DNA of 64,000 bases from Acidobacteriota bacterium (GTDB taxonomy: Bacteria > Acidobacteriota > Holophagae > Holophagales > Holophagaceae). Under the pieces are notes generated by a model. The model saw nothing but the letters and a program-made list of their open reading frames with translations. It was not told where the DNA came from and searched no databases. The stretch spans positions 1 through 64,000 of the forward strand of contig JACPUT010000009.1 of assembly GCA_016192145.1 (NCBI GenBank), read 5' to 3'. The translations under genes and the position numbers were made by a program. How positions within the stretch are numbered: the stretch's first letter is position 1; each line of letters starts with the position of its first letter. Below, piece after piece: positions 1-64,000 of the stretch.

Positions 1-54
1 AGGGACGTAAGGACCCCATCCCCCCAGTTGACGGATAAACTGTTCCCAAGACAC
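1..54 (-). CDS. start of a leftward gene cut by the window edge
   Basis: A GTG codon at 54-52 is preceded six bases upstream by GGAGG and opens 18 codons without a stop to the window edge (V-S-W-E-Q-F-I-R...). It lies 46 bases beyond the stop of the small-terminase-like gene and on the same strand, where a phage packaging or head gene would be expected. Too little is present to assign a function. The ribosome-binding site and frame are seen; that it is a real gene is inference. Confidence 0.35.
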   Translation of the reverse strand, partial: MSWEQFIRQLGGWGPYVP

Positions 55-100
55 CGGTAGCCTCCCCTTTCGTTCTCAGCAAACAAAAGGATCTCAGGCC

Positions 101-625
101 TTACCGGTGTCCCCTATTTCCACGCCAATTCACGAAGAACCTTTTTTCGCTGGCAGAGCCCGAGCTTTCCGCCCTCTCCAGAATTTCCTCCAGGATGGTC
201 AGCTCGTCGTCGGATAGCCGCGTGAGGTCCATGATTGTGGCTTGGACCTGGACCGGCGAGCCATCCTTCCCCGTGATCTCCTGCCGAGCTGGAGCATCCA
301 GCCCCAAAAGTTTGGATCGACGCTCCATGACCCTCAGCACCCGATCAATGGCGGGGCCTTCGCCATTCATCGCCCGGCCCCAGATCGCGTTATGGAGGTT
401 GTCCAGCCGTTCCAACTCAAGAACGCGGAGATGGTCACTCGCCTCCTGCATGGTCGCCTGAAGCGCGCGTTCCACGGCCCGCTGGGCTCCTGATGGATCC
501 TTATACCCAAGCTGGTGGGCAATCGCCCGATAGGTGTACCCCTCCGCCCTCAATCGCAGCGATTCACCGGCCTTCTCAACGGCAGTGATCCGGCGCTGGT
601 TGGTTTTCCTTCCGCGTGGATTCAT
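101..625 (-). CDS. phage small-terminase-like HTH protein
   Basis: A 174-residue protein. Residues about 20-55 form a helix-turn-helix of the kind found in phage small terminase subunits (RAEGYTYRAIAHQLGYKD), followed by long charged helices (LELERLDNLHNAIWGRA; VLRVMERRSKLLGLDAP). This pattern recurs in HTH proteins just upstream of large terminase genes in many phages; such proteins recognise the packaging site and load the motor. It starts at ATG 625 and lies 45 bp after the Mor-like gene, in the leftward block of the element. The family is recognised from pattern only; a general regulator is the alternative. Confidence 0.55.
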   Translation of the reverse strand: MNPRGRKTNQRRITAVEKAGESLRLRAEGYTYRAIAHQLGYKDPSGAQRAVERALQATMQEASDHLRVLELERLDNLHNAIWGRAMNGEGPAIDRVLRVMERRSKLLGLDAPARQEITGKDGSPVQVQATIMDLTRLSDDELTILEEILERAESSGSASEKRFFVNWRGNRGHR

Positions 626-670
626 GGTTTTGACTCCCCTTGGTTTGCCTGATTCCGGGACACAACCACC

Positions 671-1207
671 TCATCCCGCCTTTCTCACCGACCGCGCCCG
701 TGCCAGCTCCGCCCTGAGCAGAGAGTAGATTCGAACCGAAGTCAGCCCGTACTTGCGCGCCAGATCCACGATCTCCTCCCCAGACTTGTGATCCTCATAG
801 ATCCTCCTGTTGCGAAGGCGATCCGTCCTGGGGAAGTAGATGCGCGTCCCCGCGTAGTGGCCCCATAGCCGGGCCACCAGGAGCCTCACCCCCTTCTCCA
901 ACGCCTCCCCTTCCAGGCCCGCAGAAGACAGGGCGCTGGCAGTCCAATCCCCCGCCTCTCGAATGAAACGAGGCGTCACCGGATGATCCGACGCGGGCAG
1001 GTCCACTTGGATCCCCTGCCAATTCCATTCGATGGTCCCACCCAGCTTGCAAGCGAGTGCTTCCGCATGGGGAACCTGACCTTCCTCCAACCAGTGGCGG
1101 AGATTCTCCACCAGCTCCAGGGCCTCATCCGAACTCCCCGAGGCTGCCAGATCGATCCTCCCCGCCACAGGCGAGGCAGGGAGCCGGGTGGAATTCACGG
1201 CCATCAT
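671..1207 (-). CDS. Mor-family transcription activator
   Basis: A 178-residue protein. Its last 60 residues match the Mor/C activator family of Mu-like phages: a central segment ending GTRIYFPRTDRLRNRRI, then an HTH with D-L-A-R-K-Y-G-L-T and R-I-Y-S-L-L. Mor activates phage middle or late promoters. The N-terminal ~80 residues are not recognised. I place the start at ATG 1207 because it forms an ATGA overlap with the stop of the DnaC-like gene; the longer frame upstream lies inside that gene. It is probably translationally coupled to the loader gene and sits between replication and packaging genes, as a switch regulator would. Confidence 0.7.
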   Translation of the reverse strand: MMAVNSTRLPASPVAGRIDLAASGSSDEALELVENLRHWLEEGQVPHAEALACKLGGTIEWNWQGIQVDLPASDHPVTPRFIREAGDWTASALSSAGLEGEALEKGVRLLVARLWGHYAGTRIYFPRTDRLRNRRIYEDHKSGEEIVDLARKYGLTSVRIYSLLRAELARARSVRKAG

Positions 1208-1905
1208 AGTCCCCTTTCGATGCGGCGATCGGGCAAGTGGACCGGCATCTCGATGGCTGGCGCCATGCCTATGAGGCGGCTTACGATGCGCGCCTGATAG
1301 CGGTCGGTAAGTTGGATCGGATCCAGGTTTGAAGTCCACAGGGTGGCCCGGTGGGCATCGTGACGGGTGTCCAGGACGGGGGTGAGCACTTCCGTGATGG
1401 CCCAATCCGACCCCGGAGGCACCTTCGGCGCCTGCTCGGAGCCCAGGTCGTCAATGACCAGCAGCGGCGCCCGGCACAACTCTTCCAAGGCATCCTCGAA
1501 GGCCGGGCCACCTTGGCGAACCAGGCCCCGAAGTCGGGCGAGGGTTCGCTGCCACGGCGCCCAAGTGGGAACCCATGGACCCACGAGAGCCCCATTCAAT
1601 TCCAGTGCCCGGAGCCCCGCCCCCATGGTCCAGGCCTTCACGATGGCCACAACCCCGTAGGTCTTTCCGCGGCCCGTGCGGCCGTAGAGTCCCATCCCTC
1701 CCCTTGGTCGGCTGATCGGGCCCTCCATGAGGGCATCCAGGCGCGGACGAATGCGACGGAGTAGCTCCTCATCAAGCTCCCGGAGGTCTGCCTTGAGAAA
1801 TTCCTCAGGAATGCCGATGGCCGCGAGGCGTCGGCGTACCTCTCCAGGTAGTTCCTCCATCCGCGCCTGAGACCGGGCCTGCAACAACTCACACGAGCTA
1901 CCCAC
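1204..1905 (-). CDS. DnaC/IstB-type AAA+ helicase loader
   Basis: A 233-residue ATPase. The Walker A motif is GLYGRTGRGKT, Walker B is LLVIDDLGSEQ, and a sensor region follows (TLWTSNLDP; R-I-V-S-R-L-I-G). These are features of DnaC-family loaders that deliver replicative helicase to a phage origin. The chosen GTG start at 1905 overlaps the stop of the upstream replication gene by 8 bp and has an AGG-rich ribosome site; ATG near 1860 is the alternative. The stop overlaps the Mor-like gene. IstB of an insertion sequence is the other AAA+ option, but no transposase is adjacent and the replication gene upstream favours a loader. Confidence 0.75.
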   Translation of the reverse strand: MGSSCELLQARSQARMEELPGEVRRRLAAIGIPEEFLKADLRELDEELLRRIRPRLDALMEGPISRPRGGMGLYGRTGRGKTYGVVAIVKAWTMGAGLRALELNGALVGPWVPTWAPWQRTLARLRGLVRQGGPAFEDALEELCRAPLLVIDDLGSEQAPKVPPGSDWAITEVLTPVLDTRHDAHRATLWTSNLDPIQLTDRYQARIVSRLIGMAPAIEMPVHLPDRRIERGL

Positions 1906-2896
1906 GCCCCACCTCCGCTCCCTGACGCTCCATTTGGGCGCGCAGTACGGTCTTGAGGTCCTCGTTGGACTCTCCCAATGGTCCCCCCCGCCTCGCGCCC
2001 CCTTGAGCACTTCCGTTCCAGGCGCGAGCCTGTTCCACAAGGCTCAGAACCTTCCCAGGCTTGAGCATGAATTCCAGGTGAGCTCGAAAGGTCCCGCCAT
2101 CTCCTAGGGTCTTCTCCCCGCGGGCCCAACCCAAGGCTGGACTCTGCTCTAGGGCGAGACAAGCCTCTCGGAATAGGTCCGCCCATCCTTCCTCCCTCAA
2201 GCGCGCTCGAAGGGAACCCTTTCGCTTGCCATCCAGCTTTAGGGCCCGGGGCAGACCCACCTTCCGGGCCGCCTCATTCCATCGCTCCAATAACTCGGAT
2301 TCGACCGAGGAAAGAGGGCCCTCGGCCCCATTCCCCGAAGGGGAAGTGGGTGTCTGGTGCTGGTGGTACTCCTTTATAGCGTCCCGCCCCGCACTCACAC
2401 TGCTCTCGGCGTGGTCTCTCTCTGTTCCCGTCTGAGTCTTCTCATCCTGGTTTTTCAAGGAAGCGTGCTCCCGTCGTGGTCCACGGCTGGCCCCGGCGTG
2501 GTCCCGATCCGTTCCCGCCGATTCCGGGACGCGGAGGACCATGTGGAGGATCTCTGATCCAACCCGGTAGGTCTCGAAGGCCCCTCGCTGGCGGGCGGCT
2601 GTTCCCAAAGGTCGGAGCACACCCTGGGCGGCGAGTCCCTGCACCCACCGATGGGCCGCGCTCCGGCTCCAGCCCATGGCATCAGCCAACTGATCGAGCC
2701 CGAATCTTGCCTGCCCCGGCTCCAGGGAACCGTCGGGACCCCACTGGGTTTTCAGGGCGATCCAGAAAAGTCCCGCCGCTCTCGGGGCGGGACGCCCAGG
2801 GCCAAAGCCTCGAAGGGTCTCTTCCAATCGCGTTCGCGGCGCCGCCAGCCAAGGCTCTCGCCGGCCGGTGGCCAGCTCCGATGTCTTCAGCTGCAC
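1898..2896 (-). CDS. phage replication initiator, O-like
   Basis: About 332 residues. The N-terminal part holds a winged-helix region (LDQLADAMGWSRSAAHRWV; GLAAQGVLRPLG). A low-complexity polar linker follows, and the C-terminal domain (E-L-L-E-R-W-N-E-A...; G-T-F-R-A-H-L-E-F-M-L-K-P) resembles phage replisome organisers. Such proteins bind the phage origin and recruit a loader, here encoded by the next, overlapping gene. The start is taken as GTG 2896 with GGAGG five bases upstream; an in-frame ATG at 2974 would add 26 residues of poor quality. The 177 bp between this gene and the AlpA-like gene contain no convincing gene, although one open frame ends at a TGA (2900-2898) touching the ribosome site. 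Confidence 0.65.
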   Translation of the reverse strand: MQLKTSELATGRREPWLAAPRTRLEETLRGFGPGRPAPRAAGLFWIALKTQWGPDGSLEPGQARFGLDQLADAMGWSRSAAHRWVQGLAAQGVLRPLGTAARQRGAFETYRVGSEILHMVLRVPESAGTDRDHAGASRGPRREHASLKNQDEKTQTGTERDHAESSVSAGRDAIKEYHQHQTPTSPSGNGAEGPLSSVESELLERWNEAARKVGLPRALKLDGKRKGSLRARLREEGWADLFREACLALEQSPALGWARGEKTLGDGGTFRAHLEFMLKPGKVLSLVEQARAWNGSAQGGARRGGPLGESNEDLKTVLRAQMERQGAEVGRG

Positions 2897-3073
2897 CCTC
2901 ACCTCCCGCGCGTGCTGGCGGCCTGAAGGTGGCGGGCAGCTCCTTCCACAAAGGTGACGACTTGCGGGACGCACTGCCCCAGCGCATCATGTCGGGGCGG
3001 GTTCTGCCCGCACCTCCTTCCGGGGGTTTCCAGGCCCCGCCCCCGCGGGGCCTTCCTCTGTGTGGGCTCCATT

Positions 3074-3334
3074 TCAGGCCCCCACGGACAAGCCGGGAAG
3101 GCGGTCGGCTTCGGCGGTGCTTTGAACCTCGCGGGCCTTCAGCCATCCGTTGAGGGACTCCAGGGCGTAGAGCACCTTGCGGGGTGACACCCGGATCCAC
3201 CTGGGTCCGACGCCGCGGCGGCGCCAATCCTCCAAAGTGCGTTTTGCGATTCCGGTTCGTACCGATACCTGGGCCTGGCTCAGGTAGACGGGGCCGGATT
3301 CGGCCGGTCCAACGGGGTTGAGGTGAGGTTTCAT
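3074..3334 (-). CDS. AlpA/excisionase-type DNA-binding protein
   Basis: An 86-residue protein with a MerR-like winged helix: VYLSQAQVSVRTGIAKRTLE, then the wing R-G-V-G-P-R-W-I-R and Y-A-L-E-S-L-N-G-W-L. This is the AlpA/excisionase fold used by phages and integrative elements to bend att DNA or activate early genes. The start is ATG 3334, preceded by GGAGG; a longer reading begins at 3511 but crosses non-coding sequence. It sits first in the leftward block, next to the palindrome-rich control region and 300 bp from the integrase, as an excision or early-control gene would. Confidence 0.7.
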   Translation of the reverse strand: MKPHLNPVGPAESGPVYLSQAQVSVRTGIAKRTLEDWRRRGVGPRWIRVSPRKVLYALESLNGWLKAREVQSTAEADRLPGLSVGA

Positions 3335-3523
3335 GGGCCCTCCGTGTTGGTTGACCCACGCCCGGTGACGTAGACTGAGCGCGGGTTGCGGGCTTACGCC
3401 CGCCCTGTTGCCCAGGTCCGTGCGTGCTGTAGGAGGCGATGCGCGGATCTGGGTTCTTTGTTGCGCCCCTGCGGGGCATGGCAGGAGTATGCGACGGTCC
3501 GATCTAAACACAAACCATTATTA

Positions 3524-3599
3524 GCATTGGTACTTAGTACCAATGCGCCACGCATCAACTCTTGTTCGATTACCGGAGAAACTGATGCGCCACGCATCA
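3524..3599. promoter_or_regulatory. nested palindromes in the prophage control region
   Basis: An AT-richer island between the AlpA-like gene and the integrase. It carries a perfect inverted repeat (GCATTGGTAC at 3524-3533, TTA, GTACCAATGC at 3537-3546). Overlapping it is ATGCG-CCA-CGCAT (3543-3555), and a longer copy TGATGCG-CCA-CGCATCA lies at 3583-3599. The 17-base word ATGCGCCACGCATCAAC occurs twice, at 3543 and 3585, exactly 42 bp apart (about four helical turns). This looks like operator DNA for a dimeric element-encoded regulator. The rest of 3335-3631 shows no gene. Confidence 0.6.
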
Positions 3600-3631
3600 A
3601 CAGGGCCAGGACGGCGCCACGCCCCTCCGGC

Positions 3632-4843
3632 TCAATCGCTCCCAGTCCGCTGCCCCTTCAACTTCTCCGCAAGGGCGGCCCCTACGCGCTCCGAAGCCGC
3701 TTTCACCGGCCCCTCGAACAGGTGGGCGTAGCGTTAGGTCGTGCGCTTGTCCTTGTGGCCCAGCAGCTCCCCGACGAATTCCAAGGACTCCCCCGCGTTC
3801 GCGCCGACGCTGGCGTGCAGGTGCCGCAGCCCGTGAATCCAGATGTGGGCCTTCATCCCCTTGGCCTCGGCGGTCTTCCGCACTCGGGCAATGGCCCGCT
3901 TCAGTGCGGTGATGGCTGACTCCTCCGAGTCGTAGGGGAACACCAGCGGGTTCCCGAGCTGGCGCGGCACCCGCTTCAGTACATCCAGGGCGAGGGCGTT
4001 CAAGGGGATCACCTTCTTCCCGGACTTGCGGGCAGTCTTGTGCTCCGACTTCACGATGACTCCCCGCGCCATGTCCAGCTCATCCCAACGCAACCCCACG
4101 ATTTCCCCGCGTCGGGCCCCCGTGGCGAGGATCAGGCGCAGCATCTGGACTGGCACGGCTCCGCATGCGGGATTGGCCTCCTCCTCATCCAGCGCCAGGC
4201 CCAAGATCTCCAGCTCCTCGTCCGTCAGCTCAAGGGTCCGCGGTTCCTCGTAGAACTTCTTCACCAGCTTGACGGGGTTGGAATTCAGTGGCCGGTAGCC
4301 CGCTTCCTCGGCCCAGTTGAGCAAGCGGCTGATGACCCGCAGGCATTGATTAGCCTTGGAGGGAGTGTCTCGCATCCCGTGATGGAGGCGGCGCAGATCC
4401 TCCACCCCCAGCCCGTGAATCTTGAGCGTCCCCAGCGCGGGGAGAATGGCCTTCTCCAGATCCCAACGGTAGGTGGATAGGGTCTTCGGCTTCAGCTTCG
4501 AGCCTTCCTGTTCCAGAAATTCAGTGGCGGCCTTCTTCACGGTGGGGGCCTCCCTCCAGGCCCGGCGAACGGCGGCGGGATCCTCTCCCGAAGCGATCCC
4601 ACCGCGCTTCTCGATGGCGAGGGCGCGGGCCTGCTCCACCGTGAGGTCTGCCCCGAAGCGCCCCAGCTTTACTTCCACTTGGCGCCCTGCAACCAGGGCC
4701 TTCAGAAAGAACGTCTTGGCCCCGGAGGGGTACACCCACACTCCGAAACCCGGAATGTCCCGGTCGAAGACGCGGTAGCGGCCTTCCTCTGAACGAAGGG
4801 CATCCACTTCGCGCTTGGTGAGTTTGACGTTGCTTCGTCGCAT
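3632..4843 (-). pseudogene. tyrosine integrase with in-frame stop before catalytic Tyr
   Basis: A phage-type tyrosine recombinase: N-terminal DUF4102-like arm-binding domain (residues 1-90), SAM-like core-binding domain (about 100-190), and catalytic domain with Arg244 (TGARRGE), Lys near 269, His337-Arg340 (HGLRH) and His363 (LGHKD). After K-R-T-T the frame meets TAA (3736-3734). Reading through gives R-Y-A-H-L, so the nucleophilic tyrosine is the second residue after the stop, and about 33 more codons run to TGA at 3634-3632. Family members usually have Gln or Leu at the stopped position, and CAA to TAA is one transition. The protein made without readthrough (369 residues) lacks its nucleophile. 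It lies 160 bp from the tRNA-Pro att fragment. Confidence 0.85.
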
Positions 4844-4879
4844 GAAAGGCCCCCGCCTTGGTCAGAAGGTCATGCTACC

Positions 4880-4898
4880 TCCACAACAGATCCACAAC
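4880..4898. repeat. short direct repeat upstream of integrase
   Basis: TCCACAAC occurs at 4880-4887 and again at 4891-4898, one helical turn apart. It lies in the 160 bp between the integrase start and the tRNA att fragment, where arm-type integrase sites usually lie. The repeat is seen; the role is inferred and weak. Nothing else is recognisable in 4844-5004. Confidence 0.3.
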
Positions 4899-5004
4899 GA
4901 AGGGCAGGAATTGGCGGGGCACCCCGGGGGATCCCTGAGGCCCATCCCCAGGTTTTTCAGGGGTTCACGGTAGTCGCCAGGAATCCGAGGACCCGGAGGC
5001 ATTG

Positions 5005-5051
5005 TATTTGGGAGCAGAGGGTCGTAGGTTCGAATCCTATCGCCCCGACCA
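5005..5051 (+). other. attachment-site remnant: 3' half of tRNA-Pro(TGG)
   Basis: From 5007 the sequence reads as a tRNA from its anticodon loop onward: loop TTTGGGA with anticodon TGG at 5009-5011, 3' anticodon strand GCAGA, variable GGGTC, T-arm GTAGG-TTCGAAT-CCTAT, acceptor CGCCCCG and ACCA. The 5' side (TTGTA) cannot pair with GCAGA and no 5' half precedes it, so this is not a whole tRNA. A 3' fragment next to an integrase is what integration into a tRNA gene leaves at the distal end. The intact tRNA-Pro should lie at the other end of the element, left of the window. Confidence 0.8.
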
Positions 5052-5083
5052 CAAAAGGGAGGCCATGCGGCCTCCCTTTTGTG
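5050..5083. terminator. 15-bp perfect hairpin after tRNA-Pro fragment
   Basis: CACAAAAGGGAGGCC (5050-5064), loop ATGC, and its exact reverse complement at 5069-5083. The stem ends in an A/T run on both sides, so it can act as a bidirectional intrinsic terminator. It overlaps the CA of the tRNA-Pro ACCA end and was probably the tRNA's own terminator before insertion. Confidence 0.75.
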
Positions 5084-5085
5084 AG

Positions 5086-5115
5086 TCGGTGGGGCGATCG
5101 GATTCGAACCTACGA
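5086..5115 (-). other. inverted partial copy of a tRNA T-arm/acceptor
   Basis: Read on the minus strand, this gives TCGTAGGTTCGAATCC followed by GATCGCCCCACCGA. It resembles the T-arm and acceptor of the tRNA-Pro fragment on the other side of the hairpin, differing at about three positions. One T-stem pair is mismatched and no 5' half is found, so it is not a functional tRNA. It may be a decayed att copy or tRNA gene remnant. The rest of 5116-5346 shows no gene, only another hairpin. Confidence 0.5.
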
Positions 5116-5221
5116 GTGGGATCGCGGAGACAGCGCGGGGGCCTGTCGGGAGCGAGACCGGCGAACGGCGCAGCCGGACGCAGTTCGAATCCTGATCGAG
5201 CATGGCGAACCCGATGCGGGT

Positions 5222-5254
5222 CGTTCGGGACCCTGCGAGGCAGGGTTCCGAACG
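5222..5254. other. strong hairpin without U-tract
   Basis: CGTTCGGGACCCTGC (5222-5236) pairs with GCAGGGTTCCGAACG (5240-5254) with one mismatch and a three-base loop. No T-run follows, so it is not a classical terminator. It lies in the gene-free stretch before tRNA-Arg. Confidence 0.5.
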
Positions 5255-5346
5255 GGGCCCCCGCACGGGTGAGCATAGCGTCGGGCTGGGTCGCCCTCCC
5301 CAAGCCGCGCGACGCAACCCCACGCCATCCCTTATCCTTAAGTCGG

Positions 5347-5423
5347 GCACCCATAGCTCAGGTGGATAGAGCACGAGCCTTCTAAGCTCGCGGTCACTGG
5401 TTCGAGTCCAGTTGGGTGCACCA
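5347..5423 (+). tRNA. tRNA-Arg(TCT)
   Basis: A full cloverleaf of 77 nt including an encoded CCA: acceptor GCACCCA/TGGGTGC, D-arm with GCTCAGGTGGATAGAGC, anticodon stem CGAGC-CTTCTAA-GCTCG with anticodon TCT, T-arm CTGG-TTCGAGT-CCAG. It reads AGA/AGG codons, which are rare in this GC-rich genome. Confidence 0.95.
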
Positions 5424-5451
5424 AATTCCCCCCCACCCGCTCCCATCCCCG

Positions 5452-5473
5452 AAAAAGCCCCCTTCACGGGGGC
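5452..5473 (-). terminator. intrinsic terminator of tRNA-His
   Basis: On the minus strand GCCCCC-GTGAA-GGGGGC is followed by TTTTT (5456-5452). It lies ten bases beyond the CCA end of tRNA-His, so it ends that transcript. Confidence 0.8.
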
Positions 5474-5482
5474 CTCGGAATC

Positions 5483-5560
5483 TGGGGCGGCTGATGGGAC
5501 TCGAACCCACGACAACTGGAATCACAATCCAGTGCTCTAACCAACTGAACTACAGCCGCC
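5483..5560 (-). tRNA. tRNA-His(GTG)
   Basis: A cloverleaf of 78 nt with CCA. It has the extra 5' G (-1) diagnostic of tRNA-His, paired with C73. Acceptor GCGGCTG pairs with CAGCCGC, the anticodon stem is CTGGA-TTGTGAT-TCCAG with anticodon GTG, and the T-loop is TTCGAGT. Confidence 0.95.
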
Positions 5561-5671
5561 GTTGGACTGGTCAGTCTACCCTGGAATTCGCGCTCCGGCC
5601 AAGGTGAAACCTTTGGCATGATGGCTCCACGAAACCCTTAGTAGCCGGTTCCGGCTTTGCGTGAGGCATCC

Positions 5672-7213
5672 ATGGCAGTTCCCCAGAAAACCCTGAAGCA
5701 GATCCTCGGCCTTTCCGCCTTCGCCGCCGCTTGCCTGGCGGTGGGGATGGGCCTCTCCCATGCCTGGGTGGTGCAGGCCCAGGAGGAGCAACCCGTGACC
5801 GTGGAGACCAAGGGAGGCTTCAACCTGCCCCCCATCGCGGACGTGGCGGAGAAGCTGAACCCCACCGTCGTCTACATCACCAACAAGAGCTTCGTGAAGA
5901 ACCCCCACGGCAGGGGCATCGGGCCCGATGGGGACCCCTTCTTCGACTTCTTCTTCGGCCCCGGTGGCCGCCAGCGCCAGCCCCGGGGCGGGGATGAGGA
6001 CGAGGGCCAGATGGTGGGCAGTTCCGGCTCGGGCGTGGTCATCAGCGCGGATGGCGAGATCCTCACCAACGCCCACGTCATCGAGGGCTGGCGGGGCGCC
6101 AAGGATCCCACCCTCTCGGTGAAGATGTCCGATGGCAAGGAGTACACCGCCAAGGTGCTGGGCAGGGACAAGGACCTGGACATCGCCCTCCTGAAGATCG
6201 AGGCGAGCCATCTGGTCCATGCCAAGCTCGGCGAAAGCGCCAATCTCCGCGTGGGCGAGTGGGTGGTGGCCATCGGCAATCCCCTGGGCCTCTCCCACAC
6301 CGTCACCCAGGGCATCATCAGCGCCAAGGGCCGCTCCAACGCCGAACTGGGGGGAGGCAGCCCCGTGCAGTCCTTCCTTCAGACGGACGCCGCCATCAAC
6401 CGGGGCAACTCCGGCGGCCCCCTGCTCAATCTGAAGGGCGAGGTCATCGGCATCAACACCGCCATCCGGGCCGACGGTCAGAACATCGGCTTCGCCGTGC
6501 CCGTGGACAGCGTCAAGCGGATCCTCCCCGACCTCAAGACCGGCCGCCCCGTGAGCCGCGGCGCCCTGGGGCTCCAACCCCAGGAGTTGAACAAGGAGTT
6601 CCAGGAGGCCCTGGGCGCCAAGGAAGGCGTCGTGGTCGGCGACCTCACCAAGGGGCTGCCCGCCGAAAAGGCCGGCGTCCAACAGCTGGACGTGATCACC
6701 GCCGTGGATGGCACTCCCGTGAAGAGCCCCGAGGACCTCATCTCCCAGATCAGCGCCCGCCGGGCCGGGGACACCGTCAAGCTCGCCCTCCTGCGCAACG
6801 GCAAGGCCATGGTCATCGGGGTCACCCTGGCCGATCGCAAAGCCCTGGCCCCCAGGCCCGAGGGCGAGGAGGATGGCGATCAGCCCCGGGAGGGCAACGA
6901 ATCCGGGGATTCCCTGGATCTGATGAAGGCCTACGGGTTCAAGGCCGAAGCCATCACCCCGGGCACCCGGGCCCTCTATCAGCTGGGCGAGGATCGGGTC
7001 GGCGTGGTGGTCACCAAGGTGGACCCCCGTTCCGTAGCCGCCGAGCGGAACCTCCAGCCGGGCCTCGTGATCCAGAAGGTGGGCACCACGCCGGTGAAAA
7101 ACCTCGCGGAATTCAACGCGGCCGTGAAGAAAGTCTCCGGCAAACCCCTCATCATCTACGTGGCTCCACCCCGGGGCGACCAGCGGTTGACGCTGGCCAT
7201 TCCTCCGCGGTAG
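5672..7213 (+). CDS. HtrA/DegP-type periplasmic serine protease
   Basis: A 513-residue Do-family protease that degrades or refolds damaged envelope proteins. An N-terminal signal or anchor helix covers residues about 8-36. The trypsin-like domain carries His135 (TNAHVIEG), Asp170 (KDLDIALLK) and Ser247 (RGNSGGPL). Two PDZ domains follow, about 300-390 and 420-510, separated by an acidic linker rich in E, G and D. The length is normal for DegP/MucD. ATG 5672 is chosen over an upstream in-frame TTG because it has a GTGAGG ribosome site. The gene is monocistronic, with a terminator right after it. Which member of DegP/DegQ/MucD it is cannot be told. Confidence 0.93.
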   Translation: MAVPQKTLKQILGLSAFAAACLAVGMGLSHAWVVQAQEEQPVTVETKGGFNLPPIADVAEKLNPTVVYITNKSFVKNPHGRGIGPDGDPFFDFFFGPGGRQRQPRGGDEDEGQMVGSSGSGVVISADGEILTNAHVIEGWRGAKDPTLSVKMSDGKEYTAKVLGRDKDLDIALLKIEASHLVHAKLGESANLRVGEWVVAIGNPLGLSHTVTQGIISAKGRSNAELGGGSPVQSFLQTDAAINRGNSGGPLLNLKGEVIGINTAIRADGQNIGFAVPVDSVKRILPDLKTGRPVSRGALGLQPQELNKEFQEALGAKEGVVVGDLTKGLPAEKAGVQQLDVITAVDGTPVKSPEDLISQISARRAGDTVKLALLRNGKAMVIGVTLADRKALAPRPEGEEDGDQPREGNESGDSLDLMKAYGFKAEAITPGTRALYQLGEDRVGVVVTKVDPRSVAAERNLQPGLVIQKVGTTPVKNLAEFNAAVKKVSGKPLIIYVAPPRGDQRLTLAIPPR

Positions 7214-7231
7214 CGGGTCGTCTGGATCTTT

Positions 7232-7260
7232 AAGCCCCGCCCATGCGGGGCTTTTCGTTT
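7232..7260 (+). terminator. intrinsic terminator after htrA
   Basis: AAGCCCCGC (7232-7240), loop CCAT, GCGGGGCTT (7245-7253), then TTCGTTT. It lies 19 bases after the protease stop and before the promoter region of the next gene. Confidence 0.85.
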
Positions 7261-7311
7261 ATTGACTGGTCATTTCCGATAAACTTACCGACCTGTACCA
7301 AGGACACTCTC

Positions 7312-9099
7312 ATGGGCCAGCGCCTCCTCATCGTGGATTCCGACCGGGCCTTCCTCCAAGAGCAGCGGGTGACCCTTGAATCGGCCTACGAGGTGGAGGT
7401 GAACTCCACCGTGGAAGGCGTGGTCGAGCGGCTCGAAAGCGGCCATTTCGCCGCCGCCCTCATCGCCGTGGAAGTGGACGAGAACCGGGGCTACGGCCTC
7501 TGCTCCACCATCCGCAAGCACGTGGCCCTCAAGGACGTGAGGATCGCCCTCATCAGCTCCAAGGCCACCGAGGATGAGTACAAGCGCCACCAGAGCCTCA
7601 AGGGCCGCGCGGACCTCTACCTCCACAAACCCATCGCCCCCAGCGCCCTCGTGGCCTCCCTCGGCGCGCTGGTGCCCCCCCGCCCCGTGGATCCCCACAA
7701 CCCCCTGGGGGATCTGGCGGATGACGGGCCCGACTTCCTGGATGAGCTCAAGAACCTGGAAGTGGATGAACTCTTCGCGGATACCGCCCTGGCGCCGGAT
7801 CCGCTGCCTCTCCCGGCCCTGCCCAAGCCGGCCCCGATGGCGGAGGCCCCTTCCCCCCTGGCCACCCAGCGCCTGTCGCCCATCCACCTCAACCCCATCT
7901 CCACCGCCCCGCCCCGCACGAACACGAGCGACTTGCTCCAGGCCCAGCTGGATGGCATGCATGAAAAGGTGAGGGCCCAGGAAGCCGAGCTCCAGGCCAA
8001 GGACGAACACCTGGCCCGCCTCCACGAGGAACTGCGCCACCTCCAGCACGATCGCGAGAGCATCACCGTGAACCTGGAAGCGCTGGAGCGCCAGAAGGAC
8101 GCCGCCAGCCGCCTGGAGGCCCAGCTGGCCGAGGCCCAGGCCCAGGCCCGCCGACTCGAGGAGATGGCGGGGAACGAAGAGACCCTTAAGGCCCAGTTGC
8201 TCGCCAGCCTGGAGGAGAAGCAGGAGCACCTCCTTCAGATCGAGGACCTCGGCAAGCAGGTGGCCGAGAAGACCCAGCGCCTCGTCGAAATCCTCAAGGA
8301 ACGCGACCGTTGGCAGGCGCAGGTGCTGGAGCTGGAGCCCTTCAAGGCCCAGGCCGAGAGCGCCCTCCGGGAGCTGCGCGATTGGCGGGAACGCGCCCAG
8401 GGCGCCGAGACCCGCCTTCAGACCATGGAAGAGATGCTTCAGCGGCTGCCCGTCGTCGAAAGGGAACTGGCCCTCCGCTCCGGCGAGCTGGAGAAGGCCA
8501 AGGCCGAGGCCCGCTCCATGCAGGAATCCATGGAGGGACTCGCCGCCCGCCATCAGGAACTGGAAACGCGAAGCCAGGCCCAGACCACCGAACTCCACTC
8601 CCTCCAAGGAGAGCTGGGCACCGCCCGCCAGGAGATGGCCGGCCTCGAAGCCACGCTGAAGGGCCAGGGCCTGCAGATGGCCCAGCTCCAGAACCGGATC
8701 CAGGAAGCGGAGGCCGTCACCGCCGGTGCCCGCACCGAAGCGGACTCGGCCAAGGCCAAGCTCGAGGAAGCGCAGGCCGAGCTGGCCACCAAGGCCGAGA
8801 ACCTCGAGAAGATGGGCAACGAGATCTTCGCCATCAGCGCCCAACGCAACGAGCTCCAGGCCCGCCTCGAGGACAGCGAGCACGCCCGCGAGCAGGAGCG
8901 CATGGAGATCATGCAGGGCCTGGACGCCAAGGAGTCGGAACTCCAGCGCGCCACCTCGGATCTGGCCCACGCCCAGCGCGAGGGCCAGGAGCTGCAGGGC
9001 CAGCTCGCCGAGCGCGGGGACCGCCTCCAACACCTCTCCGCCCTGCTCGAGGAACTCGCCGAGAAACTCCGCAAGGGCGCGGACTTGGCTCGGGGCTGA
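7312..9099 (+). CDS. pseudo-receiver domain with long coiled coil
   Basis: 595 residues. Residues 1-120 fold like a CheY receiver: LLIVDSD (Asp9, Asp11), helix-strand alternation, and Lys106 in LYLHKPI. The phosphate-accepting position, 52 residues before that lysine, is Glu54 (AVEVDEN) rather than Asp. A Pro-rich linker spans about 125-225, and the rest is continuous Glu/Gln/Ala/Leu coiled coil. The architecture resembles the myxobacterial motility protein FrzS, but equivalence is not shown. ATG 7312 with AAGGA upstream is the start. The stop overlaps the next gene's ATG, so the two are co-translated. A scaffold or polarity role is inference. Confidence 0.7.
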   Translation: MGQRLLIVDSDRAFLQEQRVTLESAYEVEVNSTVEGVVERLESGHFAAALIAVEVDENRGYGLCSTIRKHVALKDVRIALISSKATEDEYKRHQSLKGRADLYLHKPIAPSALVASLGALVPPRPVDPHNPLGDLADDGPDFLDELKNLEVDELFADTALAPDPLPLPALPKPAPMAEAPSPLATQRLSPIHLNPISTAPPRTNTSDLLQAQLDGMHEKVRAQEAELQAKDEHLARLHEELRHLQHDRESITVNLEALERQKDAASRLEAQLAEAQAQARRLEEMAGNEETLKAQLLASLEEKQEHLLQIEDLGKQVAEKTQRLVEILKERDRWQAQVLELEPFKAQAESALRELRDWRERAQGAETRLQTMEEMLQRLPVVERELALRSGELEKAKAEARSMQESMEGLAARHQELETRSQAQTTELHSLQGELGTARQEMAGLEATLKGQGLQMAQLQNRIQEAEAVTAGARTEADSAKAKLEEAQAELATKAENLEKMGNEIFAISAQRNELQARLEDSEHAREQERMEIMQGLDAKESELQRATSDLAHAQREGQELQGQLAERGDRLQHLSALLEELAEKLRKGADLARG

Positions 9100-10388
9100 T
9101 GGTCCCCTTCCTCCTTTCCCTGGCGGTCCTCGGCCTCTCCGCCTTCTTCGTACTTGCCGAATTCGCCGTGGTGCGCGTGCGCCCCACCCAGCTGGAACCC
9201 TTCCTCGGCGAGGATCCCCGGGCCCGGTTGGCCCTGGCCGTCCAGAAGGAGCTGGGGCGGCACCTCTCGGGGCTGCTCATGGGCATCACCGTGTGCGCCA
9301 TCGCCTTCGGCGCGATCGCCGAAGAGCCCGTGGCCCATGCGCTTCGCGGTCACCTGCCCTTCGTCCCGCCGAGGGTGGCAAGCCCCCTCGCCACCGGCAT
9401 CGCCCTCTTCGCCATGACCACCCTCCACGTGGTGCTCACGGAACTGGTGCCCCGGGGAGTGGCCATCCGGAGCGCCACCACCTGGGCCCTGCGCACGGCG
9501 GGGCCGCTCCTGTTCTGGTCGCGCGCGACCCATCCCTTCACCTGGGCCCTCATCCGCCTGGGCCGGGGCGTCGAACGGCTCATGGGGCTGCCCCCGGAGG
9601 AGCCCCATGGCGCCGAAATGCTGCCCAGCGAAGCCGAATTCCAGAAGCTCCTGGAGCAGAGCCAGGCCCAGGGCAAGCTGAGCCTGGATCGCAAGGAACT
9701 CATCGAAAACCTCTTCGAGTTCAGCAAGCGCACGGTGAAGGAGATCGCCGTCCCCCGCCAACTCGTGGTGACCTTCGAAGCCTCGGACCCTTTGGAGGAG
9801 AACCTCGAAAGGGCGCGCCGCACCCCCCACACCCGCATCCCCCTCGTGGAGGGCGATCTCGACCACGTGGTGGGCGTCGTCCACCTCAAGGAACTGCTCT
9901 GGGCCCTCCAGGATGGGCAGCAGGTGAATCTGAAGGACTTCGCGAGGCCCGCCTACTTCGTGCCGGAGATGAAGCCCATCCAAGGCCTCATGCTGGAGTT
10001 CCAGCAGCAGAAGCAGCACGTGGCCCTCGTGGTGAACGAACACGGCGGCGTGGATGGCCTCGTCACCTTGGAGGACGTGCTCGAGGAGCTGGTGGGCGAA
10101 ATCCAGGATGAGTTCGACCGCGAAGCCATCCAGCTGCGCAAGACCCGCGGCGGCGGGTGGGTGGCCCAGGGCACCGTCACGCTGGAACAGCTGGCCGACC
10201 ACCTGCAGCTCAACCTCGAGGTGGCGGAGGGCAGCATCTCCCTCGGCGGCTATTTCCAGGAGCGCCTGGGCCGCATCCTGCAAGTCGGCGACGAGCTGCG
10301 CATCGATGGCTGGCGCATCCGCGTGCTGGCCATGCGGGGGTTCGCTCCGGCCCGGTTCCTGCTGAAGCCCGTCCCCCACGATGAGTGA
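9099..10388 (+). CDS. CorC/HlyC-family membrane protein (DUF21-CBS)
   Basis: 429 residues. An N-terminal DUF21/CNNM membrane domain (about 1-185) has hydrophobic helices, starting with VPFLLSLAVLGLSAFFVLAE. It is followed by a CBS-pair domain (about 205-325; VPRQLVVTF; H-T-R-I-P-L-V-E; N-E-H-G-G-V-D-G-L-V-T-L-E-D) and a C-terminal CorC_HlyC domain (about 345-425). The family is linked to Mg2+/Co2+ efflux; the old name hemolysin is misleading. Its ATG overlaps the upstream stop (TGATG) and it overlaps the next gene by 8 bp, so it sits in a three-gene operon. Confidence 0.9.
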   Translation: MVPFLLSLAVLGLSAFFVLAEFAVVRVRPTQLEPFLGEDPRARLALAVQKELGRHLSGLLMGITVCAIAFGAIAEEPVAHALRGHLPFVPPRVASPLATGIALFAMTTLHVVLTELVPRGVAIRSATTWALRTAGPLLFWSRATHPFTWALIRLGRGVERLMGLPPEEPHGAEMLPSEAEFQKLLEQSQAQGKLSLDRKELIENLFEFSKRTVKEIAVPRQLVVTFEASDPLEENLERARRTPHTRIPLVEGDLDHVVGVVHLKELLWALQDGQQVNLKDFARPAYFVPEMKPIQGLMLEFQQQKQHVALVVNEHGGVDGLVTLEDVLEELVGEIQDEFDREAIQLRKTRGGGWVAQGTVTLEQLADHLQLNLEVAEGSISLGGYFQERLGRILQVGDELRIDGWRIRVLAMRGFAPARFLLKPVPHDE

Positions 10389-11208
10389 GCTGGACGCCTT
10401 CCTGCTCGCCGCGGGGCTCGGCACCCGCATGGGCCCCCTCAGCCAGGTGCTGCCCAAGCCCGCCTGGCCGCTGGGGGGGCGCAGCCTGCTGCAGTGGAGC
10501 GCCGACGGCCTTCGCGCCGCCGGTTTCACACGGCTCGCCTGCAACGCGCACCTGCACCCCGAGCGCCTGGCCGAGGCCGCCCCGGGCCTCGAGATCTGCC
10601 CCGAGCCCACGCTCCTGGGATCGGCCGGGGGCCTCCACCATGCCCGGGGGAGGGTCGGCGAAGCCCTCCTGGTGTGGAACGCCGACGCGCTGGGGGAAGT
10701 GCCCTGGAGCCACCTCCGCGACGCGCACCTGCGCGCGGGCGCCCAGCTCACCTGGCTCCTCGTCCCCCACCCCGGCGGGGCCTGGAATCCCGTGTTCACC
10801 GACGCGGCGGGCCGCGTGCTGCCCCTCGGCACCACCGGCCCCAAAGGCCCCTTTCACTTCACGGGAGCCTCGGTCTGGAGCCCCGGGGCTCTGGAGCTCC
10901 TGCCGCCGGGGCCCAGCGAGGTCCGGGATCTGCTGCCTCGGCTGACCGCCCATCACGCCCTCGTGGTGGAGCCCTTCCCCTGGCGGGAGGTGGGCACCCC
11001 CGACCAGCTCATCGAGGCCGCCGCCGCCCTCGCCCCGGCGGCCGAAGGACGGGTTCCCGGCTGCTACGTGCACCCCGGCGCCCGGCCCGCCGGCAAGCTC
11101 CGCCGCTGCGTCCTGGGCCCCGGTGCCGACCCGCACCCCGCCTTCGAGGATGCGGACGCCTTCTGGTTCGGGGAGGCGGGGCGGCAGGTTCGGCTGGCAC
11201 TCACCTAA
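10381..11208 (+). CDS. sugar-1-phosphate nucleotidyltransferase, MurU-like
   Basis: A 275-residue NTP-transferase. The signature LAAGLGTRMGPLSQVLPKPA at residue 9 onward binds nucleotide and metal, and N-A-D (WNADALG) is the second metal-binding motif. The single-domain size fits MurU (MurNAc-1-P uridylyltransferase) and related NDP-sugar enzymes; without AmgK next door the sugar is undetermined. ATG 10381 overlaps the CorC-like gene. The sequence is very Ala/Gly/Pro rich near the C-terminus. Confidence 0.8.
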   Translation: MSELDAFLLAAGLGTRMGPLSQVLPKPAWPLGGRSLLQWSADGLRAAGFTRLACNAHLHPERLAEAAPGLEICPEPTLLGSAGGLHHARGRVGEALLVWNADALGEVPWSHLRDAHLRAGAQLTWLLVPHPGGAWNPVFTDAAGRVLPLGTTGPKGPFHFTGASVWSPGALELLPPGPSEVRDLLPRLTAHHALVVEPFPWREVGTPDQLIEAAAALAPAAEGRVPGCYVHPGARPAGKLRRCVLGPGADPHPAFEDADAFWFGEAGRQVRLALT

Positions 11209-11228
11209 ATCCGGCCCAGGATGGAGGG

Positions 11229-11666
11229 ATGGACGTCCCTTCCGTCTTGAGCCCCGGCATCCAGCGCCCCGGCGCCCAGGGGCGCTCCGCCCCGGACGAG
11301 GCCCGCATCCAGAAGCTCCAGGCCCGGGATCGGGAGGTGAGGGCGCACGAACAGGCCCACCTCGCCGCCGCCGGGGGCCTCGCCCGGGGCGGCGCCGCCT
11401 ACACCTACGAAAAGGGCCCCGATGGCAGGCTCTATGCCACCGGCGGCGAGGTGGGCCTCGACACCAGCCCCATCCCGAACAACCCCGGCGCCACCCTCGC
11501 CAAGGCCCGCCAGATCCAGGCCGCCGCCACCGCGCCGGCTGACCCCAGCCCCCAGGATCGGGCCGTGGCGGCGGCGGCCGCCCGGATGGCCGCCGCCGCC
11601 AGCCGGGACCTGGCTAAGCAGGCCGACGGCTCCGAGGGTGCCTCCCGATTGGATCTCGTCGGCTGA
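11229..11666 (+). CDS. SprA-related (putative metallopeptidase) protein
   Basis: 145 residues. The segment around 35-80 is the SprA-related signature: EVRAHEQAHLAAAGG, then G-A-A-Y-T-Y-E-K-G-P-D-G-R-L-Y-A-T-G-G-E-V. The HEQAH element resembles a zinc-peptidase helix, though catalysis is unproven for the family. The C-terminus is Ala-rich with a short tail (KQADGSEGASRLDLVG). It starts at ATG 11229, 20 bp after the nucleotidyltransferase, so it may be in the same transcript. The role is unknown. Confidence 0.75.
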   Translation: MDVPSVLSPGIQRPGAQGRSAPDEARIQKLQARDREVRAHEQAHLAAAGGLARGGAAYTYEKGPDGRLYATGGEVGLDTSPIPNNPGATLAKARQIQAAATAPADPSPQDRAVAAAAARMAAAASRDLAKQADGSEGASRLDLVG

Positions 11667-11709
11667 TCCGCTGCCCAGCCGCTTCGCCTTGTGCCAGGAT
11701 GGGCACTGA

Positions 11710-13608
11710 ATGACCACCCGCCGCCCCCGAACCGTCCGCGTGCCCGATCCGATCGCCCCCCTCTTCCTGAAGGCGGAGGAAGTGGTCTCCGGCTACTTCG
11801 CCTCCCTGATCAACCGCCCCGAGGATGGGCATCTGGAGATCGCCGGGCAACGCTACCTGCTCGTCCGGGCCGGTTCCCTCTCCGTGGAGTTCTTCGATCT
11901 GGTGGCGGAACTCTACGGTCCCGGCCGGGAGGAGGAAGCCGAGGCCTTCGCCCGCAACCTGCTCTTCGATCTGGCCCATGCCATGGGCCGCTCCGACGCC
12001 AAAGCCTTCCAGGCCAAGATGGGCCTCACGGATCCCCTGGCCAAGTTGAGCGCGGGCCCCGTGCACTTCGCCCACGCGGGCTGGGCCACGGTGGACATCC
12101 ACCCGGATAGCCAGCCCAGCCCCGACGACTCCTTCTTCCTCCACTACGACCATCCCGCCAGCTTCGAGGCGCAGGCCTGGCTCGATTCGGGGCGCACACG
12201 CCAGCGCCCCGCCTGCATCATGAACTCCGGCTACAGCAGCGGCTGGTGCCAGGAGAGCTTCGGCCTGCCCCTCGTGGCCACGGAGCTGTTCTGCCGGGCC
12301 AAGGGTGATTCCTGCTGCCGCTTCATCATGGCCCCCCCCGCCCAGATGGAAAGCCGGCTCCGGAATTACGAGGGATTCAATGGCGCGCTCCTGCCCACGG
12401 GCGTGGAGATCCCCGACTTCTTCGCCCGCAAGCGCCTGGAGGAGGAACTCCGCCGCAGCCGCGACGAACTCGAGGCCCGCGTGGAAGAGCGCACCCGCGA
12501 ATTGGCCGTGGCCCACGAGCGCATGCGCAAGACGCAGAAGCTGGAAGCCCTGGGCCGGTTGGCCGGGGGCGTCTCGCACGACTTCAACAACCTGCTCACG
12601 GCCATGCTCGGCTACGCGGAGTTGGCCCAGGGCCAATTCGCCGATGGCGGCAGCCCCGAAAGCAGCCTCGCCCAGCTGAAGGCCACGGCGCTCCGGGCGG
12701 CGGGGCTCACGCGTCAGCTGCTGGCCTTCAGCCGGCGGCAGGTGCTGCGCACGGAGGTGCTGGATCTCACCTCCGTGGTGCTCGGCATGGCCGAGATGCT
12801 GCGGCCCGTGCTGGGCGAGCAGGTCACCCTCGAGCTGGAACTGGATCCCTCCGCGGGCTTCCTCGAAGCGGATCCGGCCCAGCTGGAGCAGGTGATCCTC
12901 AACCTCGCCCTCAATGCCCGGGATGCCATGGCCCGGGATGGGGTCCTCCACCTGGCCACCCGCCGGGTGAAGCACGAGGGCACTTCCTGGGTCGAGCTGG
13001 AAGTCCGCGACAACGGGCAGGGCATGGATGAGGAGGTGCTCTCGCACCTCTACGAGCCCTTCTTCACCACGAAGCCCCTGGGTGAAGGCACGGGGCTGGG
13101 CCTCGCCACCGTCTACGGCATCGTGGAGCAGAGCGGGGGCCAGATCACCGTGGAGAGCGCGCCCGGGGAGGGCACCACGTTCCTCGTGCGCTTCCCCCCG
13201 GCCAACGTCACCCGCCCCCTGGACGGACCGGTCCCGGAAGCCGCTCCAGCGCCCCGCCAGGGCACCATCCTCGTGGTGGAGGATGAAGGTGCCGTCCGCG
13301 AGGCCGTGGTGCGGATCCTCCAGCGGGCCGGGCACTCGGTGCTGCAGGCCGCCAACCCCTTGGAAGCGCTGGATCTCGTGGACGCGCACCCCGAGACCAT
13401 CCACCTCCTCCTCACCGACATGGTGATGCCCCACCTCAGCGGGAAGGAACTGGCCGCCCGCTTCCGCGCCCTCCGTTCCGATGCCGTGGTGCTCTACATG
13501 AGCGGCTACACGGAGCAGGAGCTGGGCCCCGAGGAGAGCCGCCGCTTCCTCCAGAAGCCCTTCACCCGGGACGCCCTGCTCGCCAAGGTGGCGGAGCTGC
13601 TGGGATAG
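11710..13608 (+). CDS. V4R-domain hybrid histidine kinase
   Basis: 632 residues, with no membrane segment. Residues about 10-125 resemble the XylR N-terminal activator domain. Residues about 130-208 are a V4R domain with conserved Cys/Gly (SGYSSGWCQESFG; G-D-S-C-C-R-F), typical of small-molecule or metal sensing. A coiled coil leads to HisKA with His290 (GVSHDFNNLL), then HATPase_c (N-A-R-D-A-M; DNGQGM; GTGLGLATVYG) and a C-terminal receiver (ILVVEDEG; LLLTDMVMP; FLQKPF). It is a cytosolic sensor kinase that can phosphorylate its own receiver. No partner regulator is adjacent and the ligand is unknown. Confidence 0.9.
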   Translation: MTTRRPRTVRVPDPIAPLFLKAEEVVSGYFASLINRPEDGHLEIAGQRYLLVRAGSLSVEFFDLVAELYGPGREEEAEAFARNLLFDLAHAMGRSDAKAFQAKMGLTDPLAKLSAGPVHFAHAGWATVDIHPDSQPSPDDSFFLHYDHPASFEAQAWLDSGRTRQRPACIMNSGYSSGWCQESFGLPLVATELFCRAKGDSCCRFIMAPPAQMESRLRNYEGFNGALLPTGVEIPDFFARKRLEEELRRSRDELEARVEERTRELAVAHERMRKTQKLEALGRLAGGVSHDFNNLLTAMLGYAELAQGQFADGGSPESSLAQLKATALRAAGLTRQLLAFSRRQVLRTEVLDLTSVVLGMAEMLRPVLGEQVTLELELDPSAGFLEADPAQLEQVILNLALNARDAMARDGVLHLATRRVKHEGTSWVELEVRDNGQGMDEEVLSHLYEPFFTTKPLGEGTGLGLATVYGIVEQSGGQITVESAPGEGTTFLVRFPPANVTRPLDGPVPEAAPAPRQGTILVVEDEGAVREAVVRILQRAGHSVLQAANPLEALDLVDAHPETIHLLLTDMVMPHLSGKELAARFRALRSDAVVLYMSGYTEQELGPEESRRFLQKPFTRDALLAKVAELLG

Positions 13609-13663
13609 GCCCGCCCGGGAAACCCTTGGTCCACCCACCCATCCCCGGTCATCCTGGTACCTG

Positions 13664-13831
13664 ATGAACCCGCCCGTGGAAGCCCTCAGCCCCCTCCGCC
13701 CGACGAGCCAGACCCCGGCCCGGGCCGAGGAGCGCCCGACGGCCCGCCCCGACCGGGCCCGGGCCGAGCGCGCCCTGGGCAATCAGGCCAAGGCCGACGG
13801 CCTGGGGCAGCACCTGGACGTGCTGGCTTAA
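13664..13831 (+). CDS. 55-residue ORF resembling a SprA-related tail
   Basis: Encodes 55 residues rich in Pro, Arg and Ala, ending N-Q-A-K-A-D-G-L-G-Q-H-L-D-V-L-A. That end resembles the C-terminal tail of the SprA-related protein 2 kb upstream (K-Q-A-D-G-S-E-G-A-S-R-L-D-L-V-G). Its stop overlaps the convergent transporter gene by 4 bp. There is no clear ribosome-binding site. It may be a degraded paralogue or a small real protein. Confidence 0.4.
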   Translation: MNPPVEALSPLRPTSQTPARAEERPTARPDRARAERALGNQAKADGLGQHLDVLA

Positions 13832-14967
13832 TCGGCCCGCTGCGCCACCGGGCTGAAGCGCCCCAGGACCGCGGCCCCGCAGCCCACCAGCACGCCCGGC
13901 AGGAAGCCCAGGGCCATGGCGCTGGCCGTGGTGACGAGCAGCAGCCCCGGCTGCTCCGCCCGGCGACCGCTCTCCGCCAGGGCCAGGCCCGAGAAGAGCA
14001 GCATCACGCCCAGCAGGGCGGCCGGGAAGGCCTGGGCGAGGCCCATGAGCGAGGCGCCGAAGGCCACCGCCAGGATCACCTTCGCGGAACCCAGCAGGAG
14101 GATGGCCCCGTGGGTGCGGGCGCCGAAGCGGGCCTGCCCCGCGAGCCCGCCCGCCCCATGGCACATGGGCATGCCCCCGAACCACCCCGTGAGCAGGTTC
14201 ATGAGGCCCACCGAAATCGCCACCTTTCGTTCGGTGGGCGCCTCCTCGGGAAAGAGGTCTCGCGCCAGCGCACATACCGCCACCACGGAATTCAGCAGCG
14301 TCACCGGCAACTGGGGCACGGCGGCCTTCCAGAAGGCCGCGCCCCAATCCCCGGTGGCGATGGGGATGAGGTGGGGCAGGTGTAGGCCCACGTGGAGGTC
14401 AGACCAGGCCTGGGGCGTGCGCCACAGCGTGATCGCGAGGCCCGCCCCGAAGAGCAGGAGGGCCACCGGCGTCCGTTCCTTGCGCAGCATCCACCAGCCC
14501 AGGGCCAAAGCGGGGAGGCCCAGCCACCAGCGATCCAGGCCCGCGTGCCAGGCCAGCTCCAGCCCCTTGATGGCCAGCTGCAGGCCCAGGGCCAGCTGCA
14601 GGCCGCGCACCACATCGCCGGGCACCAGCTGGGCGAGGCGGCTCACCAGGCCCGTGAGGCCCGCCAGGAGCACGAGGCCGCTCACCAGCATGCCCGCCGC
14701 CAGGATCTGCGGCACCGTGAGCCCCTGGGTCAGGGCCACCGCCGCGATGGCCTTCATGGGCTGCACGGCCATGGGGATGCGGAAGGTCAGACCCGTGATG
14801 ACGTTCAGCACCCCCGCGAAGAAGAGCGCCACGCCGAAATCGAGGCCATTCTGCCGCGACATCCCCAGCAGCAGCGGCAGGAAGGTGCCCAGGTCGCCCA
14901 GGGCGCCCGCCCACTCCGCCGCGTCGAATCGGGCGGCACGGAGTTGCTCGCGAAGGGAGAACGACAT
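13828..14967 (-). CDS. MOT1-type molybdate/sulfate transporter
   Basis: A 379-residue, very hydrophobic inner-membrane protein with about 10-12 helices. The N-terminal block EWAGALGDLGTFLPLLLGMS and the segment M-A-V-Q-P-M-K-A-I are the repeated signatures of the MOT1 family (SulP superfamily without STAS domain). A second signature near residue 255 is G-W-F-G-G-M-P-M-C-H-G-A-G-G-L. Plant and algal members move molybdate; bacterial members are mostly annotated sulfate/molybdate without proof. No molybdenum-cofactor gene is adjacent. Confidence 0.85.
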   Translation of the reverse strand: MSFSLREQLRAARFDAAEWAGALGDLGTFLPLLLGMSRQNGLDFGVALFFAGVLNVITGLTFRIPMAVQPMKAIAAVALTQGLTVPQILAAGMLVSGLVLLAGLTGLVSRLAQLVPGDVVRGLQLALGLQLAIKGLELAWHAGLDRWWLGLPALALGWWMLRKERTPVALLLFGAGLAITLWRTPQAWSDLHVGLHLPHLIPIATGDWGAAFWKAAVPQLPVTLLNSVVAVCALARDLFPEEAPTERKVAISVGLMNLLTGWFGGMPMCHGAGGLAGQARFGARTHGAILLLGSAKVILAVAFGASLMGLAQAFPAALLGVMLLFSGLALAESGRRAEQPGLLLVTTASAMALGFLPGVLVGCGAAVLGRFSPVAQRAD

Positions 14968-15011
14968 CCCGGAAGACTACCGTGCCCCTTCCGTGACCGT
15001 CCTCAGGATTC

Positions 15012-15050
15012 GGGTGGTCCGGATGGGGCATGCCCCCATCCGGACCACCC
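15012..15050 (-). terminator. 17-bp hairpin after the S41 peptidase gene
   Basis: GGGTGGTCCGGATGGGG (15012-15028), loop CATGC, and the exact complement at 15034-15050. It sits 10 bp beyond the S41 stop and upstream of the transporter gene. There is no T-run, so Rho-independent action is likely but not certain. Confidence 0.65.
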
Positions 15051-15060
15051 CCGCGACGGC

Positions 15061-16131
15061 TCAGCGGCGGCTGTAGACGGGCGCCTCGACCTCCCCCTTC
15101 TCCACCTTGGCGAGGAGGCCTTCCAGCCGCTTCCGGTAGCCCGCATCCTTTTCCTTCTCGAGGATGCCTTTGAGGATGGCCACGTGGGCCGTGCGGAGCG
15201 CATCTGCGGCGGGCACGGCCACATCGGGCTTCACGCCCACGTGCTCCCAGTTCGTTTTGGTGATGGGGTTGATGGCCCGGCCCGTGGGCACGAAGGCGAC
15301 GAAGCCGTGGCCCAGGGCCACCGCGCCCCCGGGGTTGGCGCCGCCGCCCGTGACCTCGCCCACGAGGGTCGCCCGCTTCTGCGTCTGGAAGTCGTAGGCG
15401 CACTCCTCGCCCCCGGAGAAGGTGCGGGCGGACGTGAGCACGTAGACGGGGTTGGTGTAGCGCGGGGAGACCGTGGGGGTCGTCCAGAATTCCCGGGTGA
15501 CGTCGCGGGGGCGGTTGTAGATGGAGTTGAGGTGGCGGGAGTCCCCCAGCGCGAAGAAGTGGCTGACCAGGTAGGCCACGCTCTCGGGATCGCCGCCCCC
15601 GTTCAGGCGCAGGTCGAGAATGAGCGCCTCGGTTCCCGACAAAAGGGAGAGGGCGGCGGAGAAGGCCGGTCCCACGAACTCCGTGGGCCCGAAGCCCCGC
15701 ACATCCAGGTAGCCGATGTTGCCGGGGAGCTGCTCGACCTTGGCGATGCCAAAGGCGCGGCGCTCCGCCTGCAGCCGCGTCTGGGCCACTTCCTCCTTCG
15801 TGGGGGGCTTGTCCTCGTCATCGCTTCCGGGTTTGAACCCGGGATCGAAGCGCACGCGGAAGTGGCCGTCCTTCCCCAGCTCCCGCAGATCCTTGGAAAG
15901 GGCCTCGGTGAAGGCCTGAGGGGTGGTGGCCCCCTCGTAAGCCCCCTTCGCGACCTTGGCCGTGAGGGCCTGGCCCACGGTGGCCGCCACCTCGGGGAAC
16001 ACGTACCGGGCCTTCAGTTCCTTGGCGAGGGTCTCCACCACGGCCTTGCGCTGGGGGGCCGTGATGGGTGCGGGGGCATCCTGGCCGGTGAGGGTGGCCA
16101 CGATGGCGGGGAGGAGGAGCAGGGATTTCAT
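15061..16131 (-). CDS. S41-family (C-terminal-processing-like) peptidase
   Basis: 356 residues with a short signal peptide (K-S-L-L-L-L-P-A-I-V-A-T-L, residues 2-14). An N-terminal helical IRBP/tricorn-type domain is followed by the S41 core: ILDLRLNGGG, the nucleophile region T-S-A-R-T-F-S-G-G-E-E, and a conserved lysine near K-R-A-T-L-V-G-E-V-T-G-G-G. No PDZ domain is evident, so it is closer to the IRBP-like S41B group than to CtpA. Probably periplasmic. It is divergent from an Lrp/AsnC regulator, 141 bp apart, which may control it. Confidence 0.85.
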   Translation of the reverse strand: MKSLLLLPAIVATLTGQDAPAPITAPQRKAVVETLAKELKARYVFPEVAATVGQALTAKVAKGAYEGATTPQAFTEALSKDLRELGKDGHFRVRFDPGFKPGSDDEDKPPTKEEVAQTRLQAERRAFGIAKVEQLPGNIGYLDVRGFGPTEFVGPAFSAALSLLSGTEALILDLRLNGGGDPESVAYLVSHFFALGDSRHLNSIYNRPRDVTREFWTTPTVSPRYTNPVYVLTSARTFSGGEECAYDFQTQKRATLVGEVTGGGANPGGAVALGHGFVAFVPTGRAINPITKTNWEHVGVKPDVAVPAADALRTAHVAILKGILEKEKDAGYRKRLEGLLAKVEKGEVEAPVYSRR

Positions 16132-16272
16132 GGGTGGGAGTCTCCGGGTTCAGGAAGGTCCGGCATCGGGCCGGCCACCCCCAGGATTCGCCCTCGGGCT
16201 GCCAATGCTTAGGCGGCAAGGTGCCGGTTGATCGGCAGAATGCCAGGTGCGCCCGAAGTGGGAGAATGGGGC

Positions 16273-16713
16273 ATGCCCAAAATGGAACTCGACGAACTGG
16301 ACCGGCGCATCCTGGGGGAGCTGGGGGCGGATGCCCGCCTCACGCAGGTCGCCCTGGCCGCCCGAGTGGGCCTCTCCAGGAGCGCCGTGCAGGAGCGGTT
16401 GAAGCGATTGGAACGGGATGGCGTCATTCTCGGCTACACCCTCCGGCTGGGCCTGGACAAGGCCCCGGGGGTGCGGGCCTACCTTCTCGTGAAGGGCACC
16501 GGGGCGAGCCATGATCGAGCCGTCCGCACCCTGGAGACCTATCCCGAGGTGCGGGTGGCCGATAGCGTGAGCGGGGATACCGACCTCGTGCTGCAGTTGG
16601 AGGCTCCCCGACTGGAGGACATCAACCGGGTGCGGGACGAGGTGGCCAAGCTCCCAGGCATCGCCTCCACCCAGACCCTGCTGGTGATGGCGCCCCGCTT
16701 CCAGCGGGACTGA
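16273..16713 (+). CDS. Lrp/AsnC-family transcription regulator
   Basis: 146 residues. The N-terminal HTH (LDELDRRILGELGADARLTQ; L-S-R-S-A-V-Q-E-R-L-K-R-L) is followed by a RAM ligand-binding domain (V-R-A-Y-L-L-V; D-S-V-S-G-D-T-D-L-V-L). These proteins bind amino acids and form octamers. ATG 16273 is chosen over a TTG at 16228 because the HTH family starts close to it. Divergent from the S41 peptidase, which is its most likely target. Confidence 0.88.
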   Translation: MPKMELDELDRRILGELGADARLTQVALAARVGLSRSAVQERLKRLERDGVILGYTLRLGLDKAPGVRAYLLVKGTGASHDRAVRTLETYPEVRVADSVSGDTDLVLQLEAPRLEDINRVRDEVAKLPGIASTQTLLVMAPRFQRD

Positions 16714-16813
16714 GCCCAGGGCTCCCAGGGCCCGCCGGGGGGGCCGACCTTGATGTCCGTCAAGGCCCTCCCCTCTCCGCTTCCGGAAACTGGTCTCCAG
16801 GCCGGAGGCCCCC

Positions 16814-18055
16814 GTGAGCGAACTGATCGACAACCAGGCCCAGCGCATCCAGACCCTCAAGGAGGTGATCCTCCACCTCCATCGGGGGGAGGCCCCGGAG
16901 GCCGTGCGGGAACGCCTCGCTGCCCTCGTGTCGGAGGTGGATCCCAGCGAGATCGCCGCCATGGAGCAGCAGCTCATGGCCGAGGGCATGAGCCCCGAGG
17001 AGGTGCGCTCCATGTGCGACCTCCACGCGGACGTGGTGAAGGATGTCATGGCCCAGCCCTGTGCCCCCCGAACCCTCCCGCCGGGGCATCCGGTGCACCA
17101 CTTCAAGGCGGAGAACGCGGCCTTGATGGGGGCCCTGGCGGCCGCGCGGCCCGCCGTGGAGGCCCTCGCCGCCCTTCCCGATCGAGCGACGCCCACCGAC
17201 GCCCGCCTCGCCGCCCTGGCCGCGATCCAGCCCCTTTTCGAGGTGGATAGGCACTACAAGCGGAAGGAACACCTCGTCTTCTCCATCCTCGAGCGGCACG
17301 GCACCTTCGGCCCCAGCAAGGTCATGTGGGGGAAGGACGACGAGGTCAGGGATCTCCTGAAATCCGCCCGCACGGCCCTGGAGGAGGAGACCCTCACGGG
17401 GGCCGAGCTGCGTTTCCTCAAGGAGGCCGTGCTGGAGCCCGCCTTCGCCGCCCTGGCGGGGATGGTGTCCAAGGAGGAGAACATCCTCTTCCCCATGGCC
17501 ATGGGGATGTTCACGGAGGAGGAGTGGGGCGAGGTCTTCACCCAAAGTTCCGAGTACGGCTGGTGCCTCGTGGAGCCCGCCGTGGGCTACGCGCCACCCC
17601 AGGCCCGGCCCGTCGTGGACGCCATGCACCTGCCCGCCGCGCAGGCCGTGGCCTTCCCCAGCGGCAGCCTCACCTTCGACCAGCTGCTCGCCCTCTTCAA
17701 CACCCTGCCCGTGGACCTCACCTTCGTGGATGCGGAGAACCGGGTGGCCTGGTTCAGCGAAGGACCCGAGCGGGTCTTCGAGCGAAGCCGCGCCGTGGTT
17801 GGGCGCAGCGTGCGGAACTGCCATCCCCCGAAGAGCGTCCACATCGTGGACCGCATCCTGGAGGACTTCCGCACCGGCCGCCAGTCCATCGCCGAATTCT
17901 GGATCCAGATGGGGCCCAAGTTCGTCCACATCCGCTACTTCGCCCTGCGCGACGGCGCGGGTGCCTACCTGGGCACCCTGGAAGTGACCCAGGACCTCAC
18001 GCGGCTCCGCACCCTCCAAGGCGATCGCCGCCTCCTCCAGTACGAGGAGGCCTGA
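16814..18055 (+). CDS. DUF438 / hemerythrin-like / PAS protein
   Basis: 413 residues. The N-terminal DUF438 domain (about 1-75) is followed by a hemerythrin-like helical domain (about 90-250) with metal-type residues (HPVHHFKAEN; DRHYKRKEHL; E-E-N-I-L-F-P). A C-terminal PAS (about 295-405; VDLTFVDAENRVAWFSE) ends with a family signature (R-N-C-H-P-P-K-S-V-H-I-V). Such proteins occur in anaerobes and are thought to sense or bind oxygen or NO; the ligand here is unproven. The start is GTG 16814 with GGAGG five bases upstream. The stop overlaps the next gene (TGATG). Confidence 0.85.
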   Translation: MSELIDNQAQRIQTLKEVILHLHRGEAPEAVRERLAALVSEVDPSEIAAMEQQLMAEGMSPEEVRSMCDLHADVVKDVMAQPCAPRTLPPGHPVHHFKAENAALMGALAAARPAVEALAALPDRATPTDARLAALAAIQPLFEVDRHYKRKEHLVFSILERHGTFGPSKVMWGKDDEVRDLLKSARTALEEETLTGAELRFLKEAVLEPAFAALAGMVSKEENILFPMAMGMFTEEEWGEVFTQSSEYGWCLVEPAVGYAPPQARPVVDAMHLPAAQAVAFPSGSLTFDQLLALFNTLPVDLTFVDAENRVAWFSEGPERVFERSRAVVGRSVRNCHPPKSVHIVDRILEDFRTGRQSIAEFWIQMGPKFVHIRYFALRDGAGAYLGTLEVTQDLTRLRTLQGDRRLLQYEEA

Positions 18056-18564
18056 TGGAGGTCCACGCCCAGACCTGTGTCGGCCCCCTGCTGGAGGCCC
18101 ATCCCGAACTGGAGGACACCCTCCTCGCCCTCTCCCCGGCCTTCGCCCGGCTGAAGAACCCCGTGCTGCGCGCCACCCTGGCCCGCTTCGCCACCCTGGA
18201 GCATGCGGCCCGCGTGAGCGGCGTGCCCCTGCCCACCCTGGTGAACACCCTCCGCGGAGCCCTGGGCCAGGCCCCGATGGGGCCCGTGGCCGAGGCGCCC
18301 AGCCTCGTTCGCGACGATTGGCCCGAGTGGTTCGACGAGACCCGCGTCGTGACGACCCTGGATGTGACCGCGATGCTCGCCGAGGGCACCCATCCCCTCG
18401 CCCTGGTGCGCCGCCTCCTGGCCGAGCATCCCGCGGGCGCCATCGTCCGCCTGCGCAGCCCCTTCGAGCCCGCCCCCTTGCTGGATCACGCCCTGGAGGA
18501 GGGCTGGTGGACCGCCGTTCTGAAGGAAGGGGAGGCCTACCTCACGGCGCTGCGGCGCCCGTGA
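18055..18564 (+). CDS. DUF1858-DUF2249 protein
   Basis: 169 residues. The N-terminus matches the small DUF1858 fold (VGPLLEAHPELEDTLLALSP; L-A-R-F-A-T-L-E-H-A-A). The C-terminal ~80 residues match DUF2249 (L-D-V-T-A-M-L-A-E-G-T-H-P; L-R-S-P-F-E-P-A-P-L-L), a TusA-like fold. Both domains recur beside DUF438/hemerythrin proteins and NO-related genes in anaerobes. It is translationally coupled to the DUF438 gene, so the two probably work together. A terminator follows. Confidence 0.78.
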   Translation: MEVHAQTCVGPLLEAHPELEDTLLALSPAFARLKNPVLRATLARFATLEHAARVSGVPLPTLVNTLRGALGQAPMGPVAEAPSLVRDDWPEWFDETRVVTTLDVTAMLAEGTHPLALVRRLLAEHPAGAIVRLRSPFEPAPLLDHALEEGWWTAVLKEGEAYLTALRRP

Positions 18565-18591
18565 GCCGTTCCGATCCAGGACCAGGCCCAA

Positions 18592-18640
18592 CCGCGAAGA
18601 CCACCCGGACTCGATGAGGAGAACCGGGTGGTCTTCGCGG
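18592..18640. terminator. 17-bp convergent terminator hairpin
   Basis: CCGCGAAGACCACCCGG (18592-18608) pairs exactly with 18624-18640 across a 15-base loop. It lies between the convergent DUF1858 and gcvPB genes and can end both transcripts. Confidence 0.7.
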
Positions 18641-18650
18641 TCGCCGGGGT

Positions 18651-20183
18651 TCAGGCCTGCTTCGTCCAGCGCAGCACGGGCTTGCGGGCGGCGGTGGTCT
18701 CGTCGAGGCGGCGCAGGGGGGCCAGGACGGGGGCTTGGTGCAGGATCTCGGGGTTCTCCTGGGCCTCGCGGGCGATCTCCTTCATGGCGTGGATGAAGGC
18801 GTCCAGCTCCTCCTTGTCCTCGCTCTCCGTGGGCTCGATCATGAGCGCGCCGCTGACGACCATGGGGAAGTAGATCGTCGGGGGATGGTAGCCGTGATCG
18901 ATGAGGCGCTTGGCGATGTCCAGGGTGTGGACGTCGTTCTTGGCCTGGATGGCGTCGTTGAACACCACCTCGTGGAGGCTGGGGCTCGTCACGGGCAGGT
19001 GGTAGTGGCCCATGAGCTCATGCCGGATGTAGTTGGCGTTCACGATGGCGCGCAGGGTGGCGTTGCGCAGACCGTCCCCGCCGTGGCTGTAGCAGTAGGT
19101 GAGGGCGCGCACGAGGATGCCGAAGTTGCCATAGAAGGTGTGCACCTTGCCGATGCTCTGGGGGCGGTTCCACTCCCAGCGGTAGGTGTGGTGGGGCACC
19201 TCGCCCTCACCCACCTTGGTCGTCTCGCGCACGACGACGGGCTTGGGCAGGAAGGGTTCCAGCTTGGCCACGCAGCCCACGGGACCGGCGCCGGGCCCGC
19301 CGCCGCCGTGGGGCGTGGACATGGTCTTGTGCAGGTTCATGTGCATCACGTCGATGCCGAAGTCGCCGGGGCGGGCGACGCCCACCATGGCGTTCATGTT
19401 GGCGCCGTCCATGTACACGAGGCCGTCGGCTTCATGGATGAGCTTGCAGATCTGGTCGATCCTGGGCTCGAAGATGCCCAGCGTGTTCGGGTTGGTGATC
19501 ATGAGGCCGGCGATCTCGCCTTTGTGCTCGCCGAGCACGGTGAGGAGGCCCTTCTTCACCTTGCCGCTGGCGGCATCGGTGATGTCCTCGAAGCTCACGC
19601 AGCCGTCGGGGCCCGAGGCCACGTCCACCACGTCGTAGCCCGCCATGGCGGCCGTGGCGGGGTTGGTGCCGTGGGCGCTGTCGGGGATGAGGAAGACCTT
19701 CTTATGCTGGCCGCGGCTCAGGTGGTAGGCGCGGATGAGCAGCACGCCCGTGAGTTCGCCGGCGGCGCCGGCGCTGGGCTGCAGGGTCATGCCCGCGAGG
19801 CCCGTGATCTCCTTCAGCCACTCCTGGAGGGTGTAGAGCATCGCGAGGTTGCCCTGCACGAGTTCATCGGGGGCCATGGGATGGCTCTCGGCGAAGCCGG
19901 GGATGGCGGCCACCTTCTCGTTGAGGCGGGGGTTGTGCTTCATGGTGCAGGAGCCCAGGGGGTACATGCCCTGGTCCATGCCGTAGTTCCAGAGGCTGAG
20001 GCGGGTGAAGTGACGGATCACCTCGGGCTCGCTGCAGCTGGGCAGGGCGTCGAAGCCCGAGCGCTTCAGATGCGCGGGGCGGGTGTCCTTGGGGCTCGGC
20101 ACGTCGAGCTTGGGCAGGTCCATGCCGACCTTGCCGGGGACGCTGCGATCGAAGATCAGGGATTCACGTTGACGGAGGTTCAT
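18651..20183 (-). CDS. gcvPB: glycine dehydrogenase (decarboxylating) subunit 2
   Basis: 510 residues, the C-terminal half of the split P-protein of the glycine cleavage system. It binds PLP: the lysine lies in MNLHKTMSTPHGGGGPGAGP, and the substrate-side signature YPLGSCTMKHNPRLNE is near residue 75. Together with GcvPA it decarboxylates glycine and passes the aminomethyl group to lipoyl-GcvH. GcvT and GcvH genes are not in the window. It lies 13 bp after gcvPA, so they are cotranscribed. The length and motifs are normal. Confidence 0.96.
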   Translation of the reverse strand: MNLRQRESLIFDRSVPGKVGMDLPKLDVPSPKDTRPAHLKRSGFDALPSCSEPEVIRHFTRLSLWNYGMDQGMYPLGSCTMKHNPRLNEKVAAIPGFAESHPMAPDELVQGNLAMLYTLQEWLKEITGLAGMTLQPSAGAAGELTGVLLIRAYHLSRGQHKKVFLIPDSAHGTNPATAAMAGYDVVDVASGPDGCVSFEDITDAASGKVKKGLLTVLGEHKGEIAGLMITNPNTLGIFEPRIDQICKLIHEADGLVYMDGANMNAMVGVARPGDFGIDVMHMNLHKTMSTPHGGGGPGAGPVGCVAKLEPFLPKPVVVRETTKVGEGEVPHHTYRWEWNRPQSIGKVHTFYGNFGILVRALTYCYSHGGDGLRNATLRAIVNANYIRHELMGHYHLPVTSPSLHEVVFNDAIQAKNDVHTLDIAKRLIDHGYHPPTIYFPMVVSGALMIEPTESEDKEELDAFIHAMKEIAREAQENPEILHQAPVLAPLRRLDETTAARKPVLRWTKQA

Positions 20184-20196
20184 TTGGGATCCCGAT

Positions 20197-21546
20197 TTAG
20201 GCGACGACGGAGGGGACGCGGGCCAGCACTTCGACCAGGTGCTCGATCTGCATGCGGGTGTTGATCTCGGTGGCGCACCACAGGACGCAGTTCTCGTAGC
20301 CGTAGGGCGTGAGGTCCAGGCCCGGCAGGATGCCCTCGGCGGTGAGGGCCTTGGAGACGGCCTTCCAGTCGCCGGAGAACTTCAGCACGAACTCGTTGAA
20401 GGTGGGGGCCGTGAAGACGGCCTTCCAATCCGGCAGGTCCAGCAGGCGGGCCTGCAGGTACTGGGCCTTGGCCACGTTCTGCTCGGCGAGGCCCTTGAGC
20501 CCCTCGGGACCGGCCAGCTGCAGGAAGATGTTGGCGCGCAGGGCGATCAGCCCTTGGTTGGAGCAGATGTTGGAGGTGGCGCGGTCGCGCTTGATGTGCT
20601 GCTCGCGGGCCGTGAGGGTGAGCACGTAGCCCGTGCGGCCCTCCAGATCCTTCGTCTGTCCCACGACGCGGCCGGGGATCTCGCGCTTGTGGGCATCCTT
20701 GACGGCGAGGAAGCCAAGGAAGGGGCCGCCGAAGGAGGTCTTGTTGCCGAAGGACATCGCCTCGCCGCAGGCCATGTCGGCGCCCAGCTTGCCGGGGGCC
20801 TCGAACCAGCCGAAGGCCATGGCCTCCATGGTGACGGAGACGAGCAGCGCGCCCGCGGCGTGGACGGGGGCCTCCAGGGCCTTGAGATCCTCCACGTTGC
20901 CGAGGAAGTTGGGGTAGCCCACGAGCACGGCGGCCACGGTGGCGTCGAGTTTGGCGGCCAGGTCGGCCATGTCGGTGACGCCGTCCTTGAGGGCCACTTC
21001 CACGAGCTTCAGATCCCCATGGCTGGCGAATCCGGTGCGGAGCACCTCGAGGTAGTTCGGATGCAGGCCCGCGCTCACGAGCACGGTGGTGCGCTTTTTC
21101 AGGGAGCGCACGGCCATGAGGGCCGCTTCGAGGCAGGCTGTGCCGCCGTCATAGAGGCTGGCGTTGGTCATCTCGAGGCCCGTGAGGTCGCAGATGAGGG
21201 TCTGGTACTCGAAGATGTGCTGGAGGGTGCCCTGGCTGATCTCGGGCTGGTAGGGCGTGTAGGCGGTGAACCACTCCTGGCGGCTGATCTGGTGATCGAC
21301 GGCCGTGGGGATGAAGTGGGCGTAGGCGCCGGCGCCGAGGAAGCGGGTGCGGAAGCGGGTGTTGAGGTCCGCCATCTGCTCCAGGTCCCGCAGCACTTCC
21401 AGCTCGCTGGAGGTGGGGGGCAGGTTCAGGGGCCGGGCCAGCCGCAGGTGCTCGGGCACCCCCACGAGGAGATCCTCGGCCTTCTGCACGCCGATGGCAT
21501 CCAGGAGGGCTCGATCTTCGCTTGAAGCCAAAGGGAGATAGCGCAT
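20197..21546 (-). CDS. gcvPA: glycine dehydrogenase (decarboxylating) subunit 1
   Basis: About 449 residues, the N-terminal half of the split P-protein. Recognisable segments include RFLGAGAYAHFIPTAVDHQI, FTAYTPYQPEISQGTLQ, and N-A-S-L-Y-D-G-G-T-A. The second ATG (21546) is preferred because AAGGA lies five bases before it; the first ATG (21552) directly abuts that site. No glycine riboswitch is seen in the ~100 bp upstream. First gene of the gcvPA-gcvPB operon. Confidence 0.95.
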   Translation of the reverse strand: MRYLPLASSEDRALLDAIGVQKAEDLLVGVPEHLRLARPLNLPPTSSELEVLRDLEQMADLNTRFRTRFLGAGAYAHFIPTAVDHQISRQEWFTAYTPYQPEISQGTLQHIFEYQTLICDLTGLEMTNASLYDGGTACLEAALMAVRSLKKRTTVLVSAGLHPNYLEVLRTGFASHGDLKLVEVALKDGVTDMADLAAKLDATVAAVLVGYPNFLGNVEDLKALEAPVHAAGALLVSVTMEAMAFGWFEAPGKLGADMACGEAMSFGNKTSFGGPFLGFLAVKDAHKREIPGRVVGQTKDLEGRTGYVLTLTAREQHIKRDRATSNICSNQGLIALRANIFLQLAGPEGLKGLAEQNVAKAQYLQARLLDLPDWKAVFTAPTFNEFVLKFSGDWKAVSKALTAEGILPGLDLTPYGYENCVLWCATEINTRMQIEHLVEVLARVPSVVA

Positions 21547-21635
21547 GGGCATCCTTCGCAGGCGACGGCCAAAGCCTCAAGTTTACCCGGCCGGAAGCGG
21601 ATCGAACTTGGACGATTTCCATACCGTGCCGTGGA

Positions 21636-21989
21636 TCACTGCCTTCCGATCCCCTCCTTGGCCCTGTTTTTTCCCTTCGTCGGGGCCCAGCGGATGGTCT
21701 CCCGGGCCACCGCGTTCAGGGGCACCTGGCGCTCGGCGGCCCCGGATTCCCGGAGGGCGAGCCAACCTCGGGCTGCGCCGGCCTCCATGGGGTCGGCGGC
21801 CTTGCCCACCACCTCCAGCGCCGGATGCCGGGCGAGGTCCCGCTCGCGGTTGAGGAGGGTGTCGTTGTTCCGCTGTTCGATGCGGCGCTGCAGCGCCTGC
21901 CCCGTGGGGGGAAAGGAGTAGACCTTGCGCGCGCCCAGGCGGCGCGGCTCAGGGCCGGGAAACCCTAGGACGGGCGGGTGGAAGGGCAT
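21636..21989 (-). CDS. hypothetical protein downstream of cheR
   Basis: 117 residues, not recognised. The sequence is basic and charged, with a helical middle (TGQALQRRIEQRNNDTLLNR) and a C-terminal segment (P-L-N-A-V-A-R-E-T-I-R-W-A-P-T-K). There is no signal peptide or membrane helix. It follows cheR by 36 bp on the same strand, which suggests cotranscription. The amino-acid mix looks like a real protein rather than a shadow frame, but the start is uncertain. Confidence 0.45.
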   Translation of the reverse strand: MPFHPPVLGFPGPEPRRLGARKVYSFPPTGQALQRRIEQRNNDTLLNRERDLARHPALEVVGKAADPMEAGAARGWLALRESGAAERQVPLNAVARETIRWAPTKGKNRAKEGIGRQ

Positions 21990-22025
21990 CGTGGCCTGGT
22001 CGCGATAGGGTGCCCCTTCCTTTCC

Positions 22026-22844
22026 TCATGGGCCCTCCGCCTTCCGATAGACGGTGCCGCCCAGGCTCTGGAAGCCCAGGCTGGCATCCAGCAGGGCCTC
22101 GCTGTGCCCCACCAGGAGCAGACCCCCCGGCACCAGCGCCGCCCTGAAGCGCCGCAGCAGCTCCCTCTGGGTGGGTTTGTCGAAATAGATCATCACGTTC
22201 CGGCAGAAGATGACATCCCGGCTCGAAGGTCGGGGCCATCCGGTGGTACCCAGCAGGTTGAAGATGCCGAATTCCACCATGGCCTGCAGCTCGGGGCGCA
22301 CCCGCACCTGGCCCGCCTGGGCGCCCGTCCCCTTGAGGAAGGCGAAGCGCTTCCACTCCCGATCCAGCTTCTCCACCCGCTCCTCGGGATAGACCCCGCG
22401 CCGGGCCGTCTCCAACACGCTCGTGTCCACATCGGTGGCCAGGATGCGGACATCCCACTCCGGGAAGGAAGCGGCCATCACCATGGCGAGGGTGTAGGGC
22501 TCCTCGCCGGTGGAACAGCCCGCGCTCCAGGCCTGGAGCCGGCCCCCGGGAACGGGGTGGGCCGCGAAGTGGGAGGCCAGGAATTCGAAGTGGTGTTTTT
22601 CCCGGAAGAAGCTCGTGAGGTTCGTGGTGAGGGCGTTGACGAAGGCGCCCCACTCGGGCGATTCCGGCCCCTTGACCAGCATCAGGTAGGCGTCGAAATC
22701 CTGCAGGCCGTGGGCCCGCAGGCGTTTGATGAGGCGGACCCGGACCATGGCCTGCTTCTGGGGGCCCAGGTGGATCCCCGTGTGCTTGTGGAGGAGGCGG
22801 CGAACGGCCTCGAAGCTCGGGGCGCTGAGCGGAAAGTCCTCCAT
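22026..22844 (-). CDS. cheR: CheR chemoreceptor methyltransferase
   Basis: 272 residues. The N-terminal CheR_N helical domain (about 5-70; LLHKHTGIHLGPQKQAMV) is followed by a SAM-dependent methyltransferase domain with LTTNLTSFFRE, the SAM motif WSAGCSTGEEPYTLAM, I-L-A-T-D-V-D-T, and D-V-I-F-C-R-N-V-M-I-Y-F. It methylates glutamates of chemoreceptors. Immediately upstream are two tiny frames resembling gutted cheY and cheA; no receptor, cheB or cheW is near. The start at ATG 22844 lies one base after the stop of the cheA-like remnant. Confidence 0.92.
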   Translation of the reverse strand: MEDFPLSAPSFEAVRRLLHKHTGIHLGPQKQAMVRVRLIKRLRAHGLQDFDAYLMLVKGPESPEWGAFVNALTTNLTSFFREKHHFEFLASHFAAHPVPGGRLQAWSAGCSTGEEPYTLAMVMAASFPEWDVRILATDVDTSVLETARRGVYPEERVEKLDREWKRFAFLKGTGAQAGQVRVRPELQAMVEFGIFNLLGTTGWPRPSSRDVIFCRNVMIYFDKPTQRELLRRFRAALVPGGLLLVGHSEALLDASLGFQSLGGTVYRKAEGP

Positions 22845-22845
22845 C

Positions 22846-22971
22846 TCAAACCAACGCGGGGGCCGGCTGGACGGAACCCGGGAGGCGCGGGAGGGTCGCC
22901 ACCCTGGCCTCCAGGAGCTCCGCGGCCTCGTCGAAGCAGTCCTTCCGGTATGGGCCCAGGATGTCCGCCAT
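22846..22971 (-). pseudogene. possible cheA N-terminal remnant
   Basis: A 41-residue frame starting at ATG 22971, with GAGGT eight bases upstream. Its first 24 residues (MADILGPYRKDCFDEAAELL, then E-A-R-V) look like the first Hpt helix of CheA or a related protein. After that the sequence becomes Pro/Ala-rich and ends at TGA 22848-22846, one base before the cheR ATG. The reading as an internally deleted cheA rests on one helix and is tentative; it could instead be a small unknown protein. Confidence 0.35.
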
Positions 22972-22978
22972 GGCGACC

Positions 22979-23080
22979 TCAGGGGACCTGGCTCACGGTC
23001 TCGAGCAACTTCTCGGGGTTGAAGGGTTTCACGATCCAAATGGCCGGGGAGTCGTCCCCGGTGAGGATGCTCTTGCTCAT
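22979..23080 (-). pseudogene. cheY-like response regulator with internal deletion
   Basis: A 33-residue frame with an intact ribosome site (GGAGGT, five bases before ATG 23080). Residues 1-12 (MSKSILTGDDSP) are a CheY N-terminus with the acidic pair. Residues 13-33 (AIWIVKPFNPEKLLETVSQV...) are a CheY C-terminus with the conserved K-P. The roughly 88 residues between them, including the phospho-Asp, are missing without a frameshift. The stop is at 22981-22979. The 168 bp between this frame and the patatin gene contain no recognisable gene. Confidence 0.75.
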
Positions 23081-23248
23081 CTGGACCTCCGGAAAGGTCT
23101 GCGTCGCCCGCGTGGAGGGTGTCGGGGTGCACGGCCCGCTTGGGGTTGAAGGCCCCATCGGCTTGGGAGGGGGCTTCCTCCAGTTCGGGGCGGACCCGCT
23201 GGGGCGGATCCCTTGCTTGAAGCTGTTCGCCGGCCCCACCCGGGGGCC

Positions 23249-25975
23249 TCAGCGTCGGCGCCAGAGGTCGAAGGGCAGGGTACCGACCTGGATGTTGAAT
23301 GAACCCACCGTCCGGGGCGCCAGCCCCGGCCCCTCGGTGCGGGCCCAGCCATAGGCCGCTTCCACCGTGAACCCGAGAAAAACGGTGCGAAGCTCCAACC
23401 CCGCCCCCGAGATCCGCCCGCTGCCACCCCCCCCCAACTGGGAGAAGTCTCCGCCCAGGCGGGCCATGTCCAGGCGGGGTCCGAGCTGGAGGGTGGTCCC
23501 GAAAGGGCCCTCCAGCCGGATGGGCAATCCCATCCTCAGCACGGCGAACTGGGGGGCGAGGGAGCCGTTGGCCGCCGTGCCGATGACGAAGCCGGGCCCC
23601 CCCAGGCTCCAGGCCTGGGTGGGTTGGAGTTCCCGGCTCGCTCCGGCCTCGAAATCCAGATCCAGGCTCACCCTCCGGCCCAGGCCCCACAGCGAGCGGG
23701 CCCTGAGATAGCCCTGGCGGAAGTCCCGGTTCGCGGTGGGTTCCTGGCTCCGGCCCCCTTCGAGGTGGAGGCGGAACACCTGGCCCCGGGTGGGCAGGGT
23801 GTGGCGGTCGAGGCTGTCCCACTCCAGGCTCCCGGCCAGTACCAGATCCGAGCGTGCCTCCAGGGGTTGGCCCGCCCATTCCTGGTAGGTCCGCCGCCAG
23901 GCACCCTCGAGGCTCGACTTGCCGGTTCCCGAGGCGCCGAATCGGACATAGGTCCGGAAGGTGGCCTGATCCGTGCGCCAGTCCCCCGCGAGGGTAGGGC
24001 CGAAACCCGCCCAGACCCCGTAGCTGCGGGAGCCCTCCAGCCGGCGCTTGAAGCTGGAGCCCTCCACTTCCAGCCCCGCCCCGAGCAGGGCCTGGAAGGG
24101 CCCCCGCACCGTGGCGCGGATGCCCGTCTCCAGGCGGTTCCGCGTGGCCACCACCTCCAGCTCGCTGGCGAAGGAGCCCAGGCCGAAGGCGCGGTAAGCC
24201 AGGGCCCCCTGCCCTCGCAGCGTGCTCTCCCATCCCAGGGAGAACTCCAGCCGGTGGCGCTCCTGGGGCATGGGGGCCAGCAGCAGATCCACCTGGTCGG
24301 GATCCCCCGGAACGGGCAACAGGTAATGGCGCAGTTCCGCCAAGTGGAGGCGCTGCTCCATGAGCCCCACGTTGCGCTGCAGCTCCCCGATTTCCAGGGG
24401 CTTCCCCTGGAGCCGGAGCATGCGCGAGGCCAGATACCGCTCGTTCACGCGCCGGCCTTCCGGGGGTTGCACGGTGATGCCGCGCACCTTCGGCTCCGCC
24501 ACCCGCACCGTGAGCACGCCCGTTTCCGGATCGAAGCCCGTGCCTCGCACATCCATCAGCGGATGCCCCTCGGCCACCCACGCGTGCACGAGACCGCTCA
24601 CGACCTCGCCCAGGGTGCGCGGATTGAAGGGCTTGCCCAGGGGCAGGACCGCGAGCGCGGCGCGCACCCGGGCCGACCAGGCCTCCGGCACCTCCAGGCT
24701 GAAGGCCTTGACGGCGGGCCAGGGCGCGAGGTCCAGGCGCAGCACCTTGGCGCCCGATTCCAGCCGCAGCTCCGCGGAGGCCTCACGCACCAGGCCCCGC
24801 ACCAGCAGCTGCTGGAGGCCCACGAGGAGCTCCTGCACCTTCAGCTCGCCCGGGGGGCGCTGCAGCCACGTCCACAGCACGTTCTGGGCCTCGGGGGACC
24901 ACTCCAGATCGGGGACCGCCACCCGATCCACCTCCACGCGGTCCTCCTGCCCCATGCGCGCCAGGAGGGCCTTGTCCAGCTCCCCCTTGGCGGCATCGAA
25001 GGCGGCGCGCCCCTCCTGGATGAGCCGGGGCAATCCATCCTTGTAGGACGTGAAGGGCACCTCGCCGAGGGGGGGGCGGATGAGGAAGTCGGCGGCGCGG
25101 CGGCTCTCCCATTGGCGGCGTTCGATGGTGAGATCCAGGCTGCGGGCCGCGATGGAGAGCGCGTTGCCGGCCTGGCGTTTATCCAAGGGGCTGCTGATAT
25201 CGAGCGCCAAGATGAAGTCGGTGGGGAAGGCCTCCTTGGCCAATCCCACGGGCAGGTTCTCCACCAGCGCCCCGTCCACCCAGGGCTGGCCATGGATCAT
25301 CACGGGCTTGAAACCGCCGGGCACCGCCATGGAGGCCCGCACCGCCTCGGCCAGCTCGCCCTCGGCGAAAGCGCGGCCGACCCCCGTCTGCAGATTGGTG
25401 GCCACCACCCGCAGGGGCACCTGGAAGGCATCGAAGCGCCCTTGGCCGAAGTGGGAGGCCCGCATGAAGAGGCCCTCGAGGGTGCGCTGCACATGCACGC
25501 CGCTCACCCCTTGGGTGAGCCGCCAACCCTCGGCATCCCAATCCAGGATCACGGGGTTGCCGGAGCGCTGCTCCTGCTCGTCCAGCGTCTCCCCCGGCAG
25601 GCGGAGCAGGGTGTCGAGGAAGGCCCGCTCGAAATCCACCCGCGCGAAGAGGGCTTCGATCTCCCGGGGACTGTAGCCCACCGCGTAGAGGGAGCCCACC
25701 AGGGCGCCGATGCTCGTGCCCGTGAGGGAGGTGATGGGATAGCCTTCCTCCTCCAGGCGCTGCAGCAACCCCACGTGGGCGATGCCGCGGGCGCCCCCGC
25801 CGCTGAGCGCCAGCCCGATGCGGGGCGCGCCGGGGATCCAGACCTGGGGCGCGAAGCGGAACACCATGTCCGGCGCCTCCACCCGCACCTCGAAGCGCCG
25901 CAGGACGACCGAGGGAGTCTGGGCCGCCAGGGCTGACACCAGGACCAGCGGAACCATCACGCATCGGAGGAGCAT
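23249..25975 (-). CDS. patatin-like phospholipase with outer-membrane barrel
   Basis: 908 residues with a signal peptide (LLRCVMVPLVLVSALAAQ). The patatin domain (about 50-320) has the oxyanion loop LSGGGARGIAHVG, the nucleophile elbow G-T-S-I-G, and the catalytic Asp in W-V-D-G-A-L-V-E-N. POTRA-like segments follow (about 400-560), then a C-terminal beta-barrel of the BamA/Omp85 type (about 590-908). This is the layout of PlpD-type (type Vd) proteins, in which the barrel displays or secretes the lipase. It is monocistronic or follows rph, separated by a heptad-repeat element. Confidence 0.88.
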   Translation of the reverse strand: MLLRCVMVPLVLVSALAAQTPSVVLRRFEVRVEAPDMVFRFAPQVWIPGAPRIGLALSGGGARGIAHVGLLQRLEEEGYPITSLTGTSIGALVGSLYAVGYSPREIEALFARVDFERAFLDTLLRLPGETLDEQEQRSGNPVILDWDAEGWRLTQGVSGVHVQRTLEGLFMRASHFGQGRFDAFQVPLRVVATNLQTGVGRAFAEGELAEAVRASMAVPGGFKPVMIHGQPWVDGALVENLPVGLAKEAFPTDFILALDISSPLDKRQAGNALSIAARSLDLTIERRQWESRRAADFLIRPPLGEVPFTSYKDGLPRLIQEGRAAFDAAKGELDKALLARMGQEDRVEVDRVAVPDLEWSPEAQNVLWTWLQRPPGELKVQELLVGLQQLLVRGLVREASAELRLESGAKVLRLDLAPWPAVKAFSLEVPEAWSARVRAALAVLPLGKPFNPRTLGEVVSGLVHAWVAEGHPLMDVRGTGFDPETGVLTVRVAEPKVRGITVQPPEGRRVNERYLASRMLRLQGKPLEIGELQRNVGLMEQRLHLAELRHYLLPVPGDPDQVDLLLAPMPQERHRLEFSLGWESTLRGQGALAYRAFGLGSFASELEVVATRNRLETGIRATVRGPFQALLGAGLEVEGSSFKRRLEGSRSYGVWAGFGPTLAGDWRTDQATFRTYVRFGASGTGKSSLEGAWRRTYQEWAGQPLEARSDLVLAGSLEWDSLDRHTLPTRGQVFRLHLEGGRSQEPTANRDFRQGYLRARSLWGLGRRVSLDLDFEAGASRELQPTQAWSLGGPGFVIGTAANGSLAPQFAVLRMGLPIRLEGPFGTTLQLGPRLDMARLGGDFSQLGGGGSGRISGAGLELRTVFLGFTVEAAYGWARTEGPGLAPRTVGSFNIQVGTLPFDLWRRR

Positions 25976-25988
25976 GGGGAAAGGATAG

Positions 25989-26130
25989 ACCGGAGGCTGG
26001 AGGCTGGAGGCAGGAGACCGGAGACCGGAATTCGAAGCGGCCCTCCGGGCCGCGGCATCCCAAAGGGTTCGGCGCCCCCTGGCGCCGCTCCGATTCCAAC
26101 CGCCAGCCTGCGGTCTCCAGCCTCCGGCCT
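25989..26130. repeat. heptad inverted-repeat element A
   Basis: The left arm is six perfectly phased 7-mers (ACCGGAG, GCTGGAG, GCTGGAG, GCAGGAG, ACCGGAG, ACCGGAA; 25989-26030). A ~70-base spacer follows, itself with inverted GC-rich words. The right arm (about 26101-26130) carries the same units as reverse complement (GGTCTCC-AGCCTCC-GGCCT). The right arm runs into the rph stop codon; the left arm ends 13 bases before the patatin start. Confidence 0.85.
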
Positions 26131-26857
26131 ACTGGAAGAACTCCCAACGCTGGGCCTGGATCTCCATCAGCTTCTCGCACCCGCGAAGGCCCATCTCCAG
26201 CAGGGTCGCGCACTCCGAGCGGGGGAAGGGCCGGCCATCGCCCGCGGCGGAGAAATCCACGATCTCCACCTCCCCCCCTTCCATGTCTCGGGAGGCCACC
26301 AGGGTGCAGTGGATGGTGACGGCCTGCTCCTCGGCGTAGTCCAGATCCACCAGCATGCCCTTGCGGCCATGCCCGTGTTCCACCACGCCCATGGAGAGCG
26401 CGGCCACTTGGCGGCGCAGGGCCGCTTCCAGGCCGTGCTTCCGCAGGGCGAGGGCCAGGGCCACCCAGGCCCCGTTCAGGGCCGTGGCCCGGGAGCCGCC
26501 ATCCGCATTGATCACGTCACAGTCGATCTGGAGGGTGCGCTGGCCCAGCAGGCTCAGGTCCACCGCCTGCCGGAGGCTGTGCGTCAATAGCCGCTGCACC
26601 TCCACGGTGCGGGCCTGCTGGCGCCCCGCGAAGGCCTCCCGATCCGTGCGGCGGTGCGTGGCCGAGGGCAGGATCCCGAATTCGGCGGTCACCCAGCCCG
26701 TCACGGCCCCGCCCTTGGCCTCCTCGGGCACCCCGGGCATGAGGTTCGCCGCGCAGAGGACGTGGGTATTCCCCTGCTTGATCGTGCAGGAGCCATCGGC
26801 ATGGAGCTGGGATCCCAGTTCCAGGCTGAGGGGGCGGAGGGCATGGGGTACGCGCAT
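26129..26857 (-). CDS. rph: ribonuclease PH
   Basis: A 242-residue phosphorolytic 3'-5' exoribonuclease that trims tRNA 3' ends. Recognisable parts are L-R-P-L-S-L-E-L-G, C-T-I-K-Q-G-N-T-H-V, R-R-T-D-R-E-A-F-A-G-R-Q-Q, and DCDVINADGGSRATALNGAW, the phosphate/active-site block. ATG 26857 gives the usual family length; the frame is open to 26977 but the extra 40 residues are unlike the family. It follows rpiB by 70 bp on the same strand. Confidence 0.93.
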   Translation of the reverse strand: MRVPHALRPLSLELGSQLHADGSCTIKQGNTHVLCAANLMPGVPEEAKGGAVTGWVTAEFGILPSATHRRTDREAFAGRQQARTVEVQRLLTHSLRQAVDLSLLGQRTLQIDCDVINADGGSRATALNGAWVALALALRKHGLEAALRRQVAALSMGVVEHGHGRKGMLVDLDYAEEQAVTIHCTLVASRDMEGGEVEIVDFSAAGDGRPFPRSECATLLEMGLRGCEKLMEIQAQRWEFFQ

Positions 26858-26927
26858 GGGGGGCCGGGGGGGGTCGCTTGCTGCCGAGGGGATTTCAGGA
26901 GGGATCTTGTCAGATCCTGTCCCAAGG

Positions 26928-27353
26928 TCAACAAGCGTCGATTTTATCGACACGGCCCTGATGGCGCCCCCCTTCAAAGGGTGTTTCCAGGAAGCATTTG
27001 AGGTAGTATTCGGCCTTGAGCGGATCCGTGAGCCGCTGTCCGAAGGCGATGGCGTTCGCGTCGTTGTGTTGCCGGGACAGCACCGCGTGCTCGGGGGAGG
27101 TCACCAGCGCGCAACGGATGCCGTGATGCCGGTTGGCGGAGATGCTGATCCCGATCCCGGAACCGCACACCAGCACCAGTCTTTCCCACTCATCCTTCGC
27201 CAGCGCGGCCCGGTGCGCGAAATCCGGGTAGTCCACGCTCGCCGGCCCATCCGTGCCGTAATCCACCACCTCATGGCCCTCAGCCACCGCCCAGGCCTTG
27301 AGCCGTTCCTTCAGGTCGAATCCCGCATGATCGCTGGCAAAACCGAGTTTCAT
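26928..27353 (-). CDS. rpiB: ribose-5-phosphate isomerase B
   Basis: 141 residues of the RpiB/LacAB family, interconverting ribose-5-P and ribulose-5-P. Motifs: SDHAGFDLKERLK at the N-terminus, D-Y-G-T-D, Y-P-D-F-A-H, and V-C-G-S-G-I-G-I-S-I-S-A-N-R, where the catalytic Cys lies in CGSG. The length is normal. Its start codon is four bases from heptad element B, and its probable ribosome site GGAG lies inside the element's first unit. Confidence 0.93.
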   Translation of the reverse strand: MKLGFASDHAGFDLKERLKAWAVAEGHEVVDYGTDGPASVDYPDFAHRAALAKDEWERLVLVCGSGIGISISANRHHGIRCALVTSPEHAVLSRQHNDANAIAFGQRLTDPLKAEYYLKCFLETPFEGGRHQGRVDKIDAC

Positions 27354-27356
27354 TTC

Positions 27357-27434
27357 AGGCTCCGGGCTCTTGGTTCTGGGCTCTCGCCGCTGGATGACCC
27401 AGCGAGAGCCTATAGCCTAAAGCCTAAAGCCTGG
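27357..27434. repeat. heptad inverted-repeat element B in a divergent promoter gap
   Basis: Left arm: AGGCTCC, GGGCTCT, TGGTTCT, GGGCTCT (27357-27384). A tight inner hairpin follows (CGCTGG-ATGAC-CCAGCG, 27388-27404). Right arm: AGAGCCT, ATAGCCT, AAAGCCT, AAAGCCT (27405-27432). It fills nearly all of the 98 bp between the divergent rpiB and helicase genes, so any promoters must lie in or across it. Confidence 0.85.
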
Positions 27435-27451
27435 CGGGCCCGGAGGCCCGC

Positions 27452-30400
27452 ATGAAACCCATCCTCCAATACCGCCCCCAGGATCGCGGCTTCCTCATCG
27501 CCCTCCCCGCCGAGGCCACCCCCGAGGATTGGACGAAGGCCCTCCGCACCCTCCCCGGCGAGCTCCAGGGCCGCGAGCGGCTCACCCCCGCCCGAACCCA
27601 GCTCTTCCTCCCCGATGGCCGCCTGCTCGAACTGCATGGCGTGCCCCTCCGCTGGCAGCGCGCCTACCCCTGGCTCTGCTCCCTGGCCTTGCGTCCCGGC
27701 GACGCGGGCCCCTCGCTCCAGTTCTGGGCCACCGCCCTGCGTCTGCTCCAGAGCCTCGTCGTGCGCGGCGCCGTGCTGCCCCAACTGGACACCCTGGGCA
27801 ACCCCTGGCGGGCCAAGTGGGGCGTGAGCCTCACCAGCCCCGCCGACCGCGAGGCCCTCAAGGATCTGGCCGCCGCCATGCCCCCGGCCACCTGGGCCTT
27901 CCCCGAGGACGACAACTGGGTCTTCACCAAGGGCCTCAGCCTCGGCGGGATGGAGGCCTACGAGGTGGAGGACGACCTCGCCCACCCCATGGAGAAGTCC
28001 GCGATCCTCTCGGCCTTCCTGGAGGATGGCGCCGACTTCCTCGTGCGCTTCGTGGCCACGAACATCAAGGCGGGCGACGATCCGCGCCTCTCCCTCATCC
28101 ACCGGCTGCGCGGCCACAAGCGGGACCGCCTGCCCTGGGACGAGCGCCTCATGGTGGCCCTCAGCCACCCCATGAACGAGTTCCCCACCACGGGCGTCAC
28201 CGAGCGCACCCTGGGCGAGAACCTGGAGCAGTGGAGCGAGGGCGCGCGGCCCCAGTGGGTGCGCCCCATGCTCAAGCTGGACGCGCCCCCCGTTCCCAAG
28301 AAGAAGGGCGGGCTGGACATCGACGAGGCCGACCGGCACAGCGAGGAGGGCTGGATCCTCCGCCTGGGCCTGGAAACCGAGGCGGGCGGGCAGATCAACG
28401 TGGCCCAGCTCTGGGAACCCTCCGTGGAACCCGAAGTGCTCCAGGGCCGTCAGGCCCTGCTCCGCGGCCTCGCCCGCGCCGTGCCCTTCTTCGCGCCCCT
28501 GCAGCGGGCCCTCGCGGGGCAGAAGCCCGAGGACCTCACCCTGCTCCCCCGCGAGGCGTGGGACTTCCTCACCAAGGGCGCCGAGCGCCTCAAGGAGGCC
28601 GGTTTCCTCGTGCACCTGCCCGAGGGCATGGCCGAGTTCGGCGGCGCCCGGCGCCTCCGCGCCAAGGTGCGTCTGGGCGGCCAGACCATGCAGACCAGCG
28701 ATCAGGAAGGCCTGGAAGGCAAGGTCAGCGCCGAGTGGAGCCTCATGCTGGGGGACGACGCCCTCAGCGTGGACGACTTCGCCCAGATGGCGAGCCTCAA
28801 GCACCCCCTCGTGGCCTGGAAGGGCAAGTGGGTGGCCCTGGATCCCGAGACCCTCAAGCAGATCACGGCCGTCGTCCAGGCGAGCCGCGGCGCGGGCTTC
28901 GAGGCCATGTCCAAGGGCGAGGCCATCGCCGCGGCCCTCACGGGTAACGCGCGCATCCCCGGCGTGGCCGAAGCCATCGAGGTGGAATTGGCCGGCGACT
29001 TCGCCTCGGCGCTAGCCGACCTCAAGGTGCTGCCCGACAAGCCCATCACCCAGCCCGCCGCCTTCAAGGGGCAGCTCCGCCCCTACCAGCTGCGGGGCCT
29101 CGCTTGGCTCTCGGGCCTCCAGCGCCTGGGCCTGGGCGGCATCCTCGCCGACGACATGGGCCTCGGCAAGACGATTCAGGTGCTCGCACTCCTCCTCCAC
29201 CGCAAGCACGAGGCCCCCAAGGAGGGCGGCGCCACGCTGCTCGTGTGCCCCACCTCCCTGCTGGGCAACTGGGAGCGGGAGGTCGCCAAGTTCGCGCCTT
29301 CGCTGCCCCTCTTCGTGCATCACGGCAACAACCGCGACCGGCTGCCGGAGCGCTTCGCCCCCCACACCCTCGTGCTCACCACCTATGGCGTGGTGCGGCG
29401 GGAGGAGGAGACTTTCGCCCAGCGCAAGTGGAGCAACCTCGTCGTGGATGAGGCCCAGGCCATCAAGAACGGCACCAGCGCGCAGAGCAAGGCCGTCCGA
29501 AAGCTTCGGGCGGACTTCCGCCTCACCCTCACGGGTACCCCCATCGAGAACCGGCTCACGGAACTGTGGGCCATCATGGCCGCCTCGCTGCCCGGCTACC
29601 TCGGCCTGGAGAGCAGCTTCAAGGAACGCTTCGCCACGCCCATCGAGAAGTGGCGGGATCCCGAAGTGGCGCAGGACCTGCGCAAGCGCATCGGGCCCTT
29701 CGTGCTGCGCCGCCTGAAGAGCGACCGCAGCATCATCCAGGATCTGCCCGAGAAGAACGAGATGAAGGTCTACACGACTCTCACCAAGGAACAGGCCGCC
29801 CTCTACCAGGTGCGCGTGGACCAGATGGAGAAGGATCTCGAAGTCAGCAAGGGCATCGAGCGCCGCGGCAAGATCCTCGCCCTCCTCACGCACCTCAAGC
29901 AGATCTGCAACCACCCCGCCCAGTTCCTGCGCCAACCCGCGCCCCTCAAGGGCCGCAGCGGCAAGCTGGAGCGCCTCACGGACATGCTCTCGGAAGTGCT
30001 GGATAGCGGCGAGCGCGCCCTCGTCTTCACCCAGTTCAAGGAGATGGGCGACCGCCTGCAGGCCCACCTGGCGGATTCCCTCGGGGTGCGCGCCCCCTTC
30101 CTCCACGGCGGCTCCACCCGCGATCAGCGGGATGCCATGGTCAAGGCCTTCCAGGAGGACCCGGGCAGCCCGCCCGTCCTGTTGCTCTCCCTGAAGGCCG
30201 GCGGCGTGGGCCTCAACCTCACGGCCGCCACCCACGTCTTCCACTTCGACCGCTGGTGGAATCCCGCCGTAGAGGATCAGGCCACGGACCGCACCTACCG
30301 CATCGGCCAGACGAAGAACGTGCAGGTGCACAAGCTCGTCACCATCGGCACCCTGGAGGAGAAGATCGACGCCCTCCTGGAGAGCAAGCGCGACCTCGCG

Positions 30401-30583
30401 GATCGCGTCGTGGGCACCGGCGAAGGCTGGCTCACGGAGCTGGACGACGACGCCCTGCGCCGCCTCGTGGCGCTGGACGTGGATGCCGAAGTGCTGGATG
30501 AGGAAGAGGGAGGCAAAGTGGATCTCGCCGCCGCCCGAAAGATGGCCACCATCAAGCCGGAAGTCGAGGAGGTGCTGGAATGA
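27452..30583 (+). CDS. SNF2-family helicase
   Basis: 1043 residues. The N-terminal ~500 residues are a bacterial SNF2-associated region. The helicase core has LADDMGLGKTIQVLALLLHR (Walker A), DEAQAIKN (box II), L-T-G-T-P-I-E-N-R-L (III), V-F-T-Q-F-K-E-M (IV), and a C-terminal block GGVGLNLTAATHVFHFDRWW with R-I-G-Q. The protein translocates on duplex DNA and remodels protein-DNA complexes. The gene next to it encodes a SWIM zinc protein, a pairing also seen in Bacillus (YwqA/YwqB), so they probably act together. GGAGG precedes ATG 27452. Confidence 0.92.
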   Translation: MKPILQYRPQDRGFLIALPAEATPEDWTKALRTLPGELQGRERLTPARTQLFLPDGRLLELHGVPLRWQRAYPWLCSLALRPGDAGPSLQFWATALRLLQSLVVRGAVLPQLDTLGNPWRAKWGVSLTSPADREALKDLAAAMPPATWAFPEDDNWVFTKGLSLGGMEAYEVEDDLAHPMEKSAILSAFLEDGADFLVRFVATNIKAGDDPRLSLIHRLRGHKRDRLPWDERLMVALSHPMNEFPTTGVTERTLGENLEQWSEGARPQWVRPMLKLDAPPVPKKKGGLDIDEADRHSEEGWILRLGLETEAGGQINVAQLWEPSVEPEVLQGRQALLRGLARAVPFFAPLQRALAGQKPEDLTLLPREAWDFLTKGAERLKEAGFLVHLPEGMAEFGGARRLRAKVRLGGQTMQTSDQEGLEGKVSAEWSLMLGDDALSVDDFAQMASLKHPLVAWKGKWVALDPETLKQITAVVQASRGAGFEAMSKGEAIAAALTGNARIPGVAEAIEVELAGDFASALADLKVLPDKPITQPAAFKGQLRPYQLRGLAWLSGLQRLGLGGILADDMGLGKTIQVLALLLHRKHEAPKEGGATLLVCPTSLLGNWEREVAKFAPSLPLFVHHGNNRDRLPERFAPHTLVLTTYGVVRREEETFAQRKWSNLVVDEAQAIKNGTSAQSKAVRKLRADFRLTLTGTPIENRLTELWAIMAASLPGYLGLESSFKERFATPIEKWRDPEVAQDLRKRIGPFVLRRLKSDRSIIQDLPEKNEMKVYTTLTKEQAALYQVRVDQMEKDLEVSKGIERRGKILALLTHLKQICNHPAQFLRQPAPLKGRSGKLERLTDMLSEVLDSGERALVFTQFKEMGDRLQAHLADSLGVRAPFLHGGSTRDQRDAMVKAFQEDPGSPPVLLLSLKAGGVGLNLTAATHVFHFDRWWNPAVEDQATDRTYRIGQTKNVQVHKLVTIGTLEEKIDALLESKRDLADRVVGTGEGWLTELDDDALRRLVALDVDAEVLDEEEGGKVDLAAARKMATIKPEVEEVLE

Positions 30584-30584
30584 T

Positions 30585-30704
30585 GGGCTCTCGGCTCTCG
30601 GCTCTGGGCTCTGGCTGGCGCCGTCCCAACCCATCTTCCCTGCCTGGGCGGTTCCTCCACCCTTCCGTACTCAGCCAAAGCCCAAAGCCTAGAGCCCAGA
30701 GCCT
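30585..30704. repeat. heptad inverted-repeat element C
   Basis: Left arm: GGGCTCT, CGGCTCT, CGGCTCT, GGGCTCT (30585-30612). The spacer is about 64 bases. Right arm: AAAGCCC, AAAGCCT, AGAGCCC, AGAGCCT (30677-30704). It begins immediately after the helicase stop and ends just before the GGAGGT of the SWIM gene. The units match those of elements B and D. Confidence 0.85.
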
Positions 30705-30719
30705 GCACCGGAGGTGCCC

Positions 30720-31673
30720 ATGATCGCCTCCAACCGCTTCGGAACCACCTGGTGGGGCCGCCTCTGGATCAAGGGCCTCGAGCAGCTCGGCGATGACTAC
30801 GAGAATCGCCTGCCCCGTGGCCTCAAGTACGCGGAGGAGGGCCACGTCAGCCACTTCTCCGTGCAGCCGGGCGAGATCCAGGCCCGCGTCCACGGCCGCA
30901 AGACCTACAACGTGACCCTGGGCCTGCCCGCCCTCACCACCGCCCAGTGGGAGAAGGCCCTCTCGCGCATCACCCAGGAGAGCCGCTTCGTGGCCTCCCT
31001 CCTGGCGGGCGAGATGCCCCAGGGCCTCGACGAGACCTTCCGCGAAGCGGGGGCCAGCCTCTACCCCCGCGTGCCCAAGGAACTGCAAACCCACTGCGAC
31101 TGCCCCGACTGGGCGAACCCCTGCAAGCACGTGGCCGCCGTCTGCTTCGTGATGGCCGAGGCCCTGGATCGCGATCCCTGGCTGCTCTTCGATCTGCGCG
31201 GCAAGAGCCGCGAGGCCGTCATGGCCGCCCTCCAGGGCGCCCTCTCCGAAGCCGCCGAAGCCGCGCCCAAGAAGCGGGGCCGCCCCCCCAAGAAGAAGGT
31301 CACCGTGCTCGACCTGCTCCGCACGGAACATGGCCTGCAGGAGCCCTGGGCCCCTTGCGACGACGATGAATTCGACGCCCATCCCGTCCCCCTCCCGGAG
31401 GTGGTGGTGCCCCGCGTGATCCCTCCGGATCCTTCCGTGTTCACCATGCTCGGTCCCCTGCCCCACGCGCGCATCGAGGCCAGCCTCTGCCTCGCCGCCC
31501 TCCTCCACCGCAGCGGCCAGTGGGTGCAGCAGCAGTTCGAGGAAGGCCCCCACGTCATGGAGGAGACCCCCCTCGAAGGCGAGGCCCCCGCCAGCCCCTT
31601 CGACGCCACGGCCCCCCTCCAGACCCGGCCCAACCGGGCCTGGCGGCACAAGAAGCGGAAGTGGAAGAACTGA
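30720..31673 (+). CDS. SWIM zinc-finger protein
   Basis: 317 residues. The N-terminus (SNRFGTTWWGRLWIKGLEQL) is typical of helicase-linked SWIM proteins. The SWIM motif is H-C-D-C-P-D-W-A-N-P-C-K-H near residue 125 (C-x-C...C-x-H, zinc-binding). A basic AT-hook-like stretch (KKRGRPPKKK) lies near residue 185. A DNA- or protein-binding partner of the upstream SNF2 helicase is likely. ATG 30720 is chosen over GTG 30714 because GGAGGT is correctly spaced from it. Confidence 0.87.
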   Translation: MIASNRFGTTWWGRLWIKGLEQLGDDYENRLPRGLKYAEEGHVSHFSVQPGEIQARVHGRKTYNVTLGLPALTTAQWEKALSRITQESRFVASLLAGEMPQGLDETFREAGASLYPRVPKELQTHCDCPDWANPCKHVAAVCFVMAEALDRDPWLLFDLRGKSREAVMAALQGALSEAAEAAPKKRGRPPKKKVTVLDLLRTEHGLQEPWAPCDDDEFDAHPVPLPEVVVPRVIPPDPSVFTMLGPLPHARIEASLCLAALLHRSGQWVQQQFEEGPHVMEETPLEGEAPASPFDATAPLQTRPNRAWRHKKRKWKN

Positions 31674-31682
31674 TCTGCCGCT

Positions 31683-31784
31683 CGGCTCTGGACTCTGGGC
31701 TCTCGCTGGATCCGACCCAACGGGACTACCCTACCGGAAGCCGGATCCCCCCAGAGCCCAAAGCCAAAAGCCCAGAGCCCAAAG
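31683..31784. repeat. heptad inverted-repeat element D
   Basis: Left arm: CGGCTCT, GGACTCT, GGGCTCT (31683-31703). Spacer with its own inverted words (TGGATCCG / CCGGATCC). Right arm: AGAGCCC, AAAGCCA, AAAGCCC, AGAGCCC (31753-31780). It occupies most of the gap between the SWIM gene and ridA, ending eight bases before the ridA ATG. Confidence 0.85.
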
Positions 31785-31792
31785 GACTCCCC

Positions 31793-32167
31793 ATGAAAAC
31801 CATCCACACCCCCCACGCCCCCGCCGCCATCGGCCCCTACAGCCAGGCGGTCATCGCCAACGGGCTGCTCTTCACCGCGGGGCAGATCCCCCTCATCCCC
31901 GAGAGCATGGAGATGGTGACGGGCCCCATCGAGGGGCAGACGGTGCGGGTGCTGGACAACCTCGATGCCGTGCTCCGCGAGGCCGGCACCGGCTGGGACC
32001 GCGTGGTGAAGACCACCGTCTTCCTCACGGACCTCGCCGACTTCGCCGCCTTCAACGCCATCTACGAGAAGCACCTCGCCGGGGCCAAGCCCGCCCGCAG
32101 CACCGTGCAAGTGGCCGCCCTACCCCGGGGCGCCAAAGTCGAAATCGAGCTCGTCGCCCTGGTCTAG
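31793..32167 (+). CDS. ridA: RidA-family enamine/imine deaminase
   Basis: 124 residues of the YjgF/YER057c/UK114 family: IGPYSQAVIANGLLFTAGQI at the N-terminus and P-A-R-S-T-V-Q-V-A-A-L-P-R-G-A-K-V-E-I-E near the C-terminus. The arginine (AR-S-T) is the carboxylate-binding residue of active RidA. It clears reactive 2-aminoacrylate made by PLP enzymes. It is third after the helicase and SWIM genes, with a heptad element in between. Confidence 0.93.
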   Translation: MKTIHTPHAPAAIGPYSQAVIANGLLFTAGQIPLIPESMEMVTGPIEGQTVRVLDNLDAVLREAGTGWDRVVKTTVFLTDLADFAAFNAIYEKHLAGAKPARSTVQVAALPRGAKVEIELVALV

Positions 32168-32208
32168 CCAGCGGCCACCTCGCCCCTGGGCGCTCGGCCT
32201 CCGGTCGG

Positions 32209-34392
32209 CTACCAGCGCAGCTCGACCCCGAGGCTCCAGCGCCGGGCGGGCTGGGGGGTTCCTTGAAACTCCAGGGGATTGATCCTCGACTGGGGGGGAA
32301 CCCCCCGGTAGCGGGCATCCAGGGCGTTCTCCAGGCGGCCGTAGGCCTCCAGCCCCCGCTTGAAGCGGCAAGTGGCGGTGAGGTCCAGGCGCCCGAATCC
32401 CGGGAGGGTCTCCCGGCGCGTGGAATCCGCGCTTTCCAGGGGCAGCAGCCGTTGCTGGGAGGTGAGGATCCACCGCGCGCTCAGCGACCAGGATTCCCAG
32501 TCCAGATCCGCCTGGAGCCGGGTGGAGAGGGGGCTGATGTAGGGCGCCTCCGCCCAGGGTCCCCGACCGGTGGCATCCAGGCGCCCCTCCACCCAGGAGG
32601 CGTGCAGGCCCGCCCGGAGGCGACGCCGGGGCGACCACTCCCGCACGCGCTCCGCCTGGAGGGTCAGGCCGTGCAACCGGAGGGCGCCCTGGTTCACGGG
32701 CACCTCGATGAAGGCCACGGGCCACCCCTTGAACTGCCCCCCGTACATTCGGGTGCTGGCGGCATCCGAGGCCACCCCGAAGAGGTGCCGGGCCTCCGTG
32801 GCGAAGGCGGTGCCGCCGAACAGCCAGGCACCCACCGTCCGGTAGTGGGCCAGCTCCCCCGTCGTCAGGCGCATGGGCCGGAGGCCCGGATTGGGGAGGT
32901 GCCAGAAATCGGATTGGTAGCCACCGGCGCCATCGGCTTGGAAGGTGCCGTAGTGGTTATAGGCATCGAAGGGCGAGGGGGCCAGGTAGGCGCTTCCGTA
33001 GAGCAGCTTCCACGTCGCCCGGGGCTGGGGCTTCCACACGAGGCCCAGGCGGGGGTGGAGGGTGCTTCCGTAGCGCCCGTGGCGCTCCCACCGGGCCCCG
33101 AGGGTCAGCTCCAGCTGATCCCCCACCCGGCGCTGGCCCTGCAGGTTCGCCCCGAGCACCCCCTCCCGGAGCGAGTAGATATCCGCATCCAGGGTGGTTC
33201 CCAACAGCTTACCGCGGATGGGCCCCTGGCCCTGGACGGGCTCCTGGAGATCCGGCGTCTTGGCGATGGATTCCTGGCCTTCGAGGAACCAGCCCCCGTG
33301 AAGGGTCATGGTGGAGGTGTGCCACGTCACCTGCTGCTCCCAGCGCAGGGTGGTGCTGGCCATGTACTCGTATCCCGGTTCATACCGGGTGATGGCGTTG
33401 CGGTAGTTGGAGGCGGGATCCAGCGAGAAGCGCTGGCCCGTGAGGGTCGACAGGTGGCCCCAATCCCCCTCCTCCCATCGGAACGCCGCGCTGAGCGTGG
33501 TCTGGCGGACGCCGAGCAGGGCCGCGTCGTTGTAGATGGAGTAGTCGGGCCGGTTCGCCACGGAGGAGGGGAAGGCCGAATCCCGCTGGAAGAGGAAGGC
33601 CTCGAACCCCTTCAGCCGGACCCCCACGAGGAACCCGGTGGCATCCAGGGGCTGGGTCAGCGCCGCATCCACCGGGGCCGAGGGCGTGACGAGGCCGCCG
33701 CTCAGATCCCGGAAGGTGCCCGCCCGATGGGCGGCGAGTCCGGCGCCCCATTCCCCGGGCCAGGCCTCCATGGGGTCGGGCTGGGGATCCCCCGCCCGGA
33801 AGGCGAGCAGCCTCAGGGAGCCCTCATCCCCCAGGGGCTGGTGGTGGAAAAGGCTGGTGCGGCGTGAGCGCGCATCCCCGCCCTCCAACGCCCACTCGCC
33901 CGAGCGCCCCTCCTCCGGGCCGCGGCTGATGATGTTCACCACGCCGGCGAAGGCATCCGCGCCGAAGAGGGCGCTGCCGGGCCCCACCATCACCTCCACC
34001 CGGAAGGCCTGCTGAAGGGGGAAATTCTCGAGGAGGGGCACGGGCTCGTTGGTGGGGCCCGCGATCCGCACGCCGTCCAGCAGAATGACGAGCCGCGTCT
34101 GCCCGCGGATGCCGCGCACGGTGATCGCGTGATAGCTGTCGTAGTCGCTGGCCCGATCCACCTTGAATTCGGGGAGATCCTCCAGCAGCTCCAGCAGGCT
34201 GCGGTAGCGCCGCCGCCGGATCTGCTCCTTATCGACCACGTGCACCGTGGCCGGCGCCCAGTCCCAGGCCTGCAGCACCCGGGTGGCGCTGATCACGGGG
34301 GTCGCCATCAGGCGCTGGACGGCCTCATAGGGATCCTGCACCCCCGCCATCAAGGGCACTCCGAGCCCCACCGCCAGCACCGAGTTCCTCAA
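32209..34392 (-). CDS. TonB-dependent outer-membrane receptor
   Basis: 727 residues from TTG 34392, which has AGGAG six bases upstream and starts a signal peptide (RNSVLAVGLGVPLMAG); an upstream start at 34422 is also open. The plug domain (about 45-160) shows VISATR, L-L-E-L-L-E-D-L-P-E, ITVRGIRGQTRLVILLDGVR, and V-E-V-M-V-G-P-G-S-A-L-F-G-A-D-A-F-A-G-V. A ~570-residue beta-barrel ends in R-W-S-L-G-V-E-L-R-W. The plug type is that of vitamin B12/siderophore receptors; the substrate is unknown and no ABC transporter is adjacent. It follows a small hypothetical gene by 47 bp. Confidence 0.87.
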   Translation of the reverse strand: MRNSVLAVGLGVPLMAGVQDPYEAVQRLMATPVISATRVLQAWDWAPATVHVVDKEQIRRRRYRSLLELLEDLPEFKVDRASDYDSYHAITVRGIRGQTRLVILLDGVRIAGPTNEPVPLLENFPLQQAFRVEVMVGPGSALFGADAFAGVVNIISRGPEEGRSGEWALEGGDARSRRTSLFHHQPLGDEGSLRLLAFRAGDPQPDPMEAWPGEWGAGLAAHRAGTFRDLSGGLVTPSAPVDAALTQPLDATGFLVGVRLKGFEAFLFQRDSAFPSSVANRPDYSIYNDAALLGVRQTTLSAAFRWEEGDWGHLSTLTGQRFSLDPASNYRNAITRYEPGYEYMASTTLRWEQQVTWHTSTMTLHGGWFLEGQESIAKTPDLQEPVQGQGPIRGKLLGTTLDADIYSLREGVLGANLQGQRRVGDQLELTLGARWERHGRYGSTLHPRLGLVWKPQPRATWKLLYGSAYLAPSPFDAYNHYGTFQADGAGGYQSDFWHLPNPGLRPMRLTTGELAHYRTVGAWLFGGTAFATEARHLFGVASDAASTRMYGGQFKGWPVAFIEVPVNQGALRLHGLTLQAERVREWSPRRRLRAGLHASWVEGRLDATGRGPWAEAPYISPLSTRLQADLDWESWSLSARWILTSQQRLLPLESADSTRRETLPGFGRLDLTATCRFKRGLEAYGRLENALDARYRGVPPQSRINPLEFQGTPQPARRWSLGVELRW

Positions 34393-34439
34393 GCAAACTC
34401 CTGGGGGGGCCTTTCGGTCCACGGCAGGGGAAGTTGAGT

Positions 34440-34910
34440 TCAGCCCTCTTCCGTCTCCCCGATATCCTCAGGCACACCACTCCAGCGCCTCCGCGCCTGG
34501 AAGGCGGGATCCTCGAGCTTGCCCAGGAAGGCCACCATGCGTGGCCCCCAGGTGGAGGTCCCCACGCACCCGGGAGGGGCGAAGGGCAGCAGCTCCGCCG
34601 GGGCTTCCTCCAGGCAGAGCTGGGTGACGATGAGGCTCTGGCGGTAGGGCTCGCCCAGGGGCGTGAGGTTCGCGGAGAGTCCCTCGAGTTCCTCCCGCAG
34701 GGGGTCCTCCTCGCCCAGGGGCTCCAGGAACGCATCCATGGCCTCCACCACGGCATGGCGGGCCTTCTGCAGGCGGACATGGAGTTTTTCCAGTTCCGCC
34801 CGGTTCGCCTTGCGCTCCAGGGCGTGCGCCGCGTCTTCGAGCTGGGGGTGCAGCTTCTTGAAGAGCAGCTGAAGCGTTCCCTCGGCGGGGGTCAGATCGG
34901 GGGTATCCAT
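34440..34910 (-). CDS. hypothetical helical protein upstream of TonB receptor
   Basis: 156 residues, not recognised. Predominantly helical and charged (LQLLFKKLHPQLEDAAHALE; L-E-K-L-H-V-R-L-Q-K-A-R-H), without signal peptide or membrane segment, so likely cytosolic. Its C-terminal third contains T-S-T-W-G-P-R-M-V-A-F-L-G-K-L. It precedes the TonB receptor on the same strand and is divergent from the FIST gene. The coding character is good; the function is unknown. Confidence 0.65.
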   Translation of the reverse strand: MDTPDLTPAEGTLQLLFKKLHPQLEDAAHALERKANRAELEKLHVRLQKARHAVVEAMDAFLEPLGEEDPLREELEGLSANLTPLGEPYRQSLIVTQLCLEEAPAELLPFAPPGCVGTSTWGPRMVAFLGKLEDPAFQARRRWSGVPEDIGETEEG

Positions 34911-34995
34911 GCCCCACTATCGCATCCCCCGTCCGAGCGCGGATTCAGACCCGGCGGCCAAAGGGCCGAAGACGCAGGGAAGGTGGGGAGGGCCC

Positions 34996-36126
34996 ATGGA
35001 ACTGAACACCTTGGCGTTCACCGCCCGGCAGGGGTGGTCTGCCCCCTTCCCGGACCTGGACTCCTCCGCCACCCTCGTGCTGGCCTTTGGCGCCAGCGCC
35101 TTCATGGATGATCCCGCCCCCCTGGCGGCCCTTGGCGCCGCCTATCCCCAAGCCTGCGTCCTGGGTTGCTCCACGTCGGGCGAGATCTGGGGGACCAAGG
35201 TGGACGATGGCAGCATCGCCGTGGCCGTGGCCCGCTTCTCGAAGACCTCCCTCCGCCGGGCCAGCGCCCGGGTATCCGGCGCCGCCGACAGCCATCGCGC
35301 CGGGCGGGCCCTCGCCGAGGCCCTCGACGACCCGGGCCTCCAAGGCATCCTCGTGCTCTCCGATGGCCTCAGCGTGAATGGCAGCGAGCTGGCGCGGGGC
35401 TTCAACGACCGCTTCCAGGGCCGGATCCCCACCACCGGGGGCCTCGCCGGGGATGGCGACCGCTTCCAGCGGACCTGGGTGCTCGAGGGCGGCCGTCCCC
35501 AGTCCGGCCACGTGGCGGCCGTGGGTTTCTATGGCGAGGCGGTGCGCATGGGCCACGGCAGCAAGGGCGGCTGGGACAGCTTCGGCCCCGAGCGCCGCGT
35601 CACCCGCTCCCAGGGCAATGTCCTCTTCGAGCTGGATGGCAAACCGGCCCTGGAACTCTACAAGGGCTACCTGGGGGAACGGGCCTCGGGCCTGCCCGCC
35701 ACCGCCCTCCTCTTCCCGCTGGCCCTGCGCATGGCCGAAGGCGAGCAGCGGCAACTGGTGCGCACCGTGCTCGCCGTGGACGAGCCCTCCCAGAGCCTGA
35801 CCTTCGCCGGGGACATTCCCCAAGGCAGCCTCGCCCAGCTCATGCGCGCCAACTTCGACCGCCTCATCGATGGGGCCCAGGAGGCCGCCGAGCGCATCGG
35901 AGCCCAGAGTGGGGGGCCCGCCCTCAGCATCGCCATCTCCTGCGTGGGTCGGCGCCTCGTGCTGGGCGAACGCACCGAGGAGGAGGTGGAGGCCACCCTC
36001 CACGCCCTGCCCGAGGGCACGCAGCAGGTGGGCTTCTACAGCTACGGCGAGATCGGCCCCTTCGCCAGCGGCACCTGCGACCTCCACAACCAGACCATGA
36101 CCCTCACCGTCCTTCAGGAGGCCTGA
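34996..36126 (+). CDS. FIST-domain sensory protein (NosP-like)
   Basis: 376 residues with FIST N-terminal (about 25-220; VLGCSTSGEIWG; S-D-G-L-S-V-N-G; TGGLAGDGDRF) and FIST C-terminal (about 225-360; G-P-A-L-S-I-A-I-S-C-V-G-R-R; G-F-Y-S-Y-G-E-I-G-P) domains. FIST proteins sense small ligands; NosP members bind haem and NO and control an adjacent hybrid kinase. Here the next gene, five bases downstream, is a hybrid kinase, which supports a sensor-kinase pair. Whether this member binds haem cannot be told. ATG 34996 with a GGGGAGGG site is the start. Confidence 0.87.
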   Translation: MELNTLAFTARQGWSAPFPDLDSSATLVLAFGASAFMDDPAPLAALGAAYPQACVLGCSTSGEIWGTKVDDGSIAVAVARFSKTSLRRASARVSGAADSHRAGRALAEALDDPGLQGILVLSDGLSVNGSELARGFNDRFQGRIPTTGGLAGDGDRFQRTWVLEGGRPQSGHVAAVGFYGEAVRMGHGSKGGWDSFGPERRVTRSQGNVLFELDGKPALELYKGYLGERASGLPATALLFPLALRMAEGEQRQLVRTVLAVDEPSQSLTFAGDIPQGSLAQLMRANFDRLIDGAQEAAERIGAQSGGPALSIAISCVGRRLVLGERTEEEVEATLHALPEGTQQVGFYSYGEIGPFASGTCDLHNQTMTLTVLQEA

Positions 36127-36130
36127 CCGC

Positions 36131-39100
36131 TTGCCCGAACTCCACTCCGTCCTTCAACGCCAGCTGAAGCGCCTGGGCCTGGGGCCCGAAGCCCCCCCCC
36201 AGGCTGAGGCCTGGGCGGAGCTCCTCCAGCGCATGAGCCGCTTCTACGCGGAGGCCGACCAGGACCGGTACACGCTGGAACGCAGCCTGGCCATGTCGAG
36301 CACGGAGATGCGCGAGCTCTACGAGGAGCTCAAGCACACCACGGAAGGCGCCCTCGCCGCCGAGCGGGACAAGCTGCGGGCCAGCGAGGAACGCTATGCC
36401 CTCGCCGTGCAGGGGGCCAACGACGGCATCTGGGATCGGGACCTCCGCACCGAGGAGATCTACTTCTCCCCCAAGTGGATGGCCCAGCTGGGCTACGCGG
36501 AAGGCGAGCTGCCCGCCACCTTCGACACCTTCCTTGAACTCCTCCACCCCAAGGACCACGCCAAGATGCACGAGGCCCTCCGCCGCCACCTGGAGGAGCG
36601 CGAGCCCTACGACATCGAACTGCGCATGCGCCACAAGAAGGGCGGCTGGCGCTGGATCCGCGCCCGGGGCCAAGCCGTGTGGGACTCGGACGGGAAAGCC
36701 CTCCGGATGGCCGGCTCCCACACCGACATCACCTTTCAGAAGGACGCCGAGAGCGCCGTGCGTGGCAGCGAGGAGCGCTTCCGCACCCTCGTCGAGAACG
36801 TCCCCGGCGCCGTCTATCGCGCCCGCAACGATGCCGCCTTCAGCGTGCTCTTCATGAGCGAGGGCATCCATCCCGTCACCGGCTTCCATGCCCGGGATTT
36901 CATGGAAGGGCAGGTGCGCCTCCAGGACATCATCCATCCCGAGGATCTCCAGCGGGTCATCGAGACCATCTCCGCCGCCCTCATCCTCCGGGAGCCCTAT
37001 CAGCTGGAATACCGCATCATCGACCGAGGCGGGCACCTGCGCTGGGTCTTCTCCCAGGGCCAGGGCGTCTCCGTGGAAGATGGCACCATGCCCTTCGTGG
37101 ACGGCATCCTGCTGGATGTCACCAGCCACCGGGCCGATCAGGAGGCCGTGCGCCAGGTGCAGGAGCTGCTGGATCGCGTGGTGGAGAACATCCCCTTCCG
37201 GATCTTCATCAAGGACGCCGATCAGCTCAACTACATGCGCGTGAACAAGGCCTTGTGCGACGCCATCGGCCTGGGCCCGGACCGGCTCATCGGCCGCGGT
37301 ACCCGGGAGGTCTTTCCCGCCCTGGCCTCCGACGCCTACGAGCGGGAGGATCGGCAGGTCCTGGAAAGCCAGGCCCAGCTGGACATCCCCGAGGAGGTGG
37401 TGGAGACCCCCGATGGGCCGCGGATCTGGCACACGGTCAAGGTGCCCATCGTGGATCCCGACGGACGCAGCGCCTACCTCCTGGGCATCAGCGAGGACAT
37501 CACGGAGCGCAAGCGGGCGGCCCAGGCCCTGGAGCAGGCCCAGCAGCGGCTCATCGACGCCATCGAGAGCCTGGACGCCGGCTTCGCCATGTTCGATGAG
37601 CAGGATCGCCTCCTCACCTGCAACGCCGCCTTCCGCGACTTCTATCAGGACGTGGCGCACCTGCTCAACCACGGCACCCCCTACGAGGTCATCGTCCGGG
37701 CCTTCGCGGAGGCGATTCCCGCAGGGGAATTCCCGGGCGGCGCCGAGGCCTGGATCCAATCCCGCCTGCAATCCCACCGAGAGCCCGGCATCTCCACGGA
37801 GCAGGTGCTCAAGGGCCGCTGGATCCGCACCAGCGACCGCCGCACCATCGATGGGGGCCTCGTGAGCCTCCGCACCGACATCACCGCCCTCAAGGAACAG
37901 CAGGAGGAGCTGCGCCGCGCGAAGGAGGCCGCCGAAGCCGCCACCCGCGCCAAGAGCGAGTTCCTCGCCAACATGAGCCACGAGATCCGCACCCCCATGA
38001 ACGGCGTGCTGGGGATGACGGGGTTCCTGCTGGACACGGAGCTCACCCCCGACCAGCGGGAATACGCCCAGACCGTGCGGAGCTGCGCCGAGGGGCTGCT
38101 GGAGATCCTCAACGACATCCTGGACTTCTCCAAGATCGAGGCGGGCAAGCTCGATCTGGAACCCCTGGACGTGGACCTCGCCGACCTCCTCGAGGAGACC
38201 CTCGCGATCTTCACCCAGAAGGCCCAGGACAAGGGCCTGGAGCTCATGGGCGCCCTGGATCCGCGGCTGCCCCGCATGGTGGTGGCCGACGCGGGCCGCG
38301 TGCGGCAGATCCTCGTGAACCTCGTCGGCAACGCCCTCAAGTTCACGGAGGTCGGATCCGTCGTCGTGCGCATGAGCCTGGAATCGCGCGTCGCGGGAGG
38401 CATCCACGTCCACGTGGAGATCCAGGATTCCGGCATCGGCATTCCGGCCGAATCCCAGGCCCGCCTCTTCCAATCCTTCTCCCAGGCCGATGGCAGCATG
38501 ACGCGCCGCTTCGGCGGCACGGGGCTGGGGCTCGCCATCAGCCGCCAGCTCGTCCACCTGATGGGCGGCGAGATCGGCGTCCTCAGCGAACCCGGCCAGG
38601 GCAGCACCTTCTGGTTCACCCTCTTCCTGCCCCTCAGCGCCAAGGCCCCCGTGGCCCTCGAGCCCGATCTCGCCGGCGCCCGGATCCTGCTGGTGGCTTC
38701 ACCGGGAAGGCCCCGGGAGCTTCTGCAGCGGAACCTCGAGGGGTTGGGCCTCACCGTGGAATGCAGCGGGTGGGAGGAGGCCGACGCGGCCCTCATTCAA
38801 ACGCCCCTGCCCTTCCGGGCGGTGGTCGTGGATGGCCCCTCCCTCGCAGAAACGGCATCAGCCTGGGCCCAGGCCCAGGCCCTGATCCGGCCCACCGTGC
38901 TCCTCCAACTCCAGAAGGGGGCGGCGGGGGCCGCCGTTTCCTGCCTGGGGAGGCCCCTGCGCCGCGGGGCCCTGCACGCGGCCCTCGCCACCGCGATGGA
39001 GCTGAGGCCGCCCGAGATCCCCGAGGGCGTGGCCGCGCCTCCACCGCCCCCCGCCGCGCCCACGCCCAAGCGGGGGCGGCTCCTCGTGGCCGAGGATAAC

Positions 39101-39841
39101 CCCGTGAACCAGAAGGTCATCCTGCGAACCCTGGAACGGCTCGGCTATCGGGCCGAGGTCGTGGGGAACGGGCTCGAAGCCCTGGAAGCCCTCCGCAAAG
39201 GCCCCTACGACCTCGTGTTCATGGACTGCCAGATGCCGGAGATGGATGGTTTCGAGGCCACCGCGGCGCTGCGCCGGCTGGAAGCCCTTTCCGGCCGGCA
39301 CACCCCCATCGTGGCGCTCACCGCCCATGCCATGGCCGGCGAGCGGGAACGGTGCCTCGCGGCGGGCATGGATGACTACGCCACCAAGCCCCTCCAGTTG
39401 GAGGAGCTGAAGCGCGTGCTGCGCGAATGGGTGGACGAGGCCCCGCCGGCCGCCGCGCCCCCTTCGGGCCAACCCCCCGCGCCCTTCTCCGGCCCCGGCA
39501 TCCTGGATGAATCCACCCTCGGCCAGCTTCGCGAGCTGGACGACGGAGGCAATGGCCTCATCCGGGAGATGTTCGGCCTCTTCCTCGAGGACGTGCCTCT
39601 CCGGATCGAATCCATGAAACAGCACCTCGCCGAGGGGGACGTCACCTCCTTGGGCCAGGACGCCCATGCCCTCAAAGGGGGCAGTGGCTCCCTGGGCGCG
39701 AACCGCCTGCGCCACCTCTGCGCCGACCTGGAGAAGGCCGGACGTGAGCATCGCCTCACCGACGCCGCCCAGATCCTGCCCCAGGTGCTCACCGCCTACG
39801 ATGAAGCCAAGGCGGCGCTTGAGGCGTACTTGAAGGAGTAG
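36131..39841 (+). CDS. multi-PAS hybrid histidine kinase with Hpt
   Basis: 1236 residues, cytosolic. It has an N-terminal coiled coil and four PAS domains (about 90-205, 210-335, 340-460, 470-585). HisKA follows (NMSHEIRTPMNGVLGMTGFL; His near 618), then HATPase_c (NLVGNALKFT; R-R-F-G-G-T-G-L-G-L-A-I-S). A degenerate receiver (about 850-965) lacks clear phospho-Asp motifs, followed by a full receiver (LLVAEDNPVNQKVILRTLER; L-V-F-M-D-C-Q-M-P-E-M; Y-A-T-K-P) and a C-terminal Hpt (D-A-H-A-L-K-G-G-S-G-S-L-G). A complete phosphorelay in one protein. It starts at TTG 36131, four bases after the FIST stop, so it is coupled to the FIST sensor. No output regulator is adjacent. Confidence 0.92.
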   Translation: MPELHSVLQRQLKRLGLGPEAPPQAEAWAELLQRMSRFYAEADQDRYTLERSLAMSSTEMRELYEELKHTTEGALAAERDKLRASEERYALAVQGANDGIWDRDLRTEEIYFSPKWMAQLGYAEGELPATFDTFLELLHPKDHAKMHEALRRHLEEREPYDIELRMRHKKGGWRWIRARGQAVWDSDGKALRMAGSHTDITFQKDAESAVRGSEERFRTLVENVPGAVYRARNDAAFSVLFMSEGIHPVTGFHARDFMEGQVRLQDIIHPEDLQRVIETISAALILREPYQLEYRIIDRGGHLRWVFSQGQGVSVEDGTMPFVDGILLDVTSHRADQEAVRQVQELLDRVVENIPFRIFIKDADQLNYMRVNKALCDAIGLGPDRLIGRGTREVFPALASDAYEREDRQVLESQAQLDIPEEVVETPDGPRIWHTVKVPIVDPDGRSAYLLGISEDITERKRAAQALEQAQQRLIDAIESLDAGFAMFDEQDRLLTCNAAFRDFYQDVAHLLNHGTPYEVIVRAFAEAIPAGEFPGGAEAWIQSRLQSHREPGISTEQVLKGRWIRTSDRRTIDGGLVSLRTDITALKEQQEELRRAKEAAEAATRAKSEFLANMSHEIRTPMNGVLGMTGFLLDTELTPDQREYAQTVRSCAEGLLEILNDILDFSKIEAGKLDLEPLDVDLADLLEETLAIFTQKAQDKGLELMGALDPRLPRMVVADAGRVRQILVNLVGNALKFTEVGSVVVRMSLESRVAGGIHVHVEIQDSGIGIPAESQARLFQSFSQADGSMTRRFGGTGLGLAISRQLVHLMGGEIGVLSEPGQGSTFWFTLFLPLSAKAPVALEPDLAGARILLVASPGRPRELLQRNLEGLGLTVECSGWEEADAALIQTPLPFRAVVVDGPSLAETASAWAQAQALIRPTVLLQLQKGAAGAAVSCLGRPLRRGALHAALATAMELRPPEIPEGVAAPPPPPAAPTPKRGRLLVAEDNPVNQKVILRTLERLGYRAEVVGNGLEALEALRKGPYDLVFMDCQMPEMDGFEATAALRRLEALSGRHTPIVALTAHAMAGERERCLAAGMDDYATKPLQLEELKRVLREWVDEAPPAAAPPSGQPPAPFSGPGILDESTLGQLRELDDGGNGLIREMFGLFLEDVPLRIESMKQHLAEGDVTSLGQDAHALKGGSGSLGANRLRHLCADLEKAGREHRLTDAAQILPQVLTAYDEAKAALEAYLKE

Positions 39842-39973
39842 GCCGGAGGCTGGAGACCGGAGGCTGGAGGAGGGGATGCGGCTGGCGGGGCTCCGCCCCG
39901 CACTGAGATCAACTGCGGGCGCCCGGTGCCCGCGCGCCAATTCCCGCCTCCAGCCTCCGGTCTCCAGCCTGCC
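39841..39973. repeat. heptad inverted-repeat element E
   Basis: Left arm: GGCCGGA, GGCTGGA, GACCGGA, GGCTGGA (39841-39868), starting on the last base of the kinase stop codon. Spacer ~77 bases. Right arm: GCCTCCA, GCCTCCG, GTCTCCA, GCCTGCC (39946-39973), ending two bases before the stop of the convergent lytic transglycosylase. The units are the same as in element A, 14 kb away. Confidence 0.85.
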
Positions 39974-39974
39974 C

Positions 39975-40811
39975 TCAGCCCCCGAACACCTTCACCGGCC
40001 CCGTGCCCTTCGGCGGCGGCTGGTCGCTGATCTGCAGGCGGCCCTGGACGTCCGTCCACTGGTAGATGCGGGTATTGGCCTTGGCCACCTGGATGGGCGG
40101 AGCCTTCTCCTCCACCTCGAAGCCGCCCCGCCCCTTGGTGGCGAGGAGCCGCATGGCCCCGGCCGCCTTGGGATCCGGCTGCACGGCCTTGGCGTGATAG
40201 AGGCCCACCACCTTGGGCACGTAGGCCCGGGTTTCCCGGAAGGGGGGGATGCCCTTGTACTTCTTCACGGCGCCTTCCCCCGCGTTGTAGGCCGCCACCA
40301 CCTTTTCCAGATCGCCGTTGAAGTGGTCATGGAGCCAGCGGAGGTATTTCACCCCGCCGGTGATGTTCTGGCGGGGGTCGAAGGGATCCGTCACCCCGAA
40401 GCGCTCGGCGGTGGCGGGCATGAGTTGCATGAGGCCCAGGGCGCCGACGTGGCTGCGGGCCTTGTAATTGAACGCGCTCTCGGCCTGGATGATGGCCCGG
40501 GCCAGATAGGTGTCCACGCCCTCCGCCGCCGAGATCTCATCCACGATGGCGATGAGTTCGGGGCTCTTGATCACCCGGGCCATCTCCACGGAGGTCATGG
40601 CCAGGCGCACCCGGCCCACGCCCACGGACTTGAGGGTGAGCCCCAGCCCCCGCACGTGGGTGGGCGGGAGGTTGTTCACGACGAGGCGGCCATCCTTGTC
40701 GTAATAGGTGTAGAGGTAGGTCTTGGGGATGATCCGCCCGCCCGAGCGGGGCAACGCCCACACCGGCGTGAGGGCCAGCAGGGTGGCGAGGAGGGGGAGG
40801 GGACGGAACAT
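39975..40811 (-). CDS. lytic transglycosylase flanked by DUF4124-like segments
   Basis: 278 residues with a signal peptide (FRPLPLLATLLALTPVWA). The SLT (family 1) domain spans about 80-200: catalytic Glu111 in IIQAESAFNYKA, then HVGALGLMQLMPATAERFGV, N-I-T-G-G-V-K-Y-L, and V-A-A-Y-N-A-G-E-G-A-V. It cleaves peptidoglycan glycan strands in the periplasm. Both ends carry a similar short module: Y-L-Y-T-Y-Y-D-K-D-G-R-L-V-V-N-N near residue 32 and R-I-Y-Q-W-T-D-V-Q-G-R-L-Q-I-S-D near the C-terminus, both DUF4124-like. Convergent with the hybrid kinase. Confidence 0.88.
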   Translation of the reverse strand: MFRPLPLLATLLALTPVWALPRSGGRIIPKTYLYTYYDKDGRLVVNNLPPTHVRGLGLTLKSVGVGRVRLAMTSVEMARVIKSPELIAIVDEISAAEGVDTYLARAIIQAESAFNYKARSHVGALGLMQLMPATAERFGVTDPFDPRQNITGGVKYLRWLHDHFNGDLEKVVAAYNAGEGAVKKYKGIPPFRETRAYVPKVVGLYHAKAVQPDPKAAGAMRLLATKGRGGFEVEEKAPPIQVAKANTRIYQWTDVQGRLQISDQPPPKGTGPVKVFGG

Positions 40812-40906
40812 CGGCACTTCAGTATAGGTCGGCAAGTGCCGTGCCCAGGTTGATGCCTCAGCCCAGATTGTCCAAGACTTTGATATAGCTGGAGATGAAG
40901 TAACTC

Positions 40907-42346
40907 CTAGGCCTTCGCCACCACATCCCTCCACCGGAGCCGCGCGGCCCTCATGGCCCCGGGATCCCCTCGGGGCTCGAAGCGGCGATCCAAGGGATAG
41001 GCGCCTTCCAGGGCCTTGAGATCGGGGAACATCCCCACGCCCAGGCCCGCCAGCATGGCCGCGCCCAGGGCCGTGGTCTCCAGCAGCTTGGGCCGCAGCA
41101 GCGGGATGCCCAGGAGGTCCGCCTGCATCTGCATCAGCAGATCGTTGGCGGCGGCGCCCCCATCCACCCGCAGTTCCGTGAGGGGCCCGCCGAGCTCCTC
41201 GGCCATGGCCTCCAGGATGTCCGCCTGGGCATGGGCGATGCCCTCCAGGGCCGCCCGGGCCAAGTGCGCGGACGTGGTGCCCCGGGTGATGCCGTGGATG
41301 AGGCCCCGGGCCTCGGGCCGCCAGTGGGGCGCGCCCAGCCCCGCCAAGGCTGGAACGACGACGACGCCGGCGGAATCCGGCACCGAGCGCGCCAGCGCCT
41401 CCACCTCGGCGGCGGAACCGATGATGCCCAAGCCATCCCGCAGCCACTGCACCAGGGCGCCCGCCACGAAGGAGCCCCCCTCCAGGGCGAAGGTGGAAGC
41501 CTCGCCCAGGCGCCAGGCCACGGTGGTGAGCAGGCCCCGGGTGCTCGCCACCCGTCGGTCGCCCGTGTTCAGCAGCACGAAGCTGCCCGTGCCGTAGGTG
41601 AGCTTCGCCTGCCCCGCGCGATGGCAGCCCTGCCCGAAGAGCGCCGCCTGCTGATCCCCCGCGATGCCCCGCACGGGCAGGCCCTCGGGCAGGCCGGGGA
41701 CACCCCGGACCCGGCCGAAATCTCCCGCGCTCGGCCGCACCTCGGGCATCGCCACCTCGGAGATGCCGAAGCGCGCGCCCAGTTCCGGGGACCACGCCCC
41801 TGAACGCAGGTCGAAGAGCTGCGTTCGGCTCGCATTGCTCGGATCCGTGGCATGGTGGCCCGTGAGGCGCTTCAACAGCCAGGCGTCGGAGGTGCCGAAG
41901 GCCAACGGCCGCCCGGGATGGCGCGCCTGGATCCACCGCAGTTTGGTGGCGCTGAAGTAGGGATCCAAAGGCAGGCCCGTGGCCGCGCGGACCTCGGCTT
42001 CGTGCGGCTTCAGGGCCTGGCAGGCCTCCGTCGTCCGCCGGTCCTGCCAGACGATGGCCCGCCCCACGGCTTCGCCCGTGACCGCGTCCCATACGAAGGT
42101 CGTCTCCCGCTGGTTGGTGATCCCCAGGGCCGCGAAGCGCGAGGGATCCAGATCCGCCGTGGCTTCGCCCAGGGCCTGCAGCACCGAGGCCCAGATCTCC
42201 TCCGGCTCGTGCTCCACCCAGCCGGGCTCCGGGAAGTGCTGGGGGAAGGGGGCCGTCGCCCGTGCCATCACCTTCAGCTCCCCATCCACGACGAGCACCG
42301 TGGTGCCCGTCGTGCCCTGATCCAACCCGATGAGCAGATCCTTCAT
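40907..42346 (-). CDS. glpK: glycerol kinase
   Basis: 479 residues of the FGGY family: LLIGLDQGTTGTTVLV at the N-terminus (ATP phosphate loop), G-I-T-N-Q-R-E-T, the glycerol-contact region V-W-Q-D-R-R-T, G-I-A-G-D-Q-Q-A-A-L-F-G-Q, and a C-terminal ATPase lobe (V-D-G-G-A-A-A-N-D-L-L-M-Q). It phosphorylates glycerol to glycerol-3-phosphate. No glpF or glpD is adjacent. The start at ATG 42346 fits the family; longer frames are antisense noise. Confidence 0.94.
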   Translation of the reverse strand: MKDLLIGLDQGTTGTTVLVVDGELKVMARATAPFPQHFPEPGWVEHEPEEIWASVLQALGEATADLDPSRFAALGITNQRETTFVWDAVTGEAVGRAIVWQDRRTTEACQALKPHEAEVRAATGLPLDPYFSATKLRWIQARHPGRPLAFGTSDAWLLKRLTGHHATDPSNASRTQLFDLRSGAWSPELGARFGISEVAMPEVRPSAGDFGRVRGVPGLPEGLPVRGIAGDQQAALFGQGCHRAGQAKLTYGTGSFVLLNTGDRRVASTRGLLTTVAWRLGEASTFALEGGSFVAGALVQWLRDGLGIIGSAAEVEALARSVPDSAGVVVVPALAGLGAPHWRPEARGLIHGITRGTTSAHLARAALEGIAHAQADILEAMAEELGGPLTELRVDGGAAANDLLMQMQADLLGIPLLRPKLLETTALGAAMLAGLGVGMFPDLKALEGAYPLDRRFEPRGDPGAMRAARLRWRDVVAKA

Positions 42347-42374
42347 GCCTGAATCATCGGACCGCGGGGTGGGG

Positions 42375-42527
42375 TCCTTAGTCCTTGGCCCTTGGTCCTT
42401 AGTCCTTGGCCGGCATGCAGTGGCCATCGCCCGATTCACGCACCCTGGATGGCCATGAAGGCTTCCCGGCATGGGTCGGCGGTAGCCAAGGACCAAGGAC
42501 TAAGGACCGAGGACCAGGGACCTAAGG
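42375..42527. repeat. heptad inverted-repeat element F
   Basis: Left arm: TCCTTAG, TCCTTGG, CCCTTGG, TCCTTAG, TCCTTGG (42375-42409), five phased units. The spacer holds further inverted words (TGGCCATC / GATGGCCA). Right arm: CAAGGAC, CAAGGAC, TAAGGAC, CGAGGAC, CAGGGAC, then CTAAGG (42487-42527). It fills the gap between tpx (stop) and glpK (start). The unit sequence is unrelated to elements A-E. Confidence 0.88.
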
Positions 42528-42537
42528 CCCTACCCCC

Positions 42538-43083
42538 CTACTCCACGCCCTCCATGGCATCTTCCGGCGCTGGTCGGTGGTGCCGGGCCAGGATGGCCAG
42601 GGCCGAATCGTAGTCCGGCTCCCGGGCGAGATCGGGCACCAGCTCCGTGTGGACCACGGTGCCATCCTCGCTGAGGACGATGACCGCCCGGGCGAGCAGG
42701 CCCCGGAACGGGCCATCCACGAGGGTGAGGCCCAGCGCCAAGCCGAAGCCCGGATGGCGGAAGGCGGAGGCCGGCGTCACCCGGTCCAGCCCCTCCATCC
42801 CGCAGAAGCGTCCCTGGGCGAAGGGCAGATCCTCCGACACGCACAGCACCACCGTGTTGGGCAAATCCGCCGCCCGGGCGTTGAAGGCCCGGACGCTCGC
42901 CGCGCAGGTGGGCGTGTCCAGGCTGGGGAAGACGTTGATCACCACGCGCTGGCCTTCGAGATCCACGGAGGAAATCTCCGTGAGGTTCGTGCGCGTGAGC
43001 AGGAAGGGCGGGCAGGCATCCCCCACCAGCGGCAACTCGCCACAGGTATGGACGGGCGCGCCCCTCAGCGTGACGGTGGCCAT
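42538..43083 (-). CDS. tpx: thiol peroxidase
   Basis: 181 residues of the Tpx peroxiredoxin group. The peroxidatic Cys60 is in SLDTPTCAASV and the resolving Cys94 in F-A-Q-G-R-F-C-G, at nearly the same spacing as E. coli Tpx. It reduces hydroperoxides using thioredoxin. It has a ~10-residue C-terminal extension relative to typical members. It starts at ATG 43083 with an AGGTG site upstream. Confidence 0.92.
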   Translation of the reverse strand: MATVTLRGAPVHTCGELPLVGDACPPFLLTRTNLTEISSVDLEGQRVVINVFPSLDTPTCAASVRAFNARAADLPNTVVLCVSEDLPFAQGRFCGMEGLDRVTPASAFRHPGFGLALGLTLVDGPFRGLLARAVIVLSEDGTVVHTELVPDLAREPDYDSALAILARHHRPAPEDAMEGVE

Positions 43084-43194
43084 GCGGCACCTCCGGGCTA
43101 GGTGCTCCCAACCTACGTCCGGAAAGAAGCCCGGCCACCCCTTATTGATAAACTTCGTGACGCCTGACTATGGGGCCGCCGCGTGGAATTGATT

Positions 43195-43314
43195 CACCAC
43201 CAAGACTCCAAGGCACCAAGAAATGCCAAAGGCTTGGTGAAGGCGGCCTCGCTTCGTGACGCGGCGGCCTTAGTCCCTTCGCCTTTCTTGGTGCCTTGGC
43301 GTCTGGGAGGTGGC
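43195..43314. repeat. octad inverted-repeat element G
   Basis: Same layout as elements A-F but with period eight. Left arm: CACCAAGA, CTCCAAGG, CACCAAGA, AATGCCAA (43198-43229). Right arm, read in reverse complement, gives GACGCCAAGGCACCAAGAAA (about 43285-43304). The spacer of about 50 bases contains GCGGCC-type inverted words. It lies in the 251-bp gap between dinG (stop) and tpx (start); the rest of the gap shows no gene. Confidence 0.75.
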
Positions 43315-43334
43315 CCTTCGCTTTTCCATGGCCC

Positions 43335-45380
43335 TCACAGCTCGTGGAGGAAGGCCTCCACCTGTTCCCAGGCCCGCACGACGGGGAAGGGCGGCAGGGC
43401 GGCGCGCACCTGGGAGGCATAGCGCTTGCCGTTGCGATCCTCGCTGGGCAGGAGGATGCGGGGATCCAGCAGGGCGATGACGCCGCGGTCGGAGCGGGTG
43501 CGGATCAGGCGACCGAAACCCTGTTTCAGTTTCAGCGTCATTTGCGGCAGTTGGATGCCCCGGAATCCGAGCCCGTCCTGCTGGGCATCGGCCTGCCTGA
43601 TGCGGGCGGCGAGCACGGGATCATCCGGCGGCGCGAAGGGCAGGGCCGTGACGATGACGAGGCTCAGGGCCTCCCCGGGCATGTCCACGCCCTGCCAGAA
43701 GGAGGCGAGGCCCAGCAGCACCGCGTGGGGCGTCTGCTTGAAGCGCTCCAGCATGGCCTGGCGGTGGAGGCCCTCCCCCTGCACGAACACCGTGAGCCCC
43801 GGGCAGGCGCCCTCGATGCGGGGCCGGAAGGCCGCCATGGCCTTGCGGCTCGTGAAGAGCACGAGGGCCCGGCCCCGGCTGGCCGTGAGGAGGCGCACGA
43901 TGGCCTCCACGCTGGCCTCCACCCAGGCGGGGTCGCCGATGCCACCCATGCCCGCCTTGCGCTCCGGCATGCCCGGGGGCACGAAGAGCAGGCCCTGGTT
44001 GGCGAAGTCGAAGGGGCTCTCCACGAGCTCGCCGGCTTCGACCTCGGGTTTGCTGAGGCCCAGGCGCAGGCCCAACCCGTTGAAGCCGCGGCCATCCCGC
44101 AGCGTCGCCGACGTGAGCACCACCGTCTCGAAGCCGCGGCGCAGGTGCTGGTGGAAGAAGGGCCGCACGTCCACGGGGTTGCTCTTGAACACCACCATGT
44201 GGGCGCTCTCGCGGGTCAGCGTGCTCACCCAACCCTCGGGCTGGGAGAAGATCTGCTCCATGCGGCTGAAGGCCGTCTGCACGCGCTCCGCCAATCGGCC
44301 CCACTGGGGCTCCTCCCGATCCCGGGAGGCGAGGCTACGCAGCTCCTTGAGCAGGTCCTGGCCCGAGGCGATCCAGGCCTCCAGCGCGTCCGCCAGCGGG
44401 GCGAGGTCCACCTTCTCCAGGGGGTAGGTGCCCGTGTCGTGGGGCACGTGGGACATGAGCGAGATCCAGGCGGTCTCGAAGGGATCCCGCAGCGCGTCCA
44501 CGGCGCCGCCCTCGGCGTGGCCGCCCGCATCCTGGAGATCCGCCAGGAGCAGGCTCATGGCCCGGCTCGTCCACGTCTCGGCGCAGCTCTCCGTGAGCTG
44601 CTCCTCCAGCTCATGGGCCTCGTCCACGATGAGCACGGGCGCGTCCGGCAGCACCTGGCCGAAGGCGGATTCCCGCAGCACGCGATCCGCCAGGAGGAGG
44701 GCGTGGTTGGCGATGACGAGGTCGGCCTCCAGGATCTCGGCCCGCAGCTTCGTGAGGTAGCAGGTCTCGAAATGCATGCACTGGCGCCCCGTGCAGCGCT
44801 CGGCCCGGGCGTTCACCTTGTCCCACAGGGGGCTCTCGCCTTCGCCGTGGCGGCCCAGGGTTTCCCGATCCCCATCCTGGGTGCGCTCCGCCCAGTCGGG
44901 CAGGGCGCTCCAGAGACCGAAGTCCGCGCGCGTGAGTTCCGCCGGGGGGTGGGCCTTGAGTTCCTCGAAGGCCAGCTTGCAGAGGTAGTTGCTGCGGCCC
45001 TTGGCGAGCACCGCCTTCACCTTGCGCCCGAGAATGCCCTCGGCCCGGGGCAGGTCCTCCTCCAGGAGCTGACGCTGGAGCTGCTTCGTGCGCGTGGCCA
45101 CGATCACCGGCTGGCGCCCCGCGGCCAAGGAGGGGATGAGGTAGCCCAGGCTCTTGCCCGTGCCCGTGCCCGCCTCGATGGCCTGGATCACGGCGTCGGG
45201 CTTGTCCCCAGGCTCGCCGCCTCCGCGCTTCCAGTTCTCCTTGGCCGCCTGCCCATCCGCCACGGCGTTCCACACCAGCTCCGCCATGCGCGCCTGCCCG
45301 GGCCGCTCCTCCGCCCCCGGGAAGCAGGCGAAGAGGCGACCCTCGGGCGGGGCGAAGAAGCGGTCCATGGGATGGGACAT
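43335..45380 (-). CDS. dinG: DinG/YoaA-type ATP-dependent DNA helicase
   Basis: 681 residues of the XPD/DinG superfamily 2 group. Walker A is IEAGTGTGKSLGYLIPS, box II V-D-E-A-H-E-L, and the C-terminal helicase lobe has L-G-L-A-S-F-W-Q-G-V-D and QGFGRLIRTRSDRG. Four cysteines fit an Fe-S cluster (Y-L-C-K-L; R-C-T-G-R-Q-C-M-H-F-E-T-C). It unwinds DNA with overhangs, R-loops or D-loops in repair. Divergent from the blaI operon. Whether it corresponds to DinG or YoaA is not resolved. Confidence 0.88.
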   Translation of the reverse strand: MSHPMDRFFAPPEGRLFACFPGAEERPGQARMAELVWNAVADGQAAKENWKRGGGEPGDKPDAVIQAIEAGTGTGKSLGYLIPSLAAGRQPVIVATRTKQLQRQLLEEDLPRAEGILGRKVKAVLAKGRSNYLCKLAFEELKAHPPAELTRADFGLWSALPDWAERTQDGDRETLGRHGEGESPLWDKVNARAERCTGRQCMHFETCYLTKLRAEILEADLVIANHALLLADRVLRESAFGQVLPDAPVLIVDEAHELEEQLTESCAETWTSRAMSLLLADLQDAGGHAEGGAVDALRDPFETAWISLMSHVPHDTGTYPLEKVDLAPLADALEAWIASGQDLLKELRSLASRDREEPQWGRLAERVQTAFSRMEQIFSQPEGWVSTLTRESAHMVVFKSNPVDVRPFFHQHLRRGFETVVLTSATLRDGRGFNGLGLRLGLSKPEVEAGELVESPFDFANQGLLFVPPGMPERKAGMGGIGDPAWVEASVEAIVRLLTASRGRALVLFTSRKAMAAFRPRIEGACPGLTVFVQGEGLHRQAMLERFKQTPHAVLLGLASFWQGVDMPGEALSLVIVTALPFAPPDDPVLAARIRQADAQQDGLGFRGIQLPQMTLKLKQGFGRLIRTRSDRGVIALLDPRILLPSEDRNGKRYASQVRAALPPFPVVRAWEQVEAFLHEL

Positions 45381-45415
45381 TCAGTCAGTGTGGCGTAAAA
45401 AAGACGCAAAAACGA

Positions 45416-45460
45416 TCTACGGAAACTTCCGTTGACACTCTACGGATGGATCCGTAGATT
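45416..45460 (+). promoter_or_regulatory. blaI promoter with two operator dyads
   Basis: A -35 box TTGACA (45432-45437) and -10-like TAGATT (45455-45460) are 17 bp apart. The spacer holds a perfect dyad TCTACGGAT-GG-ATCCGTAGA (45439-45458). A second dyad ACGGAA-AC-TTCCGT (45419-45432), part of another TCTACGGA word at 45416, lies just upstream. This is how BlaI/MecI operators sit over their own promoter, with half-site TCTACGGA in place of the usual TACA type. Autorepression by the downstream BlaI is inferred. Confidence 0.78.
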
Positions 45461-45486
45461 CATCTCACCCCCACCCCGGAGCACCC

Positions 45487-45870
45487 ATGCCGCCCCTGCC
45501 CCGACCTTCGGATTTCGAACTCGCCATCCTGCGGGTGCTCTGGCGCCAGGGCTCCGCCACGGTGCGGCAGGTCTTCGAGGTGCTCCAGGGCGAGCGCGAG
45601 CTAGGTTACACCACGGTGCTGAAAACCATGCAGATCATGGCGGAGAAGGGGCTCGTGCTCCGAGATGAATCCGCCAAGACCCACCTCTACACCGCCGCCG
45701 AAGCGGAAACCACGACCCAGGGCAGCCTCGTGCAGGACCTGGTGGATCGCGCCTTCGGCGGTTCCGCCATGGGCCTCCTCACCCACGCCCTGAACGCCCA
45801 GAAGCCCAGCCAGGCCGACCTCGACCAGCTCCAGGCCCTCATCGAGCAGGCCCGGAAGGCCCGCCGATGA
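45487..45870 (+). CDS. blaI: BlaI/MecI-family repressor
   Basis: 127 residues. Winged HTH: ELAILRVLWRQGSATVRQVF, then LGYTTVLKTMQIMAEKGLV, with a C-terminal dimerisation helix region (V-Q-D-L-V-D-R-A-F-G-G-S). In known systems the repressor is cleaved after the M56 membrane peptidase senses its signal. Start at ATG 45487; stop overlaps the peptidase gene (ATGA). The symbol reflects family membership; no beta-lactamase is adjacent, so resistance is not implied. Confidence 0.9.
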   Translation: MPPLPRPSDFELAILRVLWRQGSATVRQVFEVLQGERELGYTTVLKTMQIMAEKGLVLRDESAKTHLYTAAEAETTTQGSLVQDLVDRAFGGSAMGLLTHALNAQKPSQADLDQLQALIEQARKARR

Positions 45871-47459
45871 GCCCCCACCTCCACGCGCTCGTCACCCGCC
45901 TCGGCCTCACCCTCCTCCACTTCCTATGGCAGGGCACCCTCCTCGCCCTCCTGCTGGGCGCCTTCCGGTGGATGCTCCAGGATCGATCGCCCCGCCTGAG
46001 GTACGCCCTCGCCTGTGGGATCCTCCTCGCGATGACGCTGGCCCCCTTCGCCACGTGGGCCGCCTTGGGGAGTCCCTCCCTTCGCAGCACGCTCTCGGAG
46101 GGCGGTTTCGCGCTCACGAAGGTCGCCCAAGGCGCCGTGGAGCTCCAGATCGTGGACCTCAGCCCCTGGCGTGCGGCCCTGCCTCTGTTCGTGGCCCTCT
46201 GGACCTTGGGTGTCGCGGCTCTCAGCCTCCGCCTCACCGGCAGCTGGGCCTGGGTGCAGTGGCTGCGCCGCCGCCGCGACACGGCCCCAGCTTCCAAGGA
46301 CTACCAACATCGGGTGCGCCACCTCTGCGAGCGCATGGGCCTGGATCGCACGGTCCGGCTGCTCATCTTCCCGCAGGTGCCCGGGCCCACCGTGCTTGGT
46401 TGGCTGCGCCCCGTGATTCTCATTCCGCCCGCCGCCCTCACGGGGCTCGCGCCGGACCAACTGGAGTGGATCCTCGCCCATGAGGTCGCCCACATCCTCC
46501 GGCATGACTACGCCCTCAACCTGCTGCAGTCCTGCGTCGAAGTGTTGCTCTTCTACCACCCGGCCGTGTGGTGGGTCTCCGCGAAGATCCGTCAGGAACG
46601 GGAGCTGTGCTGCGACGACCTGGCCGTGGAGATCTCAGGGGACGCCCTGGACTACGCCGCCGCCCTCACCCGCCTGGAGGCCCTCCGCCTCCGCGATCCC
46701 CATCCATCCCGCGCGGCGGGCCGACTGGCCCTCGCCGCCACCGGAGGTTCCTTCATGCATCGCATCCAACGCCTCATCGAACCGCCTTCCCCCAAGCCCC
46801 TCGCCCCCCGGGCCGGGCTCGTCCTCCTGCTCCTTCTCGGCACGGGCTTCGCCCTCCAGGCCCGGCACCGCCAAACCCCCGCCCAGGCCCCCGCGCCTGC
46901 GCCTGCGCCTGCGCCCAAACCCACCACGCGGCTCACCCTGGATCTCCGGCATGTGGAGCTCGTGCAGTTCCTCCGGATCCTCGCGGATGAGCTGAAGGTG
47001 AACCTCGTCGTCGCCCCCGACGTCCAAGGCACCGTGGACCTCCAGTACCGGGACACGCCCTGGGAGCAAATCCTGGACGCCAAGCTGGGGCCCGCCGGCT
47101 TCGCCTGGAGGCTGGAGAACGGCATCCTCCACGTGGCCCGCGCTTCGGCCCTGCAGGGCCGGATCCGGCTCACTGAGGCCTTCCTTAAGGCACGGACGGA
47201 TGGCTCACCCTACACCGGGCGCAAGATCACCTTCGACCTCAGATCTGTGCCGCTCTCTGAACTCCTTCGCCAGATATCCAAAGAAGGTGGGATCGACATC
47301 ACCATGGATATGCACGCTCAGAGCATTTACAGCTTTAAATTCACCGACACCCCTTGGGATCAGGTTCTCGACATCGTTCTCCTGACTGCGGGCCTCGATT
47401 GGGAAGTGAATGCGGCTGGGCTTCACGTCCTGCCGAAGCCCCCCACTCCCAAACCCTAG
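45867..47459 (+). CDS. BlaR1-like M56 peptidase fused to two STN/secretin-like domains
   Basis: 530 residues. Four or so membrane helices (about 10-30, 42-60, 95-120, 300-320). The M56 zinc peptidase has HEVAHILRHDYALNLLQ near residue 206, with Glu in E-R-E-L-C-C-D-D. An Ala-Pro repeat linker (APAPAPAPAP) follows. After it, instead of a penicillin-binding sensor, come two similar ~75-residue segments: L-T-L-D-L-R-H-V-E-L-V-Q-F-L-R-I-L ending W-E-Q-I-L-D, and I-T-F-D-L-R-S-V-P-L-S-E-L-L-R-Q-I ending W-D-Q-V-L-D. These match secretin/TonB short N-terminal (STN) domains. The last ~280 bp are clearly less GC-rich. Co-translated with blaI. Confidence 0.85.
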   Translation: MSPHLHALVTRLGLTLLHFLWQGTLLALLLGAFRWMLQDRSPRLRYALACGILLAMTLAPFATWAALGSPSLRSTLSEGGFALTKVAQGAVELQIVDLSPWRAALPLFVALWTLGVAALSLRLTGSWAWVQWLRRRRDTAPASKDYQHRVRHLCERMGLDRTVRLLIFPQVPGPTVLGWLRPVILIPPAALTGLAPDQLEWILAHEVAHILRHDYALNLLQSCVEVLLFYHPAVWWVSAKIRQERELCCDDLAVEISGDALDYAAALTRLEALRLRDPHPSRAAGRLALAATGGSFMHRIQRLIEPPSPKPLAPRAGLVLLLLLGTGFALQARHRQTPAQAPAPAPAPAPKPTTRLTLDLRHVELVQFLRILADELKVNLVVAPDVQGTVDLQYRDTPWEQILDAKLGPAGFAWRLENGILHVARASALQGRIRLTEAFLKARTDGSPYTGRKITFDLRSVPLSELLRQISKEGGIDITMDMHAQSIYSFKFTDTPWDQVLDIVLLTAGLDWEVNAAGLHVLPKPPTPKP

Positions 47460-49525
47460 ACGGGTTTCGCCTCAGGCCGCTCCTGCCGGAAAGGCGTGGC
47501 GTCCGGATCCACGGTGGTGTCGAATTCGCGGGCTGCCTTGTGGCCCGCGAAGACGGCGGAGGCGATGAGGCCGGGCGCTTCGCAGTCGCCGATGCGGACG
47601 AGGGAATCCAGGACGCCCTCCGCCAGCAGCGGTTGGAGTTCGAGGAATAGCTCCTCGTTGGGCAGGCGGTCCGTCACGAGCACCACGGCGTCGAGGGGCA
47701 GCTCCCGCACCTTCCCCGTGGTGGTGCAGGCGAGGCGCGCGGCGCCCGGCTCCAGGGCCTTCAAGGTGTGCTGGGTGGCCAGCTCCACGCCCAGTTCCCG
47801 CAGCCGCTTTTCAATGCGGTGCTGCTCCAAGGTGTACTGGCTCCAGATGGAGACGAGGGGGGCCGTCGTGGCGAGGGTGACCGCGCAGCCTCCCTTGGCC
47901 AGCAGCTCCGCCAGCACGCCCCCCATGCAGTAGTGGTCATCGTCGAAGACGAGCACGCGGCCTCCGGGCAGGCGGCCCGCCATGAGGTCGTCGGGGGTGA
48001 AGACGGCCACCTTCCCCACGCCGGGGATGGGGAGGTAGTGGGCGCGGCCCACGCCATCCCGCCGCCAGGTGGCGCCCGTGGCGACGATGACGTGGCGGAA
48101 GCCGAAGTCGCGCACCTGCTCTGCATCGATGCGGCTCTCCAGGTGCACTTCCACGTTGGGCAGCTGCTTGAGCTGGGTGGTGCGCCACTCGGCCACCCGG
48201 CGCCACTCGCTGAGCCCCGGGAGGTTGGCCTCCAGCTCCACGCGGCCGCCCAACTTGCGGGTGGCCTCGGCGAGCACCACGTCGTAGCCCCGCTGCCCCA
48301 GGGCCCGGGCAGCTTCCAGGCCCGCGGGCCCAGCGCCCACCACGAGGATCTGGGCCTCGCTGGCCTTGGTCTCGATGCGCTCCGGGTGCCAGCCCCGGCG
48401 CCACTCCTCGCCCATGGTGGGGTTCTGCGTGCAGCGGATGGGCACGATCTTGTTATCGGCCATCACGCAGATGTTGCATCCGATGCACTCGCGGATGTCG
48501 TCGACGCGGCCTTCCTTGATCTTCTGGGGCAGGAAGGGATCTGCGATGGAGGGGCGGGCCGAGCCCACCATGTCCATGATCCCGTGGCGGATGGCGTCCA
48601 CCATGGCGTCGGGCGACGTGTAGCGACCCACGCCCACCACCGGCTTGGTGGTGAGGGACTTCACGAAGGCGATGTGGGGCTCCTGGTAGCCCTCCTTTTC
48701 GAAACGGCTCGTGGCGGAGTCGTTGGACCAGCCCGCCACGTTCACATCCCAGAGGTCCGGCAGCTCCGCCAGCATGGAGACGATCTCGCGGCCCTCCTCA
48801 TGGCTGCGAATGCCGTCCGAGCCCAGCAGCTCCTCCACGGCGAGGCGGATCACGATGCCGCACGCGTCGCCCACGGCCTCCTTGGTGTCTTCGATCATCT
48901 CCCGGAAGAAGCGCACGCGGTTCTCCAGGGAACCGCCGTATTCGTCCGTGCGGTCGTTGGTGCGCTTGGATAGGAAGTGCATGAAGAGGGTGAGATTGTG
49001 GCCCGCGTAGCAGTAGATGAGGTCGAAGCCCGCGTGCTTGGCACGCAGGGCGGCGTTGCGGTGCCAGCGGCGCACGGCCCGGAGGTCGGCCTTGTCCATG
49101 CGGCGCGTCTGGCCGGGCTCGTAGCCCGTGCCGCCGATGACGCTCATGGAGCGGGGACCGAGCGGCACGGCCCGAGAGAAGTAGTTGGGCGCGTCCACGC
49201 CGTTGTGCACCAGTTCGATGCCCGCCAGGGAACCATGCCTGTGGACGGACTCGGCCATGAGCGCCAGGGCGGGGATGTCCTCGTCATCCCAGAGGTGCCC
49301 CTCGAAGCAGGGGGCGATGTCCCCGGAGTGGTGGATCTCGATCTCCTCCGTGCACACGACGCCCCAGCCGCCTTCCGCCTTGATCTCGCGCATGGCCGCA
49401 AGGCTCTTGGGCAGGCGGTAACCCATGCCGTTGCAGTGGGGCACTTGGTAGAAACGGTTCGGCGCGGTGACGGGCCCGATCTGGATGGGCTCGAAGAGGA
49501 TATCGAAGCGCGGGTCGCGGGCCAT
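47456..49525 (-). CDS. trimethylamine/histamine dehydrogenase-like flavoprotein
   Basis: 689 residues in the TMADH layout: FMN TIM barrel (1-345), 4Fe-4S ligands Cys347, Cys350, Cys353, Cys365 (ECIGCNICV...R-C-T-Q), then FAD/NAD-like domains (ILVVGAGPAGLEAARALGQR). Cys31 in VPHCNG aligns with the cysteine that covalently binds FMN. Tyr173, His176 and Asp269 match the catalytic triad. In the substrate bowl, Trp266 is kept but Tyr60 of TMADH is Glu61 and Trp355 is Asp357; an Asp at the last site is, as I recall, seen in histamine dehydrogenase. So it probably oxidises an amine other than trimethylamine. ATG 49525 with AAGGA is the start. Confidence 0.85.
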   Translation of the reverse strand: MARDPRFDILFEPIQIGPVTAPNRFYQVPHCNGMGYRLPKSLAAMREIKAEGGWGVVCTEEIEIHHSGDIAPCFEGHLWDDEDIPALALMAESVHRHGSLAGIELVHNGVDAPNYFSRAVPLGPRSMSVIGGTGYEPGQTRRMDKADLRAVRRWHRNAALRAKHAGFDLIYCYAGHNLTLFMHFLSKRTNDRTDEYGGSLENRVRFFREMIEDTKEAVGDACGIVIRLAVEELLGSDGIRSHEEGREIVSMLAELPDLWDVNVAGWSNDSATSRFEKEGYQEPHIAFVKSLTTKPVVGVGRYTSPDAMVDAIRHGIMDMVGSARPSIADPFLPQKIKEGRVDDIRECIGCNICVMADNKIVPIRCTQNPTMGEEWRRGWHPERIETKASEAQILVVGAGPAGLEAARALGQRGYDVVLAEATRKLGGRVELEANLPGLSEWRRVAEWRTTQLKQLPNVEVHLESRIDAEQVRDFGFRHVIVATGATWRRDGVGRAHYLPIPGVGKVAVFTPDDLMAGRLPGGRVLVFDDDHYCMGGVLAELLAKGGCAVTLATTAPLVSIWSQYTLEQHRIEKRLRELGVELATQHTLKALEPGAARLACTTTGKVRELPLDAVVLVTDRLPNEELFLELQPLLAEGVLDSLVRIGDCEAPGLIASAVFAGHKAAREFDTTVDPDATPFRQERPEAKPV

Positions 49526-49610
49526 GGCGCGTCCTTGGGTGTCGGGTGAGTTCCACATGGTCGCATCGCGAGGGGACCGATACCATCGGGCATCCGTTCA
49601 AGGAGCGAAC

Positions 49611-50720
49611 ATGAGTGGGTCCCTTTCCCGCCGGGATTTCCTGGCCGCCACCGCCGCCACGGGAACCGCCCTCGCCGCCTCGGGCCCGGGCCAAGCCCCG
49701 GCCCTCAAGACCTCGGGCCCCGCCCCCGTCGTCATCGCCTCCGCCAATGGCAACCTCTTCAAGAACGGGGGCACGGAGACCTGCGTGGCCAAGGCCTACC
49801 GGTTGATCACCGAGGGCAGCGACGTGCTCGACGCCCTCATCGCCGGGGTGAACCTCACGGAATTGGATCCACTGGACACCTCCGTGGGCTATGGCGGCCT
49901 GCCCAACGCGGAAGGGATCGTGCAGCTGGATTCCTCGTGCATGCACGGCCCCAAGCGCCGGGCGGGGGCCGTGGCCTGCCTGGAGGGAATCCGCACGCCC
50001 TCCCTCGTGGCCAAGGCCGTGATGGAACAGACGGACCACCACCTCATCGTCGGCCAGGACGCCCAGCGCTTCGCCAAGTCCATGGGCTTCACGGTGGAGG
50101 AGGACCTCAACACGGAGACCTCCCGACGCCTGTGGCTGGAGTGGAAAAGGCGCGCGGATCCGGACCATTACCTGGATCCCGCGCAGCGCGCGCAGGTGGG
50201 CTACCTCACGGGGCTGCGGATGGCGCACGAGGGGCTCATCGATCTCGACCACTACTGGGGCACCATCAACTGCGACGGCATCAACGCCAAGGGCGAGATC
50301 TGCGGCGTGACCACCACGAGCGGCCTCGCGTGGAAGATCCCCGGCCGCGTGGGCGACTCCCCCATCCTCGGCGCGGGCCTCTGGGTGGACAACGCCGCGG
50401 GCGCCGCCGGCTCCACGGGGCGCGGAGAGGCGAACCTCTACAACCTCTCCAGCCACCTCATCGTGGAGAACCTCCGCCGCGGCATGCACCCGAAGGACGC
50501 GGGCCTCGACGCCCTGCGCCGCGTGAAGGCGAACACCGTGGAGAAACGCCTGCTGAACCGCCAGGGCCACCCGAATTTCCAGCTGAACTTCTATGTATTG
50601 GACGCCAAGGGACGCACGGCGGGGGTCTCCATGTACCCCTCCAGGTACGCCCTCTGCACCGCCAACGGCCCTGAGACACTCCCCACGGAAGCCCTCCTGG
50701 CGGGCAAACCCACGGATTGA
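49611..50720 (+). CDS. Tat-exported N4-(beta-GlcNAc)-asparaginase
   Basis: 369 residues. An N-terminal Tat signal (SRRDFLAATAATGTALAASG) directs folded export. The rest is a glycosylasparaginase (Ntn-hydrolase): N-G-N-L-F-K-N-G-G, D-T-S-V-G-Y-G-G-L-P-N, and the self-cleavage/nucleophile block GEICGVTTTSGLAWKIPGR, where the first Thr after Gly-Val is expected to become the new N-terminus. The R-V-G-D-S-P-I-L-G-A-G-L segment follows. It removes GlcNAc-Asn from degraded glycoproteins, or acts as an asparaginase. ATG 49611 has AGGAG six bases upstream. Divergent from the flavoprotein. Confidence 0.92.
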   Translation: MSGSLSRRDFLAATAATGTALAASGPGQAPALKTSGPAPVVIASANGNLFKNGGTETCVAKAYRLITEGSDVLDALIAGVNLTELDPLDTSVGYGGLPNAEGIVQLDSSCMHGPKRRAGAVACLEGIRTPSLVAKAVMEQTDHHLIVGQDAQRFAKSMGFTVEEDLNTETSRRLWLEWKRRADPDHYLDPAQRAQVGYLTGLRMAHEGLIDLDHYWGTINCDGINAKGEICGVTTTSGLAWKIPGRVGDSPILGAGLWVDNAAGAAGSTGRGEANLYNLSSHLIVENLRRGMHPKDAGLDALRRVKANTVEKRLLNRQGHPNFQLNFYVLDAKGRTAGVSMYPSRYALCTANGPETLPTEALLAGKPTD

Positions 50721-50910
50721 ACCCTCGCCCGCGCTCCGATCAAAAAAAGTTTTCGGGGCTCGCTCCGCGTGTTCCACGCGCGCTCGAATCGTCGGATTTC
50801 CTTGCAGTACAAGGGATTCCGTCGTTTCCAAACCAACGTTCCACTGCCCGCGGATGCCCCCCAACCCCCGGTCCCGTGCAGAAAATCGCGAAAAGTATGG
50901 CGCGGGAGGC

Positions 50911-50938
50911 TTGCGTACTTCCGCGCCAGTGCTACGCT
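50911..50938 (+). promoter_or_regulatory. probable HU promoter
   Basis: TTGCGT (50911-50916) and TACGCT (50933-50938) with a 16-bp spacer, 27 bases before the HU ATG. The 5' part of the 245-bp gap (50721-50910) is A/T-richer than its surroundings (an A-run near 50742) and shows no gene. Confidence 0.4.
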
Positions 50939-50965
50939 CCAATCACCCTTTCAAGGAGAGAATCC

Positions 50966-51277
50966 ATGGCGAACAACCTCACGAAGGCTGAACTCGTCGA
51001 TGCCATCGCCGACAAGGCTGGCATCACCAAGGCCGCCGCGGCCGAAGCCATCAACACCCTCACCGGCACCATCGCGGGCCACGTCGCCAAGGGCGGCAAG
51101 GTGACCCTCGTCGGCTTCGGCACCTTCAGCCTCCGCAAGCGCGCCGCCCGCACCGGCCGCAACCCCCAGACCGGCGCGACGATCAAGATCGCCGCTTCCC
51201 AGTCCATGGCGTTCAAGGCCTCCAAGGCCGCCGGCGCCAAGAAGGCCGCTCCTAAGAAGGCCGCCAAGAAGAAGTAA
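50966..51277 (+). CDS. hup: HU-family DNA-binding protein with Lys/Ala tail
   Basis: 103 residues. It has the full HU fold: NLTKAELVDAIADKAGITKA, then V-T-L-V-G-F-G-T-F and the DNA-gripping arm ARTGRNPQTGATIKIAAS. After the usual ~90 residues there is a short basic tail (KKAAPKKAAKKK), as in histone-like HU variants of some high-GC bacteria. It bends DNA and compacts the nucleoid. ATG 50966 has AAGGAGAG upstream. Monocistronic, with its own terminator. Confidence 0.95.
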   Translation: MANNLTKAELVDAIADKAGITKAAAAEAINTLTGTIAGHVAKGGKVTLVGFGTFSLRKRAARTGRNPQTGATIKIAASQSMAFKASKAAGAKKAAPKKAAKKK

Positions 51278-51291
51278 GCAGTTCCCCCCCT

Positions 51292-51333
51292 CAAGGGCCC
51301 GAAGGTTCGCCAAGCGATTCCTCCGGGCCCTTG
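51292..51333. terminator. terminator between hup and the propeller kinase
   Basis: CAAGGGCCCGAAGG (51292-51305) pairs with CCTCCGGGCCCTTG (51320-51333), one mismatch, loop 14. It lies between convergent stops and can serve both. Confidence 0.7.
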
Positions 51334-51335
51334 GT

Positions 51336-54300
51336 CTATCCCGAAGCATCCCGCGCGGGTTCCCGGTCCTCCTTCAGTTCAATCCAGAAGGCGGCGCCCG
51401 CTCCGACTTCGCTCTCGACGCCGATGCGCCCCCCCATGGCTTCGATCCAACGCTTGCAGATGGCAAGCCCCAGGCCCACGGAGTGCTCACCCCCCGTGGG
51501 CCGGGCGCTGAGGCGCGTGAAGGGCCGGAAGAGGAGGGCGCGATCGGCCTCGGTGAGGCCCGGCCCGCGATCCACCACCGCCAGCCGGATGAACCCCGGG
51601 CCACCCGGCCCCACTCGCAGAGCCACCGGCTTTCCCGGGGGGCTGTACTTGAGGGCGTTCGACACGAGATTGGCCACGACCTCCCGGAGGATCCCGGGAT
51701 CCGCCCACACCTGCTCGGCCGCCACCACCAACTCCAGGGTCTGCCCCTTGCGGATCGCCGCCGGGAGGAACACCTCCTTCACCTGAGCGAGGACCGCGGC
51801 GAGGGCGATCCCCTCCATCTGAAGCTCAACCGCGCCCCCTTCCATGGATTGAAGGGTGAGGAACTGGTTGAGCAGTTCCGTCACCGTGGCCACTTCGCCG
51901 CGGATGCGCCGGAGCCCCTTGCGCTGCTCGTCGGCATCGGGCTCATCTTCCAGCAGCTCGGCCATGAGGCCGATGCCTGAAAGGGGACTGCGGATGTCGT
52001 GGGCGATCACCGCCATGATCTCCTGTTGCCGCTCCGTCAGCCGCTCCAGGTCCTCCTTCCGCCTCGAGAGTTCAGCCGTGCCCTGGGCGACGGCTTCCAC
52101 CAGCTCGGCTTGCCTTGCCGCCATGCGGGCCCGCACCAGGAGCCCCCCGAGCCCCAACAGGAGGGTGCTCCCCAATAGCAGGAAGGCGGGATGTTCCCAG
52201 AGCCGCCCCGTCACGCGGAAGGGGAATTCCAGGGGGCCGGATTCCCGGCCCTGGTAATCCCGGGCCCACACGCGCAGCACGTAGCTCCCCCTGGGGAGGG
52301 CCTGCAGCCGGCGGTGGCTTTCGGCCACCCATTCGCCGGGCGCCCCCTCCACGGGGACCAGCTGGGTGCGATACCGCGAGTCCTCCTCCCGATGGTGGGC
52401 GCGCAGCGCGAAGTCCACCTGCATCCAGGTTTCCCCCCGGGGCAGGACACAAGCCGGTTCGCGCGGACCCGAGTCGCTTTGCGCGCTCACCCAGGTCAGC
52501 CGTTTGGGGCTCGGCCGCGCCGGTTCGCGCATGGGGTCCAGGACGCCAACGCCATTCCCGGTACCCACCCACAGGCGCCCTTGGCCGTCCTGGTGAAGGG
52601 CTCCCGGGAGGCAGGAGTCATCCGGCAAGCCATCTTCCGCGGTGGCATGCCAGAGCCGCTTCCGGGCCTGGAAATCCCAGCACTCCACCCCCCGGCTGGT
52701 GCTGGCGAAGAGCCGTTGGGCCCTGTCATCCACTCGCAGACCCTGGATGGCCCAACGCCCCTCACCCTCGGCAAGCGCTTCCAAGCCCTGCGGCGACCAG
52801 CGGAGGATGCGCCCCGAGGAGGTTCCGATCCACAGTCCCCCGGCGGCCGCTCGAAGCGAGAGGATCCCCTCCCCCGCGGTCAATCCGGGGATGGCGCGCG
52901 GCTCGCCCATTCCCTCTTGGCGGAAGAGCCCACCGTCCGTGCCGATCCAGACGCCCCCCTGATCCACTTCCAGGCTCCGGATGGACCCGCTTCCGGGCCC
53001 GCCGGGCAAGGGGAGGGCTTCGGCCCGGATCCCATCCCACCGTACGAGGCCCACGGAGGTCCCCACCCAGAGGCGATTCGCCTCTGGCGCCAGGCAGCGG
53101 ATGATCCGGCGATCGAGCAGGGTGCCCGGCGCCCCCGCCTCCAGCCCCTTCGGGCCCAATTTGAGCAACTCGATATCGCAGCCCGCCCACAGCTGGCCCC
53201 GCCACCAGGCCAGGCAGCGGATGTCCCCGGCCACGGGATCGCGGGGCAGGTCCCAGTGCTTCCACTCGCGGGCATCAAAGCGCAGCAGGCCGAAGTTGCG
53301 ACCCGCGATCCAGCTCGCCCCGTCCGCCCCTTCGAAGACCGCGCGCACTTCCACCTCGCCGCTCCATCGGGGTTGGAACTGACGCCAGCCCCCCTCGGCG
53401 GTGCGGAGCACGCCCCGCCCATCCGTCCCGATCCAAAGCACCGCCCGGCCATCCTCTTCCACCTCCGCCAGGCATCGCAGCTGGGCCGTGGGGAGCCCAT
53501 CCTCCTTCCGCCACGTCTCCCAGTGCCGCCCGTCCCAGCGCGCCAGGCCATCGCCCCAGAAGCTCACCCACACGCCCCCATTCCGGCTTGGGATGAGGGC
53601 GGAAACGCCCTTCGCGGCGATGGGATGCCGGGTGAGGTGCCCCTCGGACCAACTGCAGGGGCCGCCCCGCAACGGACCTAGCCACAGGACGGGCTTCCCT
53701 TGGGCATCTCGCGTCCACAGCACCTGGCGCACGTCCTTGTCCGGCACCTCCGCCTGCGCTTCGAAAGGCCGGAAGCGCTCCCCCTCCAGGATGGCGAGGC
53801 CCTGGCTCGTGCCCACCCAAAGCCGGCCATCCGGCCCTTCACTCAGCCCGAATACCTGGTTCGACGGAAGCCCATTCCGGACATCGAGCACCTCCCACCG
53901 GCCCTCCCGGCGGCGCGCGAGGCCACCGCCATACGTGGCCACGTAGAGCACGCGACGTCCGCCCGTGTCCCGGCTCCGGCTCTCCAGCAGGCCATTGATG
54001 GCCATCGAGGGCAATCCCTGATCCCGGCCGATCTGGGTCCACCGGCCCTTCTCGTTCAGCCACAGGCCCTCCGTACGGGTTCCGCACCAGAGCGTGCCGT
54101 CTTCGAGCACCCCCAGCGCGTTGCTGTTCACCCACACGCGCCAGGCGGGAATCGGCAGGGCCACGGGTTGCCAACCGCGCCCATCGTACTTCGCCAGCCC
54201 CGCCACCGTTCCCGCCCAGAGGCAACCTTCGTGATCCAAGGCGAAGGCGGACACCGTGTCGCTGGGAAAGGGGGCGCGATGCGCGTGGATCCGGAAGGCC

Positions 54301-54395
54301 GGATGCGCGTGGCGATGCAGCGCTTCGATGGGCGAGTCCCCCCTCAGCATCCATCCCATGCCGAGAACCCAAATGAGGTGGCGGAAGGCACCCAT
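51336..54395 (-). CDS. beta-propeller (Reg_prop) sensor histidine kinase
   Basis: 1019 residues. ATG 54395 begins a signal-like segment (GAFRHLIWVLGMGWML). A long periplasmic region has about 14 repeats of the two-component propeller type (G-R-L-W-V-G-T-S-Q-G-L-A; L-W-I-G-T-D-G-R-G-V). A Y_Y_Y-type domain (about 660-750; Y-V-L-R-V-W-A-R-D-Y-Q-G-R-E-S-G) and one membrane helix (about 757-780) follow. HisKA is AVIAHDIRSPLSGIGLMAEL and HATPase_c ends V-G-L-G-L-A-I-C-K-R-W. This is the layout of polysaccharide-sensing kinases, but without receiver or AraC domain, so a separate regulator is needed. The ligand is unknown. Confidence 0.88.
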   Translation of the reverse strand: MGAFRHLIWVLGMGWMLRGDSPIEALHRHAHPAFRIHAHRAPFPSDTVSAFALDHEGCLWAGTVAGLAKYDGRGWQPVALPIPAWRVWVNSNALGVLEDGTLWCGTRTEGLWLNEKGRWTQIGRDQGLPSMAINGLLESRSRDTGGRRVLYVATYGGGLARRREGRWEVLDVRNGLPSNQVFGLSEGPDGRLWVGTSQGLAILEGERFRPFEAQAEVPDKDVRQVLWTRDAQGKPVLWLGPLRGGPCSWSEGHLTRHPIAAKGVSALIPSRNGGVWVSFWGDGLARWDGRHWETWRKEDGLPTAQLRCLAEVEEDGRAVLWIGTDGRGVLRTAEGGWRQFQPRWSGEVEVRAVFEGADGASWIAGRNFGLLRFDAREWKHWDLPRDPVAGDIRCLAWWRGQLWAGCDIELLKLGPKGLEAGAPGTLLDRRIIRCLAPEANRLWVGTSVGLVRWDGIRAEALPLPGGPGSGSIRSLEVDQGGVWIGTDGGLFRQEGMGEPRAIPGLTAGEGILSLRAAAGGLWIGTSSGRILRWSPQGLEALAEGEGRWAIQGLRVDDRAQRLFASTSRGVECWDFQARKRLWHATAEDGLPDDSCLPGALHQDGQGRLWVGTGNGVGVLDPMREPARPSPKRLTWVSAQSDSGPREPACVLPRGETWMQVDFALRAHHREEDSRYRTQLVPVEGAPGEWVAESHRRLQALPRGSYVLRVWARDYQGRESGPLEFPFRVTGRLWEHPAFLLLGSTLLLGLGGLLVRARMAARQAELVEAVAQGTAELSRRKEDLERLTERQQEIMAVIAHDIRSPLSGIGLMAELLEDEPDADEQRKGLRRIRGEVATVTELLNQFLTLQSMEGGAVELQMEGIALAAVLAQVKEVFLPAAIRKGQTLELVVAAEQVWADPGILREVVANLVSNALKYSPPGKPVALRVGPGGPGFIRLAVVDRGPGLTEADRALLFRPFTRLSARPTGGEHSVGLGLAICKRWIEAMGGRIGVESEVGAGAAFWIELKEDREPARDASG

Positions 54396-54657
54396 GATCC
54401 GCTGCTCATCGGCGTGAACCTCCCTGCTCAGGAGTCCGAACGGCGACTCGGCTCCGCGAAACGGCGCACTTTCCACCACCTTATGGAACGCCCCCCGCCA
54501 GGTCCCTTCCACCTGAACCAAGGCTTTCCCTCCCCGGCTCACCCCCGGCCCCACCCCGCCGATGCCTTGGAGCAGCGAGGTCCTTCGCCGTCGCCCAACC
54601 TCTCGTCACGCTGTTAACCTTTCCGACACCCCTTTCCCTTCCCGCGAGTGAGTTCCC

Positions 54658-55263
54658 ATGGCCCGACCGGCGCCGAAATTCCCCGTTCCCCAGGCCGGGC
54701 TCAGGCAACATCGCTCCTGGTTCCTGCGCACCCTCGGGAGGACCTACTTCCAGCTCTCGGGCTGGCGCGTCCAGGGGGAGTTCCCCCCCCATCCCAAGTG
54801 CGTGGCCATCGTCGTGCCCCACACCTCCAATTGGGATTTCCCCTTGGGCCTCTGCTTCCTCTTCGCCTCCGGCCTCCGCGCCTCCTGGTTGGGCAAGCAC
54901 ACGCTGTTCACCGGCCTCTTCGGCCCCCTCCTGCGCAGGCTCGGCGGGATTCCCGTGGATCGCAGCGCCGCCCAGGGCCTCGTGGGCGAGTGCGTCCGCG
55001 CCTTCGAGGCGAGCCCCGCCCTCATGATCGCCCTCGCGCCCGAGGGCACCCGCAAGGGCGTCAGCCGCTGGCGAACGGGCTTCTACCAGATCGCCCTGGG
55101 TGCCGGAGTGCCCATCCTGCCCGTGGCCTTCGACTACGGCGACCACTGCATCCATTTCCTGGATGCCTTCATCCCCACGGGCGACGCCGACGCCGATCTG
55201 AAGCACCTCCAGGGCCTCTTCCAGTTCGCCAAGGGACTGCGGGAACGGCCGACGGAGGGTTGA
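54658..55263 (+). CDS. 1-acyl-glycerol-3-phosphate acyltransferase-like protein
   Basis: 201 residues of the PlsC superfamily: catalytic HX4D as V-P-H-T-S-N-W-D near residue 60, G-G-I-P-V-D-R-S, and the substrate motif A-P-E-G-T-R-K. The short length and the PHTSNWDF form resemble a soluble or peripheral bacterial acyltransferase subgroup rather than classical PlsC. It acts on membrane phospholipid precursors or lipids. ATG 54658 follows a 262-bp gap (54396-54657) with no recognisable gene or motif. Confidence 0.85.
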   Translation: MARPAPKFPVPQAGLRQHRSWFLRTLGRTYFQLSGWRVQGEFPPHPKCVAIVVPHTSNWDFPLGLCFLFASGLRASWLGKHTLFTGLFGPLLRRLGGIPVDRSAAQGLVGECVRAFEASPALMIALAPEGTRKGVSRWRTGFYQIALGAGVPILPVAFDYGDHCIHFLDAFIPTGDADADLKHLQGLFQFAKGLRERPTEG

Positions 55264-55312
55264 GCCAGGAGGGGCCGCTTGACGGGCCACCTTCAAATCG
55301 GGATCATTCCAT

Positions 55313-55334
55313 CATTCAATCGAATGCTTGAATG
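55313..55334 (+). promoter_or_regulatory. ArsR-type operator dyad
   Basis: CATTCAA (55313-55319), eight bases, then TTGAATG (55328-55334): a perfect 7-bp dyad of the ATTCAA...TTGAAT class bound by ArsR-family repressors. It lies 23 bases before the ArsR-rhodanese start, so autorepression is the likely function. Confidence 0.7.
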
Positions 55335-55357
55335 TCGTGTCCCCCCTGGAGCCCTCC

Positions 55358-56053
55358 ATGCTCTCCCCCCGGCAGTACAAGGACGTCATCTGCGAGCACT
55401 TCGCCCATGTGGCCAAGGCCCTCGGCAGCGCCAAGCGCATCGAACTGCTCGACCTGCTTTCCCAAAGCCCCCGCCGGGTGGAGGGGTTGGCCCAGCTCAC
55501 CGGGATGAGCGTGGCCAACACCTCCCAGCACCTCCAGGTGCTGAGAGGCGCGGCTCTGGTGGAGGCCGACAAGGCGGGCTCCTTCGTCACCTACCGGCTG
55601 GCCGGTCCCGACGTGGCGGCGCTGCTGGTGGAGATCCGCCACGTCGCGGAGTCCCGCATCGCCGAGGTGGACCGCGTCACACGTCGGTTCCTGGCGGGTC
55701 GCGAAGGCATGGAGCGCGTCGATCAGGAGACCCTCGTGGATCGGATTCGCCGGGGCGAAGTCACCCTCCTCGACGTGCGGCCCTCCGAGGAGTACGAAGC
55801 GGGCCATATCCCGGGAGCGATCTCCGTGCCCCTCTCGGAATTGAAGAAGCGGCTCCGCACCCTCCCCAAGGATGAGGTGATCGTGGCCTACTGCCGGGGG
55901 CCCTACTGCGTGCTCGCCATGGAAGCGGTCGGGCTCCTGTCGGCCAAGGGCTTCCAGGCGGCCCGCCTCGAAGATGGCGTGCAGGATTGGCGCGCTCGCG
56001 GTTACGCCGTGGCCCTGGGTGGCGCCCTCCAGCGCCGAGCCGCCCGGGCCTGA
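55358..56053 (+). CDS. ArsR repressor fused to rhodanese domain
   Basis: 231 residues. An N-terminal ArsR winged helix (about 5-95; SAKRIELLDLLSQ; M-S-V-A-N-T-S-Q-H-L-Q-V-L) is joined to a C-terminal rhodanese (about 125-225; LLDVRPSEEYEAGHIPGAIS) with active-site loop YCRGPYC. Rhodanese cysteines carry persulfide, so the fusion suggests a sulfur-state-responsive repressor. The ArsR part has one Cys (Cys12). ATG 55358 is preferred over TTG 55328, which lies inside the operator. It heads a DsrE and SQR-like cluster. Confidence 0.9.
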   Translation: MLSPRQYKDVICEHFAHVAKALGSAKRIELLDLLSQSPRRVEGLAQLTGMSVANTSQHLQVLRGAALVEADKAGSFVTYRLAGPDVAALLVEIRHVAESRIAEVDRVTRRFLAGREGMERVDQETLVDRIRRGEVTLLDVRPSEEYEAGHIPGAISVPLSELKKRLRTLPKDEVIVAYCRGPYCVLAMEAVGLLSAKGFQAARLEDGVQDWRARGYAVALGGALQRRAARA

Positions 56054-56104
56054 AGCATCGTTTTCCACCCCGGTGAAGGCCCTTCACCTCTAGAGGCAAC
56101 CCCC

Positions 56105-56425
56105 ATGAAACTCGGAATCATCATCTACGCCACGGATCCGGAAACGGTCTGGAACGCCTTCCGCCTGGGCGTCTTCGCGTTGAAGGAAGGCGATCAGGTC
56201 CATGTCTTCCTCCTGGCCAAGGGCGTCGAATGCGAATCCCTCGATACGGACCAGTTCCCCGTCACGGCGCAGATGCAGGATCTCCTGGCCCGAGGCGGGA
56301 AGATCCTGGCCTGCGGATCCTGCCTCAAGATCCGGAACTCCGAAGGGACGGAGATGTGCCCCCTCTCCACCATGAAGGACCTCTACGAGATCATCCGCGA
56401 TTCCGACAAGGTCGTATCGTTTTGA
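56105..56425 (+). CDS. DsrE-family sulfur-carrier-like protein
   Basis: 106 residues of the DsrE/DsrF fold: K-L-G-I-I-I-Y-A-T-D-P-E-T-V, then L-A-R-G-G-K-I-L-A-C-G-S-C-L-K-I-R and E-M-C-P-L-S-T-M-K-D-L-Y. The CGSC pair and the later Cys are candidates for persulfide carriage between the rhodanese and the SQR-like enzyme flanking it. It starts 51 bp after the regulator and ends 22 bp before the oxidoreductase. Cytosolic. Confidence 0.85.
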   Translation: MKLGIIIYATDPETVWNAFRLGVFALKEGDQVHVFLLAKGVECESLDTDQFPVTAQMQDLLARGGKILACGSCLKIRNSEGTEMCPLSTMKDLYEIIRDSDKVVSF

Positions 56426-56447
56426 TCCCCCACCCCGGAGCGGCGTC

Positions 56448-57605
56448 ATGAGCGGAGCGAAGACCATCCTCATCCTCGGCGGGGGCGTAGGCGGCCTCGT
56501 GACGGCCGTGTCCCTCCGGAAGAAGCTCCCCTCCGCTCACCGGATCATCCTCGTGGATCGGAAGCGCGAGCACCTCTTCCAGCCCTCCCTCCTGTGGATC
56601 CTGACGGGGGCGCGGCGGGCCGGGCAAATCATCCGCCCCCTGGCCCGCTTGAAGCGCAAGGGCATCGAAGTGCTGCACGGAACCGTCGAATCCATCGACC
56701 CTGGAGGGCGGCGGGTCAGCATCGAGGGCATCCAGATCCAGGCCGACGCGCTCGTGATCGCCCTGGGGGCCGAGCTGGCCTTGGATGCGATCCCAGGGCT
56801 CGCCGAGGCGGGCCATGCGTTCTATTCACTGGCCGGGGCGGAGGGCCTGCGGCAGGCCTTCCAGCGCTTGGAATCCGGCCGGCTTGCCATACTTACCGCC
56901 GCCCCGGCGTACAAGTGCCCCGCAGCCCCTTATGAGGCCGCGATGCTGCTCGAAGCGGACCTCCGGAGGCGGGGCCTGCGCGATCAGGTCCAAATCGACT
57001 TCCACGCCGCCGAACCCGGCCCCATGGGCGTGGCCGGCCCCGAGGTCTCGAAGGCCGTGCGCGGCCTGGTGGAGGCCAAGGGCATCGCCTATCACCCCGA
57101 GCACCAGATCGCCTCCGTGGAGCCGGCCACGAAGACGCTGCGCTTCACGGACGGGACGGAGGCCACCTTCGACCTGCTCGCCTACGTCCCCACCCACCGG
57201 GCGCCCAAGGTGGCCCGGGAGGCGGGGCTCGTGAACGAGGCCGGTTGGATCCCCGTGGATCGCCACACGCTCCAAACGCGGTTTGAGGGTGTCTATGCCA
57301 TCGGCGACGTGACCACCATCCCGCTCAAGATGGGTAAGCCGCTTCCCAAGGCCGGCGTTTTCGCCCATGGCCAGGCGGAGGTGGTGGCCCGCAACCTCGC
57401 CCTTGCGATCCTGGGCCACGGCTCCCCAGCGGCCTTCCAGGGCCATGGGGAGTGCTTCGTCGAAACGGGGGATGGAAGGGCGGCCCTGGGCCGGGGGAAC
57501 TTCTACGGCGAGCCCACGCCTCAGGTCGCGATGCGGGCTCCAGGAATCCTGTGGCATTGGGCAAAGGTGTGGTTTGAGAAGTTCTGGCTCTGGCGGTGGT
57601 TCTAG
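56448..57605 (+). CDS. sulfide:quinone oxidoreductase-like flavoprotein
   Basis: 385 residues. FAD-binding ILILGGGVGGLVTAVSLRKK; a second nucleotide-like region; C-terminal FAD contact V-Y-A-I-G-D-V-T-T-I-P; and an aromatic tail (W-F-E-K-F-W-L-W-R-W-F) suited to membrane attachment. Only two cysteines are seen: one in K-C-P-A-A-P-Y-E, matching a catalytic SQR Cys, and one in G-E-C-F-V-E-T-G. Classical SQR uses three, so the mechanism or substrate may differ. It likely oxidises sulfide or persulfide and reduces quinone. Third gene of the ArsR-rhodanese operon. Confidence 0.82.
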   Translation: MSGAKTILILGGGVGGLVTAVSLRKKLPSAHRIILVDRKREHLFQPSLLWILTGARRAGQIIRPLARLKRKGIEVLHGTVESIDPGGRRVSIEGIQIQADALVIALGAELALDAIPGLAEAGHAFYSLAGAEGLRQAFQRLESGRLAILTAAPAYKCPAAPYEAAMLLEADLRRRGLRDQVQIDFHAAEPGPMGVAGPEVSKAVRGLVEAKGIAYHPEHQIASVEPATKTLRFTDGTEATFDLLAYVPTHRAPKVAREAGLVNEAGWIPVDRHTLQTRFEGVYAIGDVTTIPLKMGKPLPKAGVFAHGQAEVVARNLALAILGHGSPAAFQGHGECFVETGDGRAALGRGNFYGEPTPQVAMRAPGILWHWAKVWFEKFWLWRWF

Positions 57606-57666
57606 GAGCGTGTCCGAGTAATTCCCTGCGGGCGGCACCCGGAGGATTTCTTGGACAGGCTCCTAG
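57602..57666. repeat. 65-bp imperfect palindrome between convergent genes
   Basis: CTAGGAGCGTGTCCGAGTAA at the left and, in reverse complement, CTAGGAGCCTGTCCAAGAAA at the right, differing at about four positions, around a ~20-bp GC-rich core with further pairing. It supplies the stop codon of both convergent genes (TAG at 57603-57605 and 57665-57663). It could be a MITE/REP-like element serving as terminator. Confidence 0.6.
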
Positions 57667-60600
57667 CTCTCCACCTCCGGCCGGCCCACCCAGGCGTAGA
57701 AGCTCGGGAGGGCCAGGAGGGTGAAGAGGGTGCTCGTGACGAGCCCGCCGACCATCACGATGGCGAGGGGCCGCTCCAATTCGCTCCCCCCGAAACCGAA
57801 CAGCATGGGCGCGAGACCAAGGATGGCGGCGCCCGCCGTCATGAGCTTGGGGCGCACGCGGCCGAGGGAGGCCTCCCGCAGCGACTCGTCGAAGGGCATC
57901 CCCGTGGCCAGGAGCTGCTTCGTCTGCGTGATGAGCACGAGGCTGTTCTGCACGGCCACGCCGAAGAGACCGATCATGCCGACGATGGAGCTCACGTTCC
58001 ACGTCTCCCCCGCGATCCAGAGGGCGATGAGGCCGCCCACGAAGGCATCGGGCAGCGTGGCGAGCACCACCGCCACCTCCCGCCAGCGCCCGAGGGCGAG
58101 GTAGAGGAGGCCCACCACGAGGGCGAGGGCCGCCCCGATGGCCACGAGCAGGCGCGACTGGGTTTCCCGGGCCTCCTCGATCTTGCCGCCCAGGCCCGTG
58201 GTGGTGCCCTGGGGCAGCTTCAGGGCCGCGAGGGCCGCCTCCACCCGTCGGGCCGTGCCCCCGAGATCCCCCGTGGTGCGCAGGTTGAAGCCGAGGCGGC
58301 GCTGGCCCGCCTCGCGGCGGATCATGCTCGCGGTCGTGCGCTCCTGGATGGAGGCCACCTGGCCCAGCTCGATGATCTTGCCCTGCTCCACCACGAGGGG
58401 CAGGCGCTTCAGCGTCTCCACCGTGACCCGGCCATCGCTGGGGAAGCGCACCATGCGCTCGATGCGCTGGGGGCCCTCGAAGCGGGGCGCCAGGGGGATG
58501 CCCTGCAAGGCGGCCTGCACCGTCTGGAGGATGAGGGTGCGGGGCACGTCCAGCCGGCGCAGGGCGTCGTCATCGGGGAGCACCTCCCACTTGGCGAGGA
58601 GCCCCCCCGTGTCCGCAGTGACGGAGGCCACGCCCGGGATGCGGGAGAGGGCCTTCTGGATCTCCGGCTGTTGGGCCGTTAAGGCGTCGAGATCGGGGTT
58701 GAAGAACTTCACCTGCAGATCGGCGGGGGTGCCGCCGATGCCTTCGGCGATCTTCATACCCATGGGCGTCGTCAGCTCCAGGGCGAAGGGCATGCGCTCC
58801 GCCAGCTCTGAAAGCTCATGCTCCAGGGACTTGGGATCCACCCCCTTCTGCGTGACCACCAGGATGTCGCTGGCGTAGTGGGGCATGGGATCCTCCGTGA
58901 TCTCCCCGCGACCCGTGCGCCGGTAGTGGGCCGCCACGCCGGGCACCTTCGAGAGTTCCCGCTCCATCATCAGATTGCCCTCGTCCACCGCCTGCAGGCT
59001 CGTCTCCGCCGGAAAGATGGAGTTGAGGATCAGCGCCCCCTCGTTGAGGCTGGGCAGGAAGTCGGAGCCCAGGCGCATCGCCAGCCAGAGGCTCGGCACC
59101 GTGAGGCCCAGGGCCACGACCCGCACCCAGGCGCCGTGGCGCATGGCCCAGTCCAAGGCGGGGCGATAGAGGCGCTTGAGGGAGGCGAGGAACCCCGGCT
59201 CCTCCAGGGAGGCGCCCGGGGGTAGGAAGCGCGCCACCAGCACGGGCACGAGGGTGAAGCTCAGGATGAGGCTCAGCGTCATGGCCGAGGCCACGGCCAC
59301 CGCCAGGGGCGCGTAGAGCTTGCCCGCCACGCCGCCGATGGCCAGGAGGGGGATGAACACCGCCAGGATCACGAGCACCGCGATGAGGATGGGCATGGCC
59401 ACCTCGGCGGCGGCCCGGGTGAGTGCCACCTCCCGGGGTTCCACGTGATCTTGATGGGCGTGGAGGCGGTGGGCCAGGTTCTCCACCATGATCACGCCCG
59501 CATCCACCAGGAGGCCCACGGCGATGGCCAGGCCGCCCAGGGTCATGGCGTTGAGGCCGAGGCCCATGGCCTTCAGGGGGATCGCCGCGCCGAAGGTGGC
59601 CAGGGGCAGCAACACGATCACGATCAGCGCGCCCCGCAGGCTGCCCAGGAGGAGCACGAGCACGAGGGCCACGAAGAAGCCGCCGATGAGCAGCGCCTGC
59701 GTCACGCCCCCCAGCGCATGCTGGACGAAGTCGCCCTGGTCGTAGAAGAGGTTCAGGCTCATCCCCGCGGGCAGGGAGCGCTGCAGATCGGGCATCGCGG
59801 CCCGCACCGCCCGGCTCGTGGCCAGGGTCTCCGCCGTGGGCTGCTTCACCACGCGCATGGAAACGACCTCGTGGCCCTGGTAGCGGGCGAGCCCCTGCCG
59901 GAAGCCCGGGGCCTCGCGGATCTCCGCCACGTCGCCCAAGGCGATGAGCCCATGGGCCGTGTGGAGGGAGAGGCGACGCACCTGCTCCGGGCTCGCCGCG
60001 AGGTTGGCCACGGTGAAGAACCAGGCCTTGTCGCGGATCTCGAGGATGCCCGCGCCCGTGTCCTGGTGGCTGCCTTCCAGCGCCTCCAGGATCTGGGCCA
60101 GGCTCACGCCCGCCAGGCGCATGCGCTCGGGCACGATGCTCACCTGCAGCTGGCGGTCCTCACCGCCCAGCAGCTCCACCCGCGCCACGCCGGAGACGGA
60201 CTGGAGCCGGGGCACGAGCACCTTCACCGCGTGGTCCCGCAGCCTCATGGGATCCACGTCGGGCCCTTCGAGCACGATCTCCTGGATCTCCTGGAGGCGC
60301 CCCGCGGCGCTCGTCATGAGGGGGGCCTGGGTGCCCGGGGGGAAGTCGTTCACCACCGAGGCCAGCTTCTCCGCCACGAGCTGGCGGCTGCGCCAGGGAT
60401 CCTGATCCGCCTCGAAGGCGATGATGACCTGCACGAGGCCCGATTGGAGGATCGTGTTGAGGCGCTTCACCCCGGGCAGGCCCGCCAGGGCCTGCTCCAC
60501 GGGTTGCGCCACGCTCAGCTCCAGCTCCGAGGCCGCGCGGCCGGGGCTCTGGATGAGGAGCTGCACGCTGGGCAGCGCGAGGTCCGGAAAGAGGTCCCGC

Positions 60601-60740
60601 CGCAGGGTGGTGAAGGTGAGCAGGCCCGCCACCCCCCAAACGGTGGCCAGGGCGAAGACCCACCCCTTGCGCGGCAGCAGCCAATCGAACCAGCGGCGGA
60701 TGGGGGAGCGGTGTTCGGGTTGGCGGGGCTCAGTGCTCAT
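57663..60740 (-). CDS. RND-family efflux transporter, CzcA/CusA-like
   Basis: A 1025-residue inner-membrane pump with about 12 helices and two large periplasmic loops. Signatures: N-terminal FDWLLPRKGWVFALATVWGV, L-F-P-D-L-A-L-P-S-V, the TM4 proton-relay region LLVDAGVIMVENLAHRL, F-I-P-L-L-A-I-G-G-V-A-G-K-L-Y-A-P-L, and GSDFLPSLNEGAL. The D-x-G...N-E-G-A form is typical of heavy-metal (HME) RND pumps, though the cation is not identifiable. Last gene of the efflux operon, overlapping the adaptor by 11 bp. Confidence 0.9.
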   Translation of the reverse strand: MSTEPRQPEHRSPIRRWFDWLLPRKGWVFALATVWGVAGLLTFTTLRRDLFPDLALPSVQLLIQSPGRAASELELSVAQPVEQALAGLPGVKRLNTILQSGLVQVIIAFEADQDPWRSRQLVAEKLASVVNDFPPGTQAPLMTSAAGRLQEIQEIVLEGPDVDPMRLRDHAVKVLVPRLQSVSGVARVELLGGEDRQLQVSIVPERMRLAGVSLAQILEALEGSHQDTGAGILEIRDKAWFFTVANLAASPEQVRRLSLHTAHGLIALGDVAEIREAPGFRQGLARYQGHEVVSMRVVKQPTAETLATSRAVRAAMPDLQRSLPAGMSLNLFYDQGDFVQHALGGVTQALLIGGFFVALVLVLLLGSLRGALIVIVLLPLATFGAAIPLKAMGLGLNAMTLGGLAIAVGLLVDAGVIMVENLAHRLHAHQDHVEPREVALTRAAAEVAMPILIAVLVILAVFIPLLAIGGVAGKLYAPLAVAVASAMTLSLILSFTLVPVLVARFLPPGASLEEPGFLASLKRLYRPALDWAMRHGAWVRVVALGLTVPSLWLAMRLGSDFLPSLNEGALILNSIFPAETSLQAVDEGNLMMERELSKVPGVAAHYRRTGRGEITEDPMPHYASDILVVTQKGVDPKSLEHELSELAERMPFALELTTPMGMKIAEGIGGTPADLQVKFFNPDLDALTAQQPEIQKALSRIPGVASVTADTGGLLAKWEVLPDDDALRRLDVPRTLILQTVQAALQGIPLAPRFEGPQRIERMVRFPSDGRVTVETLKRLPLVVEQGKIIELGQVASIQERTTASMIRREAGQRRLGFNLRTTGDLGGTARRVEAALAALKLPQGTTTGLGGKIEEARETQSRLLVAIGAALALVVGLLYLALGRWREVAVVLATLPDAFVGGLIALWIAGETWNVSSIVGMIGLFGVAVQNSLVLITQTKQLLATGMPFDESLREASLGRVRPKLMTAGAAILGLAPMLFGFGGSELERPLAIVMVGGLVTSTLFTLLALPSFYAWVGRPEVES

Positions 60741-61863
60741 GCTCTTCCCCCCCGCTCTTGCGCTTGATGAGCAGGGACTTCAGGAGGTAGGCGCCTTCGC
60801 CCACCACCACCTCCCCGCTCTTCAGCCCCTCCAAGACGAGGACATCCCCGCCCAGCTCCGCGCCGCGGCGCACGGGGCGGAAGACCGCATCCCCGCCCTC
60901 CTTCACGAACACGCCCCAGACGCCCTCCACCTGCTGCAGCGCGCTCTGCGGCAGCACGATGGCCGTGGCGAGGGGCACCCGCACCTCCAGCGGCGTTCCC
61001 GCCACCGGGAGCTGCGAACCCTCCAGGCGGAGGCGGTAGGTGAGGCGTCGCGTGTCCAGCGTGAGGGACATGGGAATGCCCTCCACCCGGGCCTTCCAGC
61101 GCTGGCCGTTCGTGGCCCGGAGCTCGGCCGCGGAACCCGGCTTCCACGCCTCCGGCGCGGGCAGGGGCAGCTCCACCTTCGCCAGGGCCGCATGGGCGGC
61201 CTGGAAGCCGCCGAGCTCCTGGCCCGCCTCCACGCCCTGGCCCACGAGCACCTTGTAGCCGCTGGCGATGCCCGCCTGCGGGGCCCTCACGGTGTAGGTG
61301 GCCCCGGCGCTTTCCGGCGCCACGCCCCGGGCGGAGAGGGCGAGGCGCGTGGCCTCCTCCTCGGCCTGGGCGCTGGCGGCTTCGCTTTGGGCGGCCTCCA
61401 GCTCCCGGCGGGAACCCGCGCCAGCCCCGAAGAGTCGCTGCTCCCGGGCCCGTTCGCCTTCGGCCCGGTCGCGCTTGGCCTTGGCACCGATCCAATCCGC
61501 CTTGAGGCGGGCGAGCTCGGGGCTCTGGAGGGTCAGGAGGCCGCTGCCCGCGGGGACCCGCCGCCCCGGGGGCACGAGGATCTTCGAGACGATGCCCTTC
61601 ACGGGGCTGCTCAGTAGGGCCTGGGCCGATTCATCGGAGACCGCCTCCGCCGGGTACCAGGCCCCTTCGGCCTTGGGCTCGGGTACGGCCATGAACCGGA
61701 TTCCGCGCAGGTCCTTCACGGGAATGCGTTCGCTCTCGGCCTCGCCATGGCCTTCTCCCGCCTTCTCCTCCGCATGGCCGGCGGAAGCTCCGGGTTTGGG
61801 ATCGCAGGCCAGAGCGGCGAGCAGCGCGAATCCCAGCAGGGAACGTCGGATGGAATCGTTCAT
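60730..61863 (-). CDS. periplasmic adaptor lipoprotein of RND efflux system
   Basis: 377 residues. A lipoprotein signal with lipobox L-A-A-L-A-C (Cys about 20) anchors it to the inner membrane. It is followed by a His/Glu-rich stretch (HAEEKAGEGHGEAESE) possibly binding metal. The adaptor body has a barrel-sandwich (VKGIVSKILVPPGRRVPAGS), an alpha-hairpin (about 140-190), and a beta-barrel and membrane-proximal domain (L-P-Q-S-A-L-Q-Q-V-E-G-V-W-G-V-F-V). The C-terminus is His-rich (G-G-E-E-H-E-H). Links pump to TolC-type channel. Start overlaps the upstream stop (ATGA). Confidence 0.9.
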   Translation of the reverse strand: MNDSIRRSLLGFALLAALACDPKPGASAGHAEEKAGEGHGEAESERIPVKDLRGIRFMAVPEPKAEGAWYPAEAVSDESAQALLSSPVKGIVSKILVPPGRRVPAGSGLLTLQSPELARLKADWIGAKAKRDRAEGERAREQRLFGAGAGSRRELEAAQSEAASAQAEEEATRLALSARGVAPESAGATYTVRAPQAGIASGYKVLVGQGVEAGQELGGFQAAHAALAKVELPLPAPEAWKPGSAAELRATNGQRWKARVEGIPMSLTLDTRRLTYRLRLEGSQLPVAGTPLEVRVPLATAIVLPQSALQQVEGVWGVFVKEGGDAVFRPVRRGAELGGDVLVLEGLKSGEVVVGEGAYLLKSLLIKRKSGGEEHEH

Positions 61864-63035
61864 GGGTTCATCCCGGGGGTGAGGGCCTCGAGTTCGGCCT
61901 TGAGCAGATGGGTGGCGTGGATCCGGCGCAGGGTGGCCATCTGGGCCTCCAGCAATTGCCGCCGGATGGGCAGGGCCTCGGAGGGGCGCTCCCGGCCCTC
62001 CGCCAGCCGCAGGCCCACGGCGAGCAGGGCGGTTTCGAAGCCGGTGAAGGTCGGAAGGGGCCCGGTGGACTGCAGCCGGGCCAGGGCGGATTGGAAACGG
62101 GCCTCCAGCTCCAGCTGGGCGATCTCCAGCTCCCGGCGGCCGGCCTGGAGGTTCGCTTCCACCTCCCGCCGCAGGGCCGCGCCTTCGCCGGGGCGGCCGA
62201 AGCGATAGGCCAGGCCGACCTTCGTGATGCGGTCCTCCCCCTCCCGCCCATGGCTGCCCCGCAGGCTCCAGCGGCTGCCCGCGAGGGCCTCCTGATGCCG
62301 GAGGGTCTGCTGGTCCAGTTCCAGCCGGCTCTGGATCGCCTTCCGCAGGGGGCCCCCCTCGAAGCGGGCCTGCAGCCCCTCCGGCGAGGGCAGGGCGGGC
62401 ACCCCCGGATCCGCGAGAGGGACGGGCACGCCGGGCACTTCGGAGAGGGCCCGCAGGCCCGCCCAGGTCTGAAGCCGCTGGCGCCGGGCCTCGTCCACTT
62501 CCATCTGCGTGCGCAGCAGCTCCCCCTCCACGAGGCTCACCTGGAAGGCGGGGTCCGCGCCGGCTTCCAACCGGGCCCGGGCGGCCTGGAGCCAGGCCTG
62601 CACCGTGGCCAGGTCCGCCTCCCGGAGCTGGAGCAGGCGTTCCCCGAGCCAGGCGTCCAGGTAGGCCTGCCGCAGCCGGTACCCCGCCTCGATCCGCGCG
62701 GCTTCCCGCAGCCTGGGATCCGCATGGCCCAACGCCGCCTCCAGGCGTCGCTGGGTGCCCGGGGCCAGAAAGAGGGGCAGGTCCACCTCCACGGTCCGAT
62801 CCGTGGTGGTGGGGGCCGCGGGGTTGGAGCGGGGCCCGGCGGCGAGGCCCACCGAGGGCCCTTCCCGCAGGAACCCGCGGGTTCCGCTCAGGGCCCGGTG
62901 CCGCTCGGCGAGCAGCGCCTCGATGCGGACCTGTTCGGGGCTCGTGCGGGCCCGCTGGAGGATATCGTCAAAGGTGAGCGTCGGCGCCTGGGCCATGAGG
63001 AGGCAGGGCAGGGCTCCGAGCAGGAGGATTCGCAT
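61860..63035 (-). CDS. TolC-family outer-membrane channel
   Basis: 391 residues with a signal peptide (RILLLGALPCLLMAQ). Two OEP repeats: L-T-F-D-D-I-L-Q-R-A at the start, E-V-D-L-P-L-F-L-A-P-G-T-Q-R, long amphipathic helices (YRLRQAYLDAWLGERLLQLR), and V-G-L-A-Y-R-F-G-R-P-G-E-G in the second. It is short for the family (~430). ATG 63035 is used; the frame extends to 63089 through poor sequence. First structural gene of the tripartite efflux operon. Confidence 0.86.
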   Translation of the reverse strand: MRILLLGALPCLLMAQAPTLTFDDILQRARTSPEQVRIEALLAERHRALSGTRGFLREGPSVGLAAGPRSNPAAPTTTDRTVEVDLPLFLAPGTQRRLEAALGHADPRLREAARIEAGYRLRQAYLDAWLGERLLQLREADLATVQAWLQAARARLEAGADPAFQVSLVEGELLRTQMEVDEARRQRLQTWAGLRALSEVPGVPVPLADPGVPALPSPEGLQARFEGGPLRKAIQSRLELDQQTLRHQEALAGSRWSLRGSHGREGEDRITKVGLAYRFGRPGEGAALRREVEANLQAGRRELEIAQLELEARFQSALARLQSTGPLPTFTGFETALLAVGLRLAEGRERPSEALPIRRQLLEAQMATLRRIHATHLLKAELEALTPGMNP

Positions 63036-63102
63036 CGGGACCTCGAGTGGGATGAACGGCGATCCGGCTGGGCCCGGCCCAGCCACCAAAACTCATCTGC
63101 GC

Positions 63103-63453
63103 TCAGGCCCGTGGAGGGTCCGTCTCGGGCTGGATCTCGAGGGTGTGCAGCCGCTCCACTCCCACCGCCTCATAGCGGAGGCGCGGCAGGGGATCCATCG
63201 GGGGCGCGGCCGGGGAGGTGGGCACCGGGGCCGTGGCGCACCCATCGCTGCAGAGGATGTGGCAGACCGGCACCGACTCCGGGCAGGTGTCCTCGCAGCG
63301 ATCCTGGAGCGACGCGCCCACGTAGAAGGCGATCAGCACGAGGAACAGGCCCGCGATCCAGCGCCTCAGCATGCGACCCGCCCCGGCGGGGCCCCTGGGC
63401 CGCCCCAACATGCGCAGGCCCAAGCGCGGGAGATCCATCCGGGAGGGTTCCAT
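63103..63453 (-). CDS. small Cys-rich membrane protein ahead of efflux operon
   Basis: 116 residues from the first ATG, though ATGs at residues 6, 15 or 28 are also possible. One hydrophobic helix (WIAGLFLVLIAFYVGASL, about 32-49) is followed by a Cys cluster (D-R-C-E-D-T-C-P-E...V-C-H-I-L-C-S-D-G-C) and a Pro-rich C-terminus. Small Cys/His-rich periplasmic proteins often precede CzcCBA-type operons and bind the metal. The family is not recognised. 68 bp before the TolC-like gene. Confidence 0.6.
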   Translation of the reverse strand: MEPSRMDLPRLGLRMLGRPRGPAGAGRMLRRWIAGLFLVLIAFYVGASLQDRCEDTCPESVPVCHILCSDGCATAPVPTSPAAPPMDPLPRLRYEAVGVERLHTLEIQPETDPPRA

Positions 63454-63507
63454 CCGACGCTGATGATTACACGGATCCTGGGTCTCAGGAACGCGGGGGC
63501 TCCCCCC

Positions 63508-64000
63508 TCAGATCCGGAGGCGGTATCCCACCCCCTGCTCCGTCTGCAGGAAGCGGGGGCGAGCCGGATCCGCCTCCAGCTTGTGCCTCAGCTGGGCCAT
63601 GTAGACCCGGAGGTAGAGGGGCTGGGCGGCCTTGGCGCGGCCCCAGACCTCCCGGAGGAGCTGGTCGTGGGTGAGCACCTTGCCCGCGTGCTTCACGAGG
63701 GCGATGAGGAGCTTGTACTCCGTGGGGGTGAGGTGCACCTCCTCCCCGTTTTTGAAGACCTGCCGCATGGCCTGGTCCACGCGGATGTCGCCCACCTCAA
63801 AGACCGGAGCCTCCTCCGTGGAGCCCTGGCGATGCCGCAGGGCCACGCGGATGCGGGCCATGAGCTCGCCGGTGCCGAAGGGCTTCGTGAGGTAATCATC
63901 GGCCCCCGAATCCAGGGCGTGGATCTTGTCGTCCTCCCGCCCCCGCGCCGAGAGCACGATGATGGGCGTGCGGGTCCACTCCCGGAGGCGCTTCGCCAAC
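63508..64000 (-). CDS. kdpE: OmpR/KdpE-family response regulator (partial)
   Basis: The C-terminal 163 residues are present; the N-terminus lies beyond the window. The end of the receiver is visible (PIIVLSARGREDDKIHALDS; D-D-Y-L-T-K-P-F with conserved Lys). The winged-helix output follows: H-L-T-P-T-E-Y-K-L-L-I-A-L-V, VLTHDQLLREVWG, YLRVYMAQLRHKLEADP, and G-V-G-Y-R-L-R-I. The H-D-Q-L-L...Y-L-R-V-Y-M-A-Q-L-R-H-K-L form is characteristic of KdpE, the K+-transport regulator. It ends 54 bp before the Cys-rich gene, so it may also be read through into the efflux operon. Confidence 0.78.
   Translation of the reverse strand, partial: LAKRLREWTRTPIIVLSARGREDDKIHALDSGADDYLTKPFGTGELMARIRVALRHRQGSTEEAPVFEVGDIRVDQAMRQVFKNGEEVHLTPTEYKLLIALVKHAGKVLTHDQLLREVWGRAKAAQPLYLRVYMAQLRHKLEADPARPRFLQTEQGVGYRLRI

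What the first reader, a model, noticed from the sequence alone, without database searches (positions are those of the whole stretch)
3632..3736. Integrase has a stop codon two residues before its catalytic tyrosine
All other catalytic residues are intact (Arg244, His337, Arg340, His363). TAA replaces the codon between TT and RYAHL, then the frame stays open for about 33 codons with normal sequence up to TGA. A clean single-base change (CAA to TAA) with no other decay suggests a very recent loss that would lock the element in place, or regulated readthrough.
Basis: partly seen in the sequence, partly recalled or inferred. Interest (0 to 1): 0.65.

Follow-up and report, generated by a model that had tools for sequence, protein, structure and literature searches.

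The report
Recently broken integrase in mini phage island
A small phage-derived island in a soil/sediment bacterium (Holophagaceae) carries an integrase cut short by a stop codon just before the amino acid that does the cutting, so the island is probably stuck where it sits; this is an ordinary way for such elements to die, although the 5.9-kb island is unusually compact.

Summary
The minus-strand integrase (4843-3734) ends at TAA (3736-3734), two codons before its Tyr. Arg244, Lys269, His337, Arg340 and His363 are present, and 33 further codons run to TGA. All 79 viral relatives and the 26 cellular relatives readable there have a sense codon; Gln is commonest among the viral ones. No TTA-anticodon tRNA was called, no unusual RNA structure follows the stop, and UAA is the least leaky stop. 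A recent null allele is the best reading.

The element is now bounded on both sides. Contigs C4 (the window) and C14 share one ISL3 insertion with a perfect 8-bp duplication. Without the IS the island is 5.95 kb between 47-bp repeats of tRNA-Pro(TGG), with the empty site seen in relatives. Its co-directional genes are int, AlpA/Xis-like, O-like, DnaC-like, Mor-like, TerS and two unknowns. There is no large terminase, portal, capsid or tail gene, and no second integrase. It looks like a minimal PICI/PICMI-style satellite or a trimmed prophage; the data do not decide. Clean att repeats, arm sites and tail suggest recent loss after integration. The CAA ancestor is plausible but unproven. Low to moderate interest.

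The parts
3734..4843 (-). tyrosine integrase ORF, 369 aa, ends in TAA (3736-3734)
3632..3733 (-). in-frame tail after the stop: Arg, Tyr nucleophile, 31 more residues, TGA
3511..3631 (.). int-xis intergenic control region; two 17-bp direct repeats ATGCGCCACGCATCAAC (3543-3559, 3585-3601) and a palindrome TTGGTACTTAGTACCAA near 3528-3544
   Evidence: for the repeats; the palindrome read from the sequence
3074..3334 (-). AlpA/Xis-like HTH_17 protein, 86 aa
   Evidence: PF12728 E 5.3e-5, below the Pfam cut-off; phrog_66 excisionase/regulator E 1.6e-7
1898..2893 (-). O-like replication initiator, about 331 aa (start codon uncertain)
   Evidence: phrog_345 E 1.9e-4; 42% over 112 aa to a prophage gene in L141
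1204..1968 (-). DnaC-like helicase loader (start codon uncertain)
   Evidence: phrog_50 E 6.1e-25
671..1216 (-). Mor/C-family late transcription activator
   Evidence: PF08765 E 2.2e-12; phrog_532 E 1.3e-14
142..625 (-). small terminase subunit (TerS); last codons displaced by the IS
   Evidence: phrog_645 E 9e-31; 36-39% to gene 1 'terminase small subunit' of Arthrobacter phages; the same family lies directly before a large terminase in another Holophagaceae genome
1..141 (.). end of an ISL3-family IS; 8-bp target duplication TTTTTTCG follows at 142-149 and recurs on contig C14
4877..4898 (-). 22-bp integrase arm-type site GTTGTGGATCTGTTGTGGAGGT, repeated at the other end (L012 near 1141-1162)
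5007..5053 (+). 47-bp att core = 3' part of tRNA-Pro(TGG); identical copy inside the intact tRNA at C14:1187-1233

Best explanation
A small phage-derived integrative element entered tRNA-Pro(TGG) using a working tyrosine integrase that bound the two matching arm sites and cut the 47-bp tRNA core (integration by this enzyme is inferred from the att anatomy). Afterwards a point change made a UAA codon two residues before the Tyr nucleophile. The truncated 369-residue protein may still bind DNA, but it lacks the nucleophile and the C-terminal tail that follows it, so it cannot cut. The element is therefore fixed unless an integrase is supplied in trans. At some point an ISL3 IS also jumped into the end of terS. 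Shown: stop, att and arm sites, empty sites in relatives, IS duplication, gene content, uniqueness of the stop. Inferred: loss of activity, order of events, recency.
For: Stop and otherwise intact catalytic set. Sense codon and Tyr in all 79 viral relatives and a sense codon in the cellular relatives readable there. Tail not eroded. Att cores 47/47 identical and 22-bp arm repeat at both ends. tRNA-Pro next to tRNA-Arg without the element in four other genomes, one of the same genus, where the protein-coding end upstream of tRNA-Pro also matches the C14 flank. No TTA-anticodon tRNA among the calls. No RNA structure after the stop (z 0.30). No other copy of this integrase in the genome; the next best are 31% and 29%.
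Against: No activity test. One assembly only, no reads. No relative closer than 41%, so the pre-mutation codon and the age cannot be measured. Two distant tyrosine recombinases on C10 were not tested for action in trans.
Confidence: 0.8

Rival explanations
1. Sequencing or assembly error, or a minority allele: the cell's integrase is intact and the element is mobile.
For: Single-base event in a draft genome (19 contigs); no reads to inspect.
Against: The site lies inside a long contig in single-copy sequence; contig ends suggest a short-read k=141 assembly, where isolated substitution errors are rare.
Confidence: 0.09
2. Low-level or regulated UAA readthrough makes a little full-length integrase, keeping recombination rare.
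For: Tail remains open and uneroded; the readthrough product would carry Tyr and the whole C-terminus; an integrase interrupted by TGA is reported to be read through in Salmonella (PMC12455584).
Against: UAA rather than UGA; no structured RNA after the stop; no TTA-anticodon tRNA called; stop absent from every relative examined. A young null allele would look the same in the tail.
Confidence: 0.05
3. The element still moves because another tyrosine recombinase or a co-infecting phage supplies Int in trans, and the truncated protein is at most a DNA-binding competitor.
For: Att cores and arm sites are intact; two distant integrase genes sit on C10; the genome has another phage-like region on C6.
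Against: C10 proteins are only 31% and 29% identical; no evidence that they recognise these arm sites; C6 genes seen include no integrase of this type.
Confidence: 0.05

Closest known systems
PICMI, phage-inducible chromosomal minimalist island (PMC10803314)
   Same: About 6 kb; integrase, AlpA-type regulator (PF12728 is one of the models used there), replication gene, few others, no capsid genes.
   Different: Inserted in tRNA-Pro instead of next to fis; O-like plus DnaC-like genes instead of the DUF3987/DUF5906 primase; carries TerS and a Mor-like activator; host is Holophagaceae, not Vibrionaceae; integrase broken; no helper known.
PICI, phage-inducible chromosomal islands of Gram-negative bacteria (PMC6092414)
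   Same: int, AlpA/MerR-type regulator, replication module, terS in some; no structural or lytic genes.
   Different: 5.9 kb rather than about 15 kb; O/DnaC replication; induction, helper and packaging untested; not shown to share PICI-exclusive genes.
Lambda-type prophage remnant, as in Holophagaceae genome G035 (L240)
   Same: int, excisionase-like, O-like (42% over 112 aa) and DnaC-like genes in the same order.
   Different: G035 keeps a tail assembly gene and a head gene, a second integrase and an IS; the present element keeps none of the structural genes and is compact.
Salmonella IntA with an internal TGA (PMC12455584)
   Same: Integrase gene with an in-frame stop and an otherwise open frame.
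   Different: TGA in mid-protein with reported readthrough; here UAA just before the nucleophile, with no sign of readthrough.

Membership tests
active tyrosine integrase | Arg, Lys, His, Arg, His catalytic set | tested here: met
   R244, K269, H337, R340, H363
active tyrosine integrase | Tyr nucleophile in the translated protein | tested here: not met
   TAA two codons earlier; 79 of 79 viral relatives have Tyr in frame
tRNA-targeting integrative element | direct repeats of the tRNA 3' end, empty site in relatives | tested here: met
PICI / PICMI-type phage satellite | int, AlpA-type regulator, replication gene close together, no structural genes | tested here: met
   replication gene is O-like rather than Pri-Rep, and the HTH_17 match is below the Pfam cut-off; whole element read between att sites except the body of the IS
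PICI / PICMI-type phage satellite | mandatory primase (DUF3987 / DUF5906) of PICMI | tested here: not met
   no such Pfam hit among element proteins
PICI / PICMI-type phage satellite | induced, replicated and packaged by a helper phage | not testable with these tools
   needs culture; a possible phage region with large terminase and portal exists on C6, relation unknown
complete prophage | large terminase, portal, capsid and tail genes | tested here: not met
   none between the att sites

The most novel reading that the evidence does not exclude
A minimal (5.9 kb) phage satellite in Holophagaceae, with its own TerS and Mor-type activator, whose integrase is made only by rare UAA readthrough so that excision is throttled.
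Probability: 0.03. Interest if true: 0.6.

Novelty: new member of a known kind. Interest (0 to 1): 0.25.

Why it matters
Loss of the integrase is a common last step in the life of an integrated element, and this is a clean, young-looking example with both ends known. The island itself, if a satellite, would be a very small one from a bacterial family outside the groups covered by the satellite papers read here, combining TerS, a Mor-type activator and lambda-type replication genes in under 6 kb.

Tried and rejected
Close relatives with a sense codon at the same site: none found; single-protein scans of viral contigs and genome contigs and tblastn in phages and plasmids gave nothing above 41%. 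A conserved stop in relatives: rejected. Ochre suppressor tRNA: rejected; the one weak uncalled tRNA match in the array has a degenerate anticodon loop that does not read UAA. RNA structure for recoding: rejected. Second integrase at the far end: rejected. Large prophage spanning several contigs: rejected because each identical IS copy has its own matching 8-bp duplication (C4 with C14, C9 with C17) and because the same-genus genome has the two flanks side by side. Relatives of p75, p195, the Mor-like and the O-like protein in viral contigs: none. Defence genes in the element: only a marginal, uninformative match. An alignment-based scan of genome contigs was not possible.

Full report
OBSERVATION. 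The minus-strand ORF 4843-3734 encodes a tyrosine integrase with arm-binding, core-binding and catalytic domains (phrog_1 integrase E 1.2e-52). It stops at TAA, 3736-3734. The frame continues RYAHLFEGPVKAASERVGAALAEKLKGQRTGSD to TGA at 3634-3632. The tail is real coding sequence by descent: its identity to relatives is close to that of the rest of the protein (32% against 35%), and its GC3 is 0.79 against 0.82.

IS THE STOP SHARED? No. Among 79 related viral integrases with the motif, every one has a sense codon at this place and Tyr two codons later (Gln 36, Ala 14, Ser 12, others). Among cellular relatives, from the same bacterial family, the 26 that could be read there have Gln 4, Lys 4 and others, and no stop. 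The closest relative of any kind is 41% identical, so the codon before the change cannot be named with confidence. CAA is one option; in viral relatives Gln is mostly CAG.

WHERE THE ELEMENT BEGINS AND ENDS. The window is the start of contig C4 of a 19-contig genome. The organism belongs to Holophagaceae, judging by a neighbouring DegP-like protein (up to 62% identical to Geothrix and other Holophagaceae records). Window 5007-5053 is identical to 47 bases of an intact tRNA-Pro(TGG) at the start of contig C14. C4 and C14 both begin in an ISL3-family IS that has three copies in the genome. The bases just outside the IS are TTTTTTCG on C4 and its complement CGAAAAAA on C14, an 8-bp target duplication. 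The other identical copy, between C9 and C17, has its own duplication, AAATTGGC. C14 and C4 are therefore the two sides of one insertion. In the same-genus genome G001 the protein-coding end matching the C14 flank, tRNA-Pro and tRNA-Arg lie side by side without the element. Neighbouring tRNA-Pro(TGG) and tRNA-Arg(TCT) without the element also occur in G025, G027 and G049. Both ends carry the same 22-bp arm site in the same orientation.

CONTENT. Without the IS the element is about 5.95 kb att to att (the join in that script dropped one base, so the TerS tail it printed is off frame; read by hand the IS-free site gives ...SASEKRRQA with a TGA that overlaps the ATG of the next gene). All genes run one way: int, AlpA/Xis-like, O-like, DnaC-like, Mor-like, TerS, a 75-residue protein and a 195-residue protein with one likely membrane segment. 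TerS rests on phrog_645 (E 9e-31), on matches to gene 1 of Arthrobacter phages, and on a Holophagaceae prophage in which the same family directly precedes a large terminase. No large terminase, portal, capsid, tail or lysis gene was recognised between the att sites.

WHAT IT IS. Two readings fit: a minimal satellite in the style of PICI or PICMI (PMC6092414; PMC10803314), or a prophage reduced by deletion. For a satellite: the size, the gene set, TerS without TerL, and the coupled TerS-p75 start. For a remnant: the O and DnaC genes are prophage-like, and a decayed prophage in G035 has int, O-like and DnaC-like genes in the same order together with structural remains. I put them about even. Either way the integrase is broken.

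HOW IT WORKS. Tyrosine integrases cut DNA by attack of the Tyr (established knowledge). Without it, and without the C-terminal tail, the protein can at most bind DNA. The element must have integrated with an active enzyme. Att repeats, arm sites, IS duplication and tail are all undamaged, so the loss is probably young; age could not be measured. Readthrough is possible in principle: a Salmonella integrase with an internal TGA is reported to be read through (PMC12455584). Here nothing favours it: UAA, no RNA structure (z 0.30), no TTA-anticodon tRNA among the genome's tRNA calls. Sequencing error remains open because no reads were available.

VERDICT. Observation confirmed; interpretation of recent loss supported, of readthrough not supported. 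An ordinary fate in a compact and fairly interesting element.

Noticed in passing
L090 6712-14113 (own genome C7:677811-685209): A dense array of 30 tRNA genes on one strand covering many isoacceptors, with a Ro60/TROVE protein gene and an RtcB ligase gene between the tRNAs and a Fic protein downstream. Looks like an RNA-repair type operon carrying a spare tRNA set.
   Followed up: partly
L047 5596-15951 (own genome C6): Another phage-like region: repressor, ParB-methyltransferase, large terminase, portal, head genes, about 5 kb from a third ISL3 copy; a possible helper or a separate remnant.
   Followed up: partly
L047 199-342 and L090 19652-19798: The third ISL3 copy, flanked by C6 and C7, shows no clear 8-bp duplication (AAAAATTC on one side, AAAAAATC on the other), so it may mark a rearrangement or an older insertion.
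   Followed up: no
L002/L003 (own genome C10:188563-190862): Two adjacent, different tyrosine recombinase genes.
   Followed up: no
L101 531-621 (own genome C7:356030): An unusually long (91 nt) tRNA called Pro(TGG), a possible odd or misread tRNA.
   Followed up: no
window 5080-5330: Repeated tRNA-3'-end-like fragments downstream of tRNA-Pro, also seen around tRNA-Arg in the same-genus genome (L275 1080-1220 and 1580-1710), suggesting repeated partial tRNA copies in this region.
   Followed up: no
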